From: Sulfurospirillum sp.
GTDB lineage: Bacteria; Campylobacterota; Campylobacteria; Campylobacterales; Sulfurospirillaceae
NCBI GenBank assembly: GCA_016744795.1
Contig: JADGDR010000001.1
Span: forward strand, 62,001 to 126,000
Direction: 5' to 3'
DNA length: 64,000 nt
The notes below the pieces were generated by a model, which was not told the DNA's origin, made no database searches, and worked only from the letters and a program-made list of their open reading frames with translations. Within the stretch, counting starts at the first letter, position 1. Each line of letters opens with the position of its first letter. Position numbers and translations under genes: made by a program. Positions 1-64,000 of the stretch are shown here, piece by piece.

Positions 1-992
1 GTGCTTAACTCTGCTTCCATAAAACTAAGACTAGGTTCTCTTTTTTGTATATTTTCAAGAGTATTTATGTAGCGAGTAAACTCATTTAGATCAGCATAAC
101 GATCTTTATCTATAACACTTTTTGTTTTACCTTCATTTAGGTCACTATATACTTGTTCACGAACTGCTTTAGATTCACCATGCATTACTTCATTAAAAAA
201 ACTGTTAAAACTGCCATGAGACTCTTTTACATTTATGTTGACATCTTCTCCACCATCAACACGCTGCATTATTTCTAATCCATCGAATAGTTCATTAGAG
301 TTTATATCTTCTAAGTCTTTTGAGTTTTGGGCTGAGGCTATTCGTCTGTCTTTTTGTTTACCCCAAAGTTTAGCTAAACCTTTCACCCCTTGATGTAATC
401 CCTCACCTATAACAGGAGTTGCTATAGCACCTATCAAAGCACCCTCTACAACATTTCGCTCACCACCATAAGCTGCAGTTGCACCTGAAGCTGCACCAGT
501 AACAGCTAAACCAATCACACGTTTTGCAATACTAGCAGCTCCTAACGGAATTATATTGATAGGATCAACAAAACCACCAACCATCTCACCAGAGAAACTT
601 GCTACATCCCAAGACTCAGGATTTACTTTTTTATAATTACCCTGGTACTCTTCTAAACGTTTTATCCAAGTACCCATTTTTTGCACTGGAGCAGAGTATT
701 TTCCATTAGTAGCACTAGCACGGTGAGGATCTAAAAAGTTTGTTACATCTTCAGCTATTTTCATCGTACCGCGTACGCCTTCTAAAGCTCCTTTTGTAAT
801 ACCTCCACTAAAACGAATCAAATCATTATCCATTTTTTTAGCATCACTTTTAACATTGTTTGTTTGAGTTTGAATTTCTTCTTTTTGAGAGGTATAAAGA
901 TTTTTTGCCACTGCTCTAATGTGGCTAGAATTATAACCCTTTTGCTTTAAGGCATTAATCGCATCATTACCAAGTAGTTCTCTTGGGGTCAT
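1..992 (-). CDS. Large virion protein, N-terminal part only (prophage B)
   Basis: The gene runs leftward out of the window; about 330 N-terminal residues are visible. Its ATG at 992-990 follows a good AAAGGAG ribosome-binding site. Residues 1-110 are charged and partly helical. Residues 125-195 hold Gly/Ala-rich hydrophobic stretches (GAASIAK, GAASGATAAYGG, GALIGAIATPVIGEG). In gene order it matches the 1617-residue gene at 28025-32878 of phage-plasmid A, which has similar Gly/Ala-rich patches near its N-terminus. Very large proteins at this position in podovirus-like genomes are often internal virion or ejection proteins. That role is inferred from size and position; no catalytic motif is visible in this part. 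Confidence 0.7.
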   Translation of the reverse strand, partial: MTPRELLGNDAINALKQKGYNSSHIRAVAKNLYTSQKEEIQTQTNNVKSDAKKMDNDLIRFSGGITKGALEGVRGTMKIAEDVTNFLDPHRASATNGKYSAPVQKMGTWIKRLEEYQGNYKKVNPESWDVASFSGEMVGGFVDPINIIPLGAASIAKRVIGLAVTGAASGATAAYGGERNVVEGALIGAIATPVIGEGLHQGVKGLAKLWGKQKDRRIASAQNSKDLEDINSNELFDGLEIMQRVDGGEDVNINVKESHGSFNSFFNEVMHGESKAVREQVYSDLNEGKTKSVIDKDRYADLNEFTRYINTLENIQKREPSLSFMEAELS

Positions 993-1018
993 GTCTGCTC
1001 CTTTAGGTAGTTTATATC

Positions 1019-1052
1019 TATCTTAGAACAGACCTTTCCCTATTTTTTTATA
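1019..1052 (-). promoter_or_regulatory. Candidate prophage B late promoter, copy 1
   Basis: On the minus strand the gap before the large virion gene reads GGGAA, nine bases, CTAAGATA, preceded by an A-run. The same arrangement (GGGAA, nine bases, CTAAAATA) occurs at 47672-47705 before another B late gene. Sixteen bases (TCCCTATTTTTTTATA on the plus strand, 1037-1052) are identical at both places. Fixed spacing upstream of starts suggests a promoter recognised during late expression; the function is inferred. Confidence 0.35.
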
Positions 1053-1737
1053 ATGGAGTATCTAAAGGCTCATCCCCATCACCTATTTGCTCTTTTTGCA
1101 TACTGTTTACATAATCTATAGGGGCATGAAACTTACCATCTTTTGAAATTTTAACCATGCCACTATCTGCATACTCTTCATAAAACTCTTTTCCAACTGA
1201 AACGTGGTTTTCAGGAACTTCACTTTTATCTTTTCCCCATTCAGTTTTGACTGTTCCAAGGTTTTTTTGAACTATTTTTCCATCAACTTCATAAGTAAGT
1301 ATCTTGTTGCCTTCAGGAGTTACTCTCGTATCAAGTTTTTTTATATCCTTGCCTTTTGGTAAAAGTTTATCTATTTGCTGTCCAAATTCATACACCTCAT
1401 TGTCATCTAACTTACTTGTAAACTTAGGATGAAGTTTGCGAAACAAAGAGATGCTAGCTCCTTTTCTCGTTGTTTCATCTGCTTTTTTATCACTAGCAAC
1501 TTCAACCAATCTATCATAATCCTTTTGCTTTAAATCAAAATTATCTTGAGTGAGTTTTAATTGTTTATTTTGTCTATCACTAGTGTTTTTATCTAGCTTT
1601 AATTTATCTTCATATTTGTTTGCCTCATCACCCAGTCTTCCTATATTTGCTACGCTCTTTCCTATTGCAGCGAAACCAAAACCAAGTCCTGCTTTTGGAC
1701 TATTTGCATTTACTGCTGGTAAATATCCTAACTTCAT
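1048..1737 (-). CDS. Charged, helical structural protein (prophage B)
   Basis: Unrecognised 229-residue protein. The N-terminus has a short Ala/Gly-rich patch (GLGFGFAAIGKSVA); residues 35-110 are Lys/Asp/Gln-rich and look coiled-coil; the C-terminal half is mixed. It starts at an ATG 12 bases after the upstream 80-residue gene and ends just before the large virion gene. In phage-plasmid A the same place is taken by the 428-residue gene at 32868-34154, also lysine-rich and helical. The two are probably positional equivalents, perhaps minor virion or internal proteins. No known domain is visible. Confidence 0.6.
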   Translation of the reverse strand: MKLGYLPAVNANSPKAGLGFGFAAIGKSVANIGRLGDEANKYEDKLKLDKNTSDRQNKQLKLTQDNFDLKQKDYDRLVEVASDKKADETTRKGASISLFRKLHPKFTSKLDDNEVYEFGQQIDKLLPKGKDIKKLDTRVTPEGNKILTYEVDGKIVQKNLGTVKTEWGKDKSEVPENHVSVGKEFYEEYADSGMVKISKDGKFHAPIDYVNSMQKEQIGDGDEPLDTPL

Positions 1738-1748
1738 AATCTTTTCTC

Positions 1749-1991
1749 CTATAAAACCAAATTATCTTTTTTCTTTTTAACAGTTCCAAAAACTGCGGCA
1801 CTTGCTGCATTAAAATTGGCTTGAGTTTTATCATGAGTTGCTCTTTGCTTTTTATAAATATCAATATTTATATCATTTGTTCTCTTAGCCTCTTTACCTT
1901 GCATATATGTACCATATGCCAACCCAGCTCCTGATGCTAAATTACCTACAACACCTATGTTTTTTGAGTTCTTTGTTATCCAATCCCACAT
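1749..1991 (-). CDS. Small late protein (prophage B)
   Basis: Unrecognised 80-residue protein. A hydrophobic stretch (VVGNLASGAGLAYGTYMQGKEA, about residues 14-35 with its flanks) is followed by a charged helix. Its counterpart in A is the 107-residue gene at 36019-36342. Both have an N-terminal Trp/Ile segment, a Gly-containing middle, a helix rich in Asp/Lys/Gln, and FG(K/T)(T/V)K near the C-terminus (AVFGTVKKK here, NVFGKTKVD there). Probably a small virion or ejection component in a close-packed late operon. Confidence 0.6.
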   Translation of the reverse strand: MWDWITKNSKNIGVVGNLASGAGLAYGTYMQGKEAKRTNDINIDIYKKQRATHDKTQANFNAASAAVFGTVKKKKDNLVL

Positions 1992-1993
1992 CT

Positions 1994-2950
1994 TTAACCT
2001 CCAAAATTTACTACACTAAAGCCTTCATCCCCTGCAAGTGAGCCTAGTTTTTTTCTTGGTGTTTCACCATAAACACCCATCCTTAACCACAATTCATCAT
2101 TCATGTTTTTATCTCCATTTCCCACAAATCTAGTTTGAGCCAAACTTCCTGTTGAATTAAAAAAATTTCCTCCCGCATAAATGGCAGCATAGAAGATTCC
2201 CCCTGGCATCCAATCAAAAAGATTGCCATACAAAAAGTCACTTAATTGAGTTTTAGTTGCTCTTGCCTCTGCCACTAAAACTTCAGTGCTCTTTTGCAAA
2301 GCAAACTGAGTATCTCCATCTCCACCATAATGCTTATCAAACTCCATCTCAAAGTCACTGTTTGTTATGCCATATCTTGCTCCTAATTTTTCTATAGTAC
2401 TCACGATATCATGAATTTCAGTAGCCAATTTAACAGCCCCAACTAAACCAATAACTTTTCCCATTTGCAACATAGAAAAAGAAGTAGGTATCCCAATAAT
2501 AGTCATATATAAAGATACAAGTTCTGTTATCGTATCTATGGTCTGTACTTCTTGCATCGAAAGACCTGCCTCATATAAGTGAGCTTCTATACTTCCAAAT
2601 GTTTCTATTTGTTTAGTTTTATCATAGGGTGAAAAAGTAAGTTCATCAAAATCAAAATCAAAAGAACTTGTTGTTTCTTTATGACTTTCTATTCCATTTA
2701 AACCAAATACATTAGTAGTCTTAGATTTTAAATCAAGATTTAAATCAAAATTATATTCAGTTGCAGGGTTTATGTTCTTATTTAATTTTCTACCTTGATC
2801 CTTTTCATTACCGTATTCACCAGCATTATCTGCTCCAGACTCTCCTCCTGAAGTATCACCAACACCACTAACATCATCACCGCCATATTCTCCACTACCT
2901 CCCAGACTAGGCATATAACAGATTCTTTTGTTAGGATTAAATAGTTTCAT
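1994..2950 (-). CDS. Late protein with RxCYMP N-terminus (prophage B)
   Basis: Unrecognised 318-residue protein. Residues 9-24 hold the motif KRICYMP plus a Gly-rich stretch, followed by an acidic, low-complexity region to about 60. The middle (about 140-200) is hydrophobic with Gly and Ala and could contact membrane. The 362-residue gene at 39443-40531 of A begins the same way (NRVCYMPNYGGGG) and also has a hydrophobic middle, so the two are diverged homologues at the same place in their operons. Likely a minor virion protein; function unknown. Confidence 0.65.
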   Translation of the reverse strand: MKLFNPNKRICYMPSLGGSGEYGGDDVSGVGDTSGGESGADNAGEYGNEKDQGRKLNKNINPATEYNFDLNLDLKSKTTNVFGLNGIESHKETTSSFDFDFDELTFSPYDKTKQIETFGSIEAHLYEAGLSMQEVQTIDTITELVSLYMTIIGIPTSFSMLQMGKVIGLVGAVKLATEIHDIVSTIEKLGARYGITNSDFEMEFDKHYGGDGDTQFALQKSTEVLVAEARATKTQLSDFLYGNLFDWMPGGIFYAAIYAGGNFFNSTGSLAQTRFVGNGDKNMNDELWLRMGVYGETPRKKLGSLAGDEGFSVVNFGG

Positions 2951-2952
2951 AA

Positions 2953-3408
2953 TTAAGATTTCGTTCCTATTGTTTCAGTTGGAACACTAAGACTTGGTAT
3001 ATCTTTAGCCATGTTAGAGTATATTCCTAACATAAAAGTCTGCATAGCTACTGAAGGTGTGTAGTCATTCGAGTACATGTAACTCATCATTTCGCTAAGT
3101 CCTTCTGCTGCATGAATATGTTTATTATCTATAACACTCTGTACCAATTGAGTCTTTTGAGCCTCAACATATGTAATTTTTGCAGTAACTTCTTTTACCT
3201 GCTCTTTAACTAAGTTTTTTCTATCTTCTATTAAAGAGCCATTCATAGCCATGTCTTTAGCACTGGTAACTGCATGGTTTATGGTTGTAGTTAAAGCTTT
3301 AGCATACAAATCTCCTGTCAACCTTTTAGCATTGTCTTTATCAAGTTCTTCTCTCACTACTCCCATTAAACCACTAAAGTTTGTTTTAGTTTCACTAAGA
3401 ATTGACAT
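2953..3408 (-). CDS. Late structural-type protein (prophage B)
   Basis: Unrecognised protein of 151 residues from the ATG at 3408, chosen because GGAGG stands eight bases upstream (a longer reading begins at 3450 but lacks a site). Mostly alpha-helical, Ala/Thr/Lys-rich, without membrane segments. The helical middle (AKDMAMNG, EQVKEVTAKITYVEAQKTQLVQS) recalls the second half of the 280-residue gene at 40532-41374 of A, which lies at the equivalent position but has an extra N-terminal fibronectin-like region. The start overlaps the end of the 77-residue gene by 14 bases. Confidence 0.6.
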   Translation of the reverse strand: MSILSETKTNFSGLMGVVREELDKDNAKRLTGDLYAKALTTTINHAVTSAKDMAMNGSLIEDRKNLVKEQVKEVTAKITYVEAQKTQLVQSVIDNKHIHAAEGLSEMMSYMYSNDYTPSVAMQTFMLGIYSNMAKDIPSLSVPTETIGTKS

Positions 3409-3628
3409 TATAAGATACCTCCATATCATTAAAATAAAGTTTTCCATCAACTTCAGAAAACTTTTGTAACAAAACTAAATTAAGATTATTTAAATCTGTT
3501 AAATTAGTGTGGCTATGTGATTTTTGTTCAAGATTACCAACCCTTTTAGTAACAGTGCCAGCAACACTTTTTTTAACTTTTTGTGCTTCAAAAAAAGCTT
3601 TTTTTGCTAACTTTTTATTTTTATTCAT
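3395..3628 (-). CDS. Small late protein with HSH motif (prophage B)
   Basis: Unrecognised 77-residue basic protein. The C-terminal half reads HSHTNLTDLNN...VDGKLYFNDMEV. The 83-residue product of 41371-41622 in A has HSHVNKKVLD...VDENGKLNLDGAVV at the same place, so the two are homologous with different N-termini. It starts at the last base of the lysozyme stop region, the first B-specific gene left of the shared repeat. Confidence 0.6.
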   Translation of the reverse strand: MNKNKKLAKKAFFEAQKVKKSVAGTVTKRVGNLEQKSHSHTNLTDLNNLNLVLLQKFSEVDGKLYFNDMEVSYNVNS

Positions 3629-4029
3629 TACTTAGCTTCTCTCATCATCTTTGATAATCTCTTAGCTCTTTTAGGAGTTTGGTTAGCCCAACCACTATCA
3701 AGCATCTCTTTTGCTGCATTTGTATAGTCTTTGTCTTTTATGTATGCTAAAGTTTTTTTAAATGCCATTATTTTAGTTACACCCATCTGGTAAGCCATAT
3801 CATAAAGTATCTCTTTTACTGTTTGAGGTTGTTCATCTAACCAATCTAATTTTTTATGAAGTCGTTCTATCTTTTCATCGAGTCGGAGTTGAGCTAACAA
3901 CTCAGCTCCTTTTTTTGTGATAGGAAGTTTTGTACCATATCCGATAGTATCAAATCCTTGAGTACACTTGTAAACAGTTCCGCTAAAACCCTCTGCCTTT
4001 TTTATGCTCTGCATTAAACTTTTATTCAT
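3628..4029 (-). CDS. T4-type endolysin (lysozyme), copy 1
   Basis: A 133-residue endolysin of glycoside hydrolase family 24, cleaving the MurNAc-GlcNAc bond of peptidoglycan at lysis. The catalytic triad aligns with T4 lysozyme: Glu13, Cys22 (Asp20 in T4) and Thr28, in the context TIGYGT. Cys at the middle position is seen in other phage lysozymes and is compatible with activity. There is no signal peptide or SAR anchor, so a holin is needed. Copy 2 at 41619-42017 is identical except at the last residues (MMREAK here, MMSKV there), because the repeat boundary falls in the C-terminal codons. This copy joins a tail from B to a body shared by A and B. Confidence 0.9.
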   Translation of the reverse strand: MNKSLMQSIKKAEGFSGTVYKCTQGFDTIGYGTKLPITKKGAELLAQLRLDEKIERLHKKLDWLDEQPQTVKEILYDMAYQMGVTKIMAFKKTLAYIKDKDYTNAAKEMLDSGWANQTPKRAKRLSKMMREAK

Positions 4030-4346
4030 CTTCTACTTCCTTTTAGTTCTTCGAGAACCTGATTTACGGTACTATCTATGTTTTTTAACATCTCCTGAAG
4101 CATCTCTTTTGAAACGAATACTCTAAAATTCTCTTTTCTTGACATAGTATTATTTTGCAATTTAAGCACATCTTCTTTAATTTTGTCACAAGCATCATAT
4201 ATTTTTTGTATCTGGTGATCTTGTTTTTCATCATTCTTTTTTGATAAATTAATAGAAAATTTAACCCATATTACAAGACCACCAGCGGTAAATGCACCAA
4301 GAATAAGTTGAAGTACCATTTCATTTGGAATTGCTATATTTACCAT
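4026..4346 (-). CDS. One-TM lysis-cassette protein (holin or inner spanin), copy 1
   Basis: A 106-residue protein with one transmembrane segment near the N-terminus (about residues 11-32, VLQLILGAFTAGGLVIWV) and a long charged helix from 35 to 100 that is probably coiled-coil. It sits between the endolysin (four-base ATGA-type overlap) and a small lipoprotein. The shape fits an inner-membrane spanin paired with the lipoprotein as outer spanin, but Lys residues just after the TM would favour a cytoplasmic C-terminus, which fits a holin or holin regulator better. I cannot decide between these. Copy 2 at 42014-42334 is identical. Confidence 0.6.
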   Translation of the reverse strand: MVNIAIPNEMVLQLILGAFTAGGLVIWVKFSINLSKKNDEKQDHQIQKIYDACDKIKEDVLKLQNNTMSRKENFRVFVSKEMLQEMLKNIDSTVNQVLEELKGSRR

Positions 4347-4370
4347 ATTTTTACCACCAACACCAAAAAT

Positions 4371-4661
4371 CTATTTTGTTTTTGTAAAGACAGTAGTTAC
4401 ATCTTTGTTTTTTTTTGTTTCTGTCCTTACTTTGTCTAAAGAAGTTGCAACTTTATCCACTTCTTTTAATGCTTCCATCGTTTCTGTACCTATTTTAGGG
4501 GCTAAAGCTTTTACTACTACTTTACCAGTTTTATAGACTACTTTACCTACGTTGTAGGCTTTGTCTAACTCTTGCGTTGTGTATTCATGTTTTGTTACAA
4601 CACCAGTACACCCACTTAAACATATTAAGCAGATTACTGCCATTAATAAACATTTTTTCAT
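4371..4661 (-). CDS. Small lipoprotein of the lysis cassette (outer-spanin candidate), copy 1
   Basis: A 96-residue protein with a type II signal peptide (MKKCLLMAVICLICLSGC) and lipobox LSGC, so Cys18 should be lipid-modified. The mature part is Lys/Thr/Val-rich without a known domain. A short lipoprotein next to an endolysin and a one-TM coiled-coil protein suggests an outer-membrane spanin subunit. This is position-based; spanins have little sequence conservation. Copy 2 at 42359-42649 is identical. Confidence 0.7.
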   Translation of the reverse strand: MKKCLLMAVICLICLSGCTGVVTKHEYTTQELDKAYNVGKVVYKTGKVVVKALAPKIGTETMEALKEVDKVATSLDKVRTETKKNKDVTTVFTKTK

Positions 4662-5053
4662 AATTTTATTACCTCCACGTAATTTGAATTTTTTTGAATT
4701 TTGTTTTTACTATAAGATTTCCAAGAACTCTCACCAAACCATTTAACTGCATAGTACATAATGTTTCTTTTCCACCAACTCACCTTGTCATCTTTCATTA
4801 AATCTAAAAAGATATTATCTGCTGTTTTTTTATCTACTTTATGCGTTTTATAAAGTCCATCGTGGATTAAAGCTGCATTTGTATAGTTGCCAGTAAAAGG
4901 AGAGCCAACTTTATTCCAAAGAAACTTAGGAATACTTGCTCCATCAAAGACTAAGCCTTTTTTACATGTAACACCAACTTTTAAAGATAGTCTTGCGTAA
5001 TCTTCTAAAAGTCTATACTCTGTTTTATTGATTTTTTCTATTTTTATGCCCAT
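4658..5053 (-). CDS. DUF1353 family phage protein, copy 1
   Basis: A 131-residue protein from the ATG at 5053 (GGAG seven bases upstream; a longer reading from 5065 has its Shine-Dalgarno inside the coding part). It matches DUF1353: FDGASIPKFLWNKVGSPF, then ALIHDGLYKTH, then KKTADNIFLDLM and YYAVKWFG. This family is common in phage lysis and tail-end regions; its biochemical role is unknown, though the conserved His-Asp hints at a metal-dependent or peptidoglycan-related activity. Translationally linked to the lipoprotein by a four-base overlap. Copy 2 at 42646-43041 is identical. Confidence 0.8.
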   Translation of the reverse strand: MGIKIEKINKTEYRLLEDYARLSLKVGVTCKKGLVFDGASIPKFLWNKVGSPFTGNYTNAALIHDGLYKTHKVDKKTADNIFLDLMKDDKVSWWKRNIMYYAVKWFGESSWKSYSKNKIQKNSNYVEVIKL

Positions 5054-5054
5054 A

Positions 5055-5561
5055 TTAAACTCCAATACTTTTTAATGTTCCAAACTTCTCAAGAGCGAGA
5101 TAAGTTGCTTCTTTGAGTTCATCAAGAGTTACCATAGTTTCAATATTCTTACCATTTTCGTCTTTGTCATAAAGTTTCCAAGTAGTCTCAGTTTTCTTGG
5201 CAAACTCAGCACTCATAACACCAGACATCATATTGATACGAGCCTGATAATCTGCATGAAATGTTTTACCACTTGTAGTTTTTATAGTCATAACTCTGAT
5301 TTGTTCTTCTATTTGGATATCTTCTATTTCCTTAAGTTGTTTGAGAGTTGGAAGTACTTTCTTATACGCTTTTATAGTTGCATTTTTTAGATACTTTCGT
5401 ATCTCAATATCGAAACTCTCATCTTTTTCATCTTTTTTGAAAGTATAAGGAATCCAACCATATTTCTTATGTTTTATTGCAATATCAACTAGTGTGTTTT
5501 CTTTATTACTAAACTTTGCATTTTTAATTTCTACTATTTCTTTTTGTATTTTTTTTGACAT
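5055..5561 (-). CDS. DUF4376-type tail-fibre associated protein (phage-plasmid A)
   Basis: A 168-residue protein. The C-terminal 80 residues (TIKTTSGKTFHADYQARINMM...TWKLYDKDENG...VTLDELKEATYLALEKFG) resemble DUF4376, a domain found just after tail fibres and thought to help fibre assembly. The N-terminal half is specific to A and contains repeated Lys/Ile-rich helices. B has the equivalent at 43043-43492 with the same C-terminal domain and a different N-terminus. The repeat boundary (5150) lies inside the shared domain. Directly downstream of the tail fibre with a one-base overlap. Confidence 0.7.
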   Translation of the reverse strand: MSKKIQKEIVEIKNAKFSNKENTLVDIAIKHKKYGWIPYTFKKDEKDESFDIEIRKYLKNATIKAYKKVLPTLKQLKEIEDIQIEEQIRVMTIKTTSGKTFHADYQARINMMSGVMSAEFAKKTETTWKLYDKDENGKNIETMVTLDELKEATYLALEKFGTLKSIGV

Positions 5562-7873
5562 TATGCAATCCTTATAAATAGTGCAGAAGCAAAGTAGCTA
5601 TTATTTGGAGTGATGACACCCCCTAGTGCTTTCCACGTACCTGTTGGTATAATTCCTGCTTTACCACCACTATATGGTAGGTGTGTATTAGCTGTATATG
5701 TACTAAAACCTACTGGTGTTAAGTTGCTTCCTGCAACTAACTCTCCATAATTTAAATTGCAGGAAGGAGTTGTTAATCGCAGGAAAAGATAACTTCCAAC
5801 CTGTCCATCCCTAGCAGTAAAAATTTCGTCTGTGGTAGCTACCTCTCTACTTCCTTCTTTATAGGGAAACTCGTAGGAACTAAGTTTGCCATTTTTGCTT
5901 GAAATCAAACGAAGCCTATCCAAAAATGCATCTAAATATGGATGGTTATCCAAGGTGCTATTAGGTGCTTTTTCTAAACCTATTTGCCCTCCCTCATCTC
6001 CTCCTTGAGCTAGGACAAAAGGGTTTGAAGCAGACAACTTAGTATCAGCGTATGTTTTAGAAGAAAAATAGCTACTATTTTTACCTGCTAATTTGTTACT
6101 ATTTATTGCTGTTTGATCTATTGCTAATTTTTTATCTAGAATTAAACTAAGTCCTTGCACATTTGTTATGCCTAAATTATCTATTAAATCTTTTAAAACT
6201 TTGCCTTGAGCTGCACTAAGAGGTTTATTCACAACAGAAGAAGTTAAAACATTTATAATGTTTGTTATATCTATTTTTTTATTTAAAGCATTTTGCTGAG
6301 TAATAGATATAGGTTTTTTAAGGTCGCTTGTGTTATTTATATTCCCAAGTCCTAATTGATTTTTATTTACGCTATGTGGATTATTGCTGTTATTTTTGTG
6401 AGTTATTAAATCTGCCATTTTTATATCTGATTGAGAGCCATTGTATACGTTATACTCATAAGTACTTCCGTTTGTAAAAGTTATACGATAAGTATCATTT
6501 GTTCCTGCACTTCCATTTCCACTTACTCTTATAACTGAGCTTATGCCATTTCCTCTTTCTCCTGTTTTTCCTCTCTCCCCTTTTCCAAAAGGAATAGGAA
6601 CAGACCAATCTGCACTTGCATTTGTATTTTTAAAGTAGATTTCACCTGTGTCTGTAGCAAAAAAGCTAAAGTCTTTTAATTGAGTATCATAACTACTCTT
6701 TTGAGCTATTAAACCCATGGCATTTACTTTAAAAGCTTCACCTCTTGCTCCTTTATCTCCTTTAGGGATAGAAAATATAAACTTATTTTCAGCACTATTA
6801 TATGCTATTTGAACCTTTTGACCCTCGGCTAAAGTATTTCCCTCAACTGCAATTGCTTGAATTGATTCTCTTATACTTTGTGTCTCATTTTTTAAAACTA
6901 AGGTTTCATCTTTCATACCACTTACTGCATTTCTGTCACTTGCAGTTGCTATTGCATCATCTTTGGTTTGCTGTGCTTTTTGTATAGCTGTGTCTGCTGC
7001 TGTTATTGCATTTGCAATTGTATTGTCATTTATTTTTGAAGCTAGTAAGTCTATATTTGTTTTATTTAGATTTACTGCATTTATATTTGCTTTGTTTTTA
7101 TTTGTTCCAATTACATGAGCTATATTTTTGCCTACTGCTTTTATGTTGAGTAGTTCATCACTAAGAAGTTGAAGTATTTCTCTTAAGTCATATAAAACTT
7201 GGATTTCATCTTCTTTATCACTAAGAGCTATAATCTTATCTATATTTTCTCCAAGAGCTATGATATCTCCCACTCTGTTTGCCAAAACTTCAAGAGAAGA
7301 TGTTGTTTTAGTCCAGTAGTAACTTGGATTTTGTTCTTTAGGACTTCCTCCGCTATAAGCTGCTAAAGTAATTCTGTCTATATTACAAGCTGAACCATCT
7401 GTATCTCTTATGCGTAAAAGAGTAGGAAGTTCTGCAATAGTTTGATTTATAACATCTATCTCAAAGTTTACAACGTGCTTTTGAGGGTCAGCTTCACTTG
7501 TATTGTAAGCAGTTATGCCTTCTAATATTTTTGTATAGAGTCCTGTGTAACTTGCAATCTCTTCGACTACTGTGTCTCCACCCTCTACTATTGTTTCAAA
7601 GTTGATAGGAATATTTATGCCATTGTTTAGAGTTAAAATCGCACTTTTGTATGTAACTTCTTCACTTGGATTGTCATTGTTTAATGCTATATTAATATCA
7701 AGTTTTCTATTACCTAGATAGTTGCCTTTGTTTAAATCTCTTGCTATTACACCTATGTCCATATCTGCTAAGACTTCTAATTTATTTACTATTTCTTCAC
7801 TAAAAAGTACACTAGCCTCTTCTATGGCAGGTAAACTTTTTATTATTTTATTTATGTTTTCAATTAAACTCAT
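5561..7873 (-). CDS. Tail fibre protein (phage-plasmid A)
   Basis: A 770-residue protein with the build of a trimeric tail fibre. Residues 1-230 form an N-terminal virion-attachment region without a known domain. Residues 230-340 are heptad-like and Asn/Ala-rich. Collagen-like Gly-x-y runs occur near 379-385 (GDKGARGEA) and 430-442 (GKGERGKTGERGNG). Then come SDIKMADLITHKNNSNNPHSVNKNQLGLGNINNTSD-type fibre repeats and a C-terminal tip (about 640-770). No chaperone endosialidase domain or lectin fold is obvious. It overlaps the upstream 184-residue gene by 14 bases. Probable host receptor binding. Confidence 0.85.
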   Translation of the reverse strand: MSLIENINKIIKSLPAIEEASVLFSEEIVNKLEVLADMDIGVIARDLNKGNYLGNRKLDINIALNNDNPSEEVTYKSAILTLNNGINIPINFETIVEGGDTVVEEIASYTGLYTKILEGITAYNTSEADPQKHVVNFEIDVINQTIAELPTLLRIRDTDGSACNIDRITLAAYSGGSPKEQNPSYYWTKTTSSLEVLANRVGDIIALGENIDKIIALSDKEDEIQVLYDLREILQLLSDELLNIKAVGKNIAHVIGTNKNKANINAVNLNKTNIDLLASKINDNTIANAITAADTAIQKAQQTKDDAIATASDRNAVSGMKDETLVLKNETQSIRESIQAIAVEGNTLAEGQKVQIAYNSAENKFIFSIPKGDKGARGEAFKVNAMGLIAQKSSYDTQLKDFSFFATDTGEIYFKNTNASADWSVPIPFGKGERGKTGERGNGISSVIRVSGNGSAGTNDTYRITFTNGSTYEYNVYNGSQSDIKMADLITHKNNSNNPHSVNKNQLGLGNINNTSDLKKPISITQQNALNKKIDITNIINVLTSSVVNKPLSAAQGKVLKDLIDNLGITNVQGLSLILDKKLAIDQTAINSNKLAGKNSSYFSSKTYADTKLSASNPFVLAQGGDEGGQIGLEKAPNSTLDNHPYLDAFLDRLRLISSKNGKLSSYEFPYKEGSREVATTDEIFTARDGQVGSYLFLRLTTPSCNLNYGELVAGSNLTPVGFSTYTANTHLPYSGGKAGIIPTGTWKALGGVITPNNSYFASALFIRIA

Positions 7874-8414
7874 TTATCTCTCCTAGTTTTATATCCAATG
7901 TCTTCATTGAATCACTTTTTTTTGTTGGATTACTTTGATCTGCGTAATTACATAATTTTTCAAATATTTTTTTAGTTGAATCACTTACTTGAGTATTTTG
8001 ATTTAACATATAACTGTCTAACTCTTTAAAGAGTTTGTCATTAAAACTATATACTCGCTCTCTGGCTTGAATAAACGTTAAAATGCCCTCACATCCCAAT
8101 GGTTGCTTTAAAATGCTTATATGGGCTATAGCTATGCTTATAAATGGTATATAAATATATTGTTTAAGGGTTTTATTTTCTGTTGTGGTTATAAGGTAAA
8201 GAGAAAATCTCTCTCCTGCATCGTTTTCCCATAAATTTAGAGTAAAGTTTCCTAATTTATCTGATGTTGTTTTAGTAATTAAGATTGGAGAGGCATTATT
8301 ATCTTTATCTTTAATAGTAATTGGTTTTAAAAAACGATTAACAATAGTAAAAGTAAGTTCTATTGATTTGGCTTCTAAACCAAGTTCTGTTGTATTACCT
8401 TGAATGGTCTGCAT
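7860..8414 (-). CDS. Tail-fibre-adjacent protein (phage-plasmid A)
   Basis: Unrecognised 184-residue protein, first gene of the tail-fibre operon. The N-terminal 100 residues are beta-rich (ELTFTIVNRFLKPITIKDK; NFTLNLWENDAGERFSLYLI), resembling small fibre-adaptor or baseplate-like domains; the rest is helical and ends in a charged tail. It starts after AAAGGAAAGAG, about 54 bases downstream of a copy of the candidate late promoter at 8466-8479. A fibre-attachment role is inferred from position only. Confidence 0.6.
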   Translation of the reverse strand: MQTIQGNTTELGLEAKSIELTFTIVNRFLKPITIKDKDNNASPILITKTTSDKLGNFTLNLWENDAGERFSLYLITTTENKTLKQYIYIPFISIAIAHISILKQPLGCEGILTFIQARERVYSFNDKLFKELDSYMLNQNTQVSDSTKKIFEKLCNYADQSNPTKKSDSMKTLDIKLGEINEFN

Positions 8415-8454
8415 CTCTTTCCTTTTATAATTTAATTATAAAATAGATGAGGCT

Positions 8455-8479
8455 TTTAAAAGTATAATTGTGAGGGTAA
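8455..8479 (-). promoter_or_regulatory. Candidate phage-plasmid A late promoter, copy 1
   Basis: Minus strand reads TTACCCTCACAATT (8479-8466), then after five bases TTTAAA. The same element with the same internal spacing stands at 34199-34223 and 39418-39442, each in a gap upstream of a late gene: TTACCCTCAYAATT, five variable bases, TNTAAA. The TNTAAA part could be a -10 element. The start codon of the 184-residue gene is about 54 bases downstream. Confidence 0.5.
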
Positions 8480-8512
8480 AAGGGTGAAATTAATTTATTG
8501 AGTAGATGAAAA

Positions 8513-8528
8513 GTTTCTCACGCGAAAC
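8513..8528. promoter_or_regulatory. parS-like palindrome 1 (variant)
   Basis: GTTTCTCACGCGAAAC, extended to a 26-base inverted repeat with arms GAAAAGTTTC and GAAACTTTTC. One of four related sites, all inside phage-plasmid A. The outer GTTTC/GAAAC arms match the chromosomal parS consensus TGTTTCACGTGAAACA, but the centre is two bases longer. It lies just downstream of the RepL-like gene. It could also act as a hairpin terminator for that gene, although no T-run follows on the minus strand. Confidence 0.45.
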
Positions 8529-8545
8529 TTTTCGTAAAGGAGTGG

Positions 8546-9274
8546 TTAATTGAGATTTTGTTTTTTCATCTCAAGGCGGAGTTCCATCTGTTTATTTTCT
8601 AGTTCAAGCTGTCTATTTTTTTCTTTTATTAGGACTAATTTATCATCGTTGTTTGAAGTAAAGTCCAATCTCCCTTGGCTAGGGTGATGGTCTTCAGCTT
8701 CAACAATAATTTCTTGGTCTATCACCTTTTCTTCTATAGTTTCATTTACCTCTACTATTTTTAATTTTGACATATTTTGTTCTTCATTATATAAAAACTT
8801 CATAGTCTGATTTTCTACTGCAGTTTCATTTTCAAAATCATAGTCTATAGAAAGGGATTGGGTTAGTTTTTTTACATTTTGAAAATTTCCTCTTCCAAAA
8901 ATAATTGGATTTAAATAATATGAAGCTTCAGCTTTTAAAACAACCTCTTTTTTTACAAGTTGTTGCACGGAGGCTTCTACTGTTCTGTGTGTAGCTTCTG
9001 TGTCTTTTGAAATTAATTTTTTTACATCTTTATTTATAAGTAACATATTTGTATTGTTAACTGTATATTTTAAAAGTTCAAATAAAACTTTTGCTTGAGT
9101 TTTAGTTAAATCTGCTCTTGTTAGTCTTGAAAGACCATGAACAAACATCATTGTAAATTCAGGAGTACTCGCTCTTCTACTAATAGATTTTTTTGTAGTA
9201 GAGACTACCTCTCCTGTTTCTTTGTCTATGTAGGTGTTTATCTCATCATAAAATGTTAATTTCTTTGGTGCCAT
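8546..9274 (-). CDS. RepL-like plasmid replication initiator (phage-plasmid A)
   Basis: A 242-residue protein resembling the RepL family of plasmid initiators. About residues 40-130 form a winged helix: LTKTQAKVLFELLKYTVNNTNMLLINK, then a recognition-helix region (THRTVEASVQQLVKKEVVLKAEA), then the family's typical YYLNPIIFGRGNF. The C-terminus is Glu/Lys-rich and probably coiled. Replication from such initiators usually starts in or near the rep gene. Together with ParA and ParB it points to an extrachromosomal lysogen. It stands alone between two non-coding gaps. The family call rests on pattern recognition, not a search. Confidence 0.65.
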   Translation of the reverse strand: MAPKKLTFYDEINTYIDKETGEVVSTTKKSISRRASTPEFTMMFVHGLSRLTRADLTKTQAKVLFELLKYTVNNTNMLLINKDVKKLISKDTEATHRTVEASVQQLVKKEVVLKAEASYYLNPIIFGRGNFQNVKKLTQSLSIDYDFENETAVENQTMKFLYNEEQNMSKLKIVEVNETIEEKVIDQEIIVEAEDHHPSQGRLDFTSNNDDKLVLIKEKNRQLELENKQMELRLEMKKQNLN

Positions 9275-9650
9275 TGATTACCCTTTTACAGTTTTTTATG
9301 GGGTTATTTTCATCATCACTTCTTTAATCCCCCATACTTTTGTTGTAGTTTACTATTCTTTGTTAAAAAAAGCAAGTTTTTATTGTATTTTTATACTTTT
9401 TTTTATTGGGGGTGTATTTAAAACCCCATGGCTCATGGGGGTAAATACTATGAGTTATTGAGTATATTACCATGGGTCATGGGGGTCAAAACCCCTGCTA
9501 AGCCCCAAGTTTAGGGAAAGCTCCAAAAAGTTACTTATATTAAGTTAAACCCTGAACCTGCTACCCTAACGCACTATCGTTTATTAGCTCATCCACGACT
9601 CACTTTGTGAGCTTTCGCGGTGACCTTTAGAGTAAGCTTTTAAATTATAG
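9275..9650. other. Repeat-rich non-coding gap: candidate A origin or packaging site
   Basis: A 376-bp gap between the RepL-like gene and terL with no convincing gene. It holds two near-identical direct repeats, CCATGGCTCATGGGGGT (about 9425) and CCATGGGTCATGGGGGT (about 9470), each partly palindromic, plus further CCCC/GGGG-flanked pieces, an AT-rich run (9360-9415) and a hairpin near 9589-9612 (AGCTCA / TGAGCT). It should contain the promoter of the RepL-like gene. Iteron-like repeats and an AT-rich stretch suit an origin; a place beside terL also suits a pac or cos site. Confidence 0.4.
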
Positions 9651-11186
9651 CTAAAAATTCCAACTTTTTTTTCTTTTTTTTCTTTTGTTATTTTTTTTCT
9701 TTTTAGGTTTACCAACTACCTTTGGTTCTATATATTCAGCAGTAGTTGATCCGACTGTTACATCTAGTAAATCATCTTTGTTATTGGATTTTTCAGGATT
9801 AAATGCAAGTAATTCTTCAGTATAACGTTCTACCCCTTTTTTATCTGCTTCATTAGATATTTTTAAATTTCCAGTTGATGTATATGTTTTTCCACTCATT
9901 ATTTTTTTATTTTTACTTATACTTCTTTTTGGACTAAAAGTATTTACTTGATTAATTATTAATTTTTCACCTTTAGTCCTTAATTTTGCATTTACTGTTA
10001 AAATTTTCTTTTTAAGAAGTCTTGCTAGAGTGATTCCTCCTGCTTTATTTTCTATGTAGACATCTGTTTCAAATTTAATCATAAAACGTATGATTTCTTC
10101 CATAGTTTGATCTTCATCAAAAATACCATAACTCAAGTCTTGAATTACAAATAATTCTTCTTTAGTTGTAAAATCAATGCTATATCCTAAGCAACTTATT
10201 GCTCTATTGTCTGCAGTTATGTTTAAGCTTTCAGCATTATCTACTAAAATATAAAGGTTTTGTTCAGGTATGTCGTAAGGGCTAATAAAATGAATATCTT
10301 CAGTTTTAATAAAAAAACCTGCTTCACTCTCATCAGGGTCTTGCTTATATTGTGTTGCAAAAGAGGAGGGTGAGTTTTTTTCCATTTCTTGGAGTTTTTC
10401 TAAGTTGTGTTTTGCTTCAAAAAGAGGTTCATTGGCTGCTCTTTCATATTTGAAATCTCCCCATTCATAAACTATTGGTTCTTTATTGAGTGCTTCAAGG
10501 CAGATGTGAACATAGTCATCTCTGGTCTTTTTTATATGTCCTATAAGGTCGTTAATGTCTTGCCTTTGCATAACAATCATTATTGAGCCTGTGTCATCAC
10601 CCCAATCTTCGAGTCGTGATTGAATAGTTCCATCCCAAAACTCTATTACTTTTTTTAAAGCACTTTTGACATGTCCTTCTATGGTTTTAACTGGATCATC
10701 TATCATGATGTTTTTTACATGGAATCCTGTTGTCGCTGAAGTTGGAGTTGTTGCAAAAAGTCCACCACCTCCATGTATGCTCCAATGTGTATCTTTCCCT
10801 TTTTTAAAGGCAACTTTTGGAAAAAGGTTTTTATATGCAGGGTGTTGCATAATATCTCTTGTTTCTACGGAGGTTTTAGTTGAAAGTTCATCACCATAGG
10901 AAACGTACATACTTTTGTATTGTTGGTCGTTTCCAAGTTTAAAACTTATTGCATCTTTAATGCAAATTTCGGTTTTTCCGTAAGAAGGGGGAAGTGAGAC
11001 AAGAAGAAGAGGAATCTCTCCTTTTAAATAAGACGTTATCACTGCACAAAGATAGTGATGATGCCAATTTTCATAAAATGGTTTTTTATAAATATATTTA
11101 AAAACATAACGTATATAATCAATGAGTTCTCTTGAAGCCAATTCTCTCTCAAGTAGTACCTCTTCTAAATCTATCTCTTTTCCCAC
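9651..11186 (-). CDS. terL: Terminase large subunit (phage-plasmid A)
   Basis: A 511-residue packaging motor. The N-terminal ATPase has a Walker A variant SLPPSYGKT (residues 64-72) and Walker B NIMIDDP (159-165). The C-terminal RNase H-like nuclease begins near ILVDNAESLNITADNRAI (about 310-327), whose Asp fits the first metal ligand. The C-terminus is very lysine-rich (KKKKNNKRKKRKKSWNF). The family length is normal. It follows the exonuclease gene by one base. It is the only large terminase in the window, so the TerL of prophage B must lie to the left. Confidence 0.9.
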   Translation of the reverse strand: MGKEIDLEEVLLERELASRELIDYIRYVFKYIYKKPFYENWHHHYLCAVITSYLKGEIPLLLVSLPPSYGKTEICIKDAISFKLGNDQQYKSMYVSYGDELSTKTSVETRDIMQHPAYKNLFPKVAFKKGKDTHWSIHGGGGLFATTPTSATTGFHVKNIMIDDPVKTIEGHVKSALKKVIEFWDGTIQSRLEDWGDDTGSIMIVMQRQDINDLIGHIKKTRDDYVHICLEALNKEPIVYEWGDFKYERAANEPLFEAKHNLEKLQEMEKNSPSSFATQYKQDPDESEAGFFIKTEDIHFISPYDIPEQNLYILVDNAESLNITADNRAISCLGYSIDFTTKEELFVIQDLSYGIFDEDQTMEEIIRFMIKFETDVYIENKAGGITLARLLKKKILTVNAKLRTKGEKLIINQVNTFSPKRSISKNKKIMSGKTYTSTGNLKISNEADKKGVERYTEELLAFNPEKSNNKDDLLDVTVGSTTAEYIEPKVVGKPKKKKNNKRKKRKKSWNF

Positions 11187-11187
11187 A

Positions 11188-11769
11188 TTATTCTCTTATA
11201 AAATTTTCTATTAAAACTTCATATAGCTCTTTTGTTGCTTCAATATCATTAAGAGCGTTGTGAGCATCTAGTGTTATATAAAACTCTTCACAAAGAGTAC
11301 TTAATTTGTCATTTTTTGTATTTATATAACCTAAATATTTGAGAACTTTTACTAAAGCAAAAATATCTACATCTTTATATGAAAAATAATCACTATAGTT
11401 GTCGTGTCTATTGTCTTTAAACCAAGCTTTTATAAAATCCATATCAAAATTTATGTTGTATCCAATAGGTTGGAATACGTCATACTTCTCTTTTGGGTCC
11501 ACATAATTTTCTATAAATTCTATAAATTTTTTAAACTGCAGTTGAGAGATAGGGTAATTTTTTATTTCATCTTCACTTTTGTTTGTTAGCTCTAGTGCTT
11601 TTGGGGTCATGATAATGTCTTTTTTATATGAAGTTGTATTTATTTTCAGACTAAGAGAGTCTATAACAATCCCATCAATCTCTACTAAACACGCCACCTC
11701 AGTAAGTCCATGTTCACTTGAGTTTAATCCTGTTATTTCTACGTCTATCCACAATGCTTTTTTACTCAT
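11188..11769 (-). CDS. DnaQ-like 3'-5' exonuclease (phage-plasmid A)
   Basis: A 193-residue DEDDh exonuclease. Metal ligands are visible: Asp9 and Glu11 (WIDVEITG), Asp109 or Asp111 (NINFDMDF), and His170 with Asp175 (DAHNALNDIEAT). Such proteins act as proofreading or oligoribonuclease-like nucleases, processing DNA ends or RNA in phage replication. No polymerase domain is attached. It sits between terL and early genes in a run of tightly spaced leftward genes. Confidence 0.8.
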   Translation of the reverse strand: MSKKALWIDVEITGLNSSEHGLTEVACLVEIDGIVIDSLSLKINTTSYKKDIIMTPKALELTNKSEDEIKNYPISQLQFKKFIEFIENYVDPKEKYDVFQPIGYNINFDMDFIKAWFKDNRHDNYSDYFSYKDVDIFALVKVLKYLGYINTKNDKLSTLCEEFYITLDAHNALNDIEATKELYEVLIENFIRE

Positions 11770-11770
11770 T

Positions 11771-12178
11771 TTATATCCTTGTTATTAGTTTCTCATGAGA
11801 AACTTTTTTGTATAGTTTTTTTAATATTAAATAGTATTCAATGGTCGCTCTTCTGTTTTTTAGTTTAAAATCGTTGAAAAAGTAGTAAACTGTTTGGTAA
11901 CTTTTATTCTTTACTTCTTTATATAATTTGCTATATAGCTGTTTTTTTCCAAATATTTTTTCAAGTTTAAAATAGAGTTTTTTTACTCTTTCTCTTGTAA
12001 GCGTATTTGACATAAAAAAACTTCTATACTCTTTTACATTTACATAAAGTTTTCCATTTATGAGTTTACTTCTTCTATTCCACCCTACTTTTTTATCGTT
12101 GTAGCGGTCTACTGCAAATTGATTTTTATGTTTTTCAAGTGTATATTCAGCCAATTTTACTTTTTGCCATTCAGCCAT
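11771..12178 (-). CDS. Unknown protein (phage-plasmid A)
   Basis: Unrecognised 135-residue, very basic protein (many Lys, Arg and Tyr). A middle region (TRERVKKLYFKLEKIFGKKQLYSKLYKEVKNKSYQTVYYFF) could be a helix-turn-helix: the C-terminal part NKSYQTVYYFFNDFKLKNRRATIEYYLI recalls the arrangement in the 127-residue product of 52260-52640 of B (KKVHNIYMYLRNFRFKNAKFAALVIDAL). The two may be distant homologues with a DNA-binding role. A parS-like palindrome lies inside the 3' end of the gene. Confidence 0.55.
   Translation of the reverse strand: MAEWQKVKLAEYTLEKHKNQFAVDRYNDKKVGWNRRSKLINGKLYVNVKEYRSFFMSNTLTRERVKKLYFKLEKIFGKKQLYSKLYKEVKNKSYQTVYYFFNDFKLKNRRATIEYYLILKKLYKKVSHEKLITRI
11788..11803. 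promoter_or_regulatory. parS-like palindrome 2 (perfect)
   Basis: GTTTCTCATGAGAAAC, a perfect 16-bp palindrome extended by A and T to 18 bp (AGTTTCTCATGAGAAACT). It lies within the 3' end of the 135-residue coding region, where it is read as VSHEKL. The same 18 bases recur at 39213-39230 in another gene, also read as VSHEKL in the same frame. Confidence 0.55.
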
Positions 12179-12672
12179 TACAAGTCTATCTTTAGTCCAA
12201 TGATACTCATGGCTTTTTGTATATTGTCACCTGAAACTAGTGTTTTAAAAAATGTAGCTAGAACAATAGTAAATTCAATATCTTCTACATATCTTCTTGA
12301 ATTAATAATGCTGAGTTTTTTTACTTTCCATTTTTTATCAAATCTAATGTGTATCTGATACTCTTTTATAAATTTACTTTTATAGGTCGTAAATAAAATG
12401 CGTAAAAAGTATTCTATGCGTTGTATTGTCTCTTGGGAAAAGCCATTCCATCTAATGTCTACCTCACCGCTTTTTGGGTCAAATTTAAGAAAGTATTTTA
12501 AAAAAGGAGGAGGGGAGCTAAGTTCTATATGATTATCTACTTTAGTAGCTATAAAAATTTCATTTGTCATTTCATTTTCCCATACCACTTTCCCCTCTAG
12601 CCATATAGGTCTATATGCGTATTTGAACTCTACTTGAGTTACATGTAAAGTTTTTATTTTTTGCTGTATCAC
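12178..12672 (-). CDS. Unknown protein (phage-plasmid A)
   Basis: Unrecognised 164-residue protein, beta-rich in its first 100 residues (YRPIWLEGKVVWENEMTNEIFIATKVDNHIELSSPPPFLKYFLKFDPKSGEVDIRWNGFS), then helical (TIQRIEYFLRILFTTYKSK). The fold cannot be assigned. Starts overlap by four bases with the gene upstream and end with the start of the gene downstream, so translation is coupled. Probably an accessory replication or host-takeover protein. Confidence 0.55.
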   Translation of the reverse strand: MIQQKIKTLHVTQVEFKYAYRPIWLEGKVVWENEMTNEIFIATKVDNHIELSSPPPFLKYFLKFDPKSGEVDIRWNGFSQETIQRIEYFLRILFTTYKSKFIKEYQIHIRFDKKWKVKKLSIINSRRYVEDIEFTIVLATFFKTLVSGDNIQKAMSIIGLKIDL

Positions 12673-12878
12673 AATCCCATCCTTATAAAGTTTTTTTTAA
12701 AGTCATCTATAGTTCTTACCTCTTTTTTGTGATTAAAGGTATTTGTAAATATGACAATTGGTATATATATGGAATCAAAAAGATATAGGTTTTTAACCAT
12801 TATTATGATTACCCTAGTTTTTTCTCCCATAAACTTATCTCCATTTTGTAAATCTATTCTATTTTTTGTTCTACTCAT
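12669..12878 (-). CDS. Small unknown protein (phage-plasmid A)
   Basis: Unrecognised protein of 69 residues from the ATG at 12878, preferred because GAGGA precedes it by five bases; an in-frame ATG at 12926 lacks a good site and overlaps another small reading frame. Sequence begins MSRTKNRIDLQNGDKFMGEKTR and has a hydrophobic beta-like middle (VIIIMVKNLYLFDSIYIPIVIF). Coupled to the next gene by ATGA. Confidence 0.5.
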   Translation of the reverse strand: MSRTKNRIDLQNGDKFMGEKTRVIIIMVKNLYLFDSIYIPIVIFTNTFNHKKEVRTIDDFKKNFIRMGL

Positions 12879-12912
12879 AGTGTCCTCTTTTTTATATTTA
12901 TTTTTTAAAGTT

Positions 12913-12999
12913 TTATCCATATACATTTTGAATATATGACATAAGCATAATATAGACTAAACATATTGCTAAACCTTGGCAATAATCTATTATTCTCAT
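12913..12999 (-). CDS. 28-residue hydrophobic small protein (phage-plasmid A)
   Basis: A very short reading frame (MRIIDYCQGLAICLVYIMLM...) whose ATG overlaps the TGA of the upstream Cys-rich gene as ATGA, the coupling used throughout this operon. Residues 6-22 would make a single membrane segment. Small membrane proteins like this are easily missed in phages; reality is uncertain, resting on the coupling and composition. Confidence 0.4.
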   Translation of the reverse strand: MRIIDYCQGLAICLVYIMLMSYIQNVYG

Positions 13000-13145
13000 T
13001 TTGTTTTTACCTCTTTTTTTAGATATAAATCAAACTCTTGAGTAATGCAAGTTTTACTTGGAATGCGAGACTCTTTTGCATTCCTTGAGTAAAATCTTTT
13101 ACAACTGTTTTTGTTTTTACAATTTTCTCCAGTACATCTTGTCAT
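12996..13145 (-). CDS. Cys-rich small protein, C-x4-C-x5-CKR family (phage-plasmid A)
   Basis: A 49-residue protein from the ATG at 13145 (GAGGGAG close upstream); a longer reading from 13238 would overlap the methyltransferase end and has no site. Cysteines are spaced CTGENCKNKNSCKR, then a fourth Cys about 16 residues on, followed by a Phe/Asp/Leu/Tyr segment (EFDLYLKK). Two proteins of prophage B (56736-56993, 57849-58064) share the C-x4-C-x5-CKR pattern. Likely a small zinc-binding protein of unknown role. Confidence 0.55.
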   Translation of the reverse strand: MTRCTGENCKNKNSCKRFYSRNAKESRIPSKTCITQEFDLYLKKEVKTK

Positions 13146-13208
13146 CTTCTCTCCCTCATTTCTAATTTTGTAATCAACTATGAGTCTAAGTTGAACCATA
13201 TCAATAAA

Positions 13209-13224
13209 GTTTCTCATGCGAAAC
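13209..13224. promoter_or_regulatory. parS-like palindrome 3 (one mismatch)
   Basis: GTTTCTCATGCGAAAC, differing from the perfect copies at one position, with AA and TT extending the arms to 20 bases. It lies just after the end of the methyltransferase gene and upstream of the chosen start of the Cys-rich gene. Confidence 0.5.
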
Positions 13225-13227
13225 TTT

Positions 13228-14634
13228 TCAAAAATCAAAGAGAGAGTTTTTTGGTAACTCCTCTTTTTTATATAGTGCTTTGAGTAATTCCTGGAGTACG
13301 TTTACACTTTGAGCATTGCCGCTTATTTTATAAGCTTGAGTGTCACTTACCACTATTTTAATATCTTCTGCTCTTAGCCCTTGGAGTAAAAAAGTTTCAA
13401 AGGGTATGAGTCTACGAATCAAAAAATCTCTTAAAACTACATTGTCTTTTTGTACACTTGTAAGACAGTTTGATGTTCCATTTTTGTTTATTTCAAGCAT
13501 CTGTTTTGTTGGAAGTCCTAGAACTCTTAATTTTGGGTTTTGAGGATTACGTCCTCTTAAAGCTCCAATTTGTGGTTCAACCACTCCTTGGTTACAAGCA
13601 CAATCTAAAGTTTGTGCAATTTCTTTTCCTATTCTGCCACGTCTTGTTTTGCTGTTTGGAAATGTAAAATTTAAGCTATCTCCTCTTCTTATCTCTTTAA
13701 ATCCTTGTTTAGTGTTTGTCTTTATGAGATAAAGTCCTGTTTTTGCCCCTGCTCCTCCACCATTTGCATTGACTGTTGAGCTTATGCCCTCAATACTGTA
13801 AACTCTTCCCCATAAAGAGTTGTGTCCTTTTTGGTCTATATTGCCAAGTTGTTGGAGTGAGGTTTTTATTTTTATATAATCATCACTTGGTTTATTCCCT
13901 GAAGCTATATGCAAACAAGCTGCTACTTTATCTCCCTTAGTTGGTTTAAATTTAAATCTATTTCCTTTGATCGAGTGTCTATCCGTATGAGTTATAAAAC
14001 CGTCTATCATTTTTTGAGATAAAAAATACTTCTCAGGAATCCATGGTTGTAATATGTCTTTTAGTTTTGTTTTTAATTTTTTTGGAATAGGGGGAGTAAA
14101 ACTCTGATAATCAGCATTGTTTAAAAAGCCAATTATAAAAATTCTATCTCTATTTTGAGGTACTCCATAATCTTTTGTATTCATTCTCGTGGTGACTATT
14201 GAGTAACCTTGAGTCCTAAAAGTGCGTAAAACTTCCTCATAATCATTTCCATTGTTAGAACTCAAAAGCCCAAGAACATTTTCATATATAAATATTTTAG
14301 GCTTCATCTCATTTTGAACTCTTGCACCCTCGCGAAAGAATTTCGACTTCTGACCATCAAAACCCTCTCTTTTCCCACTCAAGCTAACATCTTGACAAGG
14401 TGAACCCCAAACAAATAAATCTATTTTATTTTTATATTTTTTAGCATCAAGGTCACTTATGTCTTCATGAAAAGTAGCAGGAGCTGCATGAAATTGTAAG
14501 TACTGTTTTCTAGCATATTTATCCCACTCACAAGCAAAAACAATCTCATGCTTTATGCTCTCATACTTAATTGCAAACTCAACTGCTGCAAGTCCACCAC
14601 TAAAAGCTGTGGCTACTTTTAAAGGTTTAACCAT
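13228..14634 (-). CDS. C5 DNA cytosine methyltransferase (phage-plasmid A)
   Basis: A 468-residue m5C methyltransferase from the ATG at 14634, which leaves little ahead of motif I; a start at 14673 is possible. Motifs in order: I, ATAFSGG (9-14); IV, GSPCQDVSLSGKREG with catalytic Cys80; VI, ENV near 117; VIII, QNRDRIF near 155; target-recognition region about 210-400; IX/X, SGNAQSVNV near the C-terminus. No restriction endonuclease is adjacent, so it is probably an orphan enzyme protecting phage DNA from host restriction or marking A. A nearby sce7726-like nuclease (15045-15938) is not an obvious partner. Confidence 0.9.
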   Translation of the reverse strand: MVKPLKVATAFSGGLAAVEFAIKYESIKHEIVFACEWDKYARKQYLQFHAAPATFHEDISDLDAKKYKNKIDLFVWGSPCQDVSLSGKREGFDGQKSKFFREGARVQNEMKPKIFIYENVLGLLSSNNGNDYEEVLRTFRTQGYSIVTTRMNTKDYGVPQNRDRIFIIGFLNNADYQSFTPPIPKKLKTKLKDILQPWIPEKYFLSQKMIDGFITHTDRHSIKGNRFKFKPTKGDKVAACLHIASGNKPSDDYIKIKTSLQQLGNIDQKGHNSLWGRVYSIEGISSTVNANGGGAGAKTGLYLIKTNTKQGFKEIRRGDSLNFTFPNSKTRRGRIGKEIAQTLDCACNQGVVEPQIGALRGRNPQNPKLRVLGLPTKQMLEINKNGTSNCLTSVQKDNVVLRDFLIRRLIPFETFLLQGLRAEDIKIVVSDTQAYKISGNAQSVNVLQELLKALYKKEELPKNSLFDF

Positions 14635-14845
14635 GTTTTTTATAAATAAAATTAAACAATCGCCTAACTCCATAACCTCTTAGGATTGAAGCAACTGTAA
14701 AAATAGACGTTATTCCTAAACTCTGCCCCATACCTACATTGAACCCATAAAAAGGTAAGACTATATTTACAAGCACCAACGATACAAAGAACCCTATAGC
14801 AGTTCCACTTATGGTCTCAATCAAACTCATTCTTTTACTTTGCAT
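14627..14845 (-). CDS. DUF7220-like two-TM phage protein (phage-plasmid A)
   Basis: A 72-residue membrane protein from the ATG at 14845, which overlaps the previous stop as TAATG and has a GA-rich site. The sequence (MSLIETISGTAIGFFVSLVLVNIVLPFYGF...SIFTVASILRGYGVRRLFNF) fits the small DUF7220 family found in many phages: two hydrophobic segments with a Pro-Phe-Gly turn and a final RRLFN motif. Function unknown. Confidence 0.7.
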   Translation of the reverse strand: MQSKRMSLIETISGTAIGFFVSLVLVNIVLPFYGFNVGMGQSLGITSIFTVASILRGYGVRRLFNFIYKKHG

Positions 14846-15048
14846 TATCTCTTCAGCCTCATACAAAAACCTTTTTGCTTTTTTTTTGCTAACTCTTTGC
14901 CTTCTTGATATGTTGACCTGCAAGTCGGCTCATGTGTTTGAGTTACACACCATGCCATACATTTTTCGGTTATGCATTTTGTTTCATATAATGTTGACAT
15001 GTACGGACAAACTGCCTCTATTGCTTCTTCTTGTGTTAATTGGTTCAT
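14845..15048 (-). CDS. Cys-rich small phage protein (phage-plasmid A)
   Basis: A 67-residue protein with six Cys: CPYMSTLYETKCITEKCMAWC and a later Cys pair. The CP...C....CMAW arrangement occurs in many small phage proteins and probably binds zinc or an Fe-S cluster; role unknown. It overlaps both neighbours (ATGA/TAATG). Confidence 0.6.
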   Translation of the reverse strand: MNQLTQEEAIEAVCPYMSTLYETKCITEKCMAWCVTQTHEPTCRSTYQEGKELAKKKQKGFCMRLKR

Positions 15049-15938
15049 AATAAACTCCTATTTTTTATAAATTTTTGAATGAGCTTATTTTTATACTCAA
15101 AATCTTTTATCATATGTTTAAAATTTTTCTTTTCGTGTAGATATCTATTTACAAAAAGATATTCGCTTATTTTGTAAAATTCTTGGACCGTGAAGATGTT
15201 GTATATAAATTTATTTAGTTCTTCTATATTATATTTTGAGAAGCTTCCATCAAAAACATTTACAAAAGCAAACAATTCTTGCTTCCACAATAGGCGAGTT
15301 GTATCAACATTTTCATTTCTACAACAAGCGGTATATAGTTTTAATTCATTGTCTTCATAAACCAATATACCTCCATAATAGCTAGGAAAATTTTTTCTAA
15401 ATCTTTCTAAGTGCTTTATGTCAATAGCTAAATAAACTATGTGTGAAAATTTTGTATACTCTTCTAATTGTTTTTTTAGTCTAGTAAAAGTATCTCTATC
15501 TGATTTTATTTCAACAGTAATAACTTTTTTGTTTTTAGTTACTGCAAACAAATCTGCTCTAACAGGAAGAGATGTATGAGTATACTCGTCCTGCATATAC
15601 TCTATTTTGTATTTTGTATTTAAATACGTTTTTACTGCTTCTCTTATTTTGAGTTCATTTGTTGGGGGAACTTCTACATGTAGTTCTCTGCATTTGTTAT
15701 AAAAGTTTTGAACTTCTTCAATTATTGTCATCTCTTTACAATAGTTTTTGATAAACGACTCTTCTGACATTCCGTAGGGAAAAGCGGCATAATGATATGA
15801 GCCACAATCCATAATATTGTTCCCGCTCTCGAGTTTAAACCTACTAATATCTATTTTATTAAAATAGCTTGTAACCTCTCTTGAATTTTTATCGCCTTTG
15901 AACATGCCTTGATAATCACTAAAATATGCGTAAATCAT
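15045..15938 (-). CDS. sce7726-like PD-(D/E)xK nuclease-fold protein (phage-plasmid A)
   Basis: A 297-residue protein. The middle (about 95-170) reads KIREAVKTYL...LPVRADLFAV...KVITVEIKSDRDTFTRLKKQLEEYTKFSHIVYLA, which fits the sce7726/MmcB-type restriction-nuclease fold: Asp of RADLF, then E-x-K of VEIKS. The N- and C-terminal parts are unassigned. It lies between the DnaB helicase and small proteins, so a role in replication, recombination or host DNA breakdown is plausible. Confidence 0.65.
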   Translation of the reverse strand: MIYAYFSDYQGMFKGDKNSREVTSYFNKIDISRFKLESGNNIMDCGSYHYAAFPYGMSEESFIKNYCKEMTIIEEVQNFYNKCRELHVEVPPTNELKIREAVKTYLNTKYKIEYMQDEYTHTSLPVRADLFAVTKNKKVITVEIKSDRDTFTRLKKQLEEYTKFSHIVYLAIDIKHLERFRKNFPSYYGGILVYEDNELKLYTACCRNENVDTTRLLWKQELFAFVNVFDGSFSKYNIEELNKFIYNIFTVQEFYKISEYLFVNRYLHEKKNFKHMIKDFEYKNKLIQKFIKNRSLL

Positions 15939-15940
15939 AA

Positions 15941-17245
15941 CTATTCTAACTCCATTTTTTGTTGTTTTGGGTAGACAATTTCAACTGGTACTTTATTGTT
16001 TTTGTTGTATTGTTCTGCTTCGCTTAAAGGGACTTCATCACTTTTGCCTTTGTCTGTTTCTTTTCGGATTGCTCTAAAGGTTAAGGTGGTTCTCTCAAAA
16101 CTAAGAGCTTTTTTGAAGTGTTTACCTGTTTGTTTATTTTTGGAAAAAAGAAGTTCTCTATCTTCACTATCTTTCTCTTTTTTTAGATAAAGAATTATGG
16201 TTGCTTCATGCCCTCCAAGTTTTGATTTCATAGGGCTAATTACTCCACCTCGTGCGTCCTCTTTACCTTGTTGACATATGAAGATTATATGCATGTCAAG
16301 TTTTTGTGCTGCTCTAGCAAGAGCAGTAAACTTCTCTGTCTCTTTTTCTTCACTAGTTCCACCTTTACTTGAGACGTTGGTGACTCTCATTTGCGAATCA
16401 ATAACAGCTAATCTAACTCCTTTTTTTCTCCAAATTCTTAACTTTTTAATTATCTGTTTTATATCTTCACCAACAATTGAAATTTTAAGATTTTTGTTTG
16501 AGTAGTCATCTCCTTCTATGCGTAGTTGTGTTTCTACAAAGTTACCCACAGTAAATTCATAAGGCATAAAAAGAACTGGCTCATCTTTTGTAACGTTTTT
16601 AATTATTTGAACCGCAAGGGCTGTTTTTCCTGCTTCAGGGTCACCCATGAGAAGAGTAAGCCCTCCTGTTTGAAAACCGCCATCTCTAGTCCAATCAAAA
16701 TCACTATTTTTTAGAGAGAGTGGTTGGTCAATAAAGCCTATATGAGCTTTTATGAGGGTTGGAGGAGGGGCAGATAAATATTCTTTTTTAAATTCATCAA
16801 AATCTTTAACATCATCTTGGGTTTCAAGACCAATGTTTTCAGCACGGTCTATAACGTGCTGCTTAATTATATCTACATCTTCACCTTGTTCTATCTTCTC
16901 TCTCATCTCATTTATGAGAACAATTAAATCTCTTTTTTGTGCTTTTTCAACAAGTTCTTGAACATAGGCTTTTGTAGAGGGAAGAGGGTTAGTAGCTTGA
17001 ATTTCAAGCATAGCATCTTCATCAAACCTCTCCTCTTTTTTCAGTATCTTCTCTATAAATTCACTATCTATTGGCAAATCTTTTTTTTCGCATTCACCCA
17101 TAGCCTCATATATGTACTTATGAGCAGGAAGGTAAAAATCACTCTCTTTTATTTTCTCACTCAAATCCTCAAAAATAGCAGGATTCCAAAGAATAGAAGA
17201 AAGAAGTGATCTCTCCATGTTTATGTTATTTAAGTTTTCTATCAT
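15941..17245 (-). CDS. DnaB-like replicative helicase (phage-plasmid A)
   Basis: A 434-residue hexameric helicase. N-terminal DnaB domain about 8-105 (MERSLLSSILWNPAIFEDLSEKI). RecA-like C-terminal domain from about 190: Walker A GDPEAGKT (201-208), Walker B region RLAVIDSQ (about 282), and a SKLGGHEATIILYL segment near 350. It lacks the last part of bacterial DnaB, as phage versions often do. It lies directly downstream of the initiator-like gene, so A has a lytic replication module separate from its RepL. Confidence 0.85.
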   Translation of the reverse strand: MIENLNNINMERSLLSSILWNPAIFEDLSEKIKESDFYLPAHKYIYEAMGECEKKDLPIDSEFIEKILKKEERFDEDAMLEIQATNPLPSTKAYVQELVEKAQKRDLIVLINEMREKIEQGEDVDIIKQHVIDRAENIGLETQDDVKDFDEFKKEYLSAPPPTLIKAHIGFIDQPLSLKNSDFDWTRDGGFQTGGLTLLMGDPEAGKTALAVQIIKNVTKDEPVLFMPYEFTVGNFVETQLRIEGDDYSNKNLKISIVGEDIKQIIKKLRIWRKKGVRLAVIDSQMRVTNVSSKGGTSEEKETEKFTALARAAQKLDMHIIFICQQGKEDARGGVISPMKSKLGGHEATIILYLKKEKDSEDRELLFSKNKQTGKHFKKALSFERTTLTFRAIRKETDKGKSDEVPLSEAEQYNKNNKVPVEIVYPKQQKMELE

Positions 17246-17302
17246 TTGCTTAACTTCTTAGAGCTTTTTGTACTATTGGGTAATATGGTGGGTTGAAATT
17301 TT

Positions 17303-17590
17303 TCACCCATTATATTTTCCTTTTATAAGGCTTAGTTTTATTCCATTTTGTACTATCTCATTTCTATATTTTTCAATTAGTCTTTCAGCCATAGTTGTGG
17401 AATTTTCTAACCTTTTTATGTAAACTTTAACAACTTCTTCTTTTGTTGAAAATAGTATCCTTCTGTCTATAGTTAGTTGCTTACCCTCCTTTTCAATATA
17501 AGCCATATCCCATTCCCAATCTTCACAAAAAATAGCACTTTCAATATTGTCCTGATTGTTCATATAAAATACTTCATCTCCGTATTTCAT
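17303..17590 (-). CDS. Unknown protein (phage-plasmid A)
   Basis: Unrecognised 95-residue acidic-to-neutral protein (MKYGDEVFYMNNQDNIESAIFCEDWEWDMAYIE) with a helical C-terminal half. Its ATG overlaps the TGA of the replication initiator gene (ATGA). Position between initiator and helicase suggests an accessory replication role such as a helicase loader partner, but sequence gives no proof. Confidence 0.55.
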   Translation of the reverse strand: MKYGDEVFYMNNQDNIESAIFCEDWEWDMAYIEKEGKQLTIDRRILFSTKEEVVKVYIKRLENSTTMAERLIEKYRNEIVQNGIKLSLIKGKYNG

Positions 17591-18540
17591 CCTGCCATTA
17601 ACCTTTGTATCTGCTCTTGAGTGCTAGTTGTCAGGCGAGATTGAAGTAACTCTTCAACCCCTCCACCTTTTCTAATAATTTCTACCTCTTTAGAGTTAAA
17701 CACATCTTCTCCTTTAGTCGTAATGATTTCACCGTTGCTTCGTGAAATTACTCCACGTTGCTCTTCGCCTAGCTCAGCCCACTTTGAGTTCAACCACTCA
17801 AGCTTTGTTAAAAACTTCGCCGCCTCATCTTGAAATTTTTGGCTTTCAAACTTGGTTTTTTGATGACCATTTGGTAGGCCTTTGACAAACTCTTTATAAG
17901 AATCATTTAGAAAGGTGGTTGGGTTCAATATGTAACCATCGGTGACACGGTCAGAGGTGATATAATGTTCTGTGGCTCTCAAAATATCTCTAATGTCTTT
18001 TTGGAGGTTGTTTGCTTTATAAAAGTTGTAGGTCCTGGTCTTATGCTCGTCACTTTTAGCAGGGTACATAGCCCAAAATCTCTCAAAAGTGTCCTTTATA
18101 TATATATTTTGATTTGGTATATTGATATTGGTATATTGATTGTCAAGCGTTTTAGCTCCACTAGGTGCTTCACTTTTCATTGGCAAAGTGAAGCGTTTTA
18201 GCTCCGCTTCATCTCCTCTGAATAATTTAAAGAAGTTTTCACTAAATGAGTAATAAGTTTTATTACAATCTACAAATCTATCTATAAAATCAAGCTCTAA
18301 TATCTTGCTCATACGTCTGTTTAGTGCCGATTTTGACTTAATTTGAAGCATTGGAAGTTCTTTGATGATTTTTTGGTTTGCAAACCAATACCAAATTTTG
18401 CCATGTTCATCGCTGAACCTCTCACAACTCTGCTCTCCAATAAACTGTCGCATAAAATAGAGAATTGCTCCATCTTGAAAGTTTAGTGTTGGATATTTAT
18501 TGTGAATTAGTAGTTGATTTATGGTGAGTGAATACTGCAT
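17587..18540 (-). CDS. Phage replication initiator / helicase-loader-like protein (phage-plasmid A)
   Basis: A 317-residue protein. N-terminal about 1-115 looks like a winged helix (LNFQDGAILYFMRQFIG; KSALNRRMSKILELDFIDRFVDCNKTYYSFSENF). A central linker (about 120-155) is low in complexity. Residues 157-230 (FERFWAMYPAKSDEHKTRTYNFYKANN...TDGYILNPTTFLNDSYKEF) match a segment common in phage O-like and DnaD-like replication proteins. It probably binds the lytic origin and loads the DnaB-like helicase encoded two genes downstream. Confidence 0.75.
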   Translation of the reverse strand: MQYSLTINQLLIHNKYPTLNFQDGAILYFMRQFIGEQSCERFSDEHGKIWYWFANQKIIKELPMLQIKSKSALNRRMSKILELDFIDRFVDCNKTYYSFSENFFKLFRGDEAELKRFTLPMKSEAPSGAKTLDNQYTNINIPNQNIYIKDTFERFWAMYPAKSDEHKTRTYNFYKANNLQKDIRDILRATEHYITSDRVTDGYILNPTTFLNDSYKEFVKGLPNGHQKTKFESQKFQDEAAKFLTKLEWLNSKWAELGEEQRGVISRSNGEIITTKGEDVFNSKEVEIIRKGGGVEELLQSRLTTSTQEQIQRLMAG

Positions 18541-18983
18541 TAGTAAAACCCAATATATATGTCACCCAGTGGGTGAATTTCTTTAACGTTGTACTCTTCT
18601 GTTTTTTGCCAATTTCTAATAGGAAATGCAGTAAGCTTTTTTGAGGCATTAATGATGTCCATACCTACATATATGAAAACTCTATTAAAAATAATTATAT
18701 ATTTAAAAATATTTAGATTGGTCTTTTTCATGAAAAGAACTCTATGTTCAAGGGATTTGGTGGAAATACCCACCTGCTTCGCAATATATGGAAGAGGTAG
18801 GTATCCTTGAAGGTCTTGGCATCTGGAGGCTACACCATAAAAAAAAGTATCTTCAAGAAACTTTTTATCTATGAATCTAGTGTGGGTTATGGTAATAGCT
18901 CTTTTTTTCAAGTGCTGAGATAAAGTCTGATTTATCATAAGTTGGAGTTCCGCTACCAAAATATGATTACTCAGGTCTACCAT
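18540..18983 (-). CDS. Unknown early protein (phage-plasmid A)
   Basis: About 147 residues from the ATG at 18983; 18995 is an alternative, and neither has a strong ribosome-binding site. A helix-turn-helix-like segment is visible (YLPLPYIAKQVGISTKSLEHRVLFM). Second gene of the leftward early operon, likely an early regulator or replication accessory. It ends in TAATG overlap with the initiator gene. Confidence 0.5.
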   Translation of the reverse strand: MVDLSNHILVAELQLMINQTLSQHLKKRAITITHTRFIDKKFLEDTFFYGVASRCQDLQGYLPLPYIAKQVGISTKSLEHRVLFMKKTNLNIFKYIIIFNRVFIYVGMDIINASKKLTAFPIRNWQKTEEYNVKEIHPLGDIYIGFY

Positions 18984-19161
18984 TAAGAATACCATCTTTA
19001 ACTAGTTGAGCTTTTACAATCTTGTTTTGATCATAAACTCCAGATACAAACATTTTTAAGGAGTTATAAGAGAGTCCTTTTTCTTGAGCATAATCTTTTA
19101 AAGACATATTGAATTTATTAATAATTTTTATAGACAATGCATTTTTTACAGGTCTCGCCAT
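18967..19161 (-). CDS. Cro-like small DNA-binding protein (phage-plasmid A)
   Basis: A 64-residue basic protein, first gene of the leftward early operon and divergent from the repressor. Residues 17-60 (FNMSLKDYAQEKGLSYNSLKMFVSGVYDQNKIVKAQLVKDGI) match a small phage DNA-binding family in which a helix-turn-helix is followed by a conserved 'G...G.A..I...L...G' end. Likely the Cro-type switch that keeps repressor transcription off during the lytic cycle. A strong AGGAGG site stands upstream. Confidence 0.65.
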   Translation of the reverse strand: MARPVKNALSIKIINKFNMSLKDYAQEKGLSYNSLKMFVSGVYDQNKIVKAQLVKDGILNGRPE

Positions 19162-19353
19162 TTAATCCTCCTAAAAATATCACTTAACCACTAATCTCAG
19201 TTAGTATTATACTTATATAATCTTAAATACTTGCTTTAATAAGTAAAATCTCTATTAATTTTAGAGAATAATAATTTTATAGTTTGTTATAAACATCATT
19301 TTTATGTTATTATTAGTGTAATACTAATTTGTTATTAAAAAAGGAAGAAAAAG
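19162..19353. promoter_or_regulatory. Divergent immunity promoters and operators (phage-plasmid A)
   Basis: The 192-bp gap between the Cro-like gene and the repressor is very AT-rich. Two operator-like near-palindromes share TTAGTAT.ATACTAA: TTAGTATTATACTTA at 19201-19215 and TTAGTGTAATACTAA at 19313-19327, each set next to its divergent gene. A third weaker pair (TACTT...AAGTA, about 19228-19245) lies between. -10-like TATAAT runs are at about 19213 and 19290. Each operator would let one protein shut off the nearer promoter. Confidence 0.6.
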
Positions 19354-19977
19354 ATGAAAGAAAATTCAAAGAAAGATGAATTTCAACTAGTAATGAAGAA
19401 GTTAAAAGAGATATTTGAAATAAAATTTGACAAGGAGTTAGCAAGTTTGCTTAACTTATCAACCGTTGTGTTCTCTGATAGAGCTAAAAGAGGCTCATTG
19501 CCTTATGAACATATTTTATCACTTTGTTTAAAGAACAAGATAGATTTAAATATACTCTTTTTCTCTGGTCTGTTAAATTTCAAAAATCAAAATGGTGAGA
19601 CTATTTTAAAGTATGAAGGAGGTTTGGCAGCATATGGAAATGATTCTAAAAAAACTAATTTTATTGTTGACCCATCTTTTATTAATACCTATGGATATAA
19701 AGCAGTAAATTATGATTTAACCAATATGTCTCCTATCATAAATGAAAAGGACATCATAGTAATAGATGAAGAAAAAAGAGATATTAAAGACAATTGTTGC
19801 TTTTTGATTAGATGGCAAGGAGGACTCAAGGTGATTAGGCTTTTCCAAACTTCTTCAAAAGGAACATCTCTTGGAAAAAATGATAATAAAAAATTTCCAG
19901 ATATTCTTTTCGATGAAACTTTAGATATAGTAGGTCAAGTAATAGTTACATATCACCAAGAAAAGGATTTAATGTGA
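19354..19977 (+). CDS. Phage repressor with degenerate S24 domain (phage-plasmid A)
   Basis: A 207-residue CI-type repressor. The N-terminal DNA-binding domain (about 10-70; MKKLKEIFEIKFDKELASLLNLSTVVFSDRAKRG) resembles the Bac_CI_repr fold. The C-terminal half has the S24/LexA dimer-domain layout, but the serine position of GDSM.P is Asn124 (LTNMSPII) and the lysine of VKRL is Ile161 (KVIRLF). Both residues needed for self-cleavage are missing, so RecA-driven cleavage seems impossible and induction must work another way. Compare the intact repressor of B at 50615-51253. The GGAAG site precedes the ATG. Confidence 0.8.
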   Translation: MKENSKKDEFQLVMKKLKEIFEIKFDKELASLLNLSTVVFSDRAKRGSLPYEHILSLCLKNKIDLNILFFSGLLNFKNQNGETILKYEGGLAAYGNDSKKTNFIVDPSFINTYGYKAVNYDLTNMSPIINEKDIIVIDEEKRDIKDNCCFLIRWQGGLKVIRLFQTSSKGTSLGKNDNKKFPDILFDETLDIVGQVIVTYHQEKDLM

Positions 19978-20321
19978 AAGGTTTTTTAATCGCACCGTTA
20001 TTGGCCATAAGTTTGTTTGCTGCAGATGGAAATACACTCCTTAAAAATTTAAATTTAAGTGGTGGCTCTGTTTTGCAAATGACCCAAAAAGAAGTAATGT
20101 CTGCTTCATTTTCAATGGGATATATAGAGGGAATAATAAAGTCAAATATGTTTTTAAATAAAGAGAAGTTTTTTTGTTTTCCAAATAAAAGAATTAAAAA
20201 TACTCAAGCAATAAAAATAATAGTAAAATTTCTTGAGGATAATCCAAAAAAATTACATGAAGATGAAACGGTATTAATCTTTACCTCTCTAATAAAAGCA
20301 TTTCCTTGTCATAAAAAGTAA
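19974..20321 (+). CDS. Secreted Rap1a/Tai-like protein, likely lysogenic moron (phage-plasmid A)
   Basis: A 115-residue protein with a signal peptide (MKGFLIAPLLAISLFAADG). It starts at GTG 19974, overlapping the repressor stop, so it is co-expressed with the repressor in the lysogen. The mature part fits the Rap1a/Tai-type fold: FSMGYIEGII, FFCFPN, then IKIIVKFLEDNPKKLHEDETVLIFTSLIKAFPC with two Cys that could form a disulphide. Relatives are periplasmic immunity proteins against type VI amidase effectors. Here it may protect against superinfecting phage lysis enzymes or rival effectors; that is inference. Confidence 0.65.
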   Translation: MKGFLIAPLLAISLFAADGNTLLKNLNLSGGSVLQMTQKEVMSASFSMGYIEGIIKSNMFLNKEKFFCFPNKRIKNTQAIKIIVKFLEDNPKKLHEDETVLIFTSLIKAFPCHKK

Positions 20322-20335
20322 TAGGTCAGTTCCCA

Positions 20336-20987
20336 TCACCGCCCCTCATCTCGAATTTTTTTGAGTATCTCTTGATTCTCTCCAAAAAAGTCTCAATATT
20401 TTTTTATATTTTTTTTACATGTAAAGCTTATATTTGAATACAGTTACGCTTTTTATCTATTAGGCTCTCAAAGTTTAACTAAAGAGGATTTTAGGGGGTC
20501 AAACAAAAAGGGGGGAGTAGGGGGGTGCAAATATGAAAAGTGTAATTTACTTTTTAGTTTGGTGGGTAAAATGTAAAATTGTAGATAACATCTCCTTTGT
20601 TCTGGTCTTTTTTGTTCTTTAAGGTTTCTCTTTATTTTACTAAACTTAAACGCTTTGGTGCTTTTCTTTAGCAATGCTTAAAAAAGTCCTCTTTTTGTTT
20701 CGCTTTTCTGTTATTAACGAAACTTTTAAGCAATAACAAAGTTTAAACCCCTTTTTAACCCACTCCACTACACTTATGTCCGTGAAACATTCATTTTCTC
20801 TCTTCAACTCTAAAAAAACTAGAATTTCCACTTTTTCCCCAAAAAACAGAACCACCCCCCCATTCTCTATAAAAACAAGGTCAAAACCCCTATTTTAAAA
20901 GAAAACCTTTTCTTTTCATATTTTTTTAAAGAAATTGTTTGTTTGTAAAATCATTTTGAAAAAAAAATTTCCGAGATGAGGCGGTGA
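20336..20987. repeat. Non-coding element bounded by 25-base inverted repeats
   Basis: Left end TCACCGCCCCTCATCTCG (20336-20353, continuing AATTTTTTT). Right end is its near-complement, CGAGATGAGGCGGTGA (20972-20987, preceded by an A-run), with one two-base indel. Inside are G-runs at 20494-20526 (GGGGG, GGGGGG, GGGGGG) facing C-runs at about 20850-20895 on the same strand, and a central hairpin (TGTTATT / AATAACA, about 20710-20738). No credible gene is inside. It may be one large imperfect stem-loop, a MITE-like insertion, or an origin/ncRNA. No clear target duplication is seen. Confidence 0.5.
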
Positions 20988-21281
20988 GGTCTTAGTGGTG
21001 TATAAAAACAACCTTCCCCTGTTCGCGATTGCTTTTTTTGCTCATGGTTCGTTTCTCTTTGTTTGGTTTTGCTGCTCTCTGGTCTCTTGGGCTTTCTGCT
21101 TTTGGTCTCTTGGACTTTTACTCCTTATTTTTACTTTACGTCTTGTGTGGGCTGTAAAGTGTCTTTTTGTCGGCTTTTATCCTCTTTTCGCGTTTTCCCT
21201 CCTTTTTCTTAAATTTAAGGAAGTCATAAGTTTTGTAACGGTAAGATGTTCCATGTCGAAAATATAACGGCTTGTTTTGTT
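20988..21281. other. Non-coding leader region before small-gene operon (phage-plasmid A)
   Basis: About 290 bases without a supported gene; T-rich on the plus strand, with a tandem phrase GGTCTCTTGG at about 21078 and 21102. A hydrophobic reading frame (20995-21267) has poor composition and no good start, so I do not call it. The first TTGGCG hairpin follows directly. Confidence 0.35.
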
Positions 21282-21322
21282 GGACTTGGCGGTCCTGGTT
21301 GTTTTGTTTGTAAAGGTTTTGT
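21282..21322 (+). ncRNA. TTGGCG hairpin element, copy 1
   Basis: GGAC-TTGGCG-GTCC (21282-21295) followed by TGGTTGTTTTGTTTGTAAAG. Copies 2 and 3 have different stem sequences but the same loop and the same downstream tail, so stem bases covary while loop and tail are fixed. It lies about 100 bases before the 132-residue gene. Type assigned as structured RNA by inference; transcription is not shown. Confidence 0.5.
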
Positions 21323-21394
21323 TATGTTGCTTATTAAAAATGCATTATTTGTTAACTTGTTGGTTTTCGCTCCTGTACTTCAGGGAGTGTTATT

Positions 21395-21793
21395 TTGAAC
21401 TTATATAAAATAATAGATAAAAAAGAAACTATATGTTACTTAAAATATTTTTACGATAATTGTGATTGTAAACATTTTGTAATTAATACATTAGATGTAT
21501 CCCTAGATTGGACTTATGACAAAGTAGATTTTAGTGTAGATATAATTGTTGTAAATAAAGATAAATATTGGGAGATGTTGGAAGTTTTGCCCCCACTTAG
21601 AATGTTTGAAGTCAAAGAAGTTGAGGGTTTTTTGATGAGTGAATATGAAACAGGATGCATTACTAGTTGTTACTGTTCCTATAAAAATAGTTATTACCAT
21701 CTTTTTGTAAAAAATAGCGATAGTAGTGAAAAGATAGCTAATAGAGTTGTTTCTGCTCATCTAAACAAAAAAAATCTAATAAAAGGAGGATAA
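21395..21793 (+). CDS. Unknown protein (phage-plasmid A)
   Basis: Unrecognised 132-residue protein starting at TTG 21395, supported by AGGGAG eight bases upstream. Beta-rich with several Cys (CDCKH, GCITSCYCSY). Sequence VSLDWTYDKVDFSVDIIVVNKDKYWEMLEVLPPLRMFE suggests a small globular fold. First gene of the rightward accessory operon after the structured leader. Confidence 0.5.
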   Translation: MNLYKIIDKKETICYLKYFYDNCDCKHFVINTLDVSLDWTYDKVDFSVDIIVVNKDKYWEMLEVLPPLRMFEVKEVEGFLMSEYETGCITSCYCSYKNSYYHLFVKNSDSSEKIANRVVSAHLNKKNLIKGG

Positions 21794-21798
21794 AAACA

Positions 21799-21882
21799 AT
21801 GAGTGCTTTTATAAAAAAAGCTGACAGCTTAATGTGTAAGTTTGAACGTCACATGCTTAAGCTGTCTGAGTTGCTTTTCTAA
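21799..21882 (+). CDS. 27-residue peptide gene (phage-plasmid A)
   Basis: ATG at 21799 follows a strong AAAGGAGGA site. Peptide: MSAFIKKADSLMCKF, then ERHMLKLSELLF and a stop at 21880-21882; basic, amphipathic, one Cys. The next features are a TTGGCG hairpin (21895) and a terminator-like hairpin (21954), so it may be a leader peptide or a small regulator. Called from the ribosome-binding site and context. Confidence 0.45.
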   Translation: MSAFIKKADSLMCKFERHMLKLSELLF

Positions 21883-21894
21883 GTTAACACTGTT

Positions 21895-21942
21895 CTTGGA
21901 AGTCTTGGCGGACTTTCAAGGGCTAACTTTGTTTTGTTTGTA
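21895..21942 (+). ncRNA. TTGGCG hairpin element, copy 2 (longest stem)
   Basis: Ten-base stem CTTGGAAGTC / GACTTTCAAG (21895-21904 and 21911-21920) with one G-U pair, closing the loop TTGGCG (21905-21910). An outer pairing AGTTA / TAACT (about 21882 and 21923) may extend it. Tail TTTGTTTTGTTTGTAAATG matches copies 1 and 3. It stands 34 bases before a terminator-like hairpin. Confidence 0.6.
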
Positions 21943-21953
21943 AATGTAAGTTT

Positions 21954-21998
21954 AACTAAAATCTCTTTAAATGTCAAAAGGAGATTTTAGTTGGGTTT
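21954..21998 (+). terminator. Terminator-like hairpin (phage-plasmid A)
   Basis: Perfect 12-base stem AACTAAAATCTC / GAGATTTTAGTT (21954-21965 and 21981-21992) with a 15-base loop, followed by GGGTTTTAGTTT. The T-run is broken, so strength is uncertain. It lies between copies 2 and 3 of the TTGGCG hairpin. Confidence 0.5.
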
Positions 21999-22010
21999 TA
22001 GTTTGATGGT

Positions 22011-22048
22011 GAACTTTGGCGAGTTCTGGTTGTTTTGTTTGTAAAGGA
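22011..22048 (+). ncRNA. TTGGCG hairpin element, copy 3
   Basis: GAACT-TTGGCG-AGTTC (22011-22026), followed by TGGTTGTTTTGTTTGTAAAG, the same tail as copy 1. It is about 30 bases before the ATG of the broken DUF7659-like gene. Stem bases differ from copies 1 and 2 at most positions while pairing is kept. Confidence 0.55.
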
Positions 22049-22055
22049 AAATGTA

Positions 22056-22435
22056 ATGAATAAACTTGATATAGAGGCTGCACAATCTGAGATTTTTGAC
22101 TCAAACGGTGCATTTTTTGCTTTTGGTAATGAACAGTTTGAAGAAAAATGTAAAAAGGGAATTAAATATACTCAATTGCGTAGTGTCCTGTTGACATGTG
22201 TAAGAGTGTAATTTCTGCACTTAGTGCTTTACATCAAAAAAAGATATCTTATGATCTTGAGAATAATAGTAAAAAAGATTTAATTTGGTATGAACTTAGA
22301 AATTATGAAACACAAATAAGTGATGATATTTCTGAGGCAGTTATTGCATTGAGTGATTATGGAATAACTGAAGATGAAATAGAAGAAGAGTATAAGTTGT
22401 ATTTTAAATATTGTTGTAAAAATGATTTATTTTAA
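22056..22435 (+). pseudogene. DUF7659-like gene with a frameshift (phage-plasmid A)
   Basis: The first frame (22056-22208, 50 residues) reads MNKLDIEAAQSEIFDSNGAF then FAFGNEQFEEKCKK, the usual start of a small phage family (DUF7659-like: GAFFAF.NEQF). It then drifts (VLLTCVRV). The rest of the family pattern, CPVDMCKSVISALSAL...YELRNYETQISDDISEAVIALSDYGITEDEI, continues in another frame to 22435. The shift lies between about 22172 and 22208; no slippery heptamer suits a programmed event. A free ATG at 22196 could still give a 79-residue C-terminal product. Family naming is from memory of the motif. Confidence 0.55.
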
Positions 22436-22447
22436 AAAGGATCTAAA

Positions 22448-22813
22448 ATGAGAACTGAAATTATAATTCAAATAAAATATGAAGATAGCCACGGTTGTAA
22501 TAGTGCGAGTATTTGGGTAGATGAAGTAGGATTAGTATTTAATAATGAAAATAACAATGATGATGACTTTGATACAGCGGAAGCAGAAAGAAACTTTGTT
22601 GGAGATGGTCTTGGCTTTGTTACACTTTGGGACAGTGGAGAAGAAGGAAAGGAATTATTAAAAGATTTTTTTGATGAAGATATAACAGAAATAAAAGAGA
22701 TTTTTAATTATGAATATAATGAAAATTGCGGAATAGAAAGTTACGTGCAAGTTGAAATAAATAACAAATTTTTTACAATAGATAGAGACCAAACTCTTTG
22801 TTTAATCAAGTAA
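22448..22813 (+). CDS. Acidic small protein (phage-plasmid A)
   Basis: Unrecognised 121-residue strongly acidic protein (NNENNNDDDFDTAEAERNF; WDSGEEGKELLKDFFDEDITEIKEIF). Beta-strands at the N-terminus (EIIIQIKYEDSHG) and end. AAAGGAT site before the ATG. With the next gene it forms an acidic pair; DNA mimicry or anti-restriction is possible but unproved. Confidence 0.5.
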   Translation: MRTEIIIQIKYEDSHGCNSASIWVDEVGLVFNNENNNDDDFDTAEAERNFVGDGLGFVTLWDSGEEGKELLKDFFDEDITEIKEIFNYEYNENCGIESYVQVEINNKFFTIDRDQTLCLIK

Positions 22814-22866
22814 CTTTATAGAGCCTTTAAATTAAGGTTCTGTTAAATTTATTAAAAGGACAAAAA

Positions 22867-23592
22867 ATGCCAAATATTATTGAATGTGGCGATGGGGTTA
22901 GTATAGATATTGATAAATATCAAGAAATTTATTCTTGTTATTCTGAATTTTATGGTAGTGGTCACGACAGAATATATTATTCTAAAGAAAATGATAATTA
23001 TTTTGTTGATTCTAATAAGAACGGGAATGATGGAGTATGGGATGATTTAGCAGAATCATTCGAATATTTTTACAGCAGTATTAGTGACAATGAAAATGCG
23101 GGGAATGAAATATTTAATATTGATGTTGATGAATATTTTGAATTTAAACTTGATAGAATTATTCTTAAAAACATAGATGAAGAATATAAAATTTGTGTAT
23201 GTGTTAATATTGATAACAATTATACAGAAGCAATTGTTATGGATATTGAAACAAAAAAGACTTATATTGTAGATGAATTTTACAATGCTAATGATGAATT
23301 TGTGGAAAAACTAAGTGAAATAAATATATCTTTCAATTGTGCATATGTAGGTTCTTCCGATGGTGAAGATTGTTTTTATGTAAAAAAAGAGTTAGTTATT
23401 GAAAAATTAGGAGAAGACGAAGATTACAGCTTTGAAGAATTTTGTAGTTTTGATTGGGGTGAGCATAAAGAATGGACAGATTTTGGTTATATGTTAGATA
23501 GCAGTTCAGAAGAGTATGTTGTTAAATATGGAAACCATATTTTAGAAGAGCATGAATTTGATTGTATATGTAAAGAAAAAGACATAATTTAA
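22867..23592 (+). CDS. Highly acidic protein (phage-plasmid A)
   Basis: Unrecognised 241-residue protein rich in Asp, Glu, Asn and Tyr throughout, with very few basic residues. Segments such as DGVWDDLAESFEYFY and EDEDYSFEEFCSFDWGEHKE repeat the same style. Thirteen or so Cys/Tyr-containing beta segments suggest a globular protein. Such a charge profile is seen in DNA-mimic anti-restriction proteins, which would suit a mobile phage-plasmid; this is only a hypothesis. AAAAGGA site before the ATG. Confidence 0.5.
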   Translation: MPNIIECGDGVSIDIDKYQEIYSCYSEFYGSGHDRIYYSKENDNYFVDSNKNGNDGVWDDLAESFEYFYSSISDNENAGNEIFNIDVDEYFEFKLDRIILKNIDEEYKICVCVNIDNNYTEAIVMDIETKKTYIVDEFYNANDEFVEKLSEINISFNCAYVGSSDGEDCFYVKKELVIEKLGEDEDYSFEEFCSFDWGEHKEWTDFGYMLDSSSEEYVVKYGNHILEEHEFDCICKEKDII

Positions 23593-23768
23593 AAAGGCGA
23601 TTGCTAATTTTTTGAAATATCGTTATTTATGATAACACATATTTAAATACAACGTTTGTACATGTAGAGCAAATTAGCAATCTAAGTTAATCTTCTTTAA
23701 AAATGCATTTAGAGTCCGATTAACTTATCGAGGTATTATAATATTAGAAATATTAAAAAGGGATTAAA
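23593..23768. promoter_or_regulatory. Two hairpins and a promoter-like site (phage-plasmid A)
   Basis: A 176-base gap. First inverted repeat GATTGCTAATTT / AAATTAGCAATC (about 23602 and 23669) with a 55-base centre; second, AAGTTAATC / GATTAACTT (about 23685 and 23723). A TATAAT box follows at about 23737, 32 bases before the TTG start of the next gene. It could be a terminator-promoter junction or a small RNA. Confidence 0.45.
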
Positions 23769-23972
23769 TTGGAATTCAATACTTTCATAATCGAAAAAGA
23801 GGGCGGTGGCTTTGTCTCTTTTGATACTGCTCTTCCTGTTGAAACGGTACAAAAGTTGTTTAGTGACATGAGCGAAGCAGAGGGGTACACGTTTGAAGAT
23901 AAAATGGCATCTATACCAGACGTGAAAATTAGTAGAAAAAAAATCATAAAAATAAAAAAACAAGGAGTTTAA
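23769..23972 (+). CDS. Small unknown protein (phage-plasmid A)
   Basis: Unrecognised 67-residue protein from TTG 23769 with AAAAAGGGA six bases upstream. Sequence MEFNTFIIEKEGGGFVSFDT is beta-like, then helical with a Lys-rich end (KISRKKIIKIKKQG). First gene after the promoter-like gap leading to parA. Confidence 0.45.
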   Translation: MEFNTFIIEKEGGGFVSFDTALPVETVQKLFSDMSEAEGYTFEDKMASIPDVKISRKKIIKIKKQGV

Positions 23973-23973
23973 A

Positions 23974-24237
23974 ATGATTAGTGGAATTGAAAAATTTGTA
24001 AAAGACTACAACAGATTAGCTAAAGCAGATGTAGTTAATAAAAAAGTATTAATTGATGAGATGGAAAAAGAGGTATTAAGTGGTGGTACTTTTAAAAGTA
24101 AGACATATGGTAATTATGAGATGAAATCTCATGAGGCAAAAGATGGTAAGCCTCATGTTTTTGAATTTGAAACTATCAAATATTTTGATGAAGAAAATGA
24201 TTCAGAAGAGATTATAGAGTATAAAAAGCATAATTAA
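23974..24237 (+). CDS. Small unknown protein (phage-plasmid A)
   Basis: Unrecognised 87-residue charged protein (MISGIEKFVKDYNRLAKADV...YGNYEMKSHEAKDGKPHVFEFETIKYFDEEND). ATG two bases after the previous stop; AAGGAG upstream. Looks like a small globular alpha-beta protein in the operon ahead of parA. Confidence 0.45.
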   Translation: MISGIEKFVKDYNRLAKADVVNKKVLIDEMEKEVLSGGTFKSKTYGNYEMKSHEAKDGKPHVFEFETIKYFDEENDSEEIIEYKKHN

Positions 24238-24253
24238 AAGGACAAATTGAATT

Positions 24254-24913
24254 ATGAAAATAGTGTTAGAGGATATATATGGTTCAGATTTAACCACAAG
24301 TTTTATAGAAGACTTAAGGAAGTTTGCAATGAGGAGTGAATTTAAAGCTTATAGGCAACTACTCATGTATAATACTTGTGATTTTATTGTCGTTGATCCT
24401 AAAATAAAGGAGTTTTTAAAGGGTGTAATATTAATAAATAAACGTACATTGGAAATGTGTGATATTTGGTTTTATGAAAATAAAAAGTATGGCATTTCTC
24501 CTATGCATACGATTATAGATGGTCAAATCCAAAAGAGAAAAATAGAACATAAAGGATTATTAGATAATGGCAGTTCTGAGGTGGATTTGGTTCCAGAAGT
24601 TGTGGACATTAAGTTAGAACATATACACGGATCACCTTTAAACCCATATTTTGTAAAAGACTTAAGGGATATAACAATAAAGGGTTTAGCTAAATCTACT
24701 TTTAAGCATTGCTGTAATTTTATTGTCGCTGATCATCAAATGGATGAGTTCAGAAGGGACGTAGTAATAATGCATGAACGTATATATAAAATGTGTGATA
24801 TTTGGTTTTATGAAAATAAAAAGTATGGCATTTCTCCTATGCATACGATTATAGATGGTAAGCTTCAGGAGAAAATAAATGCATTCGAAGGATTAAAAGA
24901 TGGCACGAATTAA
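24254..24913 (+). CDS. Internally duplicated protein upstream of parA (phage-plasmid A)
   Basis: Unrecognised 219-residue protein made of two copies of a ~100-residue unit (about 1-100 and 117-219). Each unit has a DI.GS.L/LEHIHGSPL start, CDFIVVD / CNFIVAD, and an identical block MCDIWFYENKKYGISPMHT. The block is also identical in DNA over about 70 bases (near 24456-24525 and 24790-24859), so the duplication is recent or kept by conversion. It overlaps the parA start by 14 bases, which suggests co-expression with the partition genes. Confidence 0.55.
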   Translation: MKIVLEDIYGSDLTTSFIEDLRKFAMRSEFKAYRQLLMYNTCDFIVVDPKIKEFLKGVILINKRTLEMCDIWFYENKKYGISPMHTIIDGQIQKRKIEHKGLLDNGSSEVDLVPEVVDIKLEHIHGSPLNPYFVKDLRDITIKGLAKSTFKHCCNFIVADHQMDEFRRDVVIMHERIYKMCDIWFYENKKYGISPMHTIIDGKLQEKINAFEGLKDGTN

Positions 24914-25718
24914 CAAAAAACTCTATACTCATCGTCCTCAAATTTTGAGGGCTTTGGGTGAGGGTAGTTCTGCGGTGGATTTGGCTGCTAAGTATAAGGT
25001 GGATAAAAACACTATGTATAAAGTGCTTGGAGAGTGGGGGGCAGTTGGAAAACGTGAAGAGGTTGATAAAAACTACCCTTACAACATTATCAACACCGCT
25101 CACACTAAAGGAGGAGCTGCAAAGTCTACGGTTGCTTGGAATCTGGCGGTGGCTTTGCAAGGTAAGGGTGTAAAAGTTTCTATTTTGGATTTGGATTCAC
25201 AAAAGAGTTGTTACCAACTAAATATGATACGAACTGTATCTCCTATGGTAGTTATGCATATAAAAGATATTAATGAACTGCAGTTGTTGGTTGAATCTAT
25301 TGCAAAAGATGAAGTGCTAATCATAGATGAGGGTGGGTTTAATGCTGATCTTAATACTTTAGCTATGAGCCTTGCAGACGTAGTTGTTACTCCTTTGCGT
25401 GACAGCATAATGGATATAATGGGGCTAAAAGTTTTTGAAAAAGTAATTGATGATGCAGGAAATCCTAAAACTAAACTTCTTCTTAATATGATCCATCCCT
25501 TACAAAAAGATTTCAGCCCATTTGAAGATGCTGTTAAATCTAAGCTTAATCTTGAAATACTCAAGACAAAATTTCTACAATCAAGTTGGTTTGATATTGC
25601 TCATAACCAAGGCAAGGGAGTGAGTGAGATGAATACCAATATAAAAAGTGAAAAAGCACATCTTAAAAGAGTAAAAGAAGATTTGAACTCTTTATGCTTT
25701 GAACTACTAGGAGTATAA
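24900..25718 (+). CDS. parA: ParA partition ATPase with N-terminal HTH (phage-plasmid A)
   Basis: A 272-residue Walker-type partition ATPase. Residues 12-47 form a helix-turn-helix (RPQILRALGEGSSAVDLAAKYKVDKNTMYKVL). The deviant Walker A KGGAAKST is at 70-77, followed by LDLDSQKS near 96 and IIDEGGFNADL near 138 (Walker B). Its length and N-terminal HTH fit plasmid ParA proteins that also repress their own operon. It works with ParB to segregate the low-copy plasmid prophage. Confidence 0.9.
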   Translation: MARINKKLYTHRPQILRALGEGSSAVDLAAKYKVDKNTMYKVLGEWGAVGKREEVDKNYPYNIINTAHTKGGAAKSTVAWNLAVALQGKGVKVSILDLDSQKSCYQLNMIRTVSPMVVMHIKDINELQLLVESIAKDEVLIIDEGGFNADLNTLAMSLADVVVTPLRDSIMDIMGLKVFEKVIDDAGNPKTKLLLNMIHPLQKDFSPFEDAVKSKLNLEILKTKFLQSSWFDIAHNQGKGVSEMNTNIKSEKAHLKRVKEDLNSLCFELLGV

Positions 25719-25720
25719 AT

Positions 25721-26524
25721 ATGGCAAAGAAAAAAAGACTCTCAGGAGCTGCACTTGCTGCTATTACAGACTCTGCAACTATGAGCGTAAACCTAGCAGA
25801 TGAGTACTCTAAAATTGATGTAAATAAAATTGCACCTAATCCCTATCAACCTCGTAAAGAAGAGGGTGATGTAAGCGAATTGATGGAATCTATAAAATTG
25901 CACGGTTTAGCCCAGCCAATAACTGTTACATGTAAGAATGACTCTTATATTTTAAAGTTTGGTCATAGACGTCTTAAAGCTCATAAGCTCTTAGGACTCA
26001 AAAAAATTCAAGCTGTGGTGGTTGAAGAGATAAGCAATAAAGAGATGTTTGATATTGCTATTGTAGAAAACTTGCACCGTGAAGATGTTTCTCCTGTTGA
26101 GTATGCTCAAAGTTTTAGTAAAGCAATTGCTGAGGGCATATATAAGAACCAACAAGAACTCAGCCAAGGTCTTGGAATTTCTAAGTCTAAGGTTTCAAAA
26201 ATTATGTCAGTTCTAAAACTTGATGAAGAGGTACAAACTATCATCTCTCAAGATAAAAATACAATTGGGATAGAAACACTCCAAGAGCTTTCAAAAACTC
26301 CTAAAAAAGAACAAAAAAAACTCTATGAGGGATTAAAAAAACAGACAATAAATCGTGAAGATATTAAAAAAATTGTACAAAAGGATATGCCTATAAAAAA
26401 TAATGTTAAAATTGTAAGTGTAAAGCAAGTGGGTGACAAGTTGGTTTTAGAAGGCTCTTTTGATTCTTCTTTAATTAGACAGATACAAGGGATTGTGGAA
26501 AAATTCAACGAGGAGTTGCTGTGA
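25721..26524 (+). CDS. parB: ParB/Spo0J-type partition protein (phage-plasmid A)
   Basis: A 267-residue chromosomal-type ParB. Order: NPYQPRK (40-46), FGHRRLKAH (80-88, the GxRR CTP-binding motif), IVENLHREDVSPVEYA (114-129), helix-turn-helix about 143-165 (NQQELSQGLGISKSKVSKIMSVL), and a C-terminal dimer domain. Proteins of this type bind parS, usually TGTTTCACGTGAAACA, and spread as CTP-dependent clamps. Four GTTTCTCATGAGAAAC-like sites in A are candidate parS. Two bases after parA. Confidence 0.9.
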   Translation: MAKKKRLSGAALAAITDSATMSVNLADEYSKIDVNKIAPNPYQPRKEEGDVSELMESIKLHGLAQPITVTCKNDSYILKFGHRRLKAHKLLGLKKIQAVVVEEISNKEMFDIAIVENLHREDVSPVEYAQSFSKAIAEGIYKNQQELSQGLGISKSKVSKIMSVLKLDEEVQTIISQDKNTIGIETLQELSKTPKKEQKKLYEGLKKQTINREDIKKIVQKDMPIKNNVKIVSVKQVGDKLVLEGSFDSSLIRQIQGIVEKFNEELL

Positions 26525-26862
26525 AGATAGAAGAAAATAATTATTTAGAGAAAAAAGACGAGGGCTACTTGGATTCAAAAGGTAGACTTTTTTCATTTAA
26601 AGGAGGGGAACATTTAAATGATATTTATGAGAGTAGAGAGATGGAGCTTAATTTTTGCCCTTTTTGTGATGCCAAAGAGGGTGTATATGAGAGAGTGACA
26701 CTTGAGGCTACGCAAGACTATAACTTTTGTGGTGTTCCCATGACAAACGAAATAAGCTCTTTTAATAAAACTTATTCAGGGGAAATTAGGTGCAAGAGTT
26801 GTGAACAAGAGATTCCTCCAGAGTTTTTCAATAAAAAAGTAGTGAGTTATGAGAACCTCTAA
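26521..26862 (+). CDS. Putative zinc-binding protein (phage-plasmid A)
   Basis: Unrecognised 113-residue protein from GTG 26521, overlapping the end of parB. Two CxxC pairs (NFCPFCDA near 46 and RCKSCEQE near 92) suggest one zinc site. Acidic N-terminus. It lies between parB and the recombinase gene and may serve either. Confidence 0.5.
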   Translation: MKIEENNYLEKKDEGYLDSKGRLFSFKGGEHLNDIYESREMELNFCPFCDAKEGVYERVTLEATQDYNFCGVPMTNEISSFNKTYSGEIRCKSCEQEIPPEFFNKKVVSYENL

Positions 26863-27370
26863 ACAATCTAAACCAATAGAAACTAAACACTATGTTTTGT
26901 TAAAAAGAGCCTGTAATTCTCAAAAATTAAAAAATGCCATGGCTCTTCTTTTTTATTGTGGCTTTAGAGTCAATGAGGTAAAACAATTTTTAAAAACCGA
27001 TATAGAACAGAGCATAAAGGGAAATGAGCTTATTGCAGATATTATAAAGCAGGGCATAATTAGAGATGTTAATCTTTCTGATAAAGCAAAAGCTGAATTA
27101 AGTACTCTCTTGTTAGAAACTAAAGGGGATTATTTTGTAAGGTACAGAGGTGATTCTCTTCGTGTTTGCTTGAACCGTTTTATAAAAAAGGTTTTAGGGG
27201 AGGGGTTCACCTCCCATGGTTTTAGACGAAATGCCATAACTACCATTATAAACTCACATAATCCTAGATTAGCACAAGATTGGATAGGTCATAAAGATTT
27301 AAAAACTACCCTAGGATATTATCACTCAAGCAGTGAAAATCTAAAAAAAGCGAGTAATAGCATTGGTTAA
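26849..27370 (+). CDS. Minimal tyrosine recombinase (phage-plasmid A)
   Basis: A 173-residue tyrosine recombinase lacking an N-terminal arm or SAM-like domain. Catalytic residues: Arg40 (CGFRVNEV), His123 and Arg126 (SHGFRR), His148 (IGHKDLKTT), and Tyr157 or Tyr158 (LGYYH). Being small and beside parAB, it more likely resolves phage-plasmid dimers than integrates the phage. It ends by converging on the TerS-like gene, with stop codons overlapping by four bases. Confidence 0.8.
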   Translation: MRTSKQSKPIETKHYVLLKRACNSQKLKNAMALLFYCGFRVNEVKQFLKTDIEQSIKGNELIADIIKQGIIRDVNLSDKAKAELSTLLLETKGDYFVRYRGDSLRVCLNRFIKKVLGEGFTSHGFRRNAITTIINSHNPRLAQDWIGHKDLKTTLGYYHSSSENLKKASNSIG

Positions 27371-28035
27371 CCCTCTGCTATTACTTTTGCTTCTACCTCA
27401 ATAGCCTCTTCTCTTTTTTTAGCTAATCGTTGCTGAATCTCTTTAGTACTCATTCTTCCAATGTCAGCTTGAGTAACCTCTCCGTTTATATTATTAAGTA
27501 CTATGGTGTCAGGACTCTTTCCATGTCGCATCTCTTTTACTGTTTTTACTATGTCCACATAAGCTTTAACTTCACTCATTTTTGCAATGCTTGGATTCTT
27601 TTTTATCTCTATAAGTATTTGGTCTGCTACTTCTAAACCCATGTGAGCTTTGTTATCAAGATAATCTATACTCATGGCATTTAGGGTTATGCTCGTGGCT
27701 CTTTGACGTGCGGTTTTACTAAGTTCGTCTTCACTTGCTAAAAGTTTACCAGTAGAATTAATCATCTCTATGCGTAACTCTCTTCTAATGTTATCCTCAA
27801 GCTTTTTAAAAGCTGAAGACTCTATTATTTCGTTGTTCATCTCCCTAGCTGTTTTGTCTATGGTTTCTTTAAGTCTTCCTTTTTCCCATGGTCCATGAGG
27901 TTGGTCTTTGTCAATCTTCCAAAGGCTAAGAGTTGAAACTGGAATACCTAAAACCTTATTTATCTCTTCTAGAGTCTGATTTTGGATTTCGTAGTAGTCC
28001 CTGGCCTTTGCTCTTAGTTCTGGTTTATGAGCCAT
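27367..28035 (-). CDS. TerS-like DUF1804 protein (phage-plasmid A)
   Basis: A 222-residue protein. The N-terminal 55 residues (MAHKPELRAKARDYYEIQNQ, then a helix-turn-helix with TLSLWKIDKD) match DUF1804, found in Mu-like and other phages and considered a small-terminase-type DNA-binding protein. The helical remainder suits an oligomer-forming region. Last gene of A's leftward structural operon; its start overlaps the giant gene by 11 bases. TerL is far away in linear terms but within the same 38-kb circle. Confidence 0.65.
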   Translation of the reverse strand: MAHKPELRAKARDYYEIQNQTLEEINKVLGIPVSTLSLWKIDKDQPHGPWEKGRLKETIDKTAREMNNEIIESSAFKKLEDNIRRELRIEMINSTGKLLASEDELSKTARQRATSITLNAMSIDYLDNKAHMGLEVADQILIEIKKNPSIAKMSEVKAYVDIVKTVKEMRHGKSPDTIVLNNINGEVTQADIGRMSTKEIQQRLAKKREEAIEVEAKVIAEG

Positions 28036-31000
28036 CGCTCACTCCCTCCAAACTAATAGCCCCTGAAAGAGAGAAAAGTGGTAAACCTTTGTCTCTCAAA
28101 AGTTTTCTGGTCTCATCTTTGATTTTTGCTACCCAAACCTCTTGATCATTATGTTTTACTTTTTTTGGACTTGTTTTTAAAAACTTCTTCACAGCACTTG
28201 GTATCATCTTGTCATAAAAAACTTTCATTCCCTCATTTGGTATGACTAGATTTTTCCCGCTTATTAGACCCTCTCCCTCTGCGTTAGCAACTCTTAAAGC
28301 TAAATCTTGACCTATGTGGTCTTGGAGGTCTATTTTGTTAATGTAGGCTCTCCTATCTCTTGCTCCATTCTTGTGAAGTATCTCTAAAGTGTAAGTTTGG
28401 TCATCATTTATTTTGTAACTTACTTCTTCTAAACTTTTACCTAGTGAGTACCTCTTCTCTTGCTGCTTTGCAGTAGTCCATGAAATTTGCTCGTAACCAT
28501 TGTCTACTGCATCTTTAATAACTCGTTTTACTGCCAGTTCATGCCATGATTTTTTAAAAGGTGCTTGAGGAGTGTTTTGATAACCCTCTTTTTTCCCTGT
28601 TTGATGCCAATCGCTCTGTATCTCTTCAATAAATAGAGTTTTTTTACCATCTATAACTCTATCTTTTTGACGAATGAAAGCGACTACATTCGTTTCATCC
28701 CAATGTGAAGATTTAAAAGCTCCCTCTATTTCAGGAAGAGTTACTAAAATCTCTTTGTAGTTAGTTCCTCCTTCTTCTGTATAGGCTATATATTTTTGGG
28801 TAGTTGGGTCTTTTTTGATGATTTCGTTTAGCTGCAAAGAGTTTGCTTGTATTAACTCATTTACCTCTTCTTTTGTAACCATGCCACGCTTGAGTTCACT
28901 TATGCCACTCCATATAAGCTCTTCATCTTTAATTCCATTTTTCTTCAGCATTGATTTTAAAGCTGAAGGAGTAATTTTGTTTGGCATTTTCGCTTCTATG
29001 ACCTCGGAAGCTCTTGAGTGTATGTTTACATGTAAATCAGGTTTTATGCCAATGCTCCCTCTTCTCATACTTGCACTTCCACCTTTTAAAAGTCTGCTAC
29101 CAAAGATTTCAAGCCCTGCACCAATGGCCATACCTTTTAGCATATCTTGTGAATCAAAACTCAAAGAGCCATCATCTTCTAAAGTAAAACCATTCGTTGC
29201 ACCTGCTGAAGCTAAAGCTCCATGAGAGAAGATTTGATTTTTTGTCTCATCTTTAGCTATAATGGACTCATGAGTGGGAGAGGTTGAAGTAATTCCACCC
29301 ATCGAGTGTGTACCCTCTCCCATATTTTTAGAGTCAAGGTTATTAGTAATTGAGAGCGACCCTCCTTTAGGTGAGGGGAAATCCTCGCCCTTGGCTCTAT
29401 CACTATAAAAAGTAATAACTCTCTCATCTTTATTTCCTGATGTTACTGCTTTAAAAGTGATTCCATCTTTTTCAAGTTCATAAATATTTTTACCATAACT
29501 ATTATAAAATTTTCCATCTCTTATGACTGTTCCTATATTTAGCAACTCTTCGGTGCTTACTTCTCCTTTGCTACCATCTTCTAAATGCTTCTGTATATGA
29601 ATAGCACCTTTTTTATTGTTGCCTTTTTCATATTTAATTAGACTATCAAGGTCTGCTTTTCTCACTTGAGTAGAATTTTTGCCATTAAAAGTAACGTTAA
29701 AAATTCCTCTTTTTTCTTTTTGAACTGGAGACTTCACTATAGCTTGAATTCCTAGCAAAGCTTTTGCTCTGACATCTCCGCTTAATGCCTTGTCTTCTAT
29801 CTGTTTAAGTGATGAAGTAATCGCATTTTTTATGTGAGGTTTTATAGCCTTGTGAGTAAGTACTGCTTTAGCTACTGAGTATCCACCAAGAGCTAAAATG
29901 AAAGCTTGAGGGTCAAGAGTATATCCTCCATTTTCGTCTTGCTCTACTGAACTAGCAAAAGCAACACCTAAGTTGTCATACCCTTTACTAAAAAGAAGAT
30001 TTGCTTCGGTTGCTATCTCTTTCTCGCGTTGAACTTTTACCTCTTCAACTGCTGCTCTTGCTCTTGCTTTTAGACTCTCATCTGCTTTGCCAAGTTTAAG
30101 TGCTGCAAACTCTCTTTTTGAAAAACTTTCTACATGTAAAGCTTCTTTGAGTTCTTGAGAAGCATAAAACTCTGCCATCTCATCTTCACTCTCAATTCCC
30201 ATACTTTCCACTTCGGCTTTTGTGAGTTTCTTTTGAGCTGGTCTTGAGTCCACTAAAGACTCCAAAATATCCATATTTTCTCGTATGGTAGTATCTGTTT
30301 TTATGGATTCAATATCAAGTTCAGAGAGGGAGCTAGTTTTAGGTGCTGCAACCTCTACTTTAGGAATAACAGTACTTGTAGGCTCTTGTAAGAGAGGTTT
30401 TTCTTCTATTTTTGTTGGTTTTATACCTAAGTCATAAGGGTCATAAGGCTTTTGTTTCTCAAGCTTTAAAAGGTACTCGTCAATTCCTGCTTGACCTTTA
30501 CTTTTAGCATACTCAAGCTGTGCTGCTCTCTCGTTTAAATCATCACTTAATTTAGGAGGTAAAATCTCTCTTGCTTGGGTTTGGACTACTTTAGGTTTGG
30601 ACTCTTCTACCCTTTTAGCCATCTCGTCAATGAGTTGCTGTATGTTCTTTTGTTCTACTTTTGCTTTTGGGTCAGCTTGTTTTACAATCTCTTTTTGGTA
30701 CTCTTTTAGTGTCTTTTGTAGAGAGTTCAAGAGAGTTTCTGGAACATCTTTATGTTTCATCATTTCATTTAAAAAGTTTGTAGTCCCTCTTTTTTTCTTC
30801 AAAGATTTTTTAAGATGAAATCTAAAAGAAGGACTTCTCCCCATTCTCATGGGAGAGTACATTGTAATGTAATCTGTTAAAAAGTTAGCAACTTTGGTTC
30901 TGTATCTTACAAAGGGATCCTGGCTTATTCCTTGATTCATAGTTGGGTCAGCACTTTTAGTTGTAGCTTCTAATAGTTTTGGGTCATTTTTAAACCATTT

Positions 31001-32878
31001 GCCCATGTCTTGTAGGGTCTCAATGGTCTCTCTTGTAGATTTAGATTTAATATTTTTCATATCTATGTTTGAAAGCTCTTTTTTAAGTTTGACAAAATCA
31101 GTAACTGTTACATCATTAAAACTCATTTGGCTCTTTTTGAAAATGTCATATACTACGGAATGCTCCACCGCTTCTCTATCTTTAGCAGAGAGTTTTTTTA
31201 AGAGTTTATCCAGTGTGGAATCTACACTTTTACTCCCTTTCATAAGTGCCTTTGCTATCTCTTCATCTGTCTTTTCATCACCCATGATATTTTTGTGCAG
31301 TTTTGTACCTTGTAACTGCTTCATCTTCCTATATCTAGTAATTGCCTTTTCAAACTGAAGTTTCATTTTTCCTACATCTAGTGGAGCAGACTCTAAAGCT
31401 TCATAAATGCTATCATCAAGTTTTAATTTTATACTCCCAAGAGTTTTTGAATCTTTAAATGATTTAGCAACACTAGGTTTTCTTAATATACGGTTTATAT
31501 CTTCTCTAATATCTATAAATTTAATTACATCCATATCGGAGTTATCTTTAATCCTAGTTAGTAGTGCTTTAAGTTCACTCTCAATTGCATCATTCCCCAC
31601 TCTTCCTTGCAAAGATTCCAAAGCTTGAGGAATATTAGTTTGAGTTAGATTAAATCTAGCTTCAGGCAAAGACTCACTTATAAGCTCTTTGGTCTGTTTA
31701 TACTCTGCTTTTACACTTGTTTCATAATCTTTAATTGTTCCACGAATTTGAGTAGAGTTTGCACTCCTTTTTTCTAACTCTTTTTGAATTTTTGCGGTTC
31801 TTCCTACTACTGTATCTCTTACAGGTTTTGCCAAGTCAGGTGACTGAATAATTACTTTTTCTAAATCATTGAAGAGTACTGCATCTTGTCCAGCAACGTC
31901 AACGAACATATCTTGTATATCTTCAGCTTCTTGGTTAATTGCCCATGACTCTTTAGGCGTGTGTTGAAACTTCGCAGTTTGTTCAACTATCTCTTTTGTT
32001 GCTGCTTCATCATAGCCCTGTTCGGCTATCACTTTTTTGGCTGTATCAATATTGCCATCAGCAATATAGCTTTTTACCTTTTTGGCTACTTTAAAAGGAA
32101 GCTTCAACCCTTTTCCTGCTACTTTAAAAACTCCTGCAGTTAAAACTGTAAGAATTGGGTCAGCCATAGCCTCTTCAGTTGCTTTTTTAAAAGCAAATTT
32201 TGCATCAATATCACGATCGAGTTCAAAGGCATTTATGGTTGTATCGGCTACGCTTCCTGTAAATGCACCAACAGCACCACCAATTAAAGCACCACCAATT
32301 TTCGTAGCTGGAGTTGAGCCATAATTTGAACCTTTACTCGCTCCTGCTATTGCTCCCATAATTGTTCCTGCATTTGCTTTGCTGTCTGCTTGAAGAGTAT
32401 CTATGAGGTTTTCTAGTGGTATCTCCTTATTTCCCATTACTAAAATCTTCTCATTTTTTTCATTTAATCCAAGCTGACCTAATCCATTAACTTGCAAAAT
32501 TTTATCATACTCAAGCAATCTTTTTTGTTGTAACTTTTCAAGTTCTATGTAATCTTCTTGGCTTAAATTATCTTTATTAATAAAACTTTTTATTTGAGAT
32601 GAATATAGAGAACTCTCATCTAAGCTATCGGCCTTTGCTATTAAGTCTAATGCCTTTTGTTTAAGCCTATCCTCTTCTATGCCATCAAGCCCTTTTGTCA
32701 TTGTATTTATTGGGTGAGCTAAAACATCTCCAATATTTTGTGCATAATTTCCTGCTGTCTTAACAGCACTTAAAAAAGCATTGGGTTTTTTGGGTTTTTC
32801 CCACTGTATATCTTCTTCGTTTATAGTTGGTTTTTCTTTGGGTATATCCCACTGTATATCTTCTTCATTAATTTTCAT
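28025..32878 (-). CDS. Giant virion / polyvalent protein (phage-plasmid A)
   Basis: A 1617-residue protein. The N-terminus holds a near-repeat (NEEDIQWDIPKEKPT / NEEDIQWEKPKKP). Residues about 160-250 are Gly/Ala-rich and hydrophobic. Long coiled-coil regions follow to about 900, then AAVEEVKVQREKEIATEA. The last ~300 residues contain LFIEEIQSDWHQTGKKEGYQ, FKKSWHELAVKRVIKDAVDNGY and ISWTTAKQQEKRYSLGKSLEE, a conserved domain often at the C-terminus of very large phage and mobile-element proteins (polyvalent or internal virion type). It probably enters the cell with the DNA. No protease or transglycosylase motif was recognised. Confidence 0.7.
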   Translation of the reverse strand: MKINEEDIQWDIPKEKPTINEEDIQWEKPKKPNAFLSAVKTAGNYAQNIGDVLAHPINTMTKGLDGIEEDRLKQKALDLIAKADSLDESSLYSSQIKSFINKDNLSQEDYIELEKLQQKRLLEYDKILQVNGLGQLGLNEKNEKILVMGNKEIPLENLIDTLQADSKANAGTIMGAIAGASKGSNYGSTPATKIGGALIGGAVGAFTGSVADTTINAFELDRDIDAKFAFKKATEEAMADPILTVLTAGVFKVAGKGLKLPFKVAKKVKSYIADGNIDTAKKVIAEQGYDEAATKEIVEQTAKFQHTPKESWAINQEAEDIQDMFVDVAGQDAVLFNDLEKVIIQSPDLAKPVRDTVVGRTAKIQKELEKRSANSTQIRGTIKDYETSVKAEYKQTKELISESLPEARFNLTQTNIPQALESLQGRVGNDAIESELKALLTRIKDNSDMDVIKFIDIREDINRILRKPSVAKSFKDSKTLGSIKLKLDDSIYEALESAPLDVGKMKLQFEKAITRYRKMKQLQGTKLHKNIMGDEKTDEEIAKALMKGSKSVDSTLDKLLKKLSAKDREAVEHSVVYDIFKKSQMSFNDVTVTDFVKLKKELSNIDMKNIKSKSTRETIETLQDMGKWFKNDPKLLEATTKSADPTMNQGISQDPFVRYRTKVANFLTDYITMYSPMRMGRSPSFRFHLKKSLKKKRGTTNFLNEMMKHKDVPETLLNSLQKTLKEYQKEIVKQADPKAKVEQKNIQQLIDEMAKRVEESKPKVVQTQAREILPPKLSDDLNERAAQLEYAKSKGQAGIDEYLLKLEKQKPYDPYDLGIKPTKIEEKPLLQEPTSTVIPKVEVAAPKTSSLSELDIESIKTDTTIRENMDILESLVDSRPAQKKLTKAEVESMGIESEDEMAEFYASQELKEALHVESFSKREFAALKLGKADESLKARARAAVEEVKVQREKEIATEANLLFSKGYDNLGVAFASSVEQDENGGYTLDPQAFILALGGYSVAKAVLTHKAIKPHIKNAITSSLKQIEDKALSGDVRAKALLGIQAIVKSPVQKEKRGIFNVTFNGKNSTQVRKADLDSLIKYEKGNNKKGAIHIQKHLEDGSKGEVSTEELLNIGTVIRDGKFYNSYGKNIYELEKDGITFKAVTSGNKDERVITFYSDRAKGEDFPSPKGGSLSITNNLDSKNMGEGTHSMGGITSTSPTHESIIAKDETKNQIFSHGALASAGATNGFTLEDDGSLSFDSQDMLKGMAIGAGLEIFGSRLLKGGSASMRRGSIGIKPDLHVNIHSRASEVIEAKMPNKITPSALKSMLKKNGIKDEELIWSGISELKRGMVTKEEVNELIQANSLQLNEIIKKDPTTQKYIAYTEEGGTNYKEILVTLPEIEGAFKSSHWDETNVVAFIRQKDRVIDGKKTLFIEEIQSDWHQTGKKEGYQNTPQAPFKKSWHELAVKRVIKDAVDNGYEQISWTTAKQQEKRYSLGKSLEEVSYKINDDQTYTLEILHKNGARDRRAYINKIDLQDHIGQDLALRVANAEGEGLISGKNLVIPNEGMKVFYDKMIPSAVKKFLKTSPKKVKHNDQEVWVAKIKDETRKLLRDKGLPLFSLSGAISLEGVSDGS

Positions 32879-34154
32879 AAGCTACACTCCCATCATCATA
32901 ACGAACTACTTTTTTCTGAGCTCTTTTGTCATAACCAGTAGCAACTATCTTTTTTTGTTTGGGAGCTACTAGAGTTACTTTTTTCTTTTTTTTGTTCTCC
33001 CCAAATTTTTTAATTGAATTCTGGTAAGCAGTATCAAGAGGAACTAGCATCTTCTCAAGAGCAGAAGTTTTATAATTAGCAAAATCACTACTATCTAATT
33101 TCGATTTTGTTATGTCTCTTATTGTTTTAATGTAATTTGTAAGTTGGGCTTTATATACATTTTCAGTAGCATTTGGGTCTGGTAGCGTACCCTCTAAAAG
33201 TGCCTGTTCATTTGCACTTAATGTTGCTCCCATATTTTCAAACTCTTTGGCTATAACTTTTACTTTTGTTAAGTTTTGGTTGTACTGAGCCATATTTTTA
33301 TCTGCCCCATAAAAATATTTACTAGCATTGTGAACACCTCTATCAGCCCATCCAATGTAATCACTGTCATAGTCATCTACTAAAGAAGTAAGAACCTTTC
33401 CCATTGCATTTGCCGCACCAACTTGCTGCACATATTTTTGGCTCATTTTTTGTTTTTCAAGAGCTGAGTTTGATTTGTCATACTCTCTTATAATTTCACC
33501 TGATTGAGAATCTATGAGAACTTGTTTATCTCCTACGTTAGTAATTTTAGTTTTTCTCTCTTTAGGCTTTGGATTGAGTTTATTTTCTAAAACTTTTATA
33601 TTTAAAGCTTGAGCATCTCTTTTGTAGAGCATAGCTTCAACTTGACCAATAGCTTTATTGTTTAGCCCCTGGTCTTCTATGAGTTTTGGTATATACTCTT
33701 TAAACTTTGAATAAGTCATGTTTTGTGGTAGAGAATTATAAACTTCCATAGCCTGATTATGGTTAAACTCTGTTTGAATTCCATCGTAATAGGCTTTTGC
33801 TTTAGTTCTCTCTTGGGGGGAGTTAAATTGATATGTTTTTTCTAACTCATCTAAACTCTTAAAGTTTATCATCTGCTTTGAAACTTCTTTGTCAGCTAAC
33901 TCATCACCCTTTTCCATCATGCTTATGTCAAAAGTTTGTTCATTTCTCTCATTATTCGCTTTTGTAGTGTCCATATTTAGATCACGCATATTCATAATTT
34001 GGTCATTAATCAGATTTCTTTTTTTTAACTCTTCAGCATCCTCTTTAATTTTAACTGCTCCATTAATTACATCTGAAAAAGAAGTAAAAGCATTGTCAAA
34101 ATTATTTTTTGGAAGACCTGTAAAAATTACATTTTTTGTATCAAAACCACCCAT
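32868..34154 (-). CDS. Coiled-coil structural protein (phage-plasmid A)
   Basis: Unrecognised 428-residue Lys/Asn/Gln-rich helical protein, with heptad-like stretches about 40-110 and 160-200 and a C-terminal beta motif (ATGYDKRAQKKVVRYDDGSVAYEN). Upstream of the giant gene (11-base overlap). Possibly an internal virion protein forming the ejection apparatus with it. A candidate late promoter lies about 54 bases ahead of its start. Confidence 0.6.
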   Translation of the reverse strand: MGGFDTKNVIFTGLPKNNFDNAFTSFSDVINGAVKIKEDAEELKKRNLINDQIMNMRDLNMDTTKANNERNEQTFDISMMEKGDELADKEVSKQMINFKSLDELEKTYQFNSPQERTKAKAYYDGIQTEFNHNQAMEVYNSLPQNMTYSKFKEYIPKLIEDQGLNNKAIGQVEAMLYKRDAQALNIKVLENKLNPKPKERKTKITNVGDKQVLIDSQSGEIIREYDKSNSALEKQKMSQKYVQQVGAANAMGKVLTSLVDDYDSDYIGWADRGVHNASKYFYGADKNMAQYNQNLTKVKVIAKEFENMGATLSANEQALLEGTLPDPNATENVYKAQLTNYIKTIRDITKSKLDSSDFANYKTSALEKMLVPLDTAYQNSIKKFGENKKKKKVTLVAPKQKKIVATGYDKRAQKKVVRYDDGSVAYEN

Positions 34155-34198
34155 AAAAGACTCCTATCGTTTTTCTTTAGTTTAACGATAAAAGCCTA

Positions 34199-34223
34199 TT
34201 TATAGAGGTAATTATGAGGGTAA
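34199..34223 (-). promoter_or_regulatory. Candidate phage-plasmid A late promoter, copy 2
   Basis: Minus strand TTACCCTCATAATT (34223-34210), five bases, then TATAAA. Same layout as the copies at 8455-8479 and 39418-39442. It stands between the portal stop and the 428-residue gene, about 54 bases from the start codon. Confidence 0.5.
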
Positions 34224-34230
34224 TTAAGTG

Positions 34231-36009
34231 TTAAGCACTCATAAGTTTATTGAAGTTATTTTGACTTGCCATTGCATTTGCTTTGACAGTGTTAAGTGCT
34301 GTTTCACTTTTTTGTTTGTCTATGATACCTTTTAGTTTTTCTATCTCAAGTTTCATCATTTCCATTTGCTCAGGTGGAGCTTGTTTGGTTTTTCTCTCCT
34401 GAATTTTTCTCTCTAAGATTTTAACCATAGCAGGAGCATTTGGTGCATCGTGGTCTTTTAGTACTTCAGCACTAAGCTCATATGCTGCTTCTGCATCAAG
34501 TCCTTTTATGAATTTAAGTAAATCTATGTTTTTATTAAATCTCTCAGCACTTGAACTCATTGGTTTCATAGCAGTTGAGTAGGTAAGGCTGTAACTTCCA
34601 TCTCTTAAATTGTTTTCTACTATTGGAACTTTCCAACCATCTACTATGTTGTATTGAGCTATTCCGTACTCGTCACGTTGAGGTATATTATATTCTAATA
34701 CACTCTCTTCTCCTAAAATTTCAACTTGGCGGTTTGCATCGTAGAATTGAGTTATCATTTTAACTGCTATTTTCATGCTTCTTTTTTGTAAGTTTTCACA
34801 AGCCATAATGTAGTCACCAAGTCCTGCAATTCCAATTTCGAGACGTTTACCTATGGCTTCTCCACTTAAGCGATTATTTGCCATAGCTAAGAACTCATCA
34901 TTTGCACCAATAATCTCTTTTATTTGAGCACGTCCATCTTTAATGACTGCCAAGAAGTCTTGTATTTTTCTGTTTTGGTTAATTTCTCTTATGCGATTTG
35001 GGTCAGTAACTTCAACTGCTGCATCATCTTCACTCCACTCTTCTTTGAACTCTTCCACATCTTCAACTGCATTTGGTCCTAGTAAAAGTTTAACATTCCC
35101 TAGAATGTTAAAGAGTCTCAGTTTAGCAAAATTAATAGAGTCTTGAATTGGAACTATGTCTTTAAAAAGCCCATACCATTCACCTGTCTTTTTTCTCTTA
35201 GTCACATAAGATACTGCAAAAGGAAAACCATCAAACTCGTAAGGGCTTGGCTCATGCATTAAAAATACATTATCCACCCAGTAAGCAAAAGAGTACTCCA
35301 TCTTTTTAGTTTTACGATTAAATTCTCTGTACCAAGTTTCGCAAAGAAGTACTTCATCTCTAGAGGCACTTGTGTGTTCTCTATCAAATTTGCTATCATT
35401 TGTCCAGTTTGCACTACTTTGTATTTGGTCTATTTTATCCTCATCAAAGAACATATAGAGGTCTGAGCGTTTGATGTAATTTAGAAAGTGAATATAATTT
35501 CCATCGGAGTAGTCTTTTTCATTTGCGTAACTATCAAGGACCACGCCATCCATTGGCTCGTTTTTTATAAACACATCTTTATATGTATTACCCTGCTCAT
35601 CTACTCTGTCACTTCTCTCTTTAACAAAAATTCTTTGAACTGCACGTCCTTTGTTTTGAAGTTCTAATTCTGAGTCTGCTTTTTCACTTTGATACTCTGA
35701 GTGATTTGCAATGTGACGCATGAGTTCTTGCAAAATAACAGCCTTTTGTTTGTCAGCTCTTTTTCTCTCTTTAACTTTAACTTCGGTATTGCGATTTCTC
35801 ATGTAACCTTGGACTTTACCGCCCACCTTTTTCATGTTGTTTTCCCACTGTTCAGGTTGACCTCTCTCTTCAATGGTAATCTTTACATCTTCAGGAAGTT
35901 GATCACCATGATACATGTCATCAGTTCTATTTTCAAGCTCTATTGATTTGGAAACTCTGAGCATTTCATCGTTTATTTGGTCTTTGAATACTTGAGTAGT
36001 TTCACCCAT
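34231..36009 (-). CDS. P22-like portal protein (phage-plasmid A)
   Basis: A 592-residue portal. Features recalling the P22 portal family include the N-terminal RVSKSIELE...DDMYHGDQ, a central FPFAVSYVTKRKKTGEWYGLFKDIVPIQDSINFAKLRLFNIL segment, SGEAIGKRLEIG near 375, and a C-terminal coiled tail (QMEMMKLEIEKLKGIIDKQ). Twelve copies would form the DNA gateway bound by TerL. Portal B (47701-49329) is clearly a different protein. Confidence 0.8.
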   Translation of the reverse strand: MGETTQVFKDQINDEMLRVSKSIELENRTDDMYHGDQLPEDVKITIEERGQPEQWENNMKKVGGKVQGYMRNRNTEVKVKERKRADKQKAVILQELMRHIANHSEYQSEKADSELELQNKGRAVQRIFVKERSDRVDEQGNTYKDVFIKNEPMDGVVLDSYANEKDYSDGNYIHFLNYIKRSDLYMFFDEDKIDQIQSSANWTNDSKFDREHTSASRDEVLLCETWYREFNRKTKKMEYSFAYWVDNVFLMHEPSPYEFDGFPFAVSYVTKRKKTGEWYGLFKDIVPIQDSINFAKLRLFNILGNVKLLLGPNAVEDVEEFKEEWSEDDAAVEVTDPNRIREINQNRKIQDFLAVIKDGRAQIKEIIGANDEFLAMANNRLSGEAIGKRLEIGIAGLGDYIMACENLQKRSMKIAVKMITQFYDANRQVEILGEESVLEYNIPQRDEYGIAQYNIVDGWKVPIVENNLRDGSYSLTYSTAMKPMSSSAERFNKNIDLLKFIKGLDAEAAYELSAEVLKDHDAPNAPAMVKILERKIQERKTKQAPPEQMEMMKLEIEKLKGIIDKQKSETALNTVKANAMASQNNFNKLMSA

Positions 36010-36018
36010 TTTTCTCTC

Positions 36019-36342
36019 CTAAAGACAATCTGGATGCAAAGGGTTAAGAGTACAATCAACTTTAGTTTTACCAAAAACATTATCTATCCCTATATTAAGA
36101 TTGTTTTGGGCTTCATTTTGTCTATCTACACTTCTGTTATAGTCTTTCATTTTAAAGTCCATCATGTCATCAAACTGTTTTTGCTGCATCTTTGCACTTT
36201 CATACTGACCTATTGTTCCTACTACATTTGCTATATTTTTGTAGTCATCACTATCTAAATTTTTAACTACTTTTGAAGAAGCAGATACCCCATTTGAAAT
36301 AACCTCTTTTAAATCATCTAACCAACTAAAATCAATATCCAT
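36019..36342 (-). CDS. Small late protein (phage-plasmid A)
   Basis: Unrecognised 107-residue protein, counterpart of the 80-residue gene at 1749-1991 in B (see NVFGKTK near the end). Helical with a small Gly-containing middle (ANVVGTIGQYESAKMQQKQF) and a C-terminal CTLNPLHPDCL with two Cys. It begins just after the 198-residue gene and ends before the portal. Confidence 0.6.
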   Translation of the reverse strand: MDIDFSWLDDLKEVISNGVSASSKVVKNLDSDDYKNIANVVGTIGQYESAKMQQKQFDDMMDFKMKDYNRSVDRQNEAQNNLNIGIDNVFGKTKVDCTLNPLHPDCL

Positions 36343-36344
36343 CT

Positions 36345-36941
36345 TTAAACCTTTTTGTATTTGCTTCGTACACCTTTGGACTTAACTTTTCCAAAGTTTT
36401 TAAGCATATTTTTTTCTATTTCATAGTCTCTTTTATACGCATTTACTAAAACTCTATTATCTCTACTTGGGTTCTTTTCCCACACTTTTGCAAAAAAACT
36501 ATGACTAAGAGCTTCCATATAATGTTCAGGTAATTTTATTTCACAATCAATATTTTTGATTTCATCAAGATATTTGTATCTTATGTCTATTTTTTCTCCA
36601 TCTTGAAAAGGGGCTTTAGAAATTCCTAAATCATGGTTATATGTAGTACAAATTCCACTCTCAATCTTTAACACTTTAAAAAATTTACTATTTGCAACAA
36701 CCCTATACTCTACTCCATCTACCAGCACAGATATTGGTTTTATCATTTTATGTTCAAGACGATATTTCCATTGGTCTTTTACTCCCAAAATATCCTCTTG
36801 AGCTAAAAAATAAGGCACGTCAGTTTGTAGAGAATTATAAGCTCTTTGAAGTGCAAAAAATAAAATTGGTTCACTCCAAAACTCTTTACTTTTTTCGTTT
36901 AGAGTGTCTCTCTTTGCTTCTATAAACTCTATTGCTTTCAT
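36345..36941 (-). CDS. Head-tail adaptor candidate (phage-plasmid A)
   Basis: A 198-residue protein from the ATG at 36941 (AGGAG six bases upstream); an open frame extends to 37106 but its extra part overlaps the next gene and is very basic. The layout, helical start (FALQRAYNSLQTDVPYFL), beta middle (VLVDGVEYRVVANSKFFKVL) and final LPEHYMEALSHSFFAKVWEKNP, recalls podovirus adaptor proteins that sit under the portal. Between capsid and portal genes, which supports this. Low certainty. Confidence 0.55.
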   Translation of the reverse strand: MKAIEFIEAKRDTLNEKSKEFWSEPILFFALQRAYNSLQTDVPYFLAQEDILGVKDQWKYRLEHKMIKPISVLVDGVEYRVVANSKFFKVLKIESGICTTYNHDLGISKAPFQDGEKIDIRYKYLDEIKNIDCEIKLPEHYMEALSHSFFAKVWEKNPSRDNRVLVNAYKRDYEIEKNMLKNFGKVKSKGVRSKYKKV

Positions 36942-36990
36942 GTTATCTCCTAACTTGCAAATAAAGGGGAAATAAACCCCTCTATAATTA

Positions 36991-37296
36991 CTACTGTTTT
37001 TTACTTTTTTTCGACTCTTTAGCTGTCTTCTCTTGATTCTCTTCTTCTTGAAGAGTGTCCCCCTCCTCCACTTCTTTGCTAGGAGCAAACAAAGAAGCAG
37101 TATCATCAGGAGATATCTCTTTAAAAGGCAATCTTTTGAGTTTTACCCATCTAAGACTTTCTTTAGGGATAAGAATTATATCTCCTTGATTTAGTAACTC
37201 TTTTGGCTTTGTTGCAAAAAGCTCTAAAGGGTAATTCTCCTCTTCCCCAATATATTCAATCATTGCTATGGCAGTAGGAATTACAATTCTTCTCAT
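36991..37296 (-). CDS. Capsid-associated small protein (phage-plasmid A)
   Basis: Unrecognised 101-residue protein: beta-rich N-terminus (RRIVIPTAIAMIEYIG; QGDIILIPKESLRWVKLKRLPF) and a Glu/Lys-rich tail (EEENQEKTAKESKKSKKQ). Two bases after the major capsid gene. In B the protein at 47247-47645 has a similar plan and may be its counterpart; a decoration or head-completion role is possible. Confidence 0.5.
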   Translation of the reverse strand: MRRIVIPTAIAMIEYIGEEENYPLELFATKPKELLNQGDIILIPKESLRWVKLKRLPFKEISPDDTASLFAPSKEVEEGDTLQEEENQEKTAKESKKSKKQ

Positions 37297-37297
37297 C

Positions 37298-38389
37298 TTA
37301 CTTCACCGCTGAAATAACTACGATTAAACCATAATCATTGTTGTGCCATACAGTTTCTTTTTCAGCCGCTGTTGTTCCTTGAAACTTGGCTTTAGCAACA
37401 CCCATATCTCTATCAATTCCCACTTTGGCTTTCTTTTTCATGTCATAGGTATCTTCATACCACTCGAACCCACCATCCATAGGCATTAGTACGGCAGTTG
37501 CACCTAAGAAAAGGTTTATCTCAGTCTTTACACTTGTTCCTGCATAAGCAGAAATCTGGTCTGATGTAAAGATACCAGAGTCATCATCACTTACTGTTCC
37601 ATCATTTATCAAAACTACATCGTCAACAACTCCAAGCTTTGAGCTAAACAAAGGAGAATCTAAGTTATTGGTGGTTGCTGCTTCTTGTAAAGCAGTCCAT
37701 TCAGGGTCTAATTTAATATGTTTAGCTGACTTGTTACCAACTTTCATTAAATAAATCTTTCTAGTAACCTCTATACCATGTGCATCTTTTTCTACAATTA
37801 CTTGAATAGGACGCAACTTTGGTCTTGGGTTTCCCTCAGCATCTTCACCGCTAGTTGCTTGGTCTAAAGCTTGTCTAACGTCAGCTACGCTAAAAACATC
37901 ACCTTTCACAATATCAGCAGGAGTTACCGAGTCTGGGTGAGCAGATATAACCATATTTGTAGCATCTGTTGAGAGTTTTCTAGTTATGGTATCATCCATT
38001 TTTTTCATTCCCCAACTTTTTAAAGCACTTTTTGCTGTACTTGTAAATTTGACGAATTGAACCTGATTTAAGATTTTTAATTTTTCTCCACTCTTCACAG
38101 AGTTACCAAAACTCTCTAAGCTAACTGTTTGATGTAAGAAGTTAAGTACATCTTCATTTGTATCAAAATCAGCATTTCCCTCAACTCCTGAGCCTGTAAG
38201 GTTTGCTTGCAGTGGAATTGTTACCGTGCCTGCTAGTTTATTCTCATTTAACTCTGTTTTAATAACAGCGTTATCACTTTGAGCCATAAATTGAGCCCAT
38301 TTTGAGCCTTTCATCATTGCTACTGTTAGAGACAGTGCTAATTTGTGTTTTACTTTCGCCGTACTAAGCGTAAAATTTCTTTGTGCCAT
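37298..38389 (-). CDS. Major capsid protein, N4-gp56 type (phage-plasmid A)
   Basis: A 363-residue HK97-fold capsid protein of the N4-gp56 family (DUF4043-like). Visible family traits: start SLTVAMMKGSKWAQFM, KLAGTVTIPLQANLTGSGVEGN, QFVKFTSTAKSALKSWGMKKMDDTI, central RPIQVIVEKDAHGIEVTRKIYLMKVG, and the C-terminal AKVGIDRDMGVAKAKF. Preceded by a scaffold-like gene. Unrelated at sequence level to the capsid protein of B. Confidence 0.85.
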   Translation of the reverse strand: MAQRNFTLSTAKVKHKLALSLTVAMMKGSKWAQFMAQSDNAVIKTELNENKLAGTVTIPLQANLTGSGVEGNADFDTNEDVLNFLHQTVSLESFGNSVKSGEKLKILNQVQFVKFTSTAKSALKSWGMKKMDDTITRKLSTDATNMVISAHPDSVTPADIVKGDVFSVADVRQALDQATSGEDAEGNPRPKLRPIQVIVEKDAHGIEVTRKIYLMKVGNKSAKHIKLDPEWTALQEAATTNNLDSPLFSSKLGVVDDVVLINDGTVSDDDSGIFTSDQISAYAGTSVKTEINLFLGATAVLMPMDGGFEWYEDTYDMKKKAKVGIDRDMGVAKAKFQGTTAAEKETVWHNNDYGLIVVISAVK

Positions 38390-38393
38390 TTGA

Positions 38394-38612
38394 TTATCCT
38401 TTTTTTAATCCAATTTGTTTTAAATACTCTTCATCAATGACTTTTATGTCTTCTTTTTCACTCTGTATGAATTTCTTTAATCTTTTAACTCTTGCTGGGT
38501 CTTTGTTTATTTCGGTGAGTCTTTTGAGACATCTTAAGTCGTCTTCACTCTCCCATTTAAACTCTTCATCTTGTTCTATTGCTAGTGCAGTACACTTTTT
38601 TTTCTTTGCCAT
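38394..38612 (-). CDS. Small charged protein between scaffold and capsid (phage-plasmid A)
   Basis: Unrecognised 72-residue Lys/Glu-rich protein (MAKKKKCTALAIEQDEEFKW...LRCLKRLTEINKDPARVKRLKKFIQSEKEDIKVIDEEYLKQIG). Its start overlaps the scaffold-like gene's stop. Possibly a head-assembly helper; no domain seen. Confidence 0.5.
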   Translation of the reverse strand: MAKKKKCTALAIEQDEEFKWESEDDLRCLKRLTEINKDPARVKRLKKFIQSEKEDIKVIDEEYLKQIGLKKG

Positions 38613-39346
38613 TAATCAGTTCCTAATCCTATTAATCTTAAAAATTTTGCATCATTTTCACGCTTACTAACACTTCCTCCTTTTGCAGGTCTTTTTCTGA
38701 TTCCATCTATATTTTTTGGTATTTTTGTTTTTTTGATTGGAGTTTTATCCATTTTTTTATAGATTTTTTCTAAGCCCTCTTCTAAGGTTTTTGACTTTTG
38801 AATCTCTTTGATTTCAGCTCCAGTCATGCTCTCTTTGTAAAAAGCTGTTACTTTTTTAAAGTCAAAGTCAGCATATTTTTGAGTCAAAGTTTTTACTGCA
38901 GTTACTTGAGCTTTTTTGTTCTGCACGGTAGATAGTTCTTCTTCTTTTGAAGTTAGGTCTTTAGTGTCAGTATTTTCTTTAATGTACTTCTCTTTTGCTT
39001 TTTCAACTGCATCAAAAAACGGTGCTAAATCATCTTCTAATCTTGAATCCCACTCATCTTCACTAAGATGTTCTTCAAGGTTCGAGTTAAAATCTTTTAA
39101 TGATGGTGCACTTTTGGCTTTTAGATTTTCTATTACAACCCCAAGTCTTGCCTCTTGTGTTGAGAGTTCGGTAATATTGTCATTTAAAATATCTATTGTT
39201 TTTGAGTTGTCGAGTTTCTCATGAGAAACTTCTTCACCCTCTTCTTCTTCACCCTCTTCTTCTTCACCCTCTTCTTCTTCACCCTCTTCTTCTTCACCCT
39301 CTTCTTCTTCAATAATCTCCATTAAATCTTCTAATGCCTTATCCAT
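38612..39346 (-). CDS. Scaffolding-like protein with acidic minisatellite (phage-plasmid A)
   Basis: About 244 residues from the ATG at 39346 (GGAG seven bases upstream; a longer reading from 39364 is less likely). Residues 12-36 are a repeated EEEEG tract coded by 15-base DNA repeats. The rest is helical and highly charged with the profile of a scaffold (KLDNSKTIDILNDNITELSTQEARLGVVIENLKAKS; KTLEEGLEKIYKKMDKTP), ending with a basic tail (FLRLIGLGTD after KREND). Position just before the capsid gene supports scaffolding. A parS-like site lies within the gene. Confidence 0.65.
   Translation of the reverse strand: MDKALEDLMEIIEEEEGEEEEGEEEEGEEEEGEEEEGEEVSHEKLDNSKTIDILNDNITELSTQEARLGVVIENLKAKSAPSLKDFNSNLEEHLSEDEWDSRLEDDLAPFFDAVEKAKEKYIKENTDTKDLTSKEEELSTVQNKKAQVTAVKTLTQKYADFDFKKVTAFYKESMTGAEIKEIQKSKTLEEGLEKIYKKMDKTPIKKTKIPKNIDGIRKRPAKGGSVSKRENDAKFLRLIGLGTD
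39214..39229. promoter_or_regulatory. parS-like palindrome 4 (perfect)
   Basis: GTTTCTCATGAGAAAC inside the scaffold-like gene, read as VSHEKL after the acidic repeats. Identical over 18 bases to the site at 11787-11804. Far from sites 1-3 in linear distance, but within the same 38-kb circle. Confidence 0.5.
39231..39310. repeat. 15-bp tandem repeat in scaffold gene
   Basis: CTTCTTCTTCACCCT repeated four full times (39241-39300) with partial units on both sides; encodes EEEEG repeats on the minus strand. Unit length is a multiple of three, so copy-number change would alter length without shifting frame. Confidence 0.9.
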
Positions 39347-39417
39347 CTTTTGCTCCTTAAACAAATTTGAGAAGTATTAAACTTCTTTTAATAAGTTATT
39401 TTAGTGGGTATTGGGTG

Positions 39418-39442
39418 TTTACATGTAGAATTGTGAGGGTAA
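39418..39442 (-). promoter_or_regulatory. Candidate phage-plasmid A late promoter, copy 3
   Basis: Minus strand TTACCCTCACAATT (39442-39429), five bases, then TGTAAA. Third copy of the element described at 8455-8479. It lies just after the 362-residue gene, about 75 bases before the scaffold start, and would drive scaffold, capsid and portal genes. Confidence 0.5.
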
Positions 39443-40531
39443 TTAGATTTTGAAAAGGTTTTGAGAGAACTCTAAAGGGTTGAAGTCTTCACTCCCTGCG
39501 TAGTTGTTATTCATATCTCCTGCTTTGCCACTATATAAAAAATTGTTTGATTCTACAAAACTTCTGTTTACCTGCATACTAGGGAGTCCTACAGCTATAT
39601 TTGATGGGTTTTCTATGCCTTGAGGATTGAACATTATTCCACCTGCAAGAAATGAGTTATAATATTCTCCACCTGCAAGATAATCAAAAGCTTTAAGACT
39701 TGCAAAATGACGTAGGTAAGTACTTCTGCTTTTTTGTTCTTGCTTTTTTTGAGCTATGGCTTTTTTAAGGAGTGGAATACCTATAAGGCTTTCGCCCTCC
39801 TGTTTGTAATCCCCAAAATCTATATCACTATAAGTACCTGGACCTAATAACCCTTCTAAACTTTGAAACCCCATACTCAAGTCCAGAATACTAGCAGTTG
39901 TCATGGCTACACCTATGCCATAGTATCCTGCATTTATAGCATCCATACCAAGTGAAAAAGATTGAAGTGAACTATATGAAGAGTTAAGCAGTCCTACTAC
40001 GGCACTAAACATTTGTATATTTTTATTAGTTTCTGCACTCATATACCCATTTAAAGTGGCTACATTTGCACTTATACTAAGAGCTTTCACTCCTAAAGAC
40101 AAAGCAGGAGCACCCATAATCATGCCTATTGCTACAACATAAATATCTTTTGTGATATCAAGATTAGTCTGATTTATCTCTAAGTCAAAAACATCTAAAG
40201 TATCGGCTGCAAGTTCATTAAAAAGATCAAACTCTATACCGTTTAAGGTATGGTGAGTATCAATTCCAAAAGAGTTTTCTGTGGTAACACCATCAAGAGT
40301 ATTAAAACCAGATATTCCCTCATCATTGAAATCTGATTTTTCCATCTCTTGTTCTGGCATGTCAAGGTCAACTTCTTTAGCAGGACCTATTGACGATTTT
40401 GTTCTTCCATTATTTTCATCTTCTTTTTCGTCTTCGCCCATACTTGTTTCATCATGTTCGTCTGGTTCACTTCCTACTCCTCCTCCTCCATAATTAGGCA
40501 TATAGCAGACTCTATTTTTTATATTTTTCAT
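39443..40531 (-). CDS. Late protein with RxCYMP N-terminus (phage-plasmid A)
   Basis: Unrecognised 362-residue homologue of the 318-residue gene at 1994-2950 in B. Residues 7-18 read NRVCYMPNYGGGG, followed by an acidic low-complexity stretch to about 55. The middle (about 125-240) is hydrophobic and Gly/Ala-rich (DIYVVAIGMIMGAPALSLGVKALSISANVATL; ISYYGIGVAMTTASILDLSMGF-like), perhaps membrane-active. C-terminus Asn/Gly-rich. A virion or ejection protein is plausible. Confidence 0.6.
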   Translation of the reverse strand: MKNIKNRVCYMPNYGGGGVGSEPDEHDETSMGEDEKEDENNGRTKSSIGPAKEVDLDMPEQEMEKSDFNDEGISGFNTLDGVTTENSFGIDTHHTLNGIEFDLFNELAADTLDVFDLEINQTNLDITKDIYVVAIGMIMGAPALSLGVKALSISANVATLNGYMSAETNKNIQMFSAVVGLLNSSYSSLQSFSLGMDAINAGYYGIGVAMTTASILDLSMGFQSLEGLLGPGTYSDIDFGDYKQEGESLIGIPLLKKAIAQKKQEQKSRSTYLRHFASLKAFDYLAGGEYYNSFLAGGIMFNPQGIENPSNIAVGLPSMQVNRSFVESNNFLYSGKAGDMNNNYAGSEDFNPLEFSQNLFKI

Positions 40532-41374
40532 TTACCCTGCTATATTTTTTGTTTCAAAAGAACCAAGTTCTACACCATCTGTTCCAAGTAATTTTCCTTT
40601 AGAAGTGTAGGTAAACCCTGCCCATCTATAGCCCTCTTTGACTCCCATATAAAAGTTCGTGTGAGCTGCTGCTTGAGGTATGATTGAGTTTGATGCCATA
40701 TTTAAACCATAACCCCTCTGTTCTTGGAGCATTTTAATTAAAAGGTTATGTTTAACACTATCCTTTGTTGTACTTATCTGAGTCTCTTTGAGTTCTGTCT
40801 CTAACTCTACATTTTTTATCTGTTTGTTTAACAAATCTCCATTTTTTGCATTAGTTTTTTGTTTATCGGCAATAGCTATGGCTGTACGACTAGCTTCAGT
40901 TGTCATGGAACTTGTAATTGTGGCCATATATTGAGCCATGACTTGAGCTTGTTGGAACTCATCAAAACTAAATTTATCTACTTCGTCTTGCATATCATTC
41001 ATCATCTTATTATAGACTGTATCATCTCCAGTAAGCTCTTTAAATATGCTTTTAAGATTTTGTCTATATCTTTCTAAGTAACCCTCTTTGGTTTTTACTT
41101 CTAATTTTTTTTCTAAAGTTTCAGTTCCATTAGTTGCTATTACTTGAATATCATAGGTTTTGTTCTCTTCTAGTCCTGCTAATTTAAACTCATGAGTTTT
41201 ATGTAGCTCATTTTTAAAAATTTGAGATACAACAGCAAATGTTGAATAAGCTGTATCATCTTTCTCTTTATACTGTATGGTGAGAGTTGTGTCTTTTGTG
41301 ATTGCATTTAAATTTACAAAAATTCTCATATCGGTATCTGTTATAAAAAGTGGTTTGTTTAATACTAAATTCAT
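40532..41374 (-). CDS. Late protein with Ig/FN3-like N-terminus (phage-plasmid A)
   Basis: A 280-residue protein. The first ~95 residues form beta-strands in a fibronectin-III-like pattern (MNLVLNKPLFITDTDMRIFVNLNAITKDTTLTIQYKEK; LAGLEENKTYDIQVIATNGTETLEKKLEVKT). The remainder is helical (YRQNLKSIFKELTGDDTVYNKMMNDMQDEVDK...) and ends in AGFTYTSKGKLLGTDGVELGSFETK. The helical part matches the position and style of 2953-3408 in B. Likely a virion surface or tail component. Confidence 0.55.
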   Translation of the reverse strand: MNLVLNKPLFITDTDMRIFVNLNAITKDTTLTIQYKEKDDTAYSTFAVVSQIFKNELHKTHEFKLAGLEENKTYDIQVIATNGTETLEKKLEVKTKEGYLERYRQNLKSIFKELTGDDTVYNKMMNDMQDEVDKFSFDEFQQAQVMAQYMATITSSMTTEASRTAIAIADKQKTNAKNGDLLNKQIKNVELETELKETQISTTKDSVKHNLLIKMLQEQRGYGLNMASNSIIPQAAAHTNFYMGVKEGYRWAGFTYTSKGKLLGTDGVELGSFETKNIAG

Positions 41375-41622
41375 ACTACTGCTCCATCTAAGTTTAATTT
41401 TCCATTCTCATCTACACTTAATCTCTTAAGGACATCTAGAAGCTCTGGAGTAATTATGTCTAGAACTTTTTTGTTTACATGGCTATGAGAATTGTCTATA
41501 TGCTCTTGCTTTAATGTTGATAAAATTAAAGTATTTGAATGGGTATGGGAGGTATGTTCTACCCCCTTTGTTTTTTGAGCCTGAAGTACTTGCATTGCTG
41601 CAAACTCAGATTCATCTATCAT
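41371..41622 (-). CDS. Small late protein with HSH motif (phage-plasmid A)
   Basis: Unrecognised 83-residue homologue of the 77-residue gene at 3395-3628 in B (shared HSH..N...L and VDENGKLNLDG...V ending). It has two His-rich spots (HTSHTHSN, NSHSHVN). Starts at the end of the lysozyme copy 2 and overlaps the following gene by four bases. Confidence 0.6.
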   Translation of the reverse strand: MIDESEFAAMQVLQAQKTKGVEHTSHTHSNTLILSTLKQEHIDNSHSHVNKKVLDIITPELLDVLKRLSVDENGKLNLDGAVV

Positions 41623-42017
41623 ACTTTGCTCATCATCTTTGACAATCTCTTGGCTCTTTTAGGAGTTTGGTTAGCCCAACCACTATCAAGCATCTCTTTT
41701 GCTGCATTTGTATAGTCTTTGTCTTTTATGTATGCTAAAGTTTTTTTAAATGCCATTATTTTAGTTACACCCATCTGGTAAGCCATATCATAAAGTATCT
41801 CTTTTACTGTTTGAGGTTGTTCATCTAACCAATCTAATTTTTTATGAAGTCGTTCTATCTTTTCATCGAGTCGGAGTTGAGCTAACAACTCAGCTCCTTT
41901 TTTTGTGATAGGAAGTTTTGTACCATATCCGATAGTATCAAATCCTTGAGTACACTTGTAAACAGTTCCGCTAAAACCCTCTGCCTTTTTTATGCTCTGC
42001 ATTAAACTTTTATTCAT
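41619..42017 (-). CDS. T4-type endolysin (lysozyme), copy 2
   Basis: A 132-residue GH24 lysozyme, the same as copy 1 (3628-4029) up to the last few residues, which read MMSKV. Catalytic Glu13, Cys22 and Thr28 are intact. The C-terminal codons and everything to the left belong to phage-plasmid A; everything right of 43137 belongs to B. So in the joined molecule each phage's lysis genes are complete. Confidence 0.9.
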   Translation of the reverse strand: MNKSLMQSIKKAEGFSGTVYKCTQGFDTIGYGTKLPITKKGAELLAQLRLDEKIERLHKKLDWLDEQPQTVKEILYDMAYQMGVTKIMAFKKTLAYIKDKDYTNAAKEMLDSGWANQTPKRAKRLSKMMSKV

Positions 42018-42334
42018 CTTCTACTTCCTTTTAGTTCTTCGAGAACCTGATTTACGGTACTATCTATGTTTTTTAACATCTCCTGAAGCATCTCTTTTGA
42101 AACGAATACTCTAAAATTCTCTTTTCTTGACATAGTATTATTTTGCAATTTAAGCACATCTTCTTTAATTTTGTCACAAGCATCATATATTTTTTGTATC
42201 TGGTGATCTTGTTTTTCATCATTCTTTTTTGATAAATTAATAGAAAATTTAACCCATATTACAAGACCACCAGCGGTAAATGCACCAAGAATAAGTTGAA
42301 GTACCATTTCATTTGGAATTGCTATATTTACCAT
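42014..42334 (-). CDS. One-TM lysis-cassette protein (holin or inner spanin), copy 2
   Basis: Identical to 4026-4346: 106 residues, one N-terminal membrane segment, long charged helix. Same overlap with the endolysin gene. Role as there: holin or inner spanin, not resolved. Confidence 0.6.
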   Translation of the reverse strand: MVNIAIPNEMVLQLILGAFTAGGLVIWVKFSINLSKKNDEKQDHQIQKIYDACDKIKEDVLKLQNNTMSRKENFRVFVSKEMLQEMLKNIDSTVNQVLEELKGSRR

Positions 42335-42358
42335 ATTTTTACCACCAACACCAAAAAT

Positions 42359-42649
42359 CTATTTTGTTTTTGTAAAGACAGTAGTTACATCTTTGTTTTT
42401 TTTTGTTTCTGTCCTTACTTTGTCTAAAGAAGTTGCAACTTTATCCACTTCTTTTAATGCTTCCATCGTTTCTGTACCTATTTTAGGGGCTAAAGCTTTT
42501 ACTACTACTTTACCAGTTTTATAGACTACTTTACCTACGTTGTAGGCTTTGTCTAACTCTTGCGTTGTGTATTCATGTTTTGTTACAACACCAGTACACC
42601 CACTTAAACATATTAAGCAGATTACTGCCATTAATAAACATTTTTTCAT
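42359..42649 (-). CDS. Small lipoprotein of the lysis cassette (outer-spanin candidate), copy 2
   Basis: Identical to 4371-4661: signal peptide with lipobox LSGC, 96 residues, Lys/Thr/Val-rich mature part. It overlaps the DUF1353 gene by four bases. Confidence 0.7.
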   Translation of the reverse strand: MKKCLLMAVICLICLSGCTGVVTKHEYTTQELDKAYNVGKVVYKTGKVVVKALAPKIGTETMEALKEVDKVATSLDKVRTETKKNKDVTTVFTKTK

Positions 42650-43041
42650 AATTTTATTACCTCCACGTAATTTGAATTTTTTTGAATTTTGTTTTTACTA
42701 TAAGATTTCCAAGAACTCTCACCAAACCATTTAACTGCATAGTACATAATGTTTCTTTTCCACCAACTCACCTTGTCATCTTTCATTAAATCTAAAAAGA
42801 TATTATCTGCTGTTTTTTTATCTACTTTATGCGTTTTATAAAGTCCATCGTGGATTAAAGCTGCATTTGTATAGTTGCCAGTAAAAGGAGAGCCAACTTT
42901 ATTCCAAAGAAACTTAGGAATACTTGCTCCATCAAAGACTAAGCCTTTTTTACATGTAACACCAACTTTTAAAGATAGTCTTGCGTAATCTTCTAAAAGT
43001 CTATACTCTGTTTTATTGATTTTTTCTATTTTTATGCCCAT
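42646..43041 (-). CDS. DUF1353 family phage protein, copy 2
   Basis: Identical to 4658-5053, including the start choice (ATG at 43041 with GGAG upstream). FDGASIPKFLW and ALIHDGLYK motifs present. Confidence 0.8.
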   Translation of the reverse strand: MGIKIEKINKTEYRLLEDYARLSLKVGVTCKKGLVFDGASIPKFLWNKVGSPFTGNYTNAALIHDGLYKTHKVDKKTADNIFLDLMKDDKVSWWKRNIMYYAVKWFGESSWKSYSKNKIQKNSNYVEVIKL

Positions 43042-43042
43042 A

Positions 43043-43492
43043 TTAAACTCCAATACTTTTTAATGTTCCAAACTTCTCAAGAGCGAGATAAGTTGCTTCT
43101 TTGAGTTCATCAAGAGTTACCATAGTTTCAATATTCTCACCATTTTCGTCTTTGTCATAAAGTTTCCAAATCGTCTCATTTTTATTTGCAAATTCTGCAC
43201 TCATGACACCAGACATCATATTAATGCGAGCCTGATAATCTGCATGAAATGTTTTACCACTTTTAGTTTTTATAGTCATTTTTTGAATTAGCTCTTCTGT
43301 CCCTTGTTTATTTTTAATATTTAAGTCTTTTGTATATAGTTTCTCTTGCAAGGCTAATGCCTCATCAACTTCACTTTTACTTAGGGTTATGCTATTTGTT
43401 AAAAACACATAATCATTTCCACTCATCACCACTTGTCTTCCGCTCATTTGGCTTAGTATATCTACTAACGGTTTTTTACTAATTTCTTGCAT
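43043..43492 (-). CDS. DUF4376-type tail-fibre associated protein (prophage B)
   Basis: A 149-residue protein directly after B's receptor-binding protein. The N-terminal ~65 residues are specific to B (MQEISKKPLVDILSQMSGRQ; LTNSITLSKSEVDEALALQEKL). The C-terminal ~80 residues match the A protein at 5055-5561 closely, identical near the repeat edge and about 80-85% alike beyond. Probably a fibre assembly or attachment helper. Confidence 0.7.
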   Translation of the reverse strand: MQEISKKPLVDILSQMSGRQVVMSGNDYVFLTNSITLSKSEVDEALALQEKLYTKDLNIKNKQGTEELIQKMTIKTKSGKTFHADYQARINMMSGVMSAEFANKNETIWKLYDKDENGENIETMVTLDELKEATYLALEKFGTLKSIGV

Positions 43493-43557
43493 TTTTTATC
43501 TCCATTTTTCTTTTGTTTTAAATCAAAACTATTCACACTTCTTATCTTCCACCCCAA

Positions 43558-44640
43558 CTACACAAGTTTCAAGTGGTTACAAGCAAAACGAGAGCCAGAG
43601 TGCCAAGCCGAAAGCGTCGTTGCAAAACTCCAATTAACATAAAGAGAAGAAGAACTCGCACCATCGTCACGATTGCCACCCAAAACCACCGCATTACCAC
43701 CCCAAGCATTTTTGCCCCAAGTCCATTGGGTTCCAGTTGCTTGTTCTATTCCAAATTTAGACGTTAATTTTGGATAATGTTCTATTTTTCCGACAACTTC
43801 TTCTATTCCGTTCGAAGAAATATTTTTTTGTACACCGAACATTGAAGCTACAAATTCATCGTGCGAAATAAGCTCTTTCCCATAAGCTTTTGCAATTAAA
43901 TTAGTTTGTATCCAGTCCATTTTCCCATAAGTAAGAGTTCCATCTCCGCCATAGATTAAAGGAATTTTAGGAATCGCTCTACCATTTGTAACAGCACCTC
44001 CAGCAATTTGTAAACCTGCTTTACTTGTCCCATTTTCGATATGTTCAGAATTTAGCAAATAAATGTCAATCCACTTATTTCCAACCAAAACCATTCCATC
44101 ATTTCCAGCAATACTTTTAAACTTTAAATCCCAAAAAGAATAAGCATTTATACCTCTTATTCTTACCATGTCAGCTTCTGTTTTATTTCCTGTTGGAGCT
44201 TCATTTGCTGGGATTAATCCATAATGAAAACCCCCAATAAGTCTGTCCGTTCCTTGATTTGTTGTATCTGCATAAAAACTACCATCTGTTTTTGCAAAAA
44301 CTTTATAATCTGTTCCAGGGATTGGCGCATTTACAACTACCGTATAATCGCTCACAGTCTGTACAACTGTTATTCCGACTTTTACTTTAAATCCACTTGG
44401 AATTTTAAAACTAGCATGTGTCAATTTTTCAAACAAAACTATATTTGGGTTCGGTTTTTCAAAAGCACTATTTATTGCTCCTTGAAACTTTGCTATATTT
44501 GCAAAGCTCTTTTGAGTTACACTCCCATCATCTTCTATCCATCCGATAGAAATATCTTTTGGTGTATCTTCACTAAACTCTTTTAAAAAATTAATTATTG
44601 AATTGCCATTACTGACAAGTCTATCTACTGCTGTATCCAT
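43558..44640 (-). CDS. Receptor-binding tail protein with C-type-lectin-like C-terminus (prophage B)
   Basis: A 360-residue protein. Residues 1-100 form a phage-binding region; the centre is beta-rich (IPSGFKVKVGITVVQTVSDYTVVVNAP). The last ~120 residues fit the C-type-lectin/formylglycine-like fold of Mtd-type tropism proteins: GKELISHDEFVASMFG, then KFGIEQATGTQWTWGKNAWGGN, VVLGGNRDDGASSSSLYVNW and GSRFACNHL. The GG...G..S...Y......GSR...HL frame is that of variable proteins of diversity-generating retroelements. In the 43600-43680 stretch almost every putative variable codon ends in T or C. No reverse transcriptase or template repeat is seen in the window. Confidence 0.75.
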   Translation of the reverse strand: MDTAVDRLVSNGNSIINFLKEFSEDTPKDISIGWIEDDGSVTQKSFANIAKFQGAINSAFEKPNPNIVLFEKLTHASFKIPSGFKVKVGITVVQTVSDYTVVVNAPIPGTDYKVFAKTDGSFYADTTNQGTDRLIGGFHYGLIPANEAPTGNKTEADMVRIRGINAYSFWDLKFKSIAGNDGMVLVGNKWIDIYLLNSEHIENGTSKAGLQIAGGAVTNGRAIPKIPLIYGGDGTLTYGKMDWIQTNLIAKAYGKELISHDEFVASMFGVQKNISSNGIEEVVGKIEHYPKLTSKFGIEQATGTQWTWGKNAWGGNAVVLGGNRDDGASSSSLYVNWSFATTLSAWHSGSRFACNHLKLV

Positions 44641-44641
44641 A

Positions 44642-45115
44642 TTATGCTACTCCTTCTATTTTTAAGTTATTTGCTAAAAGATTTTGTTTCCAAATCATGT
44701 TTCCTATTGTTGCTAAATTTTCTTCCATACCAATTTTATTTTGTTTTGTATGAGCCACCAATTTTTGAAGTTGTAGGTCAATATTATCATTACTTAAAAG
44801 CGTATTTATACTGTCAATACTTGTTTTAATTTCATTTCTATATGTTTCTAAGCTCTTGTTGTCTAAAAACTTAACATTTTGACTAAGTACATCTCCACTA
44901 GAAATAGAAGCTGTTTGATTTTTAAACTCTTCTGCTTGATCTCTAAATGTTTTAGAATCATCTGCATTTGATTTGGCATTTTTAATTGATTCAATATTTG
45001 CCTCGATTTTATCAAAATTCGTTTTATTTGCACTAAAAAAGTCATACTTCTCTTGTATGTAAGGGTAAATTACATCTCTAATCTCTTTTACCAAATCACT
45101 AAAAGTACTAGGCAT
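44642..45115 (-). CDS. Tail-fibre stalk / adaptor protein (prophage B)
   Basis: About 157 residues from the ATG at 45115 (AGGAGAG seven bases upstream). Long helical, Asn/Ser/Lys-rich coiled-coil (FRDQAEEFKNQTASISSGDV; YRNEIKTSIDSINTLLSNDNIDLQLQKL) of the type found in fibre stalks. It overlaps the upstream gene by eight bases and ends one base before the lectin gene, so the two probably form one fibre. Confidence 0.6.
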   Translation of the reverse strand: MPSTFSDLVKEIRDVIYPYIQEKYDFFSANKTNFDKIEANIESIKNAKSNADDSKTFRDQAEEFKNQTASISSGDVLSQNVKFLDNKSLETYRNEIKTSIDSINTLLSNDNIDLQLQKLVAHTKQNKIGMEENLATIGNMIWKQNLLANNLKIEGVA

Positions 45116-45761
45116 TTGCTCTCTCCTGCATTGCATTATCCATGGAAACTAAATCAAATCTAGTCTGTAAATTCACATCTTGAAAAGATATAAAATCATT
45201 TATAAATCTCATGTATGAAGGGTCTATGTATTGTGTTGTATCCATCAGATACACATCAAGTTGTATCAAAAAATCCTCATTCCATACATAAGGATCTTCC
45301 ATACTATAATCCATCTCATAAGGTTTATAAAGTCCCAAAAATTTCAAACTGTCTTCTATCGTATAGTCTTCACTACCGTAACAATCTAACTCATACCCAC
45401 TTAGCTCTCTTATTGCCATGTTTCCTAATCTCACTTGATTTCTATATTCAAAAGCGAGTAAAGATGCACATGTATAAACCAAAGCATTCAAAAGCTTAGG
45501 ATTTTCAAAATCCATACTGTCTGTATCTTCAACTGGTGCATTAAAAGTTCTAACAAAGTACTTTTTGTCTATTTGTTTGTAAGTTTTAAAGGAGCGATAA
45601 TCAATTTCCATATATTCATAAAGCGTTACGGGAGAGCTTAACACTCTCTCATACGCCATACCCAACACTAGCAAAAATGTACCATCTGTTTTAAGCTCAT
45701 CGACTTTTACATCACCTCTTAATTTCATATCTACAAGTTTTTTAAATTCTGCTAGTGTCAT
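45108..45761 (-). CDS. Head-tail adaptor candidate (prophage B)
   Basis: Unrecognised 217-residue protein just after the major capsid gene. Starts MTLAEFKKLVDMKLRGD, with a helical core (NPKLLNALVYTCASLLAFEYRNQVRLG) and an acidic, aromatic-rich second half (YKPYEMDYSMEDPYVWNED). Size and place fit an adaptor or head-completion protein; no domain confirmed. Confidence 0.5.
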   Translation of the reverse strand: MTLAEFKKLVDMKLRGDVKVDELKTDGTFLLVLGMAYERVLSSPVTLYEYMEIDYRSFKTYKQIDKKYFVRTFNAPVEDTDSMDFENPKLLNALVYTCASLLAFEYRNQVRLGNMAIRELSGYELDCYGSEDYTIEDSLKFLGLYKPYEMDYSMEDPYVWNEDFLIQLDVYLMDTTQYIDPSYMRFINDFISFQDVNLQTRFDLVSMDNAMQERANA

Positions 45762-45772
45762 GTTTTATCTTT

Positions 45773-46690
45773 CTAGCTTGTTGCCAAGTTTTTCATCCAT
45801 GCAAAACCATACTCATGGCATACACGAAGAGTAAACTCACTAATCAACTCTTTTTCAACTGCATCTTTTGTGCGACCTAACTCTTTAGTATGCATTGCAC
45901 GCCAGTTCACTTTTTTGATAAGAGAAGGATCATAAGGGATTATCTCATCATCACTTAAAAATGGATTTAGCATAAGATCGCATGTCCCATACTTAGTGCG
46001 GATACGAGTTACACCATCAGCAATCTCTTGCATACCCCACTCTTTAACTGCTATTTTACTCTCCATGATGTTATCTATAACATCCATTTGAACATCACCC
46101 AACTGCATCTTCTTATAATCAAGACCATTTAAGAAACCTATTTTCATAATGTCACGAATATATTGAAGAGTTAGTGTTGCCCCAAGAGCATCTATAGTAT
46201 TGTTTCCTGTAGAAAAAGATTTAAGTCCACCACTTTTACCAGCAGTAGTTTTGCCTACTCTTTGTACAGCAGCTTGGTCTGAAAGTAAAATCATCTCTAA
46301 AGATTTTTTATGCTTTGTAGTTGTTTTTTCAAACTGATCTACCAAAACTACTTTACCGTTTATTAAAGTACTATCTTCTTCACTTCCTGAAATACCATAC
46401 GAGTTTTTCACTATTTGATAGTGATTTAGTAACTCCCCACCTACAAAATACTCTGCATCTGCAGGATCACCACCCTCAAAATGAGCATTAGCTAAATCTC
46501 CATCAGGCTCTTCATCATAGAACCAACGATGACCTAGTGCTGCTTTTCCTGCCCTGCTTGTTGGCGCTGCAGTTCCGATTGATGAAAGAAATGGAGTTTG
46601 TTTCCATCCCACCTTCTTTATATCTCTCTCCAAGTCCGCGTCTTTACCAAACGCCTCTTCGTTACTTATTAATCCTACTTTTGGTGCCAT
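45773..46690 (-). CDS. Major capsid protein, SU10/DUF5309 type (prophage B)
   Basis: A 305-residue HK97-fold capsid protein fitting the SU10-like family (DUF5309): KQTPFLSSIGTAAPTSRAGKAALGHRWFYDEEP at the N-terminus, an internal alpha-helical stretch (TTKHKKSLEMILLSDQAAVQRVG), and the terminal LNPFLSDDEIIPYDPSLIKKVNWRAMHTKELGRTKDAVEKELISEFTLRV. Preceded by a scaffold-like gene. Different family from A's capsid protein. Confidence 0.8.
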   Translation of the reverse strand: MAPKVGLISNEEAFGKDADLERDIKKVGWKQTPFLSSIGTAAPTSRAGKAALGHRWFYDEEPDGDLANAHFEGGDPADAEYFVGGELLNHYQIVKNSYGISGSEEDSTLINGKVVLVDQFEKTTTKHKKSLEMILLSDQAAVQRVGKTTAGKSGGLKSFSTGNNTIDALGATLTLQYIRDIMKIGFLNGLDYKKMQLGDVQMDVIDNIMESKIAVKEWGMQEIADGVTRIRTKYGTCDLMLNPFLSDDEIIPYDPSLIKKVNWRAMHTKELGRTKDAVEKELISEFTLRVCHEYGFAWMKNLATS

Positions 46691-46705
46691 CTTTTACCTC
46701 TTTTT

Positions 46706-47257
46706 TTAAGCGTACTTAGAGTAAAAGGCAGTTTTTTCATTGTCACTTGCCTCACCCTTGTTGATTTTTCCAATCAACTCTTCTTGTGTAGGAGCTACAC
46801 TCCCACGACCTCTGCTCCCAAACTCTCCATCGTCACTTTGACCTTGAAAATTCTTTAAAAAGATATTTTCAATACCAGTTTTATTAAAGAGTGCTTGTCC
46901 ACTTCCTGGATCTTTTTTATCCATCTCTTTTAGATGTTCAACGATTTTGTCCATATCAAAATCATCACCATACTCGGCTTTCATATCTTTAGTGATTGAA
47001 CCAAGTGCTTTTTCTTGTCTAAACTCTTCGAGGGTATTTTTATCCTCTTCACTGAAAGTTTCCCCAGGAGGTTTATCTTTTGATGTATCAGTATCACCAC
47101 CTTCATCTTCGTCTTTGTCATCATCAAGGTCAGTGTCAAGGTCATCGTCAAGGTCATCACTTCCACCACCGCCAGATTCCTCTTCTACCACTCTAAAAAA
47201 CATAAAACCAAAAAGAAGTGCAAAAAATGCTGGTAAAAAGCCATATTTACGCATCAC
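46706..47257 (-). CDS. Scaffold-like protein with hydrophobic N-terminus (prophage B)
   Basis: A 183-residue protein. After an odd hydrophobic start (MMRKYGFLPAFFALLFGFMF) comes a very acidic Gly/Asp-rich linker (about 27-65) and a helical, charged remainder with NIFLKNFQGQ...GRGS and a final SDNEKTAFYSKYA that resembles capsid scaffolds. Place before the capsid gene fits scaffolding; the membrane-like start is unusual and could mean assembly at the membrane or a different role. Confidence 0.55.
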   Translation of the reverse strand: MMRKYGFLPAFFALLFGFMFFRVVEEESGGGGSDDLDDDLDTDLDDDKDEDEGGDTDTSKDKPPGETFSEEDKNTLEEFRQEKALGSITKDMKAEYGDDFDMDKIVEHLKEMDKKDPGSGQALFNKTGIENIFLKNFQGQSDDGEFGSRGRGSVAPTQEELIGKINKGEASDNEKTAFYSKYA

Positions 47258-47645
47258 TTCCTCCCGTACCTGGTAATGGTGGGTTCTTTTTTAGAGTTTC
47301 ATTTTCTGCTCTTAACTCTTCATTTGTCTTTTCAAGGGCATCCAATCTCTCAAATATCTCAGTCATCCCAGGTGTTTTTTTCATCTGAGTCTCTCTTACT
47401 TCAGCTTCACTAGCTGGCATAGCTGCCCAGAGAGCTTCTTTTATCACAAGATAAGGACGTTTTGTCCCTTTTTTCAGAACAACACGGTCACCAACGCTAC
47501 ACTTGATAGCAACTTGAAGAGGTATTTTTTCACCACTTTTATAGGGTGTACCCTCTTTTGTTAGTCTAGGAATCTCAAAAACACCCATGCCATTGCTGGC
47601 TATTTTGAGGATTTTCCCACAATCTACATATGCATTTTTTCTCAT
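47247..47645 (-). CDS. Capsid decoration-like protein (prophage B)
   Basis: A 132-residue protein: beta-rich first 70 residues (ILKIASNGMGVFEIPRLTKEGTPYKSGEKIPLQVAIKCSVGDRVVLKKGTKRPYLVIKEAL) like a small OB or SH3-type fold, then a coiled-coil (IFERLDALEKTNEELRAENETLKK). Between portal and scaffold genes. Head decoration or assembly function inferred from position; counterpart of 36991-37296 in A. Confidence 0.55.
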   Translation of the reverse strand: MRKNAYVDCGKILKIASNGMGVFEIPRLTKEGTPYKSGEKIPLQVAIKCSVGDRVVLKKGTKRPYLVIKEALWAAMPASEAEVRETQMKKTPGMTEIFERLDALEKTNEELRAENETLKKNPPLPGTGGSDA

Positions 47646-47671
47646 ATTTTTTCCTTTTCAATATTTATCAT

Positions 47672-47705
47672 TATTTTAGACTTAGTAATTCCCTATTTTT
47701 TTATA
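47672..47705 (-). promoter_or_regulatory. Candidate prophage B late promoter, copy 2
   Basis: Minus strand GGGAA, nine bases, CTAAAATA, preceded by an A-run; equivalent to 1019-1052. It lies between the portal stop and the decoration-like gene. A looser relative (AAAATAAGGAAACACC) stands upstream of the portal near 49355-49370. Confidence 0.35.
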
Positions 47706-49329
47706 CTCCACCTCTGCCTATGGCGGTAGCTTCTTTTTCTTCCAAACTTGGTTCATCTATCTCTTCCTCCTGAGTCTCTATCTCATCTATAGGTGCAGAT
47801 TCTCCCTCTATGAGTACCAGTATCTGTTTCATGATTCTCTCTACTATTTCAGGGGTTGCTTTTTGAGATTGCATTAGTATCTGTAAAAGGGAATTGAGTT
47901 GTTGTAGTTTTGCTTCGTTTGCTAAGGTAGTACCAAAGTTTACTTTGACATCAAAGTCTAAAGGTTTTCTTTTACCTTGAGTTCCTATAACTTCTATAAT
48001 GGTCTCATCTTCTAAAAGTTGTATAAAAACTTCATCAGGTGTATGTTGCCAAACCAATTCCACAAAACTTTGTGCGTAAGAGTGTAGCTTGGTATCAAGT
48101 AGAGTTTGCATCATAGACTCTATTCTCATTGAACTCGCTGCGTTCACGGTTTGCAGTGCACCCATGGCTCTTCTGTCACTTGGACCAGTTTGACCAGTAA
48201 GTATAGAATTTACTCCTGTCGTGACTTCATACTCTTCTTTGAGCATTGCTATCTCTTCACTTAAACCATAACTTCCAGGTTCACCAAGAGGTTGGATGAC
48301 ATCTCTCACCCCTTTGCCCTGTATAGTTTGTACGCGTATATATTTTTTACGACTGTTTATATCCGATATACTAATCTGCCCTGCATCTACATCTACTGCC
48401 ATGAGTGGATCTATCTGATTTTCAGTAACGTCTATCTTTTGGTTACGTTTTATGTTGTATTCTGTTTGTATCTCTCTTACGAGTTCTGGTATGCTTTGTC
48501 CATATACTTGAAGCTCATCTTCTCTTAAATCTTCATCTACACTTGGTAGAGACTCCAAACAATACCCATGGTGAAATACCGAACGTTTCACATACTTTAC
48601 TTGTACTCTCACGCTATTACAAAAAACACTAAGTTTCCATCTTGGTTTACCTTGCCATGAGACACGCTCATACAGATCTTTCATCTCTATACGCATAGAG
48701 TTCATTGCATTATCAGGATATAGTTTTGATTTGTCCTCTTTTTTCGGGTTGTAGATGTTTTTTTCTATCTTCTCTTTTATCTCACGTACGCTTTCTCTCC
48801 ACTTGTAAGATTTATTTTCTACATCATGTATATCTGTAGCAAACGGATCAAAAGCTAAATCTGTTATAGGTATATGTCTTGTGCGTATTTCTTGGCGGTG
48901 AGCATCCCAAAAAAGTGCAACTATACCCAAAGGTTGTGAAATAGCGGAAAGTACAGCTTTACTTAGTCCAGTTCTATGTCCTGGTTGTCTCCACTCTTTT
49001 TTAAGTGCAGCCATAATTGCATTTTGTTTTTTTAGATCACCATCACTTCTTTTTCCTATATGACTTACTTCAATAGGACAACGATTGCCCATAAAAGAAG
49101 TTTTAAAGATAGCGTGGATTATGTTTATAGTAGTTTTTGTAAGAGGTGTGTAAAGCTTTGAACGAGTTCTGTCGCCTGCTTTTCTTTTAGCAGTACGTTT
49201 GTCTTCGCCATCAACTCCGCTTTTATACTTGGCTTTAAAAGCTCTTTCATTGTCTAAAAATCTCTCTTTTGACTCATCAAGTTTACTAAAAGCACTCTCT
49301 ATAAGAGCTAGTTCCTTAGAGTATGGCAT
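47701..49329 (-). CDS. Portal protein (prophage B)
   Basis: A 542-residue portal-type protein at the head of the structural operon. It has a helical N-terminus, the LTGQTGPSDRRAMGALQTVNAASSMRIESMMQ segment near 385-415 typical of podovirus portals, a C-terminal helical crown (LQQLNSLLQILMQSQKATPEIVERIMKQIL) and an acidic tail. Followed by scaffold and capsid genes, as expected. The terminase is not seen near it. Confidence 0.75.
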   Translation of the reverse strand: MPYSKELALIESAFSKLDESKERFLDNERAFKAKYKSGVDGEDKRTAKRKAGDRTRSKLYTPLTKTTINIIHAIFKTSFMGNRCPIEVSHIGKRSDGDLKKQNAIMAALKKEWRQPGHRTGLSKAVLSAISQPLGIVALFWDAHRQEIRTRHIPITDLAFDPFATDIHDVENKSYKWRESVREIKEKIEKNIYNPKKEDKSKLYPDNAMNSMRIEMKDLYERVSWQGKPRWKLSVFCNSVRVQVKYVKRSVFHHGYCLESLPSVDEDLREDELQVYGQSIPELVREIQTEYNIKRNQKIDVTENQIDPLMAVDVDAGQISISDINSRKKYIRVQTIQGKGVRDVIQPLGEPGSYGLSEEIAMLKEEYEVTTGVNSILTGQTGPSDRRAMGALQTVNAASSMRIESMMQTLLDTKLHSYAQSFVELVWQHTPDEVFIQLLEDETIIEVIGTQGKRKPLDFDVKVNFGTTLANEAKLQQLNSLLQILMQSQKATPEIVERIMKQILVLIEGESAPIDEIETQEEEIDEPSLEEKEATAIGRGGV

Positions 49330-49390
49330 GTGACCTCTTTTTTATTTTAAGTGTAAAAGAGGTGTTTCCTTATTTTTATATATTTATAAT

Positions 49391-49540
49391 TTAATCAAAT
49401 TGCACTTTAACCTTTGTTACTGGAATATTGTTAATATAATAAATGCCTTCACTTTCTGATTTTGTGATAGCATTTATATCTTTTGTTTTGACTTCTTTAT
49501 CATCATGCCCTATTATTTTACAAACTAGTTTACAAAACAT
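49391..49540 (-). CDS. 49-residue small protein (prophage B)
   Basis: A short reading frame (MFCKLVCKIIGHDDKEVKTK, then DINAITKSESEGIYYINNIP and VTKVKVQFD) whose ATG is four bases after the stop of the secreted protein gene. Weak ribosome-binding site, so coupled translation would be needed. Beta-rich composition, two Cys. Plausible but not certain. The rest of the gap (49330-49390) holds the portal promoter region. Confidence 0.45.
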   Translation of the reverse strand: MFCKLVCKIIGHDDKEVKTKDINAITKSESEGIYYINNIPVTKVKVQFD

Positions 49541-49544
49541 ATTC

Positions 49545-50612
49545 TTATCTTAAAACATGATTTAAATAAGGAGTTTCACTATCGTCTATAGAAAGGTCTA
49601 TATCTAGAAGTCTAGTTTGATATGCTTTAAAAAACTTATCACTAAGAAACTTTTTATCTAAATGCAAATTAAAATAATCATAAGCAGTGATAGAATATAT
49701 ATATTTTTTAAAGCCTGTTATATCTTTTTTATTAAAATATGCAACTGCTTTACATATCTTCTTGCTCATATAAATTTCTCCATAACTAGAAAAATCTTTT
49801 TTAAAATAAATCTGTTTTAGAATTTCATTTTCTTTCAAATATTTACAATTATTGTTATATAAATATTCTTTCATAAAATTAAGTGGAGGTAATTTTTCAT
49901 TATCTATAAAGAGCTGATGATAATATGTAAAAACTAGTTGATTATTTATTTGTTCAGGTACTATAAGCATGGTTTTTGTTTCTTTATCTGTCATAAAAGG
50001 AAGAGATTTATTATATGCCATTATGTTGTCTAATTCACTTCCAATCAATACATCTTCTTCCCATTTTTCATTAAATAATCTATTTAACCGTCTTTTACTA
50101 TTGTGTAGGTTTTGCAAAGTAAATAAAATCTCATCTCTATCCATATATTTTTCTTTTCCGTCTACAATAAGAGGTTTTCTTTTTGCTATCTTAGATAATA
50201 AGTCATTAATTTTAATGATATTTCTTTGTAAAGCACGAACAATTGCATCTTGCTGTGGATTTTTTTTAGATTTAAAAGTGCTTATAGAAACTATATAGTT
50301 AATTAATTTTGAAGTTTTTACAACTTGCTTATTATCGTATGACAATAAAGCACTTTTCCAACTTTCCATCTGAAAAGCCAGAGAAAAAGGAAGGGTTCCT
50401 TTTACTCCCTCAATAAATTCTTCTTTTTGAGCTTTGTTTTTTATATTTTTATTAATCAAAACCCAAAATTCTTTATGCATATTTTTTGTTAAATATCCAT
50501 CAGATGCCATTGTCACTCTTTTTATTTGAGTAAATCTTTCCCAATCTGCACTTGCACTAGCAAATGTCCCACACAAGAATATATAAACAATAGCACTTAA
50601 AAATAATTTCAT
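49545..50612 (-). CDS. Secreted lysogeny-region protein (prophage B)
   Basis: Unrecognised 355-residue protein with a signal peptide (MKLFLSAIVYIFLCGTFASA, cleavage probably after ASA). The mature part is helical, basic and aromatic, with no known domain or lipobox. It follows the repressor gene by two bases on the same strand and should be expressed in the lysogen, so it may change the cell envelope or block superinfection. The repressor-plus-secreted-protein layout mirrors 19354-20321 in A. Confidence 0.6.
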   Translation of the reverse strand: MKLFLSAIVYIFLCGTFASASADWERFTQIKRVTMASDGYLTKNMHKEFWVLINKNIKNKAQKEEFIEGVKGTLPFSLAFQMESWKSALLSYDNKQVVKTSKLINYIVSISTFKSKKNPQQDAIVRALQRNIIKINDLLSKIAKRKPLIVDGKEKYMDRDEILFTLQNLHNSKRRLNRLFNEKWEEDVLIGSELDNIMAYNKSLPFMTDKETKTMLIVPEQINNQLVFTYYHQLFIDNEKLPPLNFMKEYLYNNNCKYLKENEILKQIYFKKDFSSYGEIYMSKKICKAVAYFNKKDITGFKKYIYSITAYDYFNLHLDKKFLSDKFFKAYQTRLLDIDLSIDDSETPYLNHVLR

Positions 50613-50614
50613 CC

Positions 50615-51253
50615 CTAAACCCTCTGCATACTATATATAACACGACCTAGTATCTCAAAGTCACCATCTATGTCAAATGCTGGGTAGTTTTCGTTGTCGC
50701 TTTTTGCTAAGACTTTTCCAGGAACTCTAAAGAGTCTCTTTACAAAAACTTCGTCGCCCATACGCACAACATAGACTTCACCATCTTTTAACTCTGTATC
50801 ACTTCTGTCTATGAACATCACATCACCATCTTTGATGTTTGGGTACATACTGTCGCCACTACACTTTATGGCTTCTGTTTTATTTACATGTAAATCTAAA
50901 CATAAAGAAGGTGGTATGTGCATAAACTCTGGTTTTGAAGCTTCCCCATTGATAGCACCAAATCCAGCACTAGCTCTAATATCATTATAATAAGGAATAG
51001 TACCTTTTGCATTTTCTTCATCTTCTAAAAACATTTCGCCATCACCATAAAGTAGCCAAGTAGGATTCACGCCTACTTTTACTTTTAAAACATCTATTCG
51101 CTCTAAACTAAAAGGAGCTTTGCCTAATTCTAAACTTTTATAAGAAGCCAAAGGGATATTTAAAAACTCTGCAAACGAATCTTGTCTATATTCACCTTCT
51201 TTATAGCTTCTACGAATATTTTTCAATCTATTAGCTAGTATTTTCCTATCCAT
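50615..51253 (-). CDS. LexA-like phage repressor, self-cleavage competent (prophage B)
   Basis: A 212-residue CI-type repressor. N-terminal helix-turn-helix about 8-65. Cleavage-site Ala96-Gly97 (RASAGFGA), catalytic Ser135 in CSGDSMYPNIKDGD and Lys172 in VFVKRLF are all present, so RecA-stimulated self-cleavage and SOS induction are expected. Divergent from the Cro-like gene at 51427. It controls B's early genes. Confidence 0.88.
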   Translation of the reverse strand: MDRKILANRLKNIRRSYKEGEYRQDSFAEFLNIPLASYKSLELGKAPFSLERIDVLKVKVGVNPTWLLYGDGEMFLEDEENAKGTIPYYNDIRASAGFGAINGEASKPEFMHIPPSLCLDLHVNKTEAIKCSGDSMYPNIKDGDVMFIDRSDTELKDGEVYVVRMGDEVFVKRLFRVPGKVLAKSDNENYPAFDIDGDFEILGRVIYSMQRV

Positions 51254-51426
51254 AAATATCCTTTTTTAATAATTTAGTATATATTTAAATACTATTTAAG
51301 TTTAAAGAGTATATACTTTCGAAAGTGACTTGAAAGAAAGACTTATTATCTTAAAAAGTATTTAAACTCAAAGGTATTATAGTTCTTCTTTTCTTAAAAA
51401 GTATTGAAATGAATAAAGGAAATACC
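51254..51426. promoter_or_regulatory. Divergent immunity promoters and operators (prophage B)
   Basis: AT-rich gap with repeated AGTAT half-sites: AGTATATATTTAAATACT (about 51278-51295), AGTATATACTTTCG (about 51309), AGTATTTAAACTC (about 51358) and AGTATTGAAATG near the Cro-like gene. Together they look like operators for the repressor and Cro-like protein. -10-like TATTATAG near 51373 could serve rightward transcription. Confidence 0.55.
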
Positions 51427-51639
51427 ATGACACACCGATTAATTGGCAAAGAAATTGCAAAAAAACGTAAAAAAGTAGGAATTTCACAGATTGATTTCGC
51501 AAGTAAAATCGGACTTAGCTTGGCACAAGTAAAATTCGTAGAAGGTGGCAGAAAAAAAATTGATATTACTTTGATGAAAAAAATCAAAGAGGTTATAGGT
51601 GAGTTTGAAACTCCTAGCGATAAACAAAACGCAGCATAA
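51427..51639 (+). CDS. Cro-like HTH protein (prophage B)
   Basis: A 70-residue XRE-type protein from the ATG at 51427 (AAAGGAAATACC upstream; an ATG at 51409 is possible). Helix-turn-helix: LIGKEIAKKRKKVGISQIDFASKIGLSLAQVKFVEGGRKKID. First rightward gene, divergent from the repressor; expected to act as Cro. Confidence 0.75.
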   Translation: MTHRLIGKEIAKKRKKVGISQIDFASKIGLSLAQVKFVEGGRKKIDITLMKKIKEVIGEFETPSDKQNAA

Positions 51640-51652
51640 CAAAGGATCAGAC

Positions 51653-52270
51653 ATGAGACCTCTTGGAAGTACTAAAGATAGACGAGCTATATTTGAAGAA
51701 GAGTTTACCAAGCTTATTGTTATGACAAAAAGAGATAAGACTATACACTACAAAACAAGACTAAAACTTCTTAGAGTTTATACACTTTTATATCTTACTG
51801 GTTGTCGTGTGAGTGAAATCATAAACTTTACATGTAAAGACATAGAAAACATCATAGTAAACAAACAAATTTCACTAGACAACTCTACAAAAACAAAAAA
51901 ACCAAGAGCTCTTTTGTTTAACTACACTGGAACAAAGATGCTTATAGATCTTGATTATACAGATTGCTCGGAAAGAACAAGTTTTCTCTTTTATAGTAAA
52001 GGTTCAAACACTCCTATGGTAACAAGTGTATTTAACAGGTTGGTAAATACTCACTTAAAAAAAGTACTAGGCGAACTTTATACAACACATAGTTTTAGAG
52101 CTGGTTATATAACTAGGATTGTAGAGAGAACAGGAAACATAGAAACAGCACGTTCTTTAGTAGGACACAAAACCATAAAAACAACTATGGGTTATCTTAA
52201 ATCTACTCCAAAACAGATGGAAGATGCCATAGATAAAATCTTTCCAAGTGAGAAACATCATGTACGTTAA
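51653..52270 (+). CDS. Small tyrosine recombinase (prophage B)
   Basis: A 205-residue tyrosine recombinase from the ATG at 51653 (AAAGGA six bases upstream). Catalytic Arg52 (TGCRVSEI), HSFRAGY (His and Arg), VGHKTIKTTMGYLK (His and Tyr). It has only a short N-terminal region. B also carries a full-length integrase next to its attachment site, so this second enzyme probably has another job, such as dimer resolution or recombination in replication. Phage-plasmid A also has a small one (26849-27370). Confidence 0.75.
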   Translation: MRPLGSTKDRRAIFEEEFTKLIVMTKRDKTIHYKTRLKLLRVYTLLYLTGCRVSEIINFTCKDIENIIVNKQISLDNSTKTKKPRALLFNYTGTKMLIDLDYTDCSERTSFLFYSKGSNTPMVTSVFNRLVNTHLKKVLGELYTTHSFRAGYITRIVERTGNIETARSLVGHKTIKTTMGYLKSTPKQMEDAIDKIFPSEKHHVR

Positions 52271-52640
52271 GTTAAATGATGCAGCACTCATAAATGAGAT
52301 CACAAAAAAACAGTTACAAAACCTCTTTTATCATGATAGAGATAGTGGTCGCACTGATCGCTTTATAGTAGAAGATGGTGAACTAAAAGTGCACGTTGAT
52401 TATCTTTGTCCACATCGTACAGAGATAGAAACTCTCTACATTCAAGCCTTAGAAACTTCATCCAACGAGAAGGAGATAGCTCGCATAGTAGCAAAAAGAA
52501 CTGGCAAAAAAGTACATAACATATATATGTATCTTAGAAACTTTAGATTTAAAAATGCCAAGTTTGCGGCACTTGTTATAGATGCACTCAAAGAGTACAT
52601 CAGCCACAACAATTTATTTTACATAGGAAAATATGCATGA
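52260..52640 (+). CDS. Unknown early protein (prophage B)
   Basis: About 126 residues from the ATG at 52260 (a GTG at 52248 is possible). Contains AALINEITKKQLQNLFYHDRDSGRTDRFIVEDGELKVHVDYLC, then EKEIARIVAKRTGKKVHNIYMYLRNFRFKNAKFAALVIDAL, a helix-turn-helix-like second half similar in style to 11771-12178 of A. It overlaps both neighbours. DNA-binding role likely. Confidence 0.55.
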   Translation: MYVKLNDAALINEITKKQLQNLFYHDRDSGRTDRFIVEDGELKVHVDYLCPHRTEIETLYIQALETSSNEKEIARIVAKRTGKKVHNIYMYLRNFRFKNAKFAALVIDALKEYISHNNLFYIGKYA

Positions 52641-55540
52641 ACCAAAACCTTTTTGACCTAGCCAAAGAGAGGCTGGGTATTGATGAGTTAAGAGAGTATA
52701 TGGAAGCAAATGGCACAGAGTTTAAAAACAAAAAAAGTGCTTTTTGTCCTTTTCATAGTCACAACCGTAAAAGTACAAGTCTTGGGATTAAAACCCAAAA
52801 TGGAACTCCCTTTTTCTTTTGTTTCAACTGTGAAACAGGAGGAGATGTAGTATCTTATGCTCAGAAGATTCATAAGATTACTCCACTTGAAGCAGCTATG
52901 AGAGTGCTTGATTTTTTCAATATCACGTACATAGCCCCAAATTCTCCCGATATAAGTAAAGAAGAACGTGAAGTTATAAATAAAGAGCAAGAAGAGCACC
53001 GTAAGCTTTTTGATGAAAAGCGTAAAAAAGCTCAAGCTAATGAAGAACGTTTATATAATTTTATGCAGAAAAAAGCTCAAGATGAAGCTCCTATCTTTGC
53101 TGAAAACTTTGATCAAAAGAGATCTGATTTAAAAGACATCATAACCAAAAACTTTCCAAATCAATCTCCAACTTTTGAAGATTATGCAAATACTTATCTT
53201 GGCTATGATATAGATCATCAGAGCATTGCAATCATAAACCGTGATGGTAAAAAAGTACATAACATAAAACATAGAGAAAAATTTATCTATGACAAAAAAG
53301 CTAGAGCACTTACTACTTCACGTATGGATGGTAAGTGGATTGGTATGCCTTATCTTACTGGTGGAGTTTTTCCTGCTGAGTATTTTAAAGAGCACACAGA
53401 TAATAGAGTCATCATCTGTGAAGGCGAAAAAGATGCACTTAACCTTCTAAGCTTTCAGGTAAACGTTCTTACTTTGGGAGGCGTAACAAACTCTTGGGAA
53501 CCATTTGCACATCTTTTAAAAAACAAGTCTGTTTATATTTGGTTTGACAACGACAATGCAGGATATGAAAATGCCCTAAAGCGTTATTATGAGATAGAAA
53601 AAGTAGTAGCTGAGATTTATCTTGTACCTTTTTTCTCACTCAATCCAGCTCTACCAAACAAGTATGACATAAGCGACTTCCTAAAAGACAATGAGCACAG
53701 GATTAAAGATAGTAAAGATTTGTTTCATGCTATAGCTTACTCTTGTTTTAAAGTTACAAATGACATCATAGATGAGATAGAAGAGTACACCTCACTTGAT
53801 CTAAGGGATTATCGTCGTTTAGATTTATTAAAAGATTTTCGTCAAATCAAAAAAGAGTTTTTAAAAAAAGATAGGAATAGTGAATATATAAATGTTTTTA
53901 AAGCAAAAGGCGACTTAGACGACGAACATGTTGATTATGTTATGAATAAAATTAAAGTTATAAAGAAAACTCCAGCATATGACAAAGTCATGGAGATAGT
54001 TTCACAAGTTCTTTTTGATAAAGATGAAAAAGTTAAAGAAGCTAGTGAAATACTCAAGCTCGTAGATTCTGCAATAGACATAAAAAACAAACTTTTAACA
54101 AACTACCGCCAAACTCATATAGTTGACATGATGCATGCTTTCTTACGTATGGCAAAAAAAGCTGGTTATACATTTGGAGAGTATAAAGGTCTTTTGTACG
54201 TCTGGACTGGTACACACTACTTGCAACTAGAACTAAGAGATATGGTTAAGTGGATTCACAAAGATTGGATGTATGCAGCTAGAATTGACTTTAAAAAACA
54301 GACTGTAAACAATGTTGAAGATGTAGTAAAAAACATACTCTCAAAGTCTCGTAACTTGGACGAAATAAAAAAGTATGAAAAACGTCGCGTTATCAACGTG
54401 CTCAATGGTACTATTTTTATTTCACCAAAAGGAAAACTTACCTTTGTAAATGAGCATAGGCAAAAAGATGCTGCTACAAACATACTGGCTTTTTCCTTTA
54501 ATGACCAAGCTAAGTGTCCAAAATGGAGTAAATTTTTAGCAAGAATTTTACCTAGCGAAGATGATCGTCAAACACTTATGGAGTTTATAGGTTATTGTTT
54601 TTTACCCAGTCATGATTATGAAGCGTTTTTGTTTCTTTATGGAAGAAATGGATCAAATGGAAAATCTGTTATTTTAGATGTAATACGTAGTTTTTTTGGT
54701 GAAGACAATGTTTCGAGTTTACAACTGCAACAACTCTATTCTCATGAGCTTGATTCTCTTACAGGTAAGATTATCAACATAGGCTCAGAAATAGACAAAG
54801 CAGGAACAGACAATGGACAACTAGCAAATTTAAAAGTACTCGTTTCTCCAAAAGATCCTTTACAAATTAATCCTAAAAATCGTCCACCTTTTCAACTGCT
54901 CTCAAAAGAGCAGCCAAAAATGGCATATGCAGGAAACGGTAAACCTAGTCGTGGTATGGACAATGCAGTACTAAGACGTATGTTGCTTTTAGTTATAGAT
55001 GTTGAGATAAAAGATGATGAAAAGATACGTGGGCTTAGTGACAGATTTGGTGATGAGATGGCAGGTATTTTTAACTTAGCTCTTGAAGGTATGCACCGTC
55101 TTATAAAAAGAGGGAAATTTACCAGATCTGATAGGATGAAAGAAGAACTCGAAGCATACAAAGATGAGATAAATCCACTTCGTACTTTTATAGATGAAGC
55201 TATCATACCTGATAAAGTAACAATGGTCCCAAATCAATACTTATATAGTTTATATAAAGCTTATATGGGTAACACTGGGGGTAAAGCACTTAAAGATTCT
55301 AACTTTTGGAAATCTTTACGAGAAGAACTCTCTTCAGACAATATCAAACTTATGAACAAACAAATCAGACTTAAAAATCCTCTTGTAGGATTAACAGACC
55401 GTGCTCGTTTTGCAGTTGGAATCAGAATAAATACTGATTTTGAAATCAATGCAATTAGCATAGGTGACAAAATTATTAAGATAGATGATATGAACCTTGA
55501 TGCAAGACAAGCTCTCCCTTTGGAGGAGGTAGATGCTTAG
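52637..55540 (+). CDS. P4-alpha-like primase-helicase (prophage B)
   Basis: A 967-residue multifunctional replication protein. Zinc finger CPFH...CFNC (Cys37, His40, Cys62, Cys65); TOPRIM primase core (VIICEGEKDAL, Glu262; IWFDNDNAGY, Asp304 and Asp306); a D5_N-type region ahead of an SF3 helicase with Walker A GRNGSNGKS at about 668-677 and Walker B IINIGSEIDKA. In phage P4 such a protein also binds iterons at ori; here iterons follow directly (55541-55824). It should let B replicate its own origin. Confidence 0.88.
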   Translation: MNQNLFDLAKERLGIDELREYMEANGTEFKNKKSAFCPFHSHNRKSTSLGIKTQNGTPFFFCFNCETGGDVVSYAQKIHKITPLEAAMRVLDFFNITYIAPNSPDISKEEREVINKEQEEHRKLFDEKRKKAQANEERLYNFMQKKAQDEAPIFAENFDQKRSDLKDIITKNFPNQSPTFEDYANTYLGYDIDHQSIAIINRDGKKVHNIKHREKFIYDKKARALTTSRMDGKWIGMPYLTGGVFPAEYFKEHTDNRVIICEGEKDALNLLSFQVNVLTLGGVTNSWEPFAHLLKNKSVYIWFDNDNAGYENALKRYYEIEKVVAEIYLVPFFSLNPALPNKYDISDFLKDNEHRIKDSKDLFHAIAYSCFKVTNDIIDEIEEYTSLDLRDYRRLDLLKDFRQIKKEFLKKDRNSEYINVFKAKGDLDDEHVDYVMNKIKVIKKTPAYDKVMEIVSQVLFDKDEKVKEASEILKLVDSAIDIKNKLLTNYRQTHIVDMMHAFLRMAKKAGYTFGEYKGLLYVWTGTHYLQLELRDMVKWIHKDWMYAARIDFKKQTVNNVEDVVKNILSKSRNLDEIKKYEKRRVINVLNGTIFISPKGKLTFVNEHRQKDAATNILAFSFNDQAKCPKWSKFLARILPSEDDRQTLMEFIGYCFLPSHDYEAFLFLYGRNGSNGKSVILDVIRSFFGEDNVSSLQLQQLYSHELDSLTGKIINIGSEIDKAGTDNGQLANLKVLVSPKDPLQINPKNRPPFQLLSKEQPKMAYAGNGKPSRGMDNAVLRRMLLLVIDVEIKDDEKIRGLSDRFGDEMAGIFNLALEGMHRLIKRGKFTRSDRMKEELEAYKDEINPLRTFIDEAIIPDKVTMVPNQYLYSLYKAYMGNTGGKALKDSNFWKSLREELSSDNIKLMNKQIRLKNPLVGLTDRARFAVGIRINTDFEINAISIGDKIIKIDDMNLDARQALPLEEVDA

Positions 55541-55824
55541 TTGTCACAGTGTCACAGGCAATGTCACAAGCAAAGTCTTTTACCTTGTGACAACTTTAAC
55601 CACCATAAAAAGGGGGACAGCTCTCTCTTGTCACAGTGTCACAGGTGAATTATACTCATATCGCTTTGGCTTTATTTATTTTATTATTTTATTTATTTCT
55701 ATCCTAAATATAGTTTTTAGCTGTGACACTGTGACAACATCTTCGAAACACCCACTCTATAGGCTTTTATCTTGTCACGAGTGGATGAAGTTTGGCTGTG
55801 ACAAGGGTTGTGACACTGTGACAA
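55541..55824. repeat. Iterons beside the primase-helicase: candidate replication origin (prophage B)
   Basis: Four 17-base repeats: TTGTCACAGTGTCACAG at 55541-55557 and 55628-55644, and the inverted form CTGTGACACTGTGACAA at 55721-55737 and TTGTGACACTGTGACAA at 55808-55824. Each is a tandem of the octamer TGTCACAG. Extra half copies are at 55562, 55585, 55772 and 55796. Between the direct and inverted pairs lies an AT-rich run (55670-55720). This is the usual design of an origin recognised by the neighbouring alpha-like protein. Open frames across it look incidental. Confidence 0.65.
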
Positions 55825-55837
55825 AAAAGGAAAATTC

Positions 55838-56047
55838 ATGAACAAAATAGTTGAAGTAGTAATAGAGCCCTTGAAAATGGGAAAAGTACGTACCACTGAA
55901 AAGATAAGAGAAACTGAGTGTCGCATCATATACATCTATGAAAATGGAGAGAAACGGTTTACACATGTAGAAACAAAAGAAGGTGGCATTAGAGAAGCGT
56001 ATGAAATAGCTGTAGAAAATTTATATCCTACAAAGGTAAGTGCATGA
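55838..56047 (+). CDS. Small unknown protein (prophage B)
   Basis: Unrecognised 69-residue protein (MNKIVEVVIEPLKMGKVRTTEKIRETECRIIYIYENGEKRFTHVETKEGG...): beta-rich with a helical end. Starts 13 bases after the last iteron, AAAAAGGAAAATTC upstream. Overlaps the next gene by four bases. Confidence 0.55.
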   Translation: MNKIVEVVIEPLKMGKVRTTEKIRETECRIIYIYENGEKRFTHVETKEGGIREAYEIAVENLYPTKVSA

Positions 56048-56643
56048 GCGATATGAATGAAGTTCAACTTCGTGCACAAGAAATTTACTTGAGCACAGCA
56101 GTACTTGAAAACAACTTTACTCCAAACTCAGAATCTAAAATAGCAAAAGCTTTAATTTTAGAAGGGTTTAATGCAGGTTCCTCAAGTGTAGGAAGATGGA
56201 AAAAGAAGTTTGGTTGGGAGGTTCTACTCACTACAAAGATAACTGCAGCCATGAGTGAAGATAAACAAACAAATGACATCATTCACAATAGTGGTTTAGC
56301 TGTCATGGTTAAAAAAACAGAAGTAGATGTAGCTCAAAACAACACTCTTATAGTTGCTTCATATCAAGTACTAGAACATGTAGTAGAACAAATTTTAAAA
56401 AACATAGAAGCTGGTAAACCAGTAACCGATGATGACTTTGACAAGATATATAAAGTAGCAAGACTCTCTACTGAACGACACGACAAAATGCTTGACAGAT
56501 TGGCCAATATGCCACCTCGTGCAATAAGTAGTGAAGAGGTATATGAAAGACTTAAAAATACAGAAGTAGATTATGAAGAAGCGGAGGTCCTAGAAGATCA
56601 AAACACAGTGACACTTAGTCATGAACTGGAGGAGGATTCATGA
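56044..56643 (+). CDS. TerS-like DNA-binding protein (prophage B)
   Basis: A 199-residue protein. N-terminal helix-turn-helix (SESKIAKALILEGFNAGSSSVGRWKKKFGW) followed by a long helical region (TLIVASYQVLEHVVEQILKNIEAG) and an acidic tail, the plan of DUF1804-type small terminase proteins, as in 27367-28035 of A. It sits among early genes, so an early DNA-binding role is also possible. TerL of B is not in the window. Confidence 0.5.
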   Translation: MSDMNEVQLRAQEIYLSTAVLENNFTPNSESKIAKALILEGFNAGSSSVGRWKKKFGWEVLLTTKITAAMSEDKQTNDIIHNSGLAVMVKKTEVDVAQNNTLIVASYQVLEHVVEQILKNIEAGKPVTDDDFDKIYKVARLSTERHDKMLDRLANMPPRAISSEEVYERLKNTEVDYEEAEVLEDQNTVTLSHELEEDS

Positions 56644-56723
56644 GTGATGCAATAGAAAAAATCCAAGGTTTGCTCATAGCAGTCATAACAATCGCATTTT
56701 ACGCAATAGTAGAAAACTTATAA
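56640..56723 (+). CDS. 27-residue membrane peptide (prophage B)
   Basis: ATG at 56640 with a strong GGAGGAGG site and a four-base overlap with the previous stop. Peptide MSDAIEKIQGLLIAVITIAF then YAIVENL: one membrane helix with charged ends. Small single-TM peptides in phage early operons can modulate host membrane proteins; role unknown. Confidence 0.5.
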   Translation: MSDAIEKIQGLLIAVITIAFYAIVENL

Positions 56724-56735
56724 AAGGAGAAAATA

Positions 56736-56993
56736 GTGAGTTTATCAACAATACCTGGCTTTAAAAAAATAGGTCCAGCACCAACTATAAATACAGAGTT
56801 TCGTTATCCATGTGAGGGTGGAGTATGTTCACTTAAAACAACATGCAAAAGAAATCAACCTTGGGAAAAAGGCGCAAAGCTAAAAAGTGAAAGCTGCATA
56901 GGTTTTGGTTTTGATTTATACGTACCAACAAAAGAAAAAAAAGAAGTTCTACCAAACGCAGGAACTATTAAAAAAGTGAGGTTGTCACAATGA
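56736..56993 (+). CDS. Cys-rich small protein, C-x4-C-x5-CKR family (prophage B)
   Basis: An 85-residue protein from GTG 56736 (AAAAGGAG upstream). CEGGVCSLKTTCKR followed by a fourth Cys in SESCIGFGFDLYVP: same pattern as 12996-13145 of A, including the FDLY after the last Cys. Likely zinc-binding. Overlaps the next gene by four bases. Confidence 0.6.
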   Translation: MSLSTIPGFKKIGPAPTINTEFRYPCEGGVCSLKTTCKRNQPWEKGAKLKSESCIGFGFDLYVPTKEKKEVLPNAGTIKKVRLSQ

Positions 56994-57340
56994 ACACATT
57001 TATAGAAGTAGAAGAAGCAAAAAAGTTTTACGAACAAGCAATAAAAAATGCTGAAGTTGCTATTGAAGCAACTATCGAAGAAGACTGTAAATTAAAAAAG
57101 TTTAAAGAGGATTTGAGAAAAAATACAAGATATGAAGCATTAGTAGTTATTTATCCTCATTGTTCACGAATAGGAATAATAGGAGAAAAAGTTGGTGATG
57201 ATTTTAAAAATTATGTAGAAATAGGACTAAACGGTACAACGATAAATGAAGAAAATATACATGATTTTCCATTCATGAAAGAATATATAAAAAGACTAGA
57301 AAAAATAACAAGTAAGTATTTTGGAAGGGATGAGTTATGA
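56990..57340 (+). CDS. Unknown protein (prophage B)
   Basis: Unrecognised 116-residue protein: a helical, acidic N-terminal half (EVEEAKKFYEQAIKNAEVAIEATIEEDC) and a beta-type half (YEALVVIYPHCSRIGIIGEKVGDDFKNYVEIGL). Four-base overlap with both neighbours. Confidence 0.5.
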   Translation: MNTFIEVEEAKKFYEQAIKNAEVAIEATIEEDCKLKKFKEDLRKNTRYEALVVIYPHCSRIGIIGEKVGDDFKNYVEIGLNGTTINEENIHDFPFMKEYIKRLEKITSKYFGRDEL

Positions 57341-57849
57341 AACGAAAATCATATTTATTGAAGTGCATTCAAGCACAAGCTCTTAAAATAATTCAATGGA
57401 ACGATAAAGAATCTCTAACAACAAATATAAGAAACTTAATGGTTTTTATAGATTTTCTCTACGATGAAAACATAATAGATATAGATGAAGTTTTTGACCA
57501 AGTACTTATGAAAAGACAAAAAGACGAAATTGGTTTTAAAGTTTATCAATGCATGGGAAATATAGAGAACGAAAATTCTCTACAATACAAGATAGGTGAT
57601 GAAGTAACAGCTTACCTAGATAATCCCTTAAAGAATGAATTTGACAAAGTACAAGTAACAGGAAAGATACTAAACATAATAGATCCAAAACAAAAAACAT
57701 ATCTTCTCAAAATTCCAAATAAAAAGCATTTTAAAACCTATCATGTGATTAAAGAAGATTGTTTAACCTTGCCAAAAATTGATATAAAAAAATTATCTTT
57801 ATTTACATGGGAGCAGGTAGATAAAGATGGCGGTTTTAAAGGCTGCTAA
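57337..57849 (+). CDS. Unknown protein (prophage B)
   Basis: Unrecognised 170-residue protein. First half helical (KCIQAQALKIIQWNDKESLTTNIRNLMVFIDFLYDENIID); second half beta-barrel-like (YKIGDEVTAYLDNPLKNEFDKVQVTGKILNIIDPKQKTYLLKIPNKKHFKTYHVIKED). The second half could be an SH3- or OB-type domain. It ends where the next gene begins (one-base overlap). Confidence 0.5.
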   Translation: MKRKSYLLKCIQAQALKIIQWNDKESLTTNIRNLMVFIDFLYDENIIDIDEVFDQVLMKRQKDEIGFKVYQCMGNIENENSLQYKIGDEVTAYLDNPLKNEFDKVQVTGKILNIIDPKQKTYLLKIPNKKHFKTYHVIKEDCLTLPKIDIKKLSLFTWEQVDKDGGFKGC

Positions 57850-58064
57850 TGAAAAATCTATTCCCACCACTATACCCTGACACCAAAAGAGCAGAGGAAT
57901 CAATAAACGACTTTAAATACACCTCATGCGACAACACTACATGTAAAGAACATCTAAACTGTAAAAGGTACAAGATGTTCACCATGGGAGCCACAGACAC
58001 AAAAAAAGGAAGCGGAAACGCCAAAGAAGAATGCGAAAGATTTTTAGCACTAAAGAGTAAATGA
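57849..58064 (+). CDS. Cys-rich small protein, C-x4-C-x5-CKR family (prophage B)
   Basis: A 71-residue protein: TSCDNTTCKEHLNCKRYKMF and a fourth Cys in NAKEECERFLAL. Third family member in the window; the loop before the last Cys is longer (about 20 residues). Likely zinc-binding. Its TGA overlaps the next ATG (ATGA). Confidence 0.55.
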   Translation: MKNLFPPLYPDTKRAEESINDFKYTSCDNTTCKEHLNCKRYKMFTMGATDTKKGSGNAKEECERFLALKSK

Positions 58065-58312
58065 TTATGAAAAATAAAATGTATCAATTAACTTTTTTTG
58101 ATAAATGGTACGACAATTATATTGGTAAGACTATGTATTGTAATTATAAAAATTCTTGCTATAAAAAAATCTCTAATTTTGAGTTTAATTTAGATTCTTT
58201 ATATCCTAATCATATTTATATAAGTTTTGAGGATATAAGTTTTAGGCAGATTTTTACATGTCAACAACATTTTTTAAATTGGTTTGATCAACTCTCAAAG
58301 GAGTGTAGTTAA
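58061..58312 (+). CDS. Small unknown protein (prophage B)
   Basis: Unrecognised 83-residue protein with several Cys and Tyr (GKTMYCNYKNSCYKKISNFEF; SFRQIFTCQQHFLNWFDQL). The C-x4-like arrangement in YCNYKNSCYKK hints at a relation to the Cys-rich family, but CKR is lacking. ATGA coupling with the previous gene. Confidence 0.45.
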   Translation: MIMKNKMYQLTFFDKWYDNYIGKTMYCNYKNSCYKKISNFEFNLDSLYPNHIYISFEDISFRQIFTCQQHFLNWFDQLSKECS

Positions 58313-59047
58313 ATGAAATATTTACTAAGCCTAAGTGGAGGAAAAGATAGTACTGCTTGTCTACTATGGGCATTGGATACTCTACCAAAAGAGGACATAA
58401 TCCCATACTACATAGATACCAAATGGGAACACGACGATGTTTATAAATATCTTGATTATTTAGAAGAAAAATTAGAGATTAAAATAACTAGATTAGAGAG
58501 TGAGGGGATGGAAGCATTGAGCATAAGAAAAAAGTGTATGCCAAATAGTGTGATGAGATTTTGTACTGAAAATCTAAAAGTAAAGCCAGCACTTGAGTTT
58601 TATAAAACAATTAAAGATGATTTTATCAACATTGTTGGAGTTCGCAGAGAAGAGAGTAAAAAAAGAGCTAATACTGAAAGCTTTACTATTTCTCAAGATG
58701 GTATAAAAACTTTATTCCCAGTGGCTTATTGGACTACTCAACGAGTTTTTGATTATCATAAAGAACATAATATTGAAGTAAACCCACTTTACAAGAGAGG
58801 TTTTTCAAGAGTTGGTTGTTATCCTTGCATCTATGCGAGAAAGCACGAACTTCAAAATATGGAGCCAAAATATAAAACAAGATTAAGAAATCTTGAAAAA
58901 AAAATAGGAGAGATAACTGCTAAAGCTGGTTTTGACCCCAAAAAAGCAACTTTTTTTCCACCAAAAAAAGACAAATATTTAAGAGATGGATTAGATTTGA
59001 AATTTGACGAGAACTACTGCGTAAATCAGTATGGAATTTGTGAGTAA
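58313..59047 (+). CDS. PAPS-reductase-like PP-loop ATPase (prophage B)
   Basis: A 244-residue protein of the adenine-nucleotide alpha hydrolase (PAPS reductase/DndC-like) group. PP-loop SLSGGKDSTA (residues 6-15), CxxNxxMRFCTE, INIVGVRREESKKRAN, and a Cys-x2-Cys pair in RVGCYPCIYARKHEL. Phages often carry such genes; suggested roles involve nucleotide or DNA sulphur chemistry or tRNA thiolation, none proven here. No other Dnd genes are near, so DNA phosphorothioation is not supported. Confidence 0.8.
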   Translation: MKYLLSLSGGKDSTACLLWALDTLPKEDIIPYYIDTKWEHDDVYKYLDYLEEKLEIKITRLESEGMEALSIRKKCMPNSVMRFCTENLKVKPALEFYKTIKDDFINIVGVRREESKKRANTESFTISQDGIKTLFPVAYWTTQRVFDYHKEHNIEVNPLYKRGFSRVGCYPCIYARKHELQNMEPKYKTRLRNLEKKIGEITAKAGFDPKKATFFPPKKDKYLRDGLDLKFDENYCVNQYGICE

Positions 59048-59056
59048 AGGAAAATA

Positions 59057-59290
59057 ATGTTACTAGATCAAATAAACACTAAACTAGAAGAAATACTAAA
59101 AATACACAAAGCTCTCCCTACTTGGGTACCACTCTCAAAGCATTTTGCCCAAGAGTGTGGTTACAAAACTATGGACGGTTTACGTAAATGGTGTATGAAT
59201 CATTTTAGCCCTGATGAGTTCCAAAAACTAGGCAACCACTGGCATATACATGTAACTGTTTTACATAAGTGTAAAAGAAAAGTAGTATAA
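59057..59290 (+). CDS. Excisionase-like small protein (prophage B)
   Basis: A 77-residue basic protein just upstream of the integrase. Features (WVPLSKHFAQECGYKTMDGLRKWCMNHFSPDEFQKLGNHWHIHV) fit a winged-helix/MerR-like excisionase: 'G.....GLR.WC....' with an aromatic C-terminal part. Likely directs excision with the integrase. Confidence 0.6.
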   Translation: MLLDQINTKLEEILKIHKALPTWVPLSKHFAQECGYKTMDGLRKWCMNHFSPDEFQKLGNHWHIHVTVLHKCKRKVV

Positions 59291-59323
59291 TGAATACGCC
59301 AATGGCTGACGGAAGGAAATAAC

Positions 59324-60370
59324 TTGGCACGAGTAATAACAAATACTCACAACATAATTGTCCTGGACAAAACCGTAAAAGGCAAACGTCACAGACTCTC
59401 AACAGGAGTCAAAGCAGATAAACGTTCACTTAAATGGTATGAGAAAAACAGCGATGATGAGTTCTACAAACTCTACAATCAAAAGTTTAACATCTCAACA
59501 TTTAAAACCATATCTTTTAAAGAGTATGGTACGAACATTACACGCATAACAGGACAAAACCGTAATGAGTTTTCACAAAAAGAAGAAGAGATGAGAATGA
59601 GAAAACTCAGTGAATACTTTGGGAACATAGATATGTCAGATATAAACGCATCGTTAATTGCACAATTTCAAAACGAATGTGGACTTGCTCCAAAAACTAT
59701 AAGAAACTATAGGAGCACACTCAACACTGTATTAGAAATGGCACTTTATGATGAGATCATAACTAAAAATCCCTTGCACGTGGTTAAAGCCCCAATGTCA
59801 GTACACAAAGAGGTGTTTGTATACAATACAGACGAGATGAGTAAGTTGATAAGTTTAGCAACAAATCAATTTAAAAACATACTGCAGTTCAACTTTTTTG
59901 CTGGACTTAGAGGAAGTGAGCTTATAGCTCTTAGGTGGAAAGATATAGACTTTGAGTACAAAACTATCAGAGTTGCTACCAGGATTAGAGAAGGAAAAGA
60001 AGACGTAACCAAGTCAAAAAAGGTACGTATCTTAGACATACTCCCACAATCCGAAAAAGCTCTAAGACAACAGATGGAAAGAACGGGACTAAATGAGTAC
60101 GTTTTCGTAACACAGTATGGAAAGCGATATAAAACACCAGATGTTTTAAATGAGAGTTTTCAAAAGTTGTGTCACAAAGCCAAACTAACAATTGGCACGT
60201 TCCACACAACAAGAAAAACATGTAATACACTTTTAAAACAGTACGGACTACAACAAGATTGGATATTAGATCAGTTAGGACATGTAGAAAGTGGTGTAAA
60301 TCGTGAACATTATACAGGAAGAATCAAGCCTGATCTGTCAAAAATAGGCACAGTCTTGGCACACTTATAA
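59324..60370 (+). CDS. int: Tyrosine integrase of prophage B
   Basis: A 348-residue phage integrase from TTG 59324 (AAGGAAATAAC upstream). N-terminal arm-binding part about 1-60, SAM-like core-binding domain about 65-150, catalytic domain with Arg196 (GLRGSEL), Lys near 231, His294 and Arg297 (HTTRKT), His320 (LGH) and Tyr330 (HYTG). It ends 38 bases from the 3' end of tRNA-Ser, the normal layout for integration into a tRNA gene. The other attachment copy must lie left of the window. Confidence 0.9.
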   Translation: MARVITNTHNIIVLDKTVKGKRHRLSTGVKADKRSLKWYEKNSDDEFYKLYNQKFNISTFKTISFKEYGTNITRITGQNRNEFSQKEEEMRMRKLSEYFGNIDMSDINASLIAQFQNECGLAPKTIRNYRSTLNTVLEMALYDEIITKNPLHVVKAPMSVHKEVFVYNTDEMSKLISLATNQFKNILQFNFFAGLRGSELIALRWKDIDFEYKTIRVATRIREGKEDVTKSKKVRILDILPQSEKALRQQMERTGLNEYVFVTQYGKRYKTPDVLNESFQKLCHKAKLTIGTFHTTRKTCNTLLKQYGLQQDWILDQLGHVESGVNREHYTGRIKPDLSKIGTVLAHL

Positions 60371-60408
60371 AATAAAAACGCTGAGAAGTCCTAATTTAGG
60401 GGAAAAAA

Positions 60409-60499
60409 TGGCGGACAGGGAGAGATTCGAACTCTCGGTAGGATTACTCCTACGCATCCTTAGCAGGGATGTGGTTTAAGCCAACTCACCCACCTGTCC
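60409..60499 (-). tRNA. tRNA-Ser(GCU), attachment site of prophage B
   Basis: A class II tRNA of 91 bases on the minus strand. Acceptor arms GGACAGG and CCTGTCC with encoded G and CCA; T arm with GTTCGAATC; anticodon loop CTGCTAA, giving anticodon GCU (serine); long variable arm CGTAGGAGTAATCCTACC. The 3' end faces the integrase, so the attachment core is probably the 3' part. A partial copy should stand at the far left end of prophage B, outside this window. Confidence 0.93.
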
Positions 60500-60542
60500 A
60501 TGTACTTAAAAAGTAGAACGAAATTATACCATTTAAAAATAA

Positions 60543-60584
60543 TAGTTTGCTTAAAATCTTCATTTTAAGCAAACTAATTTTTTT
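60543..60584. terminator. Strong bidirectional terminator after asmA-like gene
   Basis: Perfect 15-base stem TAGTTTGCTTAAAAT / ATTTTAAGCAAACTA (60543-60557, 60562-60576) with CTTC loop and a T-run on the plus side; T-rich on the minus side too. Ends the leftward host operon before the tRNA gene. Confidence 0.85.
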
Positions 60585-62049
60585 ATGGGTGTTTTACAAC
60601 TCCTGTATAAAAAGGTTTACAATTCACATTTGTCTTTTTTTCCGCTTTTTTCTCTTTCTTTTTACCAAAAAATGATGATACCATATTAGCAACTTCTTGA
60701 ACTTGTTCTACAGATACTTCACTTTTTGAACTAATTAACTTAGCTTTTGGATTTGAAAGAGATCCAGATATGCCTTGTGAGTAACTTGCACAACCCTTTT
60801 TATCTAGTATAGCAATACTTACACCTTGAAGACTCTCGTCAACAATGTTTATATTACCTTTTACTGCTACTCTATTATTTAGAGTCGCTATAGCTACATC
60901 ACTGAGTCTTGCTGTTTTTTTAGCAATATCAATCTTTACATGTAAACGTTCAATTGCAGTTGTTCCACCTTTTAAATCATCAAAAGTACCTTTGCCTTTT
61001 GATGCGTTATCCATGGCTGAGCTCAAGAATGATGCTCCAACTTTTTTCAAGTCTCCACTTTTTAAGGCATTATAACTCTTCACAATCTTATCTATATCAT
61101 AACCCTTAACACCAACATTTTGACCATCAAAAACTATAACTCCCTTTACTGTCTTTCTAACACTAAGCTCATCTGCTCCTACAAAAGATATATTTACTTT
61201 TGCATTCACTATTCCTTTTAACAAGTCTTTTTCAAGTACTTCTTTAGAAAAATTCTCTAGTTTTAGATTTGGTACCAACTCTTCTACTGATACCCTAGGT
61301 ATTTTTCTACTCATATCAACTCTAGCTTTTGCAGTTGCTTGTGAATCAAATATTGTATATTTCATACTATTTAAATTAGCAATTGCATCTTTTAAATCAA
61401 AATCTAAAGTTATATTATAGATATTATATTTGTTGTAAGTTATCTGTTCTATCTCTACATCACCTCTTAATGCTATGCTTTTTAACTTTTCTTTTGCAGA
61501 GTCTAAACTTATATCGTTTATGGTTATATTTAAATTTTTAACATTTGCTTTTGAATTTGAAATATTATCTACATAAGTTATATTTGCATTGTCTAGCCTT
61601 ACTTCAGTAACATTAACTAAGGGTAGTTTAGCTGGCTCATTTGCCTCTTGTGTTGAAGTACCTTCCTTTTTTGAAGATTTTGTTGGAGCTACTACATCAA
61701 AATTTGTTTTTCCATTTTTCATCTTCACAATGTTTAAATTTAAATCTGACAATACTACATAGTTTACTTTTACCTCTTTACTCAAAAGGGGCATAAGCTC
61801 TAAAGCTATATCAAAACCTTTAAAAGTTGCAAAAGCTTTTTGATTTGGAACAGCAACACTCACATCTGCTACGCTTATTCCAATAGGAGAAAAAGAGACT
61901 GATATATCTCCATTTATTTTCAAATCATATCCTGAAGAATCTTTTACAACCTGTTCTATCTTTGGTTTATATTGATTCAAATCCATAGTTACTATAAATA
62001 TAACTAAACCTACTATCACCAAACCTAAAATTAGTGTCAATTTCTTCAT
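60583..62049 (-). CDS. AsmA family protein (host)
   Basis: A 488-residue envelope protein with an N-terminal membrane anchor (residues 4-21, LTLILGLVIVGLVIFIVT) and an AsmA-type periplasmic domain (KIEQVVKDSSGYDLKINGDISVSFSPIGISVADVSV; C-terminal GTFDDLKGGTTAIERLHVKIDIAKKTARLSDVAIAT). AsmA-like proteins help lipid transport or outer-membrane biogenesis. The C-terminus is lysine-rich. Last gene of the ribH-nusB-pyrF cluster. Confidence 0.85.
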   Translation of the reverse strand: MKKLTLILGLVIVGLVIFIVTMDLNQYKPKIEQVVKDSSGYDLKINGDISVSFSPIGISVADVSVAVPNQKAFATFKGFDIALELMPLLSKEVKVNYVVLSDLNLNIVKMKNGKTNFDVVAPTKSSKKEGTSTQEANEPAKLPLVNVTEVRLDNANITYVDNISNSKANVKNLNITINDISLDSAKEKLKSIALRGDVEIEQITYNKYNIYNITLDFDLKDAIANLNSMKYTIFDSQATAKARVDMSRKIPRVSVEELVPNLKLENFSKEVLEKDLLKGIVNAKVNISFVGADELSVRKTVKGVIVFDGQNVGVKGYDIDKIVKSYNALKSGDLKKVGASFLSSAMDNASKGKGTFDDLKGGTTAIERLHVKIDIAKKTARLSDVAIATLNNRVAVKGNINIVDESLQGVSIAILDKKGCASYSQGISGSLSNPKAKLISSKSEVSVEQVQEVANMVSSFFGKKKEKKAEKKTNVNCKPFYTGVVKHP

Positions 62050-62058
62050 AATTATCTC

Positions 62059-62742
62059 CTAGATATTTTCTATTATTTTTTGTGTAACTCCAAGTGGATC
62101 ATTTGATTGATATATAGGACGTCCAACTACTATAAAGTCAGACATTTCTTGTTTTGCAGTAGCTAAGTCAGCCACTCGTTGCTGGTCTCCCACACTCTCC
62201 CCAAATGGACGAATGCCAGGAGTCAAAGTCAAAAAGTTTTTTGTTGTATTGCTTTTTATAAGCTGACTTTCAAAAACAGAACAAACTACACCATTTAACC
62301 CACTCGCATAAGCATCTTTAGCAAACTGTTTAGCCTTTGTGTCTATACTCTGTGCATATACTTCACTAAAAGAAGCTTCGTCAAAACTAGTTAAAGCAGT
62401 AACTGCTAAAACTATAGGAGGATTTTCCATACCACTGAGCCTATCCATAACCATAGTCATCGCTTTTTTACCACTCGAAGCATGAACATTAAACATATCT
62501 ACGTCAAGTCTAGCCATAGACTCAGCAGCGTCCGCCATAGTATTTGGGATATCATAAATTTTCAAGTCTAAAAAAATTTTAAAATTTGGATTTATAGCTT
62601 TTAGCTCTTCTAAAAGAGACTTACCATCTCTAATGAACGAGCGAAGACCAACTTTTAACCAAACGTCTTCATTTTTCAAAATTTTTGCTAAATCTAAATT
62701 TTCTTTAGAAGTGGGTAAGTCTAAAGCTACACATAATTTCAC
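62059..62742 (-). CDS. pyrF: Orotidine-5'-phosphate decarboxylase (host)
   Basis: A 227-residue PyrF: forms UMP from OMP in pyrimidine synthesis. Active-site motif FLDLKIYDIPNT (Asp-x-Lys-x2-Asp) near residues 57-68, substrate-binding TPGIRPFGESVGDQQR and the C-terminal IVVGRPIYQSNDP. Two bases after nusB. Confidence 0.95.
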   Translation of the reverse strand: MKLCVALDLPTSKENLDLAKILKNEDVWLKVGLRSFIRDGKSLLEELKAINPNFKIFLDLKIYDIPNTMADAAESMARLDVDMFNVHASSGKKAMTMVMDRLSGMENPPIVLAVTALTSFDEASFSEVYAQSIDTKAKQFAKDAYASGLNGVVCSVFESQLIKSNTTKNFLTLTPGIRPFGESVGDQQRVADLATAKQEMSDFIVVGRPIYQSNDPLGVTQKIIENI

Positions 62743-62744
62743 GA

Positions 62745-63149
62745 CTATTTTTCTTTATTTTTCATAATAGCATCTAAAACGCCATTTATAAATTTTGGAC
62801 TTGTATCATTACATAGTTTTTTTGCTAATTCAATTGCCTCATTAATAACGACTACATCATCAAGCTCACTATGAAGAATTTCATACGCTCCTAGTCTTAA
62901 TATCGCTCTTTCTATATTACCTATTTCACTAAGATTCCACTCTTTTAAATAACTATTAATAACTTCGTCTACACTTGCAATATTTATTTTTATACCACTA
63001 TACAGCTCTTTTGCAAACACAAGTTGATTATTTCTTATTTTTTTCTCTTCAAAAAGCTCATCTGCGAACTTATCAATTCCTTCATTTCCTATGTCACTTG
63101 CGTAAAGAAGTCCTACTATACTCTCTCTTACTTGATGTCTTGTTGCCAA
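62745..63149 (-). CDS. nusB: Transcription antitermination factor NusB (host)
   Basis: A 134-residue all-helical NusB: MATRHQVRESIVGLLYASDIG...IGNIERAILRLGAYEILHSELDDVVVINEAIELAKKLCNDTSPKFINGVLDAI. Binds rRNA boxA with NusE and supports rRNA antitermination. Between ribH and pyrF as in relatives. Confidence 0.95.
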   Translation of the reverse strand: MATRHQVRESIVGLLYASDIGNEGIDKFADELFEEKKIRNNQLVFAKELYSGIKINIASVDEVINSYLKEWNLSEIGNIERAILRLGAYEILHSELDDVVVINEAIELAKKLCNDTSPKFINGVLDAIMKNKEK

Positions 63150-63158
63150 CTTTTATCC

Positions 63159-63623
63159 TTATAAATTCTTATATAAACTTACCATCTCGATAAGCCCTGT
63201 CATTACTTCAAAGCCTTTGTTTCCTGCTTTGCTTCCTGCTCTCTCTATTGCTTGCTCTATTGTATCAGTCGTAAGAACTCCAAATACAACTGGAACATGA
63301 TATTTCAATGCACAACTAGCCACTCCCTTAGTAGCCTCAGCCGATATATAATCAAAATGAGGAGTACTTCCACGAATAACTGCACCAACACAACAAACAG
63401 CATCATACTTTCCACTTGCTAAGACTTTATCAAGTGCTAAAGGTATCTCAAATGCTCCTGGAACTAAAATCAAGTCTAATTTTTTTTCATCTCCACCATG
63501 ACGCAAAAATGAATCTTTTGCACCTTCTACTAATCTGTCAGTTATAATATGGTTAAATCTTGCATTTATTATTGCTATCTTTTCACTTCCATCTAACGAA
63601 AGTTTTCCTTCTATAATTTTCAT
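63159..63623 (-). CDS. ribH: 6,7-dimethyl-8-ribityllumazine synthase (host)
   Basis: A 154-residue lumazine synthase of riboflavin synthesis. Family motifs: [44 protein letters not shown], and [26 protein letters not shown] with the conserved T and ER. First gene of the leftward cluster. Confidence 0.95.
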
Positions 63624-63696
63624 TTTATTCCTTACCTAGTATTTTTCTCATTATACTATCATTTTGGTAAAAAAAACATTGTGATATAATCTATTT

Positions 63697-64000
63697 ATGA
63701 TTAAAAACTTTAAAACTAACAACTTTACTTTAGTGCTATCAGGCGGAGGAGCTCTAGGAATAGCTCATCTTGGCATAATTAATGATTTGGAATCAAAACA
63801 ATTAATACCTTCACAAATCATTGGTACAAGTATGGGTGCTATTATTGGGGCATGCGTAGCTATAGGAATGAAAGAAAAAGATATTTTTTTATTCTTTGAA
63901 AAATTCTCAAATATTTTCAAACTATTAAAATTTTCATTTTCTGGTAATTCTATAATTAAAAGTGATAAAATAGAAAACATGCTAAATGGCATTTTTTTAG
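63697..64000 (+). CDS. Patatin-like phospholipase, N-terminal part (host)
   Basis: Runs off the right edge; about 101 residues visible. VLSGGGALGIAHLGIINDLE (oxyanion hole) and IIGTSMGAIIGACVA (nucleophile Ser in GTSMG) identify an RssA/patatin-like lipid hydrolase. TATAAT box about 15 bases before the ATG. Divergent from ribH. Confidence 0.85.
   Translation, partial: MIKNFKTNNFTLVLSGGGALGIAHLGIINDLESKQLIPSQIIGTSMGAIIGACVAIGMKEKDIFLFFEKFSNIFKLLKFSFSGNSIIKSDKIENMLNGIFL

What the first reader, a model, noticed from the sequence alone, without database searches (positions are those of the whole stretch)
21282..22048. Three hairpins with an invariant TTGGCG loop and covarying stems
GGAC-TTGGCG-GTCC (21282), CTTGGAAGTC-TTGGCG-GACTTTCAAG (21895) and GAACT-TTGGCG-AGTTC (22011) share the loop and a downstream tail (TTGTTTTGTTTGTAAA) but differ in stem sequence while keeping pairing. 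Covariation with a fixed loop is the mark of a structured RNA bound by a protein, as with boxB in antitermination or phage translational operators. They sit in a rightward lysogeny-side operon of A, each ahead of a small gene. I know of no described element with this loop and tail.
Basis: seen in the sequence. Interest (0 to 1): 0.82.

Follow-up and report, generated by a model that had tools for sequence, protein, structure and literature searches.

The report
Repeated leader hairpins in a prophage
One prophage in a bacterium of the Campylobacter order carries three copies of a small RNA hairpin that keep the same loop and the same downstream U-rich sequence while their stems change in step, so it is probably a gene-control switch on messenger RNA, but it was found in no other genome searched.

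Summary
All five comparable pairs change on both sides between copies. G·U pairs in copy 2 point to the + strand RNA. A fourth tail core (12 nt) lies at 20938 without this hairpin.

In copies 1 and 3 the order is hairpin, TGG, tail, AAAGG Shine-Dalgarno, 7-8 nt, ATG. Copy 2 has no Shine-Dalgarno and no gene behind it. The genes served are plasmid-type: a DUF1419-like protein, and a DUF7659 gene that is broken by a frameshift.

Three copies exist in the host genome. None was found in five congeners, 399 genomes of the order, viral contigs or Rfam.

My best reading is a leader element acting after transcription, near the ribosome-binding site, like the T4 gene 43 or gene 32 operators. No binding protein is identified, and two of the three hairpins are weak on their own. 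An antitermination site, a passive translation enhancer, and copies from one duplication remain possible. The orphan status keeps interest moderate.

The parts
21282..21295 (+). Hairpin 1: 4-bp stem GGAC/GTCC, loop TTGGCG
   Evidence: -4.5 kcal/mol alone, pair probability 0.59-0.92 depending on 5' context
21299..21314 (+). Tail 1, TTGTTTTGTTTGTAAA, running into the AAAGG Shine-Dalgarno (21312-21316)
   Evidence: Shine-Dalgarno read from sequence
21324..21398 (+). 24-codon ORF behind copy 1 (MLLIKNALFVNLLVFAPVLQGVLF), overlapping the TTG start of the next gene
   Evidence: (within ORF 21246-21398); not shown to be translated
21395..21793 (+). 132-aa DUF1419-like gene (TTG start, Shine-Dalgarno AGGGAG)
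   Evidence: PF07215, 8.5e-05, 23.1 bits against cut-off 23
21799..21882 (+). 27-codon ORF with Shine-Dalgarno AGGAGG, between the 132-aa gene and hairpin 2
   Evidence: Read; not tested further
21892..21923 (+). Hairpin 2: 13-14 bp stem with three G-U pairs, loop TTGGCG
   Evidence: (-17.8 kcal/mol, z -3.55)
21929..21944 (+). Tail 2, exact copy; followed by ATG-TAA, no Shine-Dalgarno
21954..21992 (+). Strong A/T-rich hairpin between copies 2 and 3; AAAGGAG lies inside its right arm
22011..22026 (+). Hairpin 3: 5-bp stem GAACT/AGTTC, loop TTGGCG
   Evidence: -3.4 kcal/mol alone, pair probability 0.41-0.94
22030..22045 (+). Tail 3, exact copy, running into AAAGG (22043-22047)
22056..22435 (+). 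DUF7659 gene split by a frameshift (22056-22211 and 22196-22435)
   Evidence: intact homologues read in one frame
20934..20949 (+). Fourth tail-like site ATTGTTTGTTTGTAAA (exact 12-mer core at 20938) without a TTGGCG hairpin

Best explanation
A short cis-acting RNA element in the rightward transcript of a prophage with ParA/ParB genes. A hairpin with fixed loop UUGGCG (probably a U-G closing pair and a UGGC tetraloop) sits 3 nt (copies 1 and 3) or about 5 nt (copy 2) before a fixed unstructured U-rich tail. In copies 1 and 3 that tail leads straight into the Shine-Dalgarno of the next reading frame. Most likely one trans-acting factor recognises loop and tail, and so sets translation of several plasmid-type accessory genes together; copy 2 would be a spare or degenerate site. 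Shown here: the sequences, the spacing, the covariation between copies, and the + strand preference. Inferred: transcription, a binding factor, and the effect on translation. No factor is identified.
For: All five stem pairs covary with an invariant loop, and no other hexaloop in the window behaves this way. The U-G and G-U pairs of copy 2 form only in the + strand RNA. In copies 1 and 3 the spacing hairpin, tail, AAAGG, ATG is nearly identical, with 16 nt from stem to Shine-Dalgarno. Known phage operators have the same plan: in T4 and RB69 gene 43 the operator hairpins share loop and top while stem length differs, and in T4 gene 32 a folded 5' part is followed by an unstructured A+U-rich run over the ribosome-binding site (PMC3014915).
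Against: Only three copies in one genome and no relatives, so covariation rests on three sequences, two of which are close copies. Hairpins 1 and 3 are weak and compete with other folds. Copy 2 has no Shine-Dalgarno and no gene. An ungapped alignment gives a different correspondence between copies 2 and 3. The fourth tail lacks the hairpin. No SSB or RNA-binding candidate was recognised among the prophage proteins scanned. Transcription is not shown.
Confidence: 0.42

Rival explanations
1. Passive leader: a hairpin that protects or spaces the mRNA, followed by a U-rich ribosome (protein S1) loading stretch and a Shine-Dalgarno, copied by duplication in front of genes. No dedicated regulator; the loop is conserved because the copies are young.
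For: The tail is unstructured, U-rich and abuts AAAGG in copies 1 and 3. Copies 1 and 3 share 22 contiguous bases after the stem, which suggests recent duplication.
Against: Duplication alone does not explain loop identity together with full stem change in copy 2. Copy 2 is not at a ribosome-binding site.
Confidence: 0.22
2. A nut-like antitermination or RNA-processing site: the hairpin plays boxB and the tail plays a boxA-like role, so that transcription passes later stops.
For: Copies lie inside a polycistronic region, one of them (copy 2) between genes where translation control makes no sense. In bacterial rrn leaders a stem-loop can precede boxA (own knowledge). A strong hairpin, 21954-21992, follows copy 2.
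Against: The tail does not match the boxA-like stretches TCTTTGAAA and GTTCTTTAAAA that I read by eye in rrn leaders of related genomes. No N-like protein was seen. Rfam gives no match.
Confidence: 0.14
3. A repeat acting at the DNA level, such as a recombination or protein-binding site, or simply copies left by duplication of a T-rich stretch, with the pairing partly fortuitous.
For: The tail is better conserved than the hairpin and occurs a fourth time without it. The area looks degenerate: the DUF7659 gene is broken. A short tyrosine recombinase is encoded at 26849-27370.
Against: For a protein reading duplex DNA the arms, not the spacer, should be conserved; here it is the reverse. The tail is not a palindrome. 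The chance of three such stems is small.
Confidence: 0.15
4. A single-strand DNA promoter (Frpo/ssi type) as used by establishment genes of conjugative plasmids.
For: DUF7659 relatives lie on Vibrio plasmids typed as conjugative, near traI in two of three regions viewed. Such genes use hairpin promoters (PMC11541004).
Against: Frpo hairpins carry -35 and -10 elements in the folded strand; these stems of 4-14 bp carry neither TTGACA- nor TATAAT-like sequence. The prophage genes scanned are phage genes, with no relaxase recognised.
Confidence: 0.03

Closest known systems
T4/RB69 gene 43 translational operator (gp43 hairpin)
   Same: Hairpin with conserved loop and upper part, variable lower stem, in the leader upstream of the translation start (PMC3014915)
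   Different: Loop UAAC rather than UUGGCG; one copy per phage acting on its own gene; binder known. Here three copies and no binder
T4 gene 32 autoregulatory leader
   Same: Folded 5' part followed by an unstructured A+U-rich run overlapping the ribosome-binding site (PMC3014915)
   Different: The folded part is a pseudoknot; the run is UUAAA repeats; the factor is the phage SSB. No SSB recognised here
Lambda boxB / nut and rrn boxB-boxA
   Same: Small hairpin with a conserved loop beside a conserved linear element
   Different: Loop differs; the linear element is not boxA-like
EGeRS / conserved upstream repeats of conjugative-plasmid establishment genes
   Same: Repeated sequence upstream of several plasmid accessory genes that marks a regulon (PMC8708921)
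   Different: Those are longer sequences; ours is a 35-55 nt RNA element in a prophage

Membership tests
Phage translational operator (gp43/gp32 type) | Structure close to or overlapping the ribosome-binding site of the controlled gene | tested here: inconclusive
   Met for copies 1 and 3, not met for copy 2
Phage translational operator (gp43/gp32 type) | Phage-encoded RNA-binding repressor | tested here: inconclusive
   None recognised among the proteins scanned; many have no known family
Phage translational operator (gp43/gp32 type) | Binding represses translation | not testable with these tools
   Needs reporter and binding assays
boxA/boxB antitermination site | boxA-like sequence next to the hairpin | tested here: not met
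   Tail TTGTTTTGTTTGTAAA does not match boxA-like stretches read in related rrn leaders
Frpo/ssi single-strand promoter | -35 and -10 elements within the folded strand | tested here: not met
   Stems of 4-14 bp without such elements
Intrinsic transcription terminator | G+C-rich stem directly followed by a run of T | tested here: inconclusive
   Hairpins 1 and 2 pass a loose scan, hairpin 3 does not; the T run is broken by G and begins 3-5 nt after the stem
Any Rfam 15 family | Covariance-model score at or above gathering | tested here: not met
   Only a tRNA at 60412-60499 in the window; no credible weak match near the element

The most novel reading that the evidence does not exclude
A previously undescribed RNA operator class (UUGGCG loop plus UUGUUUUGUUUGUAAA tail) by which one phage or plasmid factor co-ordinates translation of several establishment-type genes in a prophage of Campylobacterales.
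Probability: 0.25. Interest if true: 0.55.

Novelty: new member of a known kind. Interest (0 to 1): 0.36.

Why it matters
If it is an operator, it would be an unassigned RNA-protein (or RNA-RNA) contact controlling several accessory genes at once in a little-studied phage group. It would give a small, testable motif for finding the binder. As it stands it is an orphan element in one genome.

Tried and rejected

Covariance model from copies 1 and 3 over 399 genomes of the order: only the own copies are significant, the others have E 0.03 or worse. The model was built with N placed at the inserted pair of copy 1, because the aligner would not align the loops.

Gene neighbours as a route to relatives: the 121-aa and 241-aa proteins have none in viral contigs. 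The 132-aa protein has only a spurious hit, inside a 408-aa reading frame. DUF7659 relatives in two genomes of the order carry no such element, and Vibrio plasmids have no TTGGCG hairpin with this tail.

attC-like, dif-like and sigma-54-like readings were considered on the sequence and dropped: no R boxes at the ends, arms not conserved, spacing of the GG/GC elements wrong.

Antisense pairing between the 20934 site (minus strand) and the tails was considered. That site is paired inside the large fold in the model, so it was not pursued.

Full report
What is there. Copy 1 is GGAC-TTGGCG-GTCC, copy 3 GAACT-TTGGCG-AGTTC. Copy 2 has a stem of 13-14 bp if G·U pairs are allowed. TTGGCG as a word is not rare in the window (10 found, 6.6 expected). 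What is rare is TTGGCG on a stem: it is the only hexaloop with three stems of at least 4 bp within 1.5 kb, and the background rates for such stems are 0.6% (4 bp) and 0.2% (5 bp) of positions. The core TTTGTTTGTAAA occurs four times in 64 kb, all on the + strand between 20938 and 22045; the fourth site, at 20938, has no TTGGCG hairpin.

Covariation. With the loops lined up, all 14 cells pair and all five pairs show a change on both sides; 4 of 500 shuffles reach this, and sliding the partner by one column breaks it. This rests on three sequences. Copies 1 and 3 are close (one G-C to A-T change and one inserted T-A pair), so the main independent evidence is copy 2. The aligner, left alone, prefers another register between copies 2 and 3, so the homology of that loop is probable but not certain. 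The G·U pairs of copy 2 would be A·C mismatches on the other strand, so the + strand is the likely RNA. The model usually closes the loop with a U·G pair, leaving UGGC.

Placement. In copies 1 and 3 the order is stem, TGG, tail, AAAGG, 7-8 nt, ATG. After copy 1 comes a 24-codon frame that overlaps the TTG start of a 132-aa DUF1419-like gene. After copy 3 comes a DUF7659 gene that is split by a frameshift here and intact elsewhere. Copy 2 follows a 27-codon frame, has no Shine-Dalgarno, and is followed by a strong hairpin (21954-21992). A 17-codon frame (21991-22044, TTG start) with its Shine-Dalgarno inside that hairpin would run through hairpin 3 and stop in the tail; this is read from the sequence only.

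Context. The stretch belongs to a prophage with a CI/S24 repressor, a replication initiator, a terminase large subunit, a portal protein, ParA and ParB and a short tyrosine recombinase of 173 aa. That recalls phage-plasmids, though it lies in a chromosomal-looking contig beside a second phage-like stretch with an integrase next to a tRNA. DUF7659 relatives lie on Vibrio plasmids, nine of ten typed as conjugative, near traI in two of the three regions viewed, so at least this gene is of a plasmid accessory type.

Relatives. Exact loop-plus-tail: three copies in the host genome, none in five congeners, only chance places in 399 genomes of the order and in viral contigs. The covariance model finds only copies 1 and 3 as significant in 399 genomes, and copy 2 weakly (E 0.039) in the window. 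BLAST against phages finds nothing, nor does Rfam. The element is an orphan in what could be searched. Genomes with a diverged tail could be missed, and metagenome contigs were not searched.

How it most likely works. The fixed parts (loop, tail) are what a factor would read; the variable stem is what a factor would need only as a fold. Because the tail runs into the Shine-Dalgarno in two of three copies, I think control of translation start is the most likely role (0.42). The T4 gene 43 and gene 32 leaders show that such plans exist (PMC3014915). A passive leader (0.22), an antitermination or processing site (0.14), and a DNA-level or merely duplicated repeat (0.15) are not excluded. A single-strand promoter is unlikely (0.03). 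Hairpins 1 and 3 are weak: in longer context their pair probabilities fall to 0.59 and 0.41, which leaves room for a factor that stabilises them, or for no function.

Verdict. New member of a known kind, moderate interest.

Noticed in passing
20336-20987: A 650-bp noncoding stretch closed by a 27-nt inverted repeat (TCACCGCCCCTCATCTCGAATTTTTTT / AAAAAAATTTCCGAGATGAGGCGGTGA) that folds as one large structure on either strand (z -3.0 and -3.5 against 20 shuffles); no Rfam match. The closing arm was found intact in no other genome of the family; 24 viral contigs hold the 16-mer and were not examined.
   Followed up: partly
20967-21216: The most A-poor 250-nt stretch of the + strand in the window (28 A of 250), T-rich, just upstream of copy 1; holds a hydrophobic 90-codon frame of doubtful coding status.
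   Followed up: partly
22056-22435: DUF7659 gene interrupted by a frameshift between its N-terminal and C-terminal parts, intact in two genomes of the order.
   Followed up: partly
L299 1400-1930: Around an intact DUF7659 gene, two intergenic copies of another hairpin-like repeat (CCC..AGGGG..ATCCCCT..GGGATAG) whose arms also seem to differ in step; read by eye only.
   Followed up: no
L298 740-1235: Repeated leader-like words (ACCCTAATTTTTTGAAACAT, ACATCACATTACGCTTTTTTGA) between small plasmid-type genes; read by eye only.
   Followed up: no
24254-24913: A 219-aa protein with two internal copies of a WFYENKKYGISPMHTIIDG stretch, i.e. an internal duplication (read).
   Followed up: no
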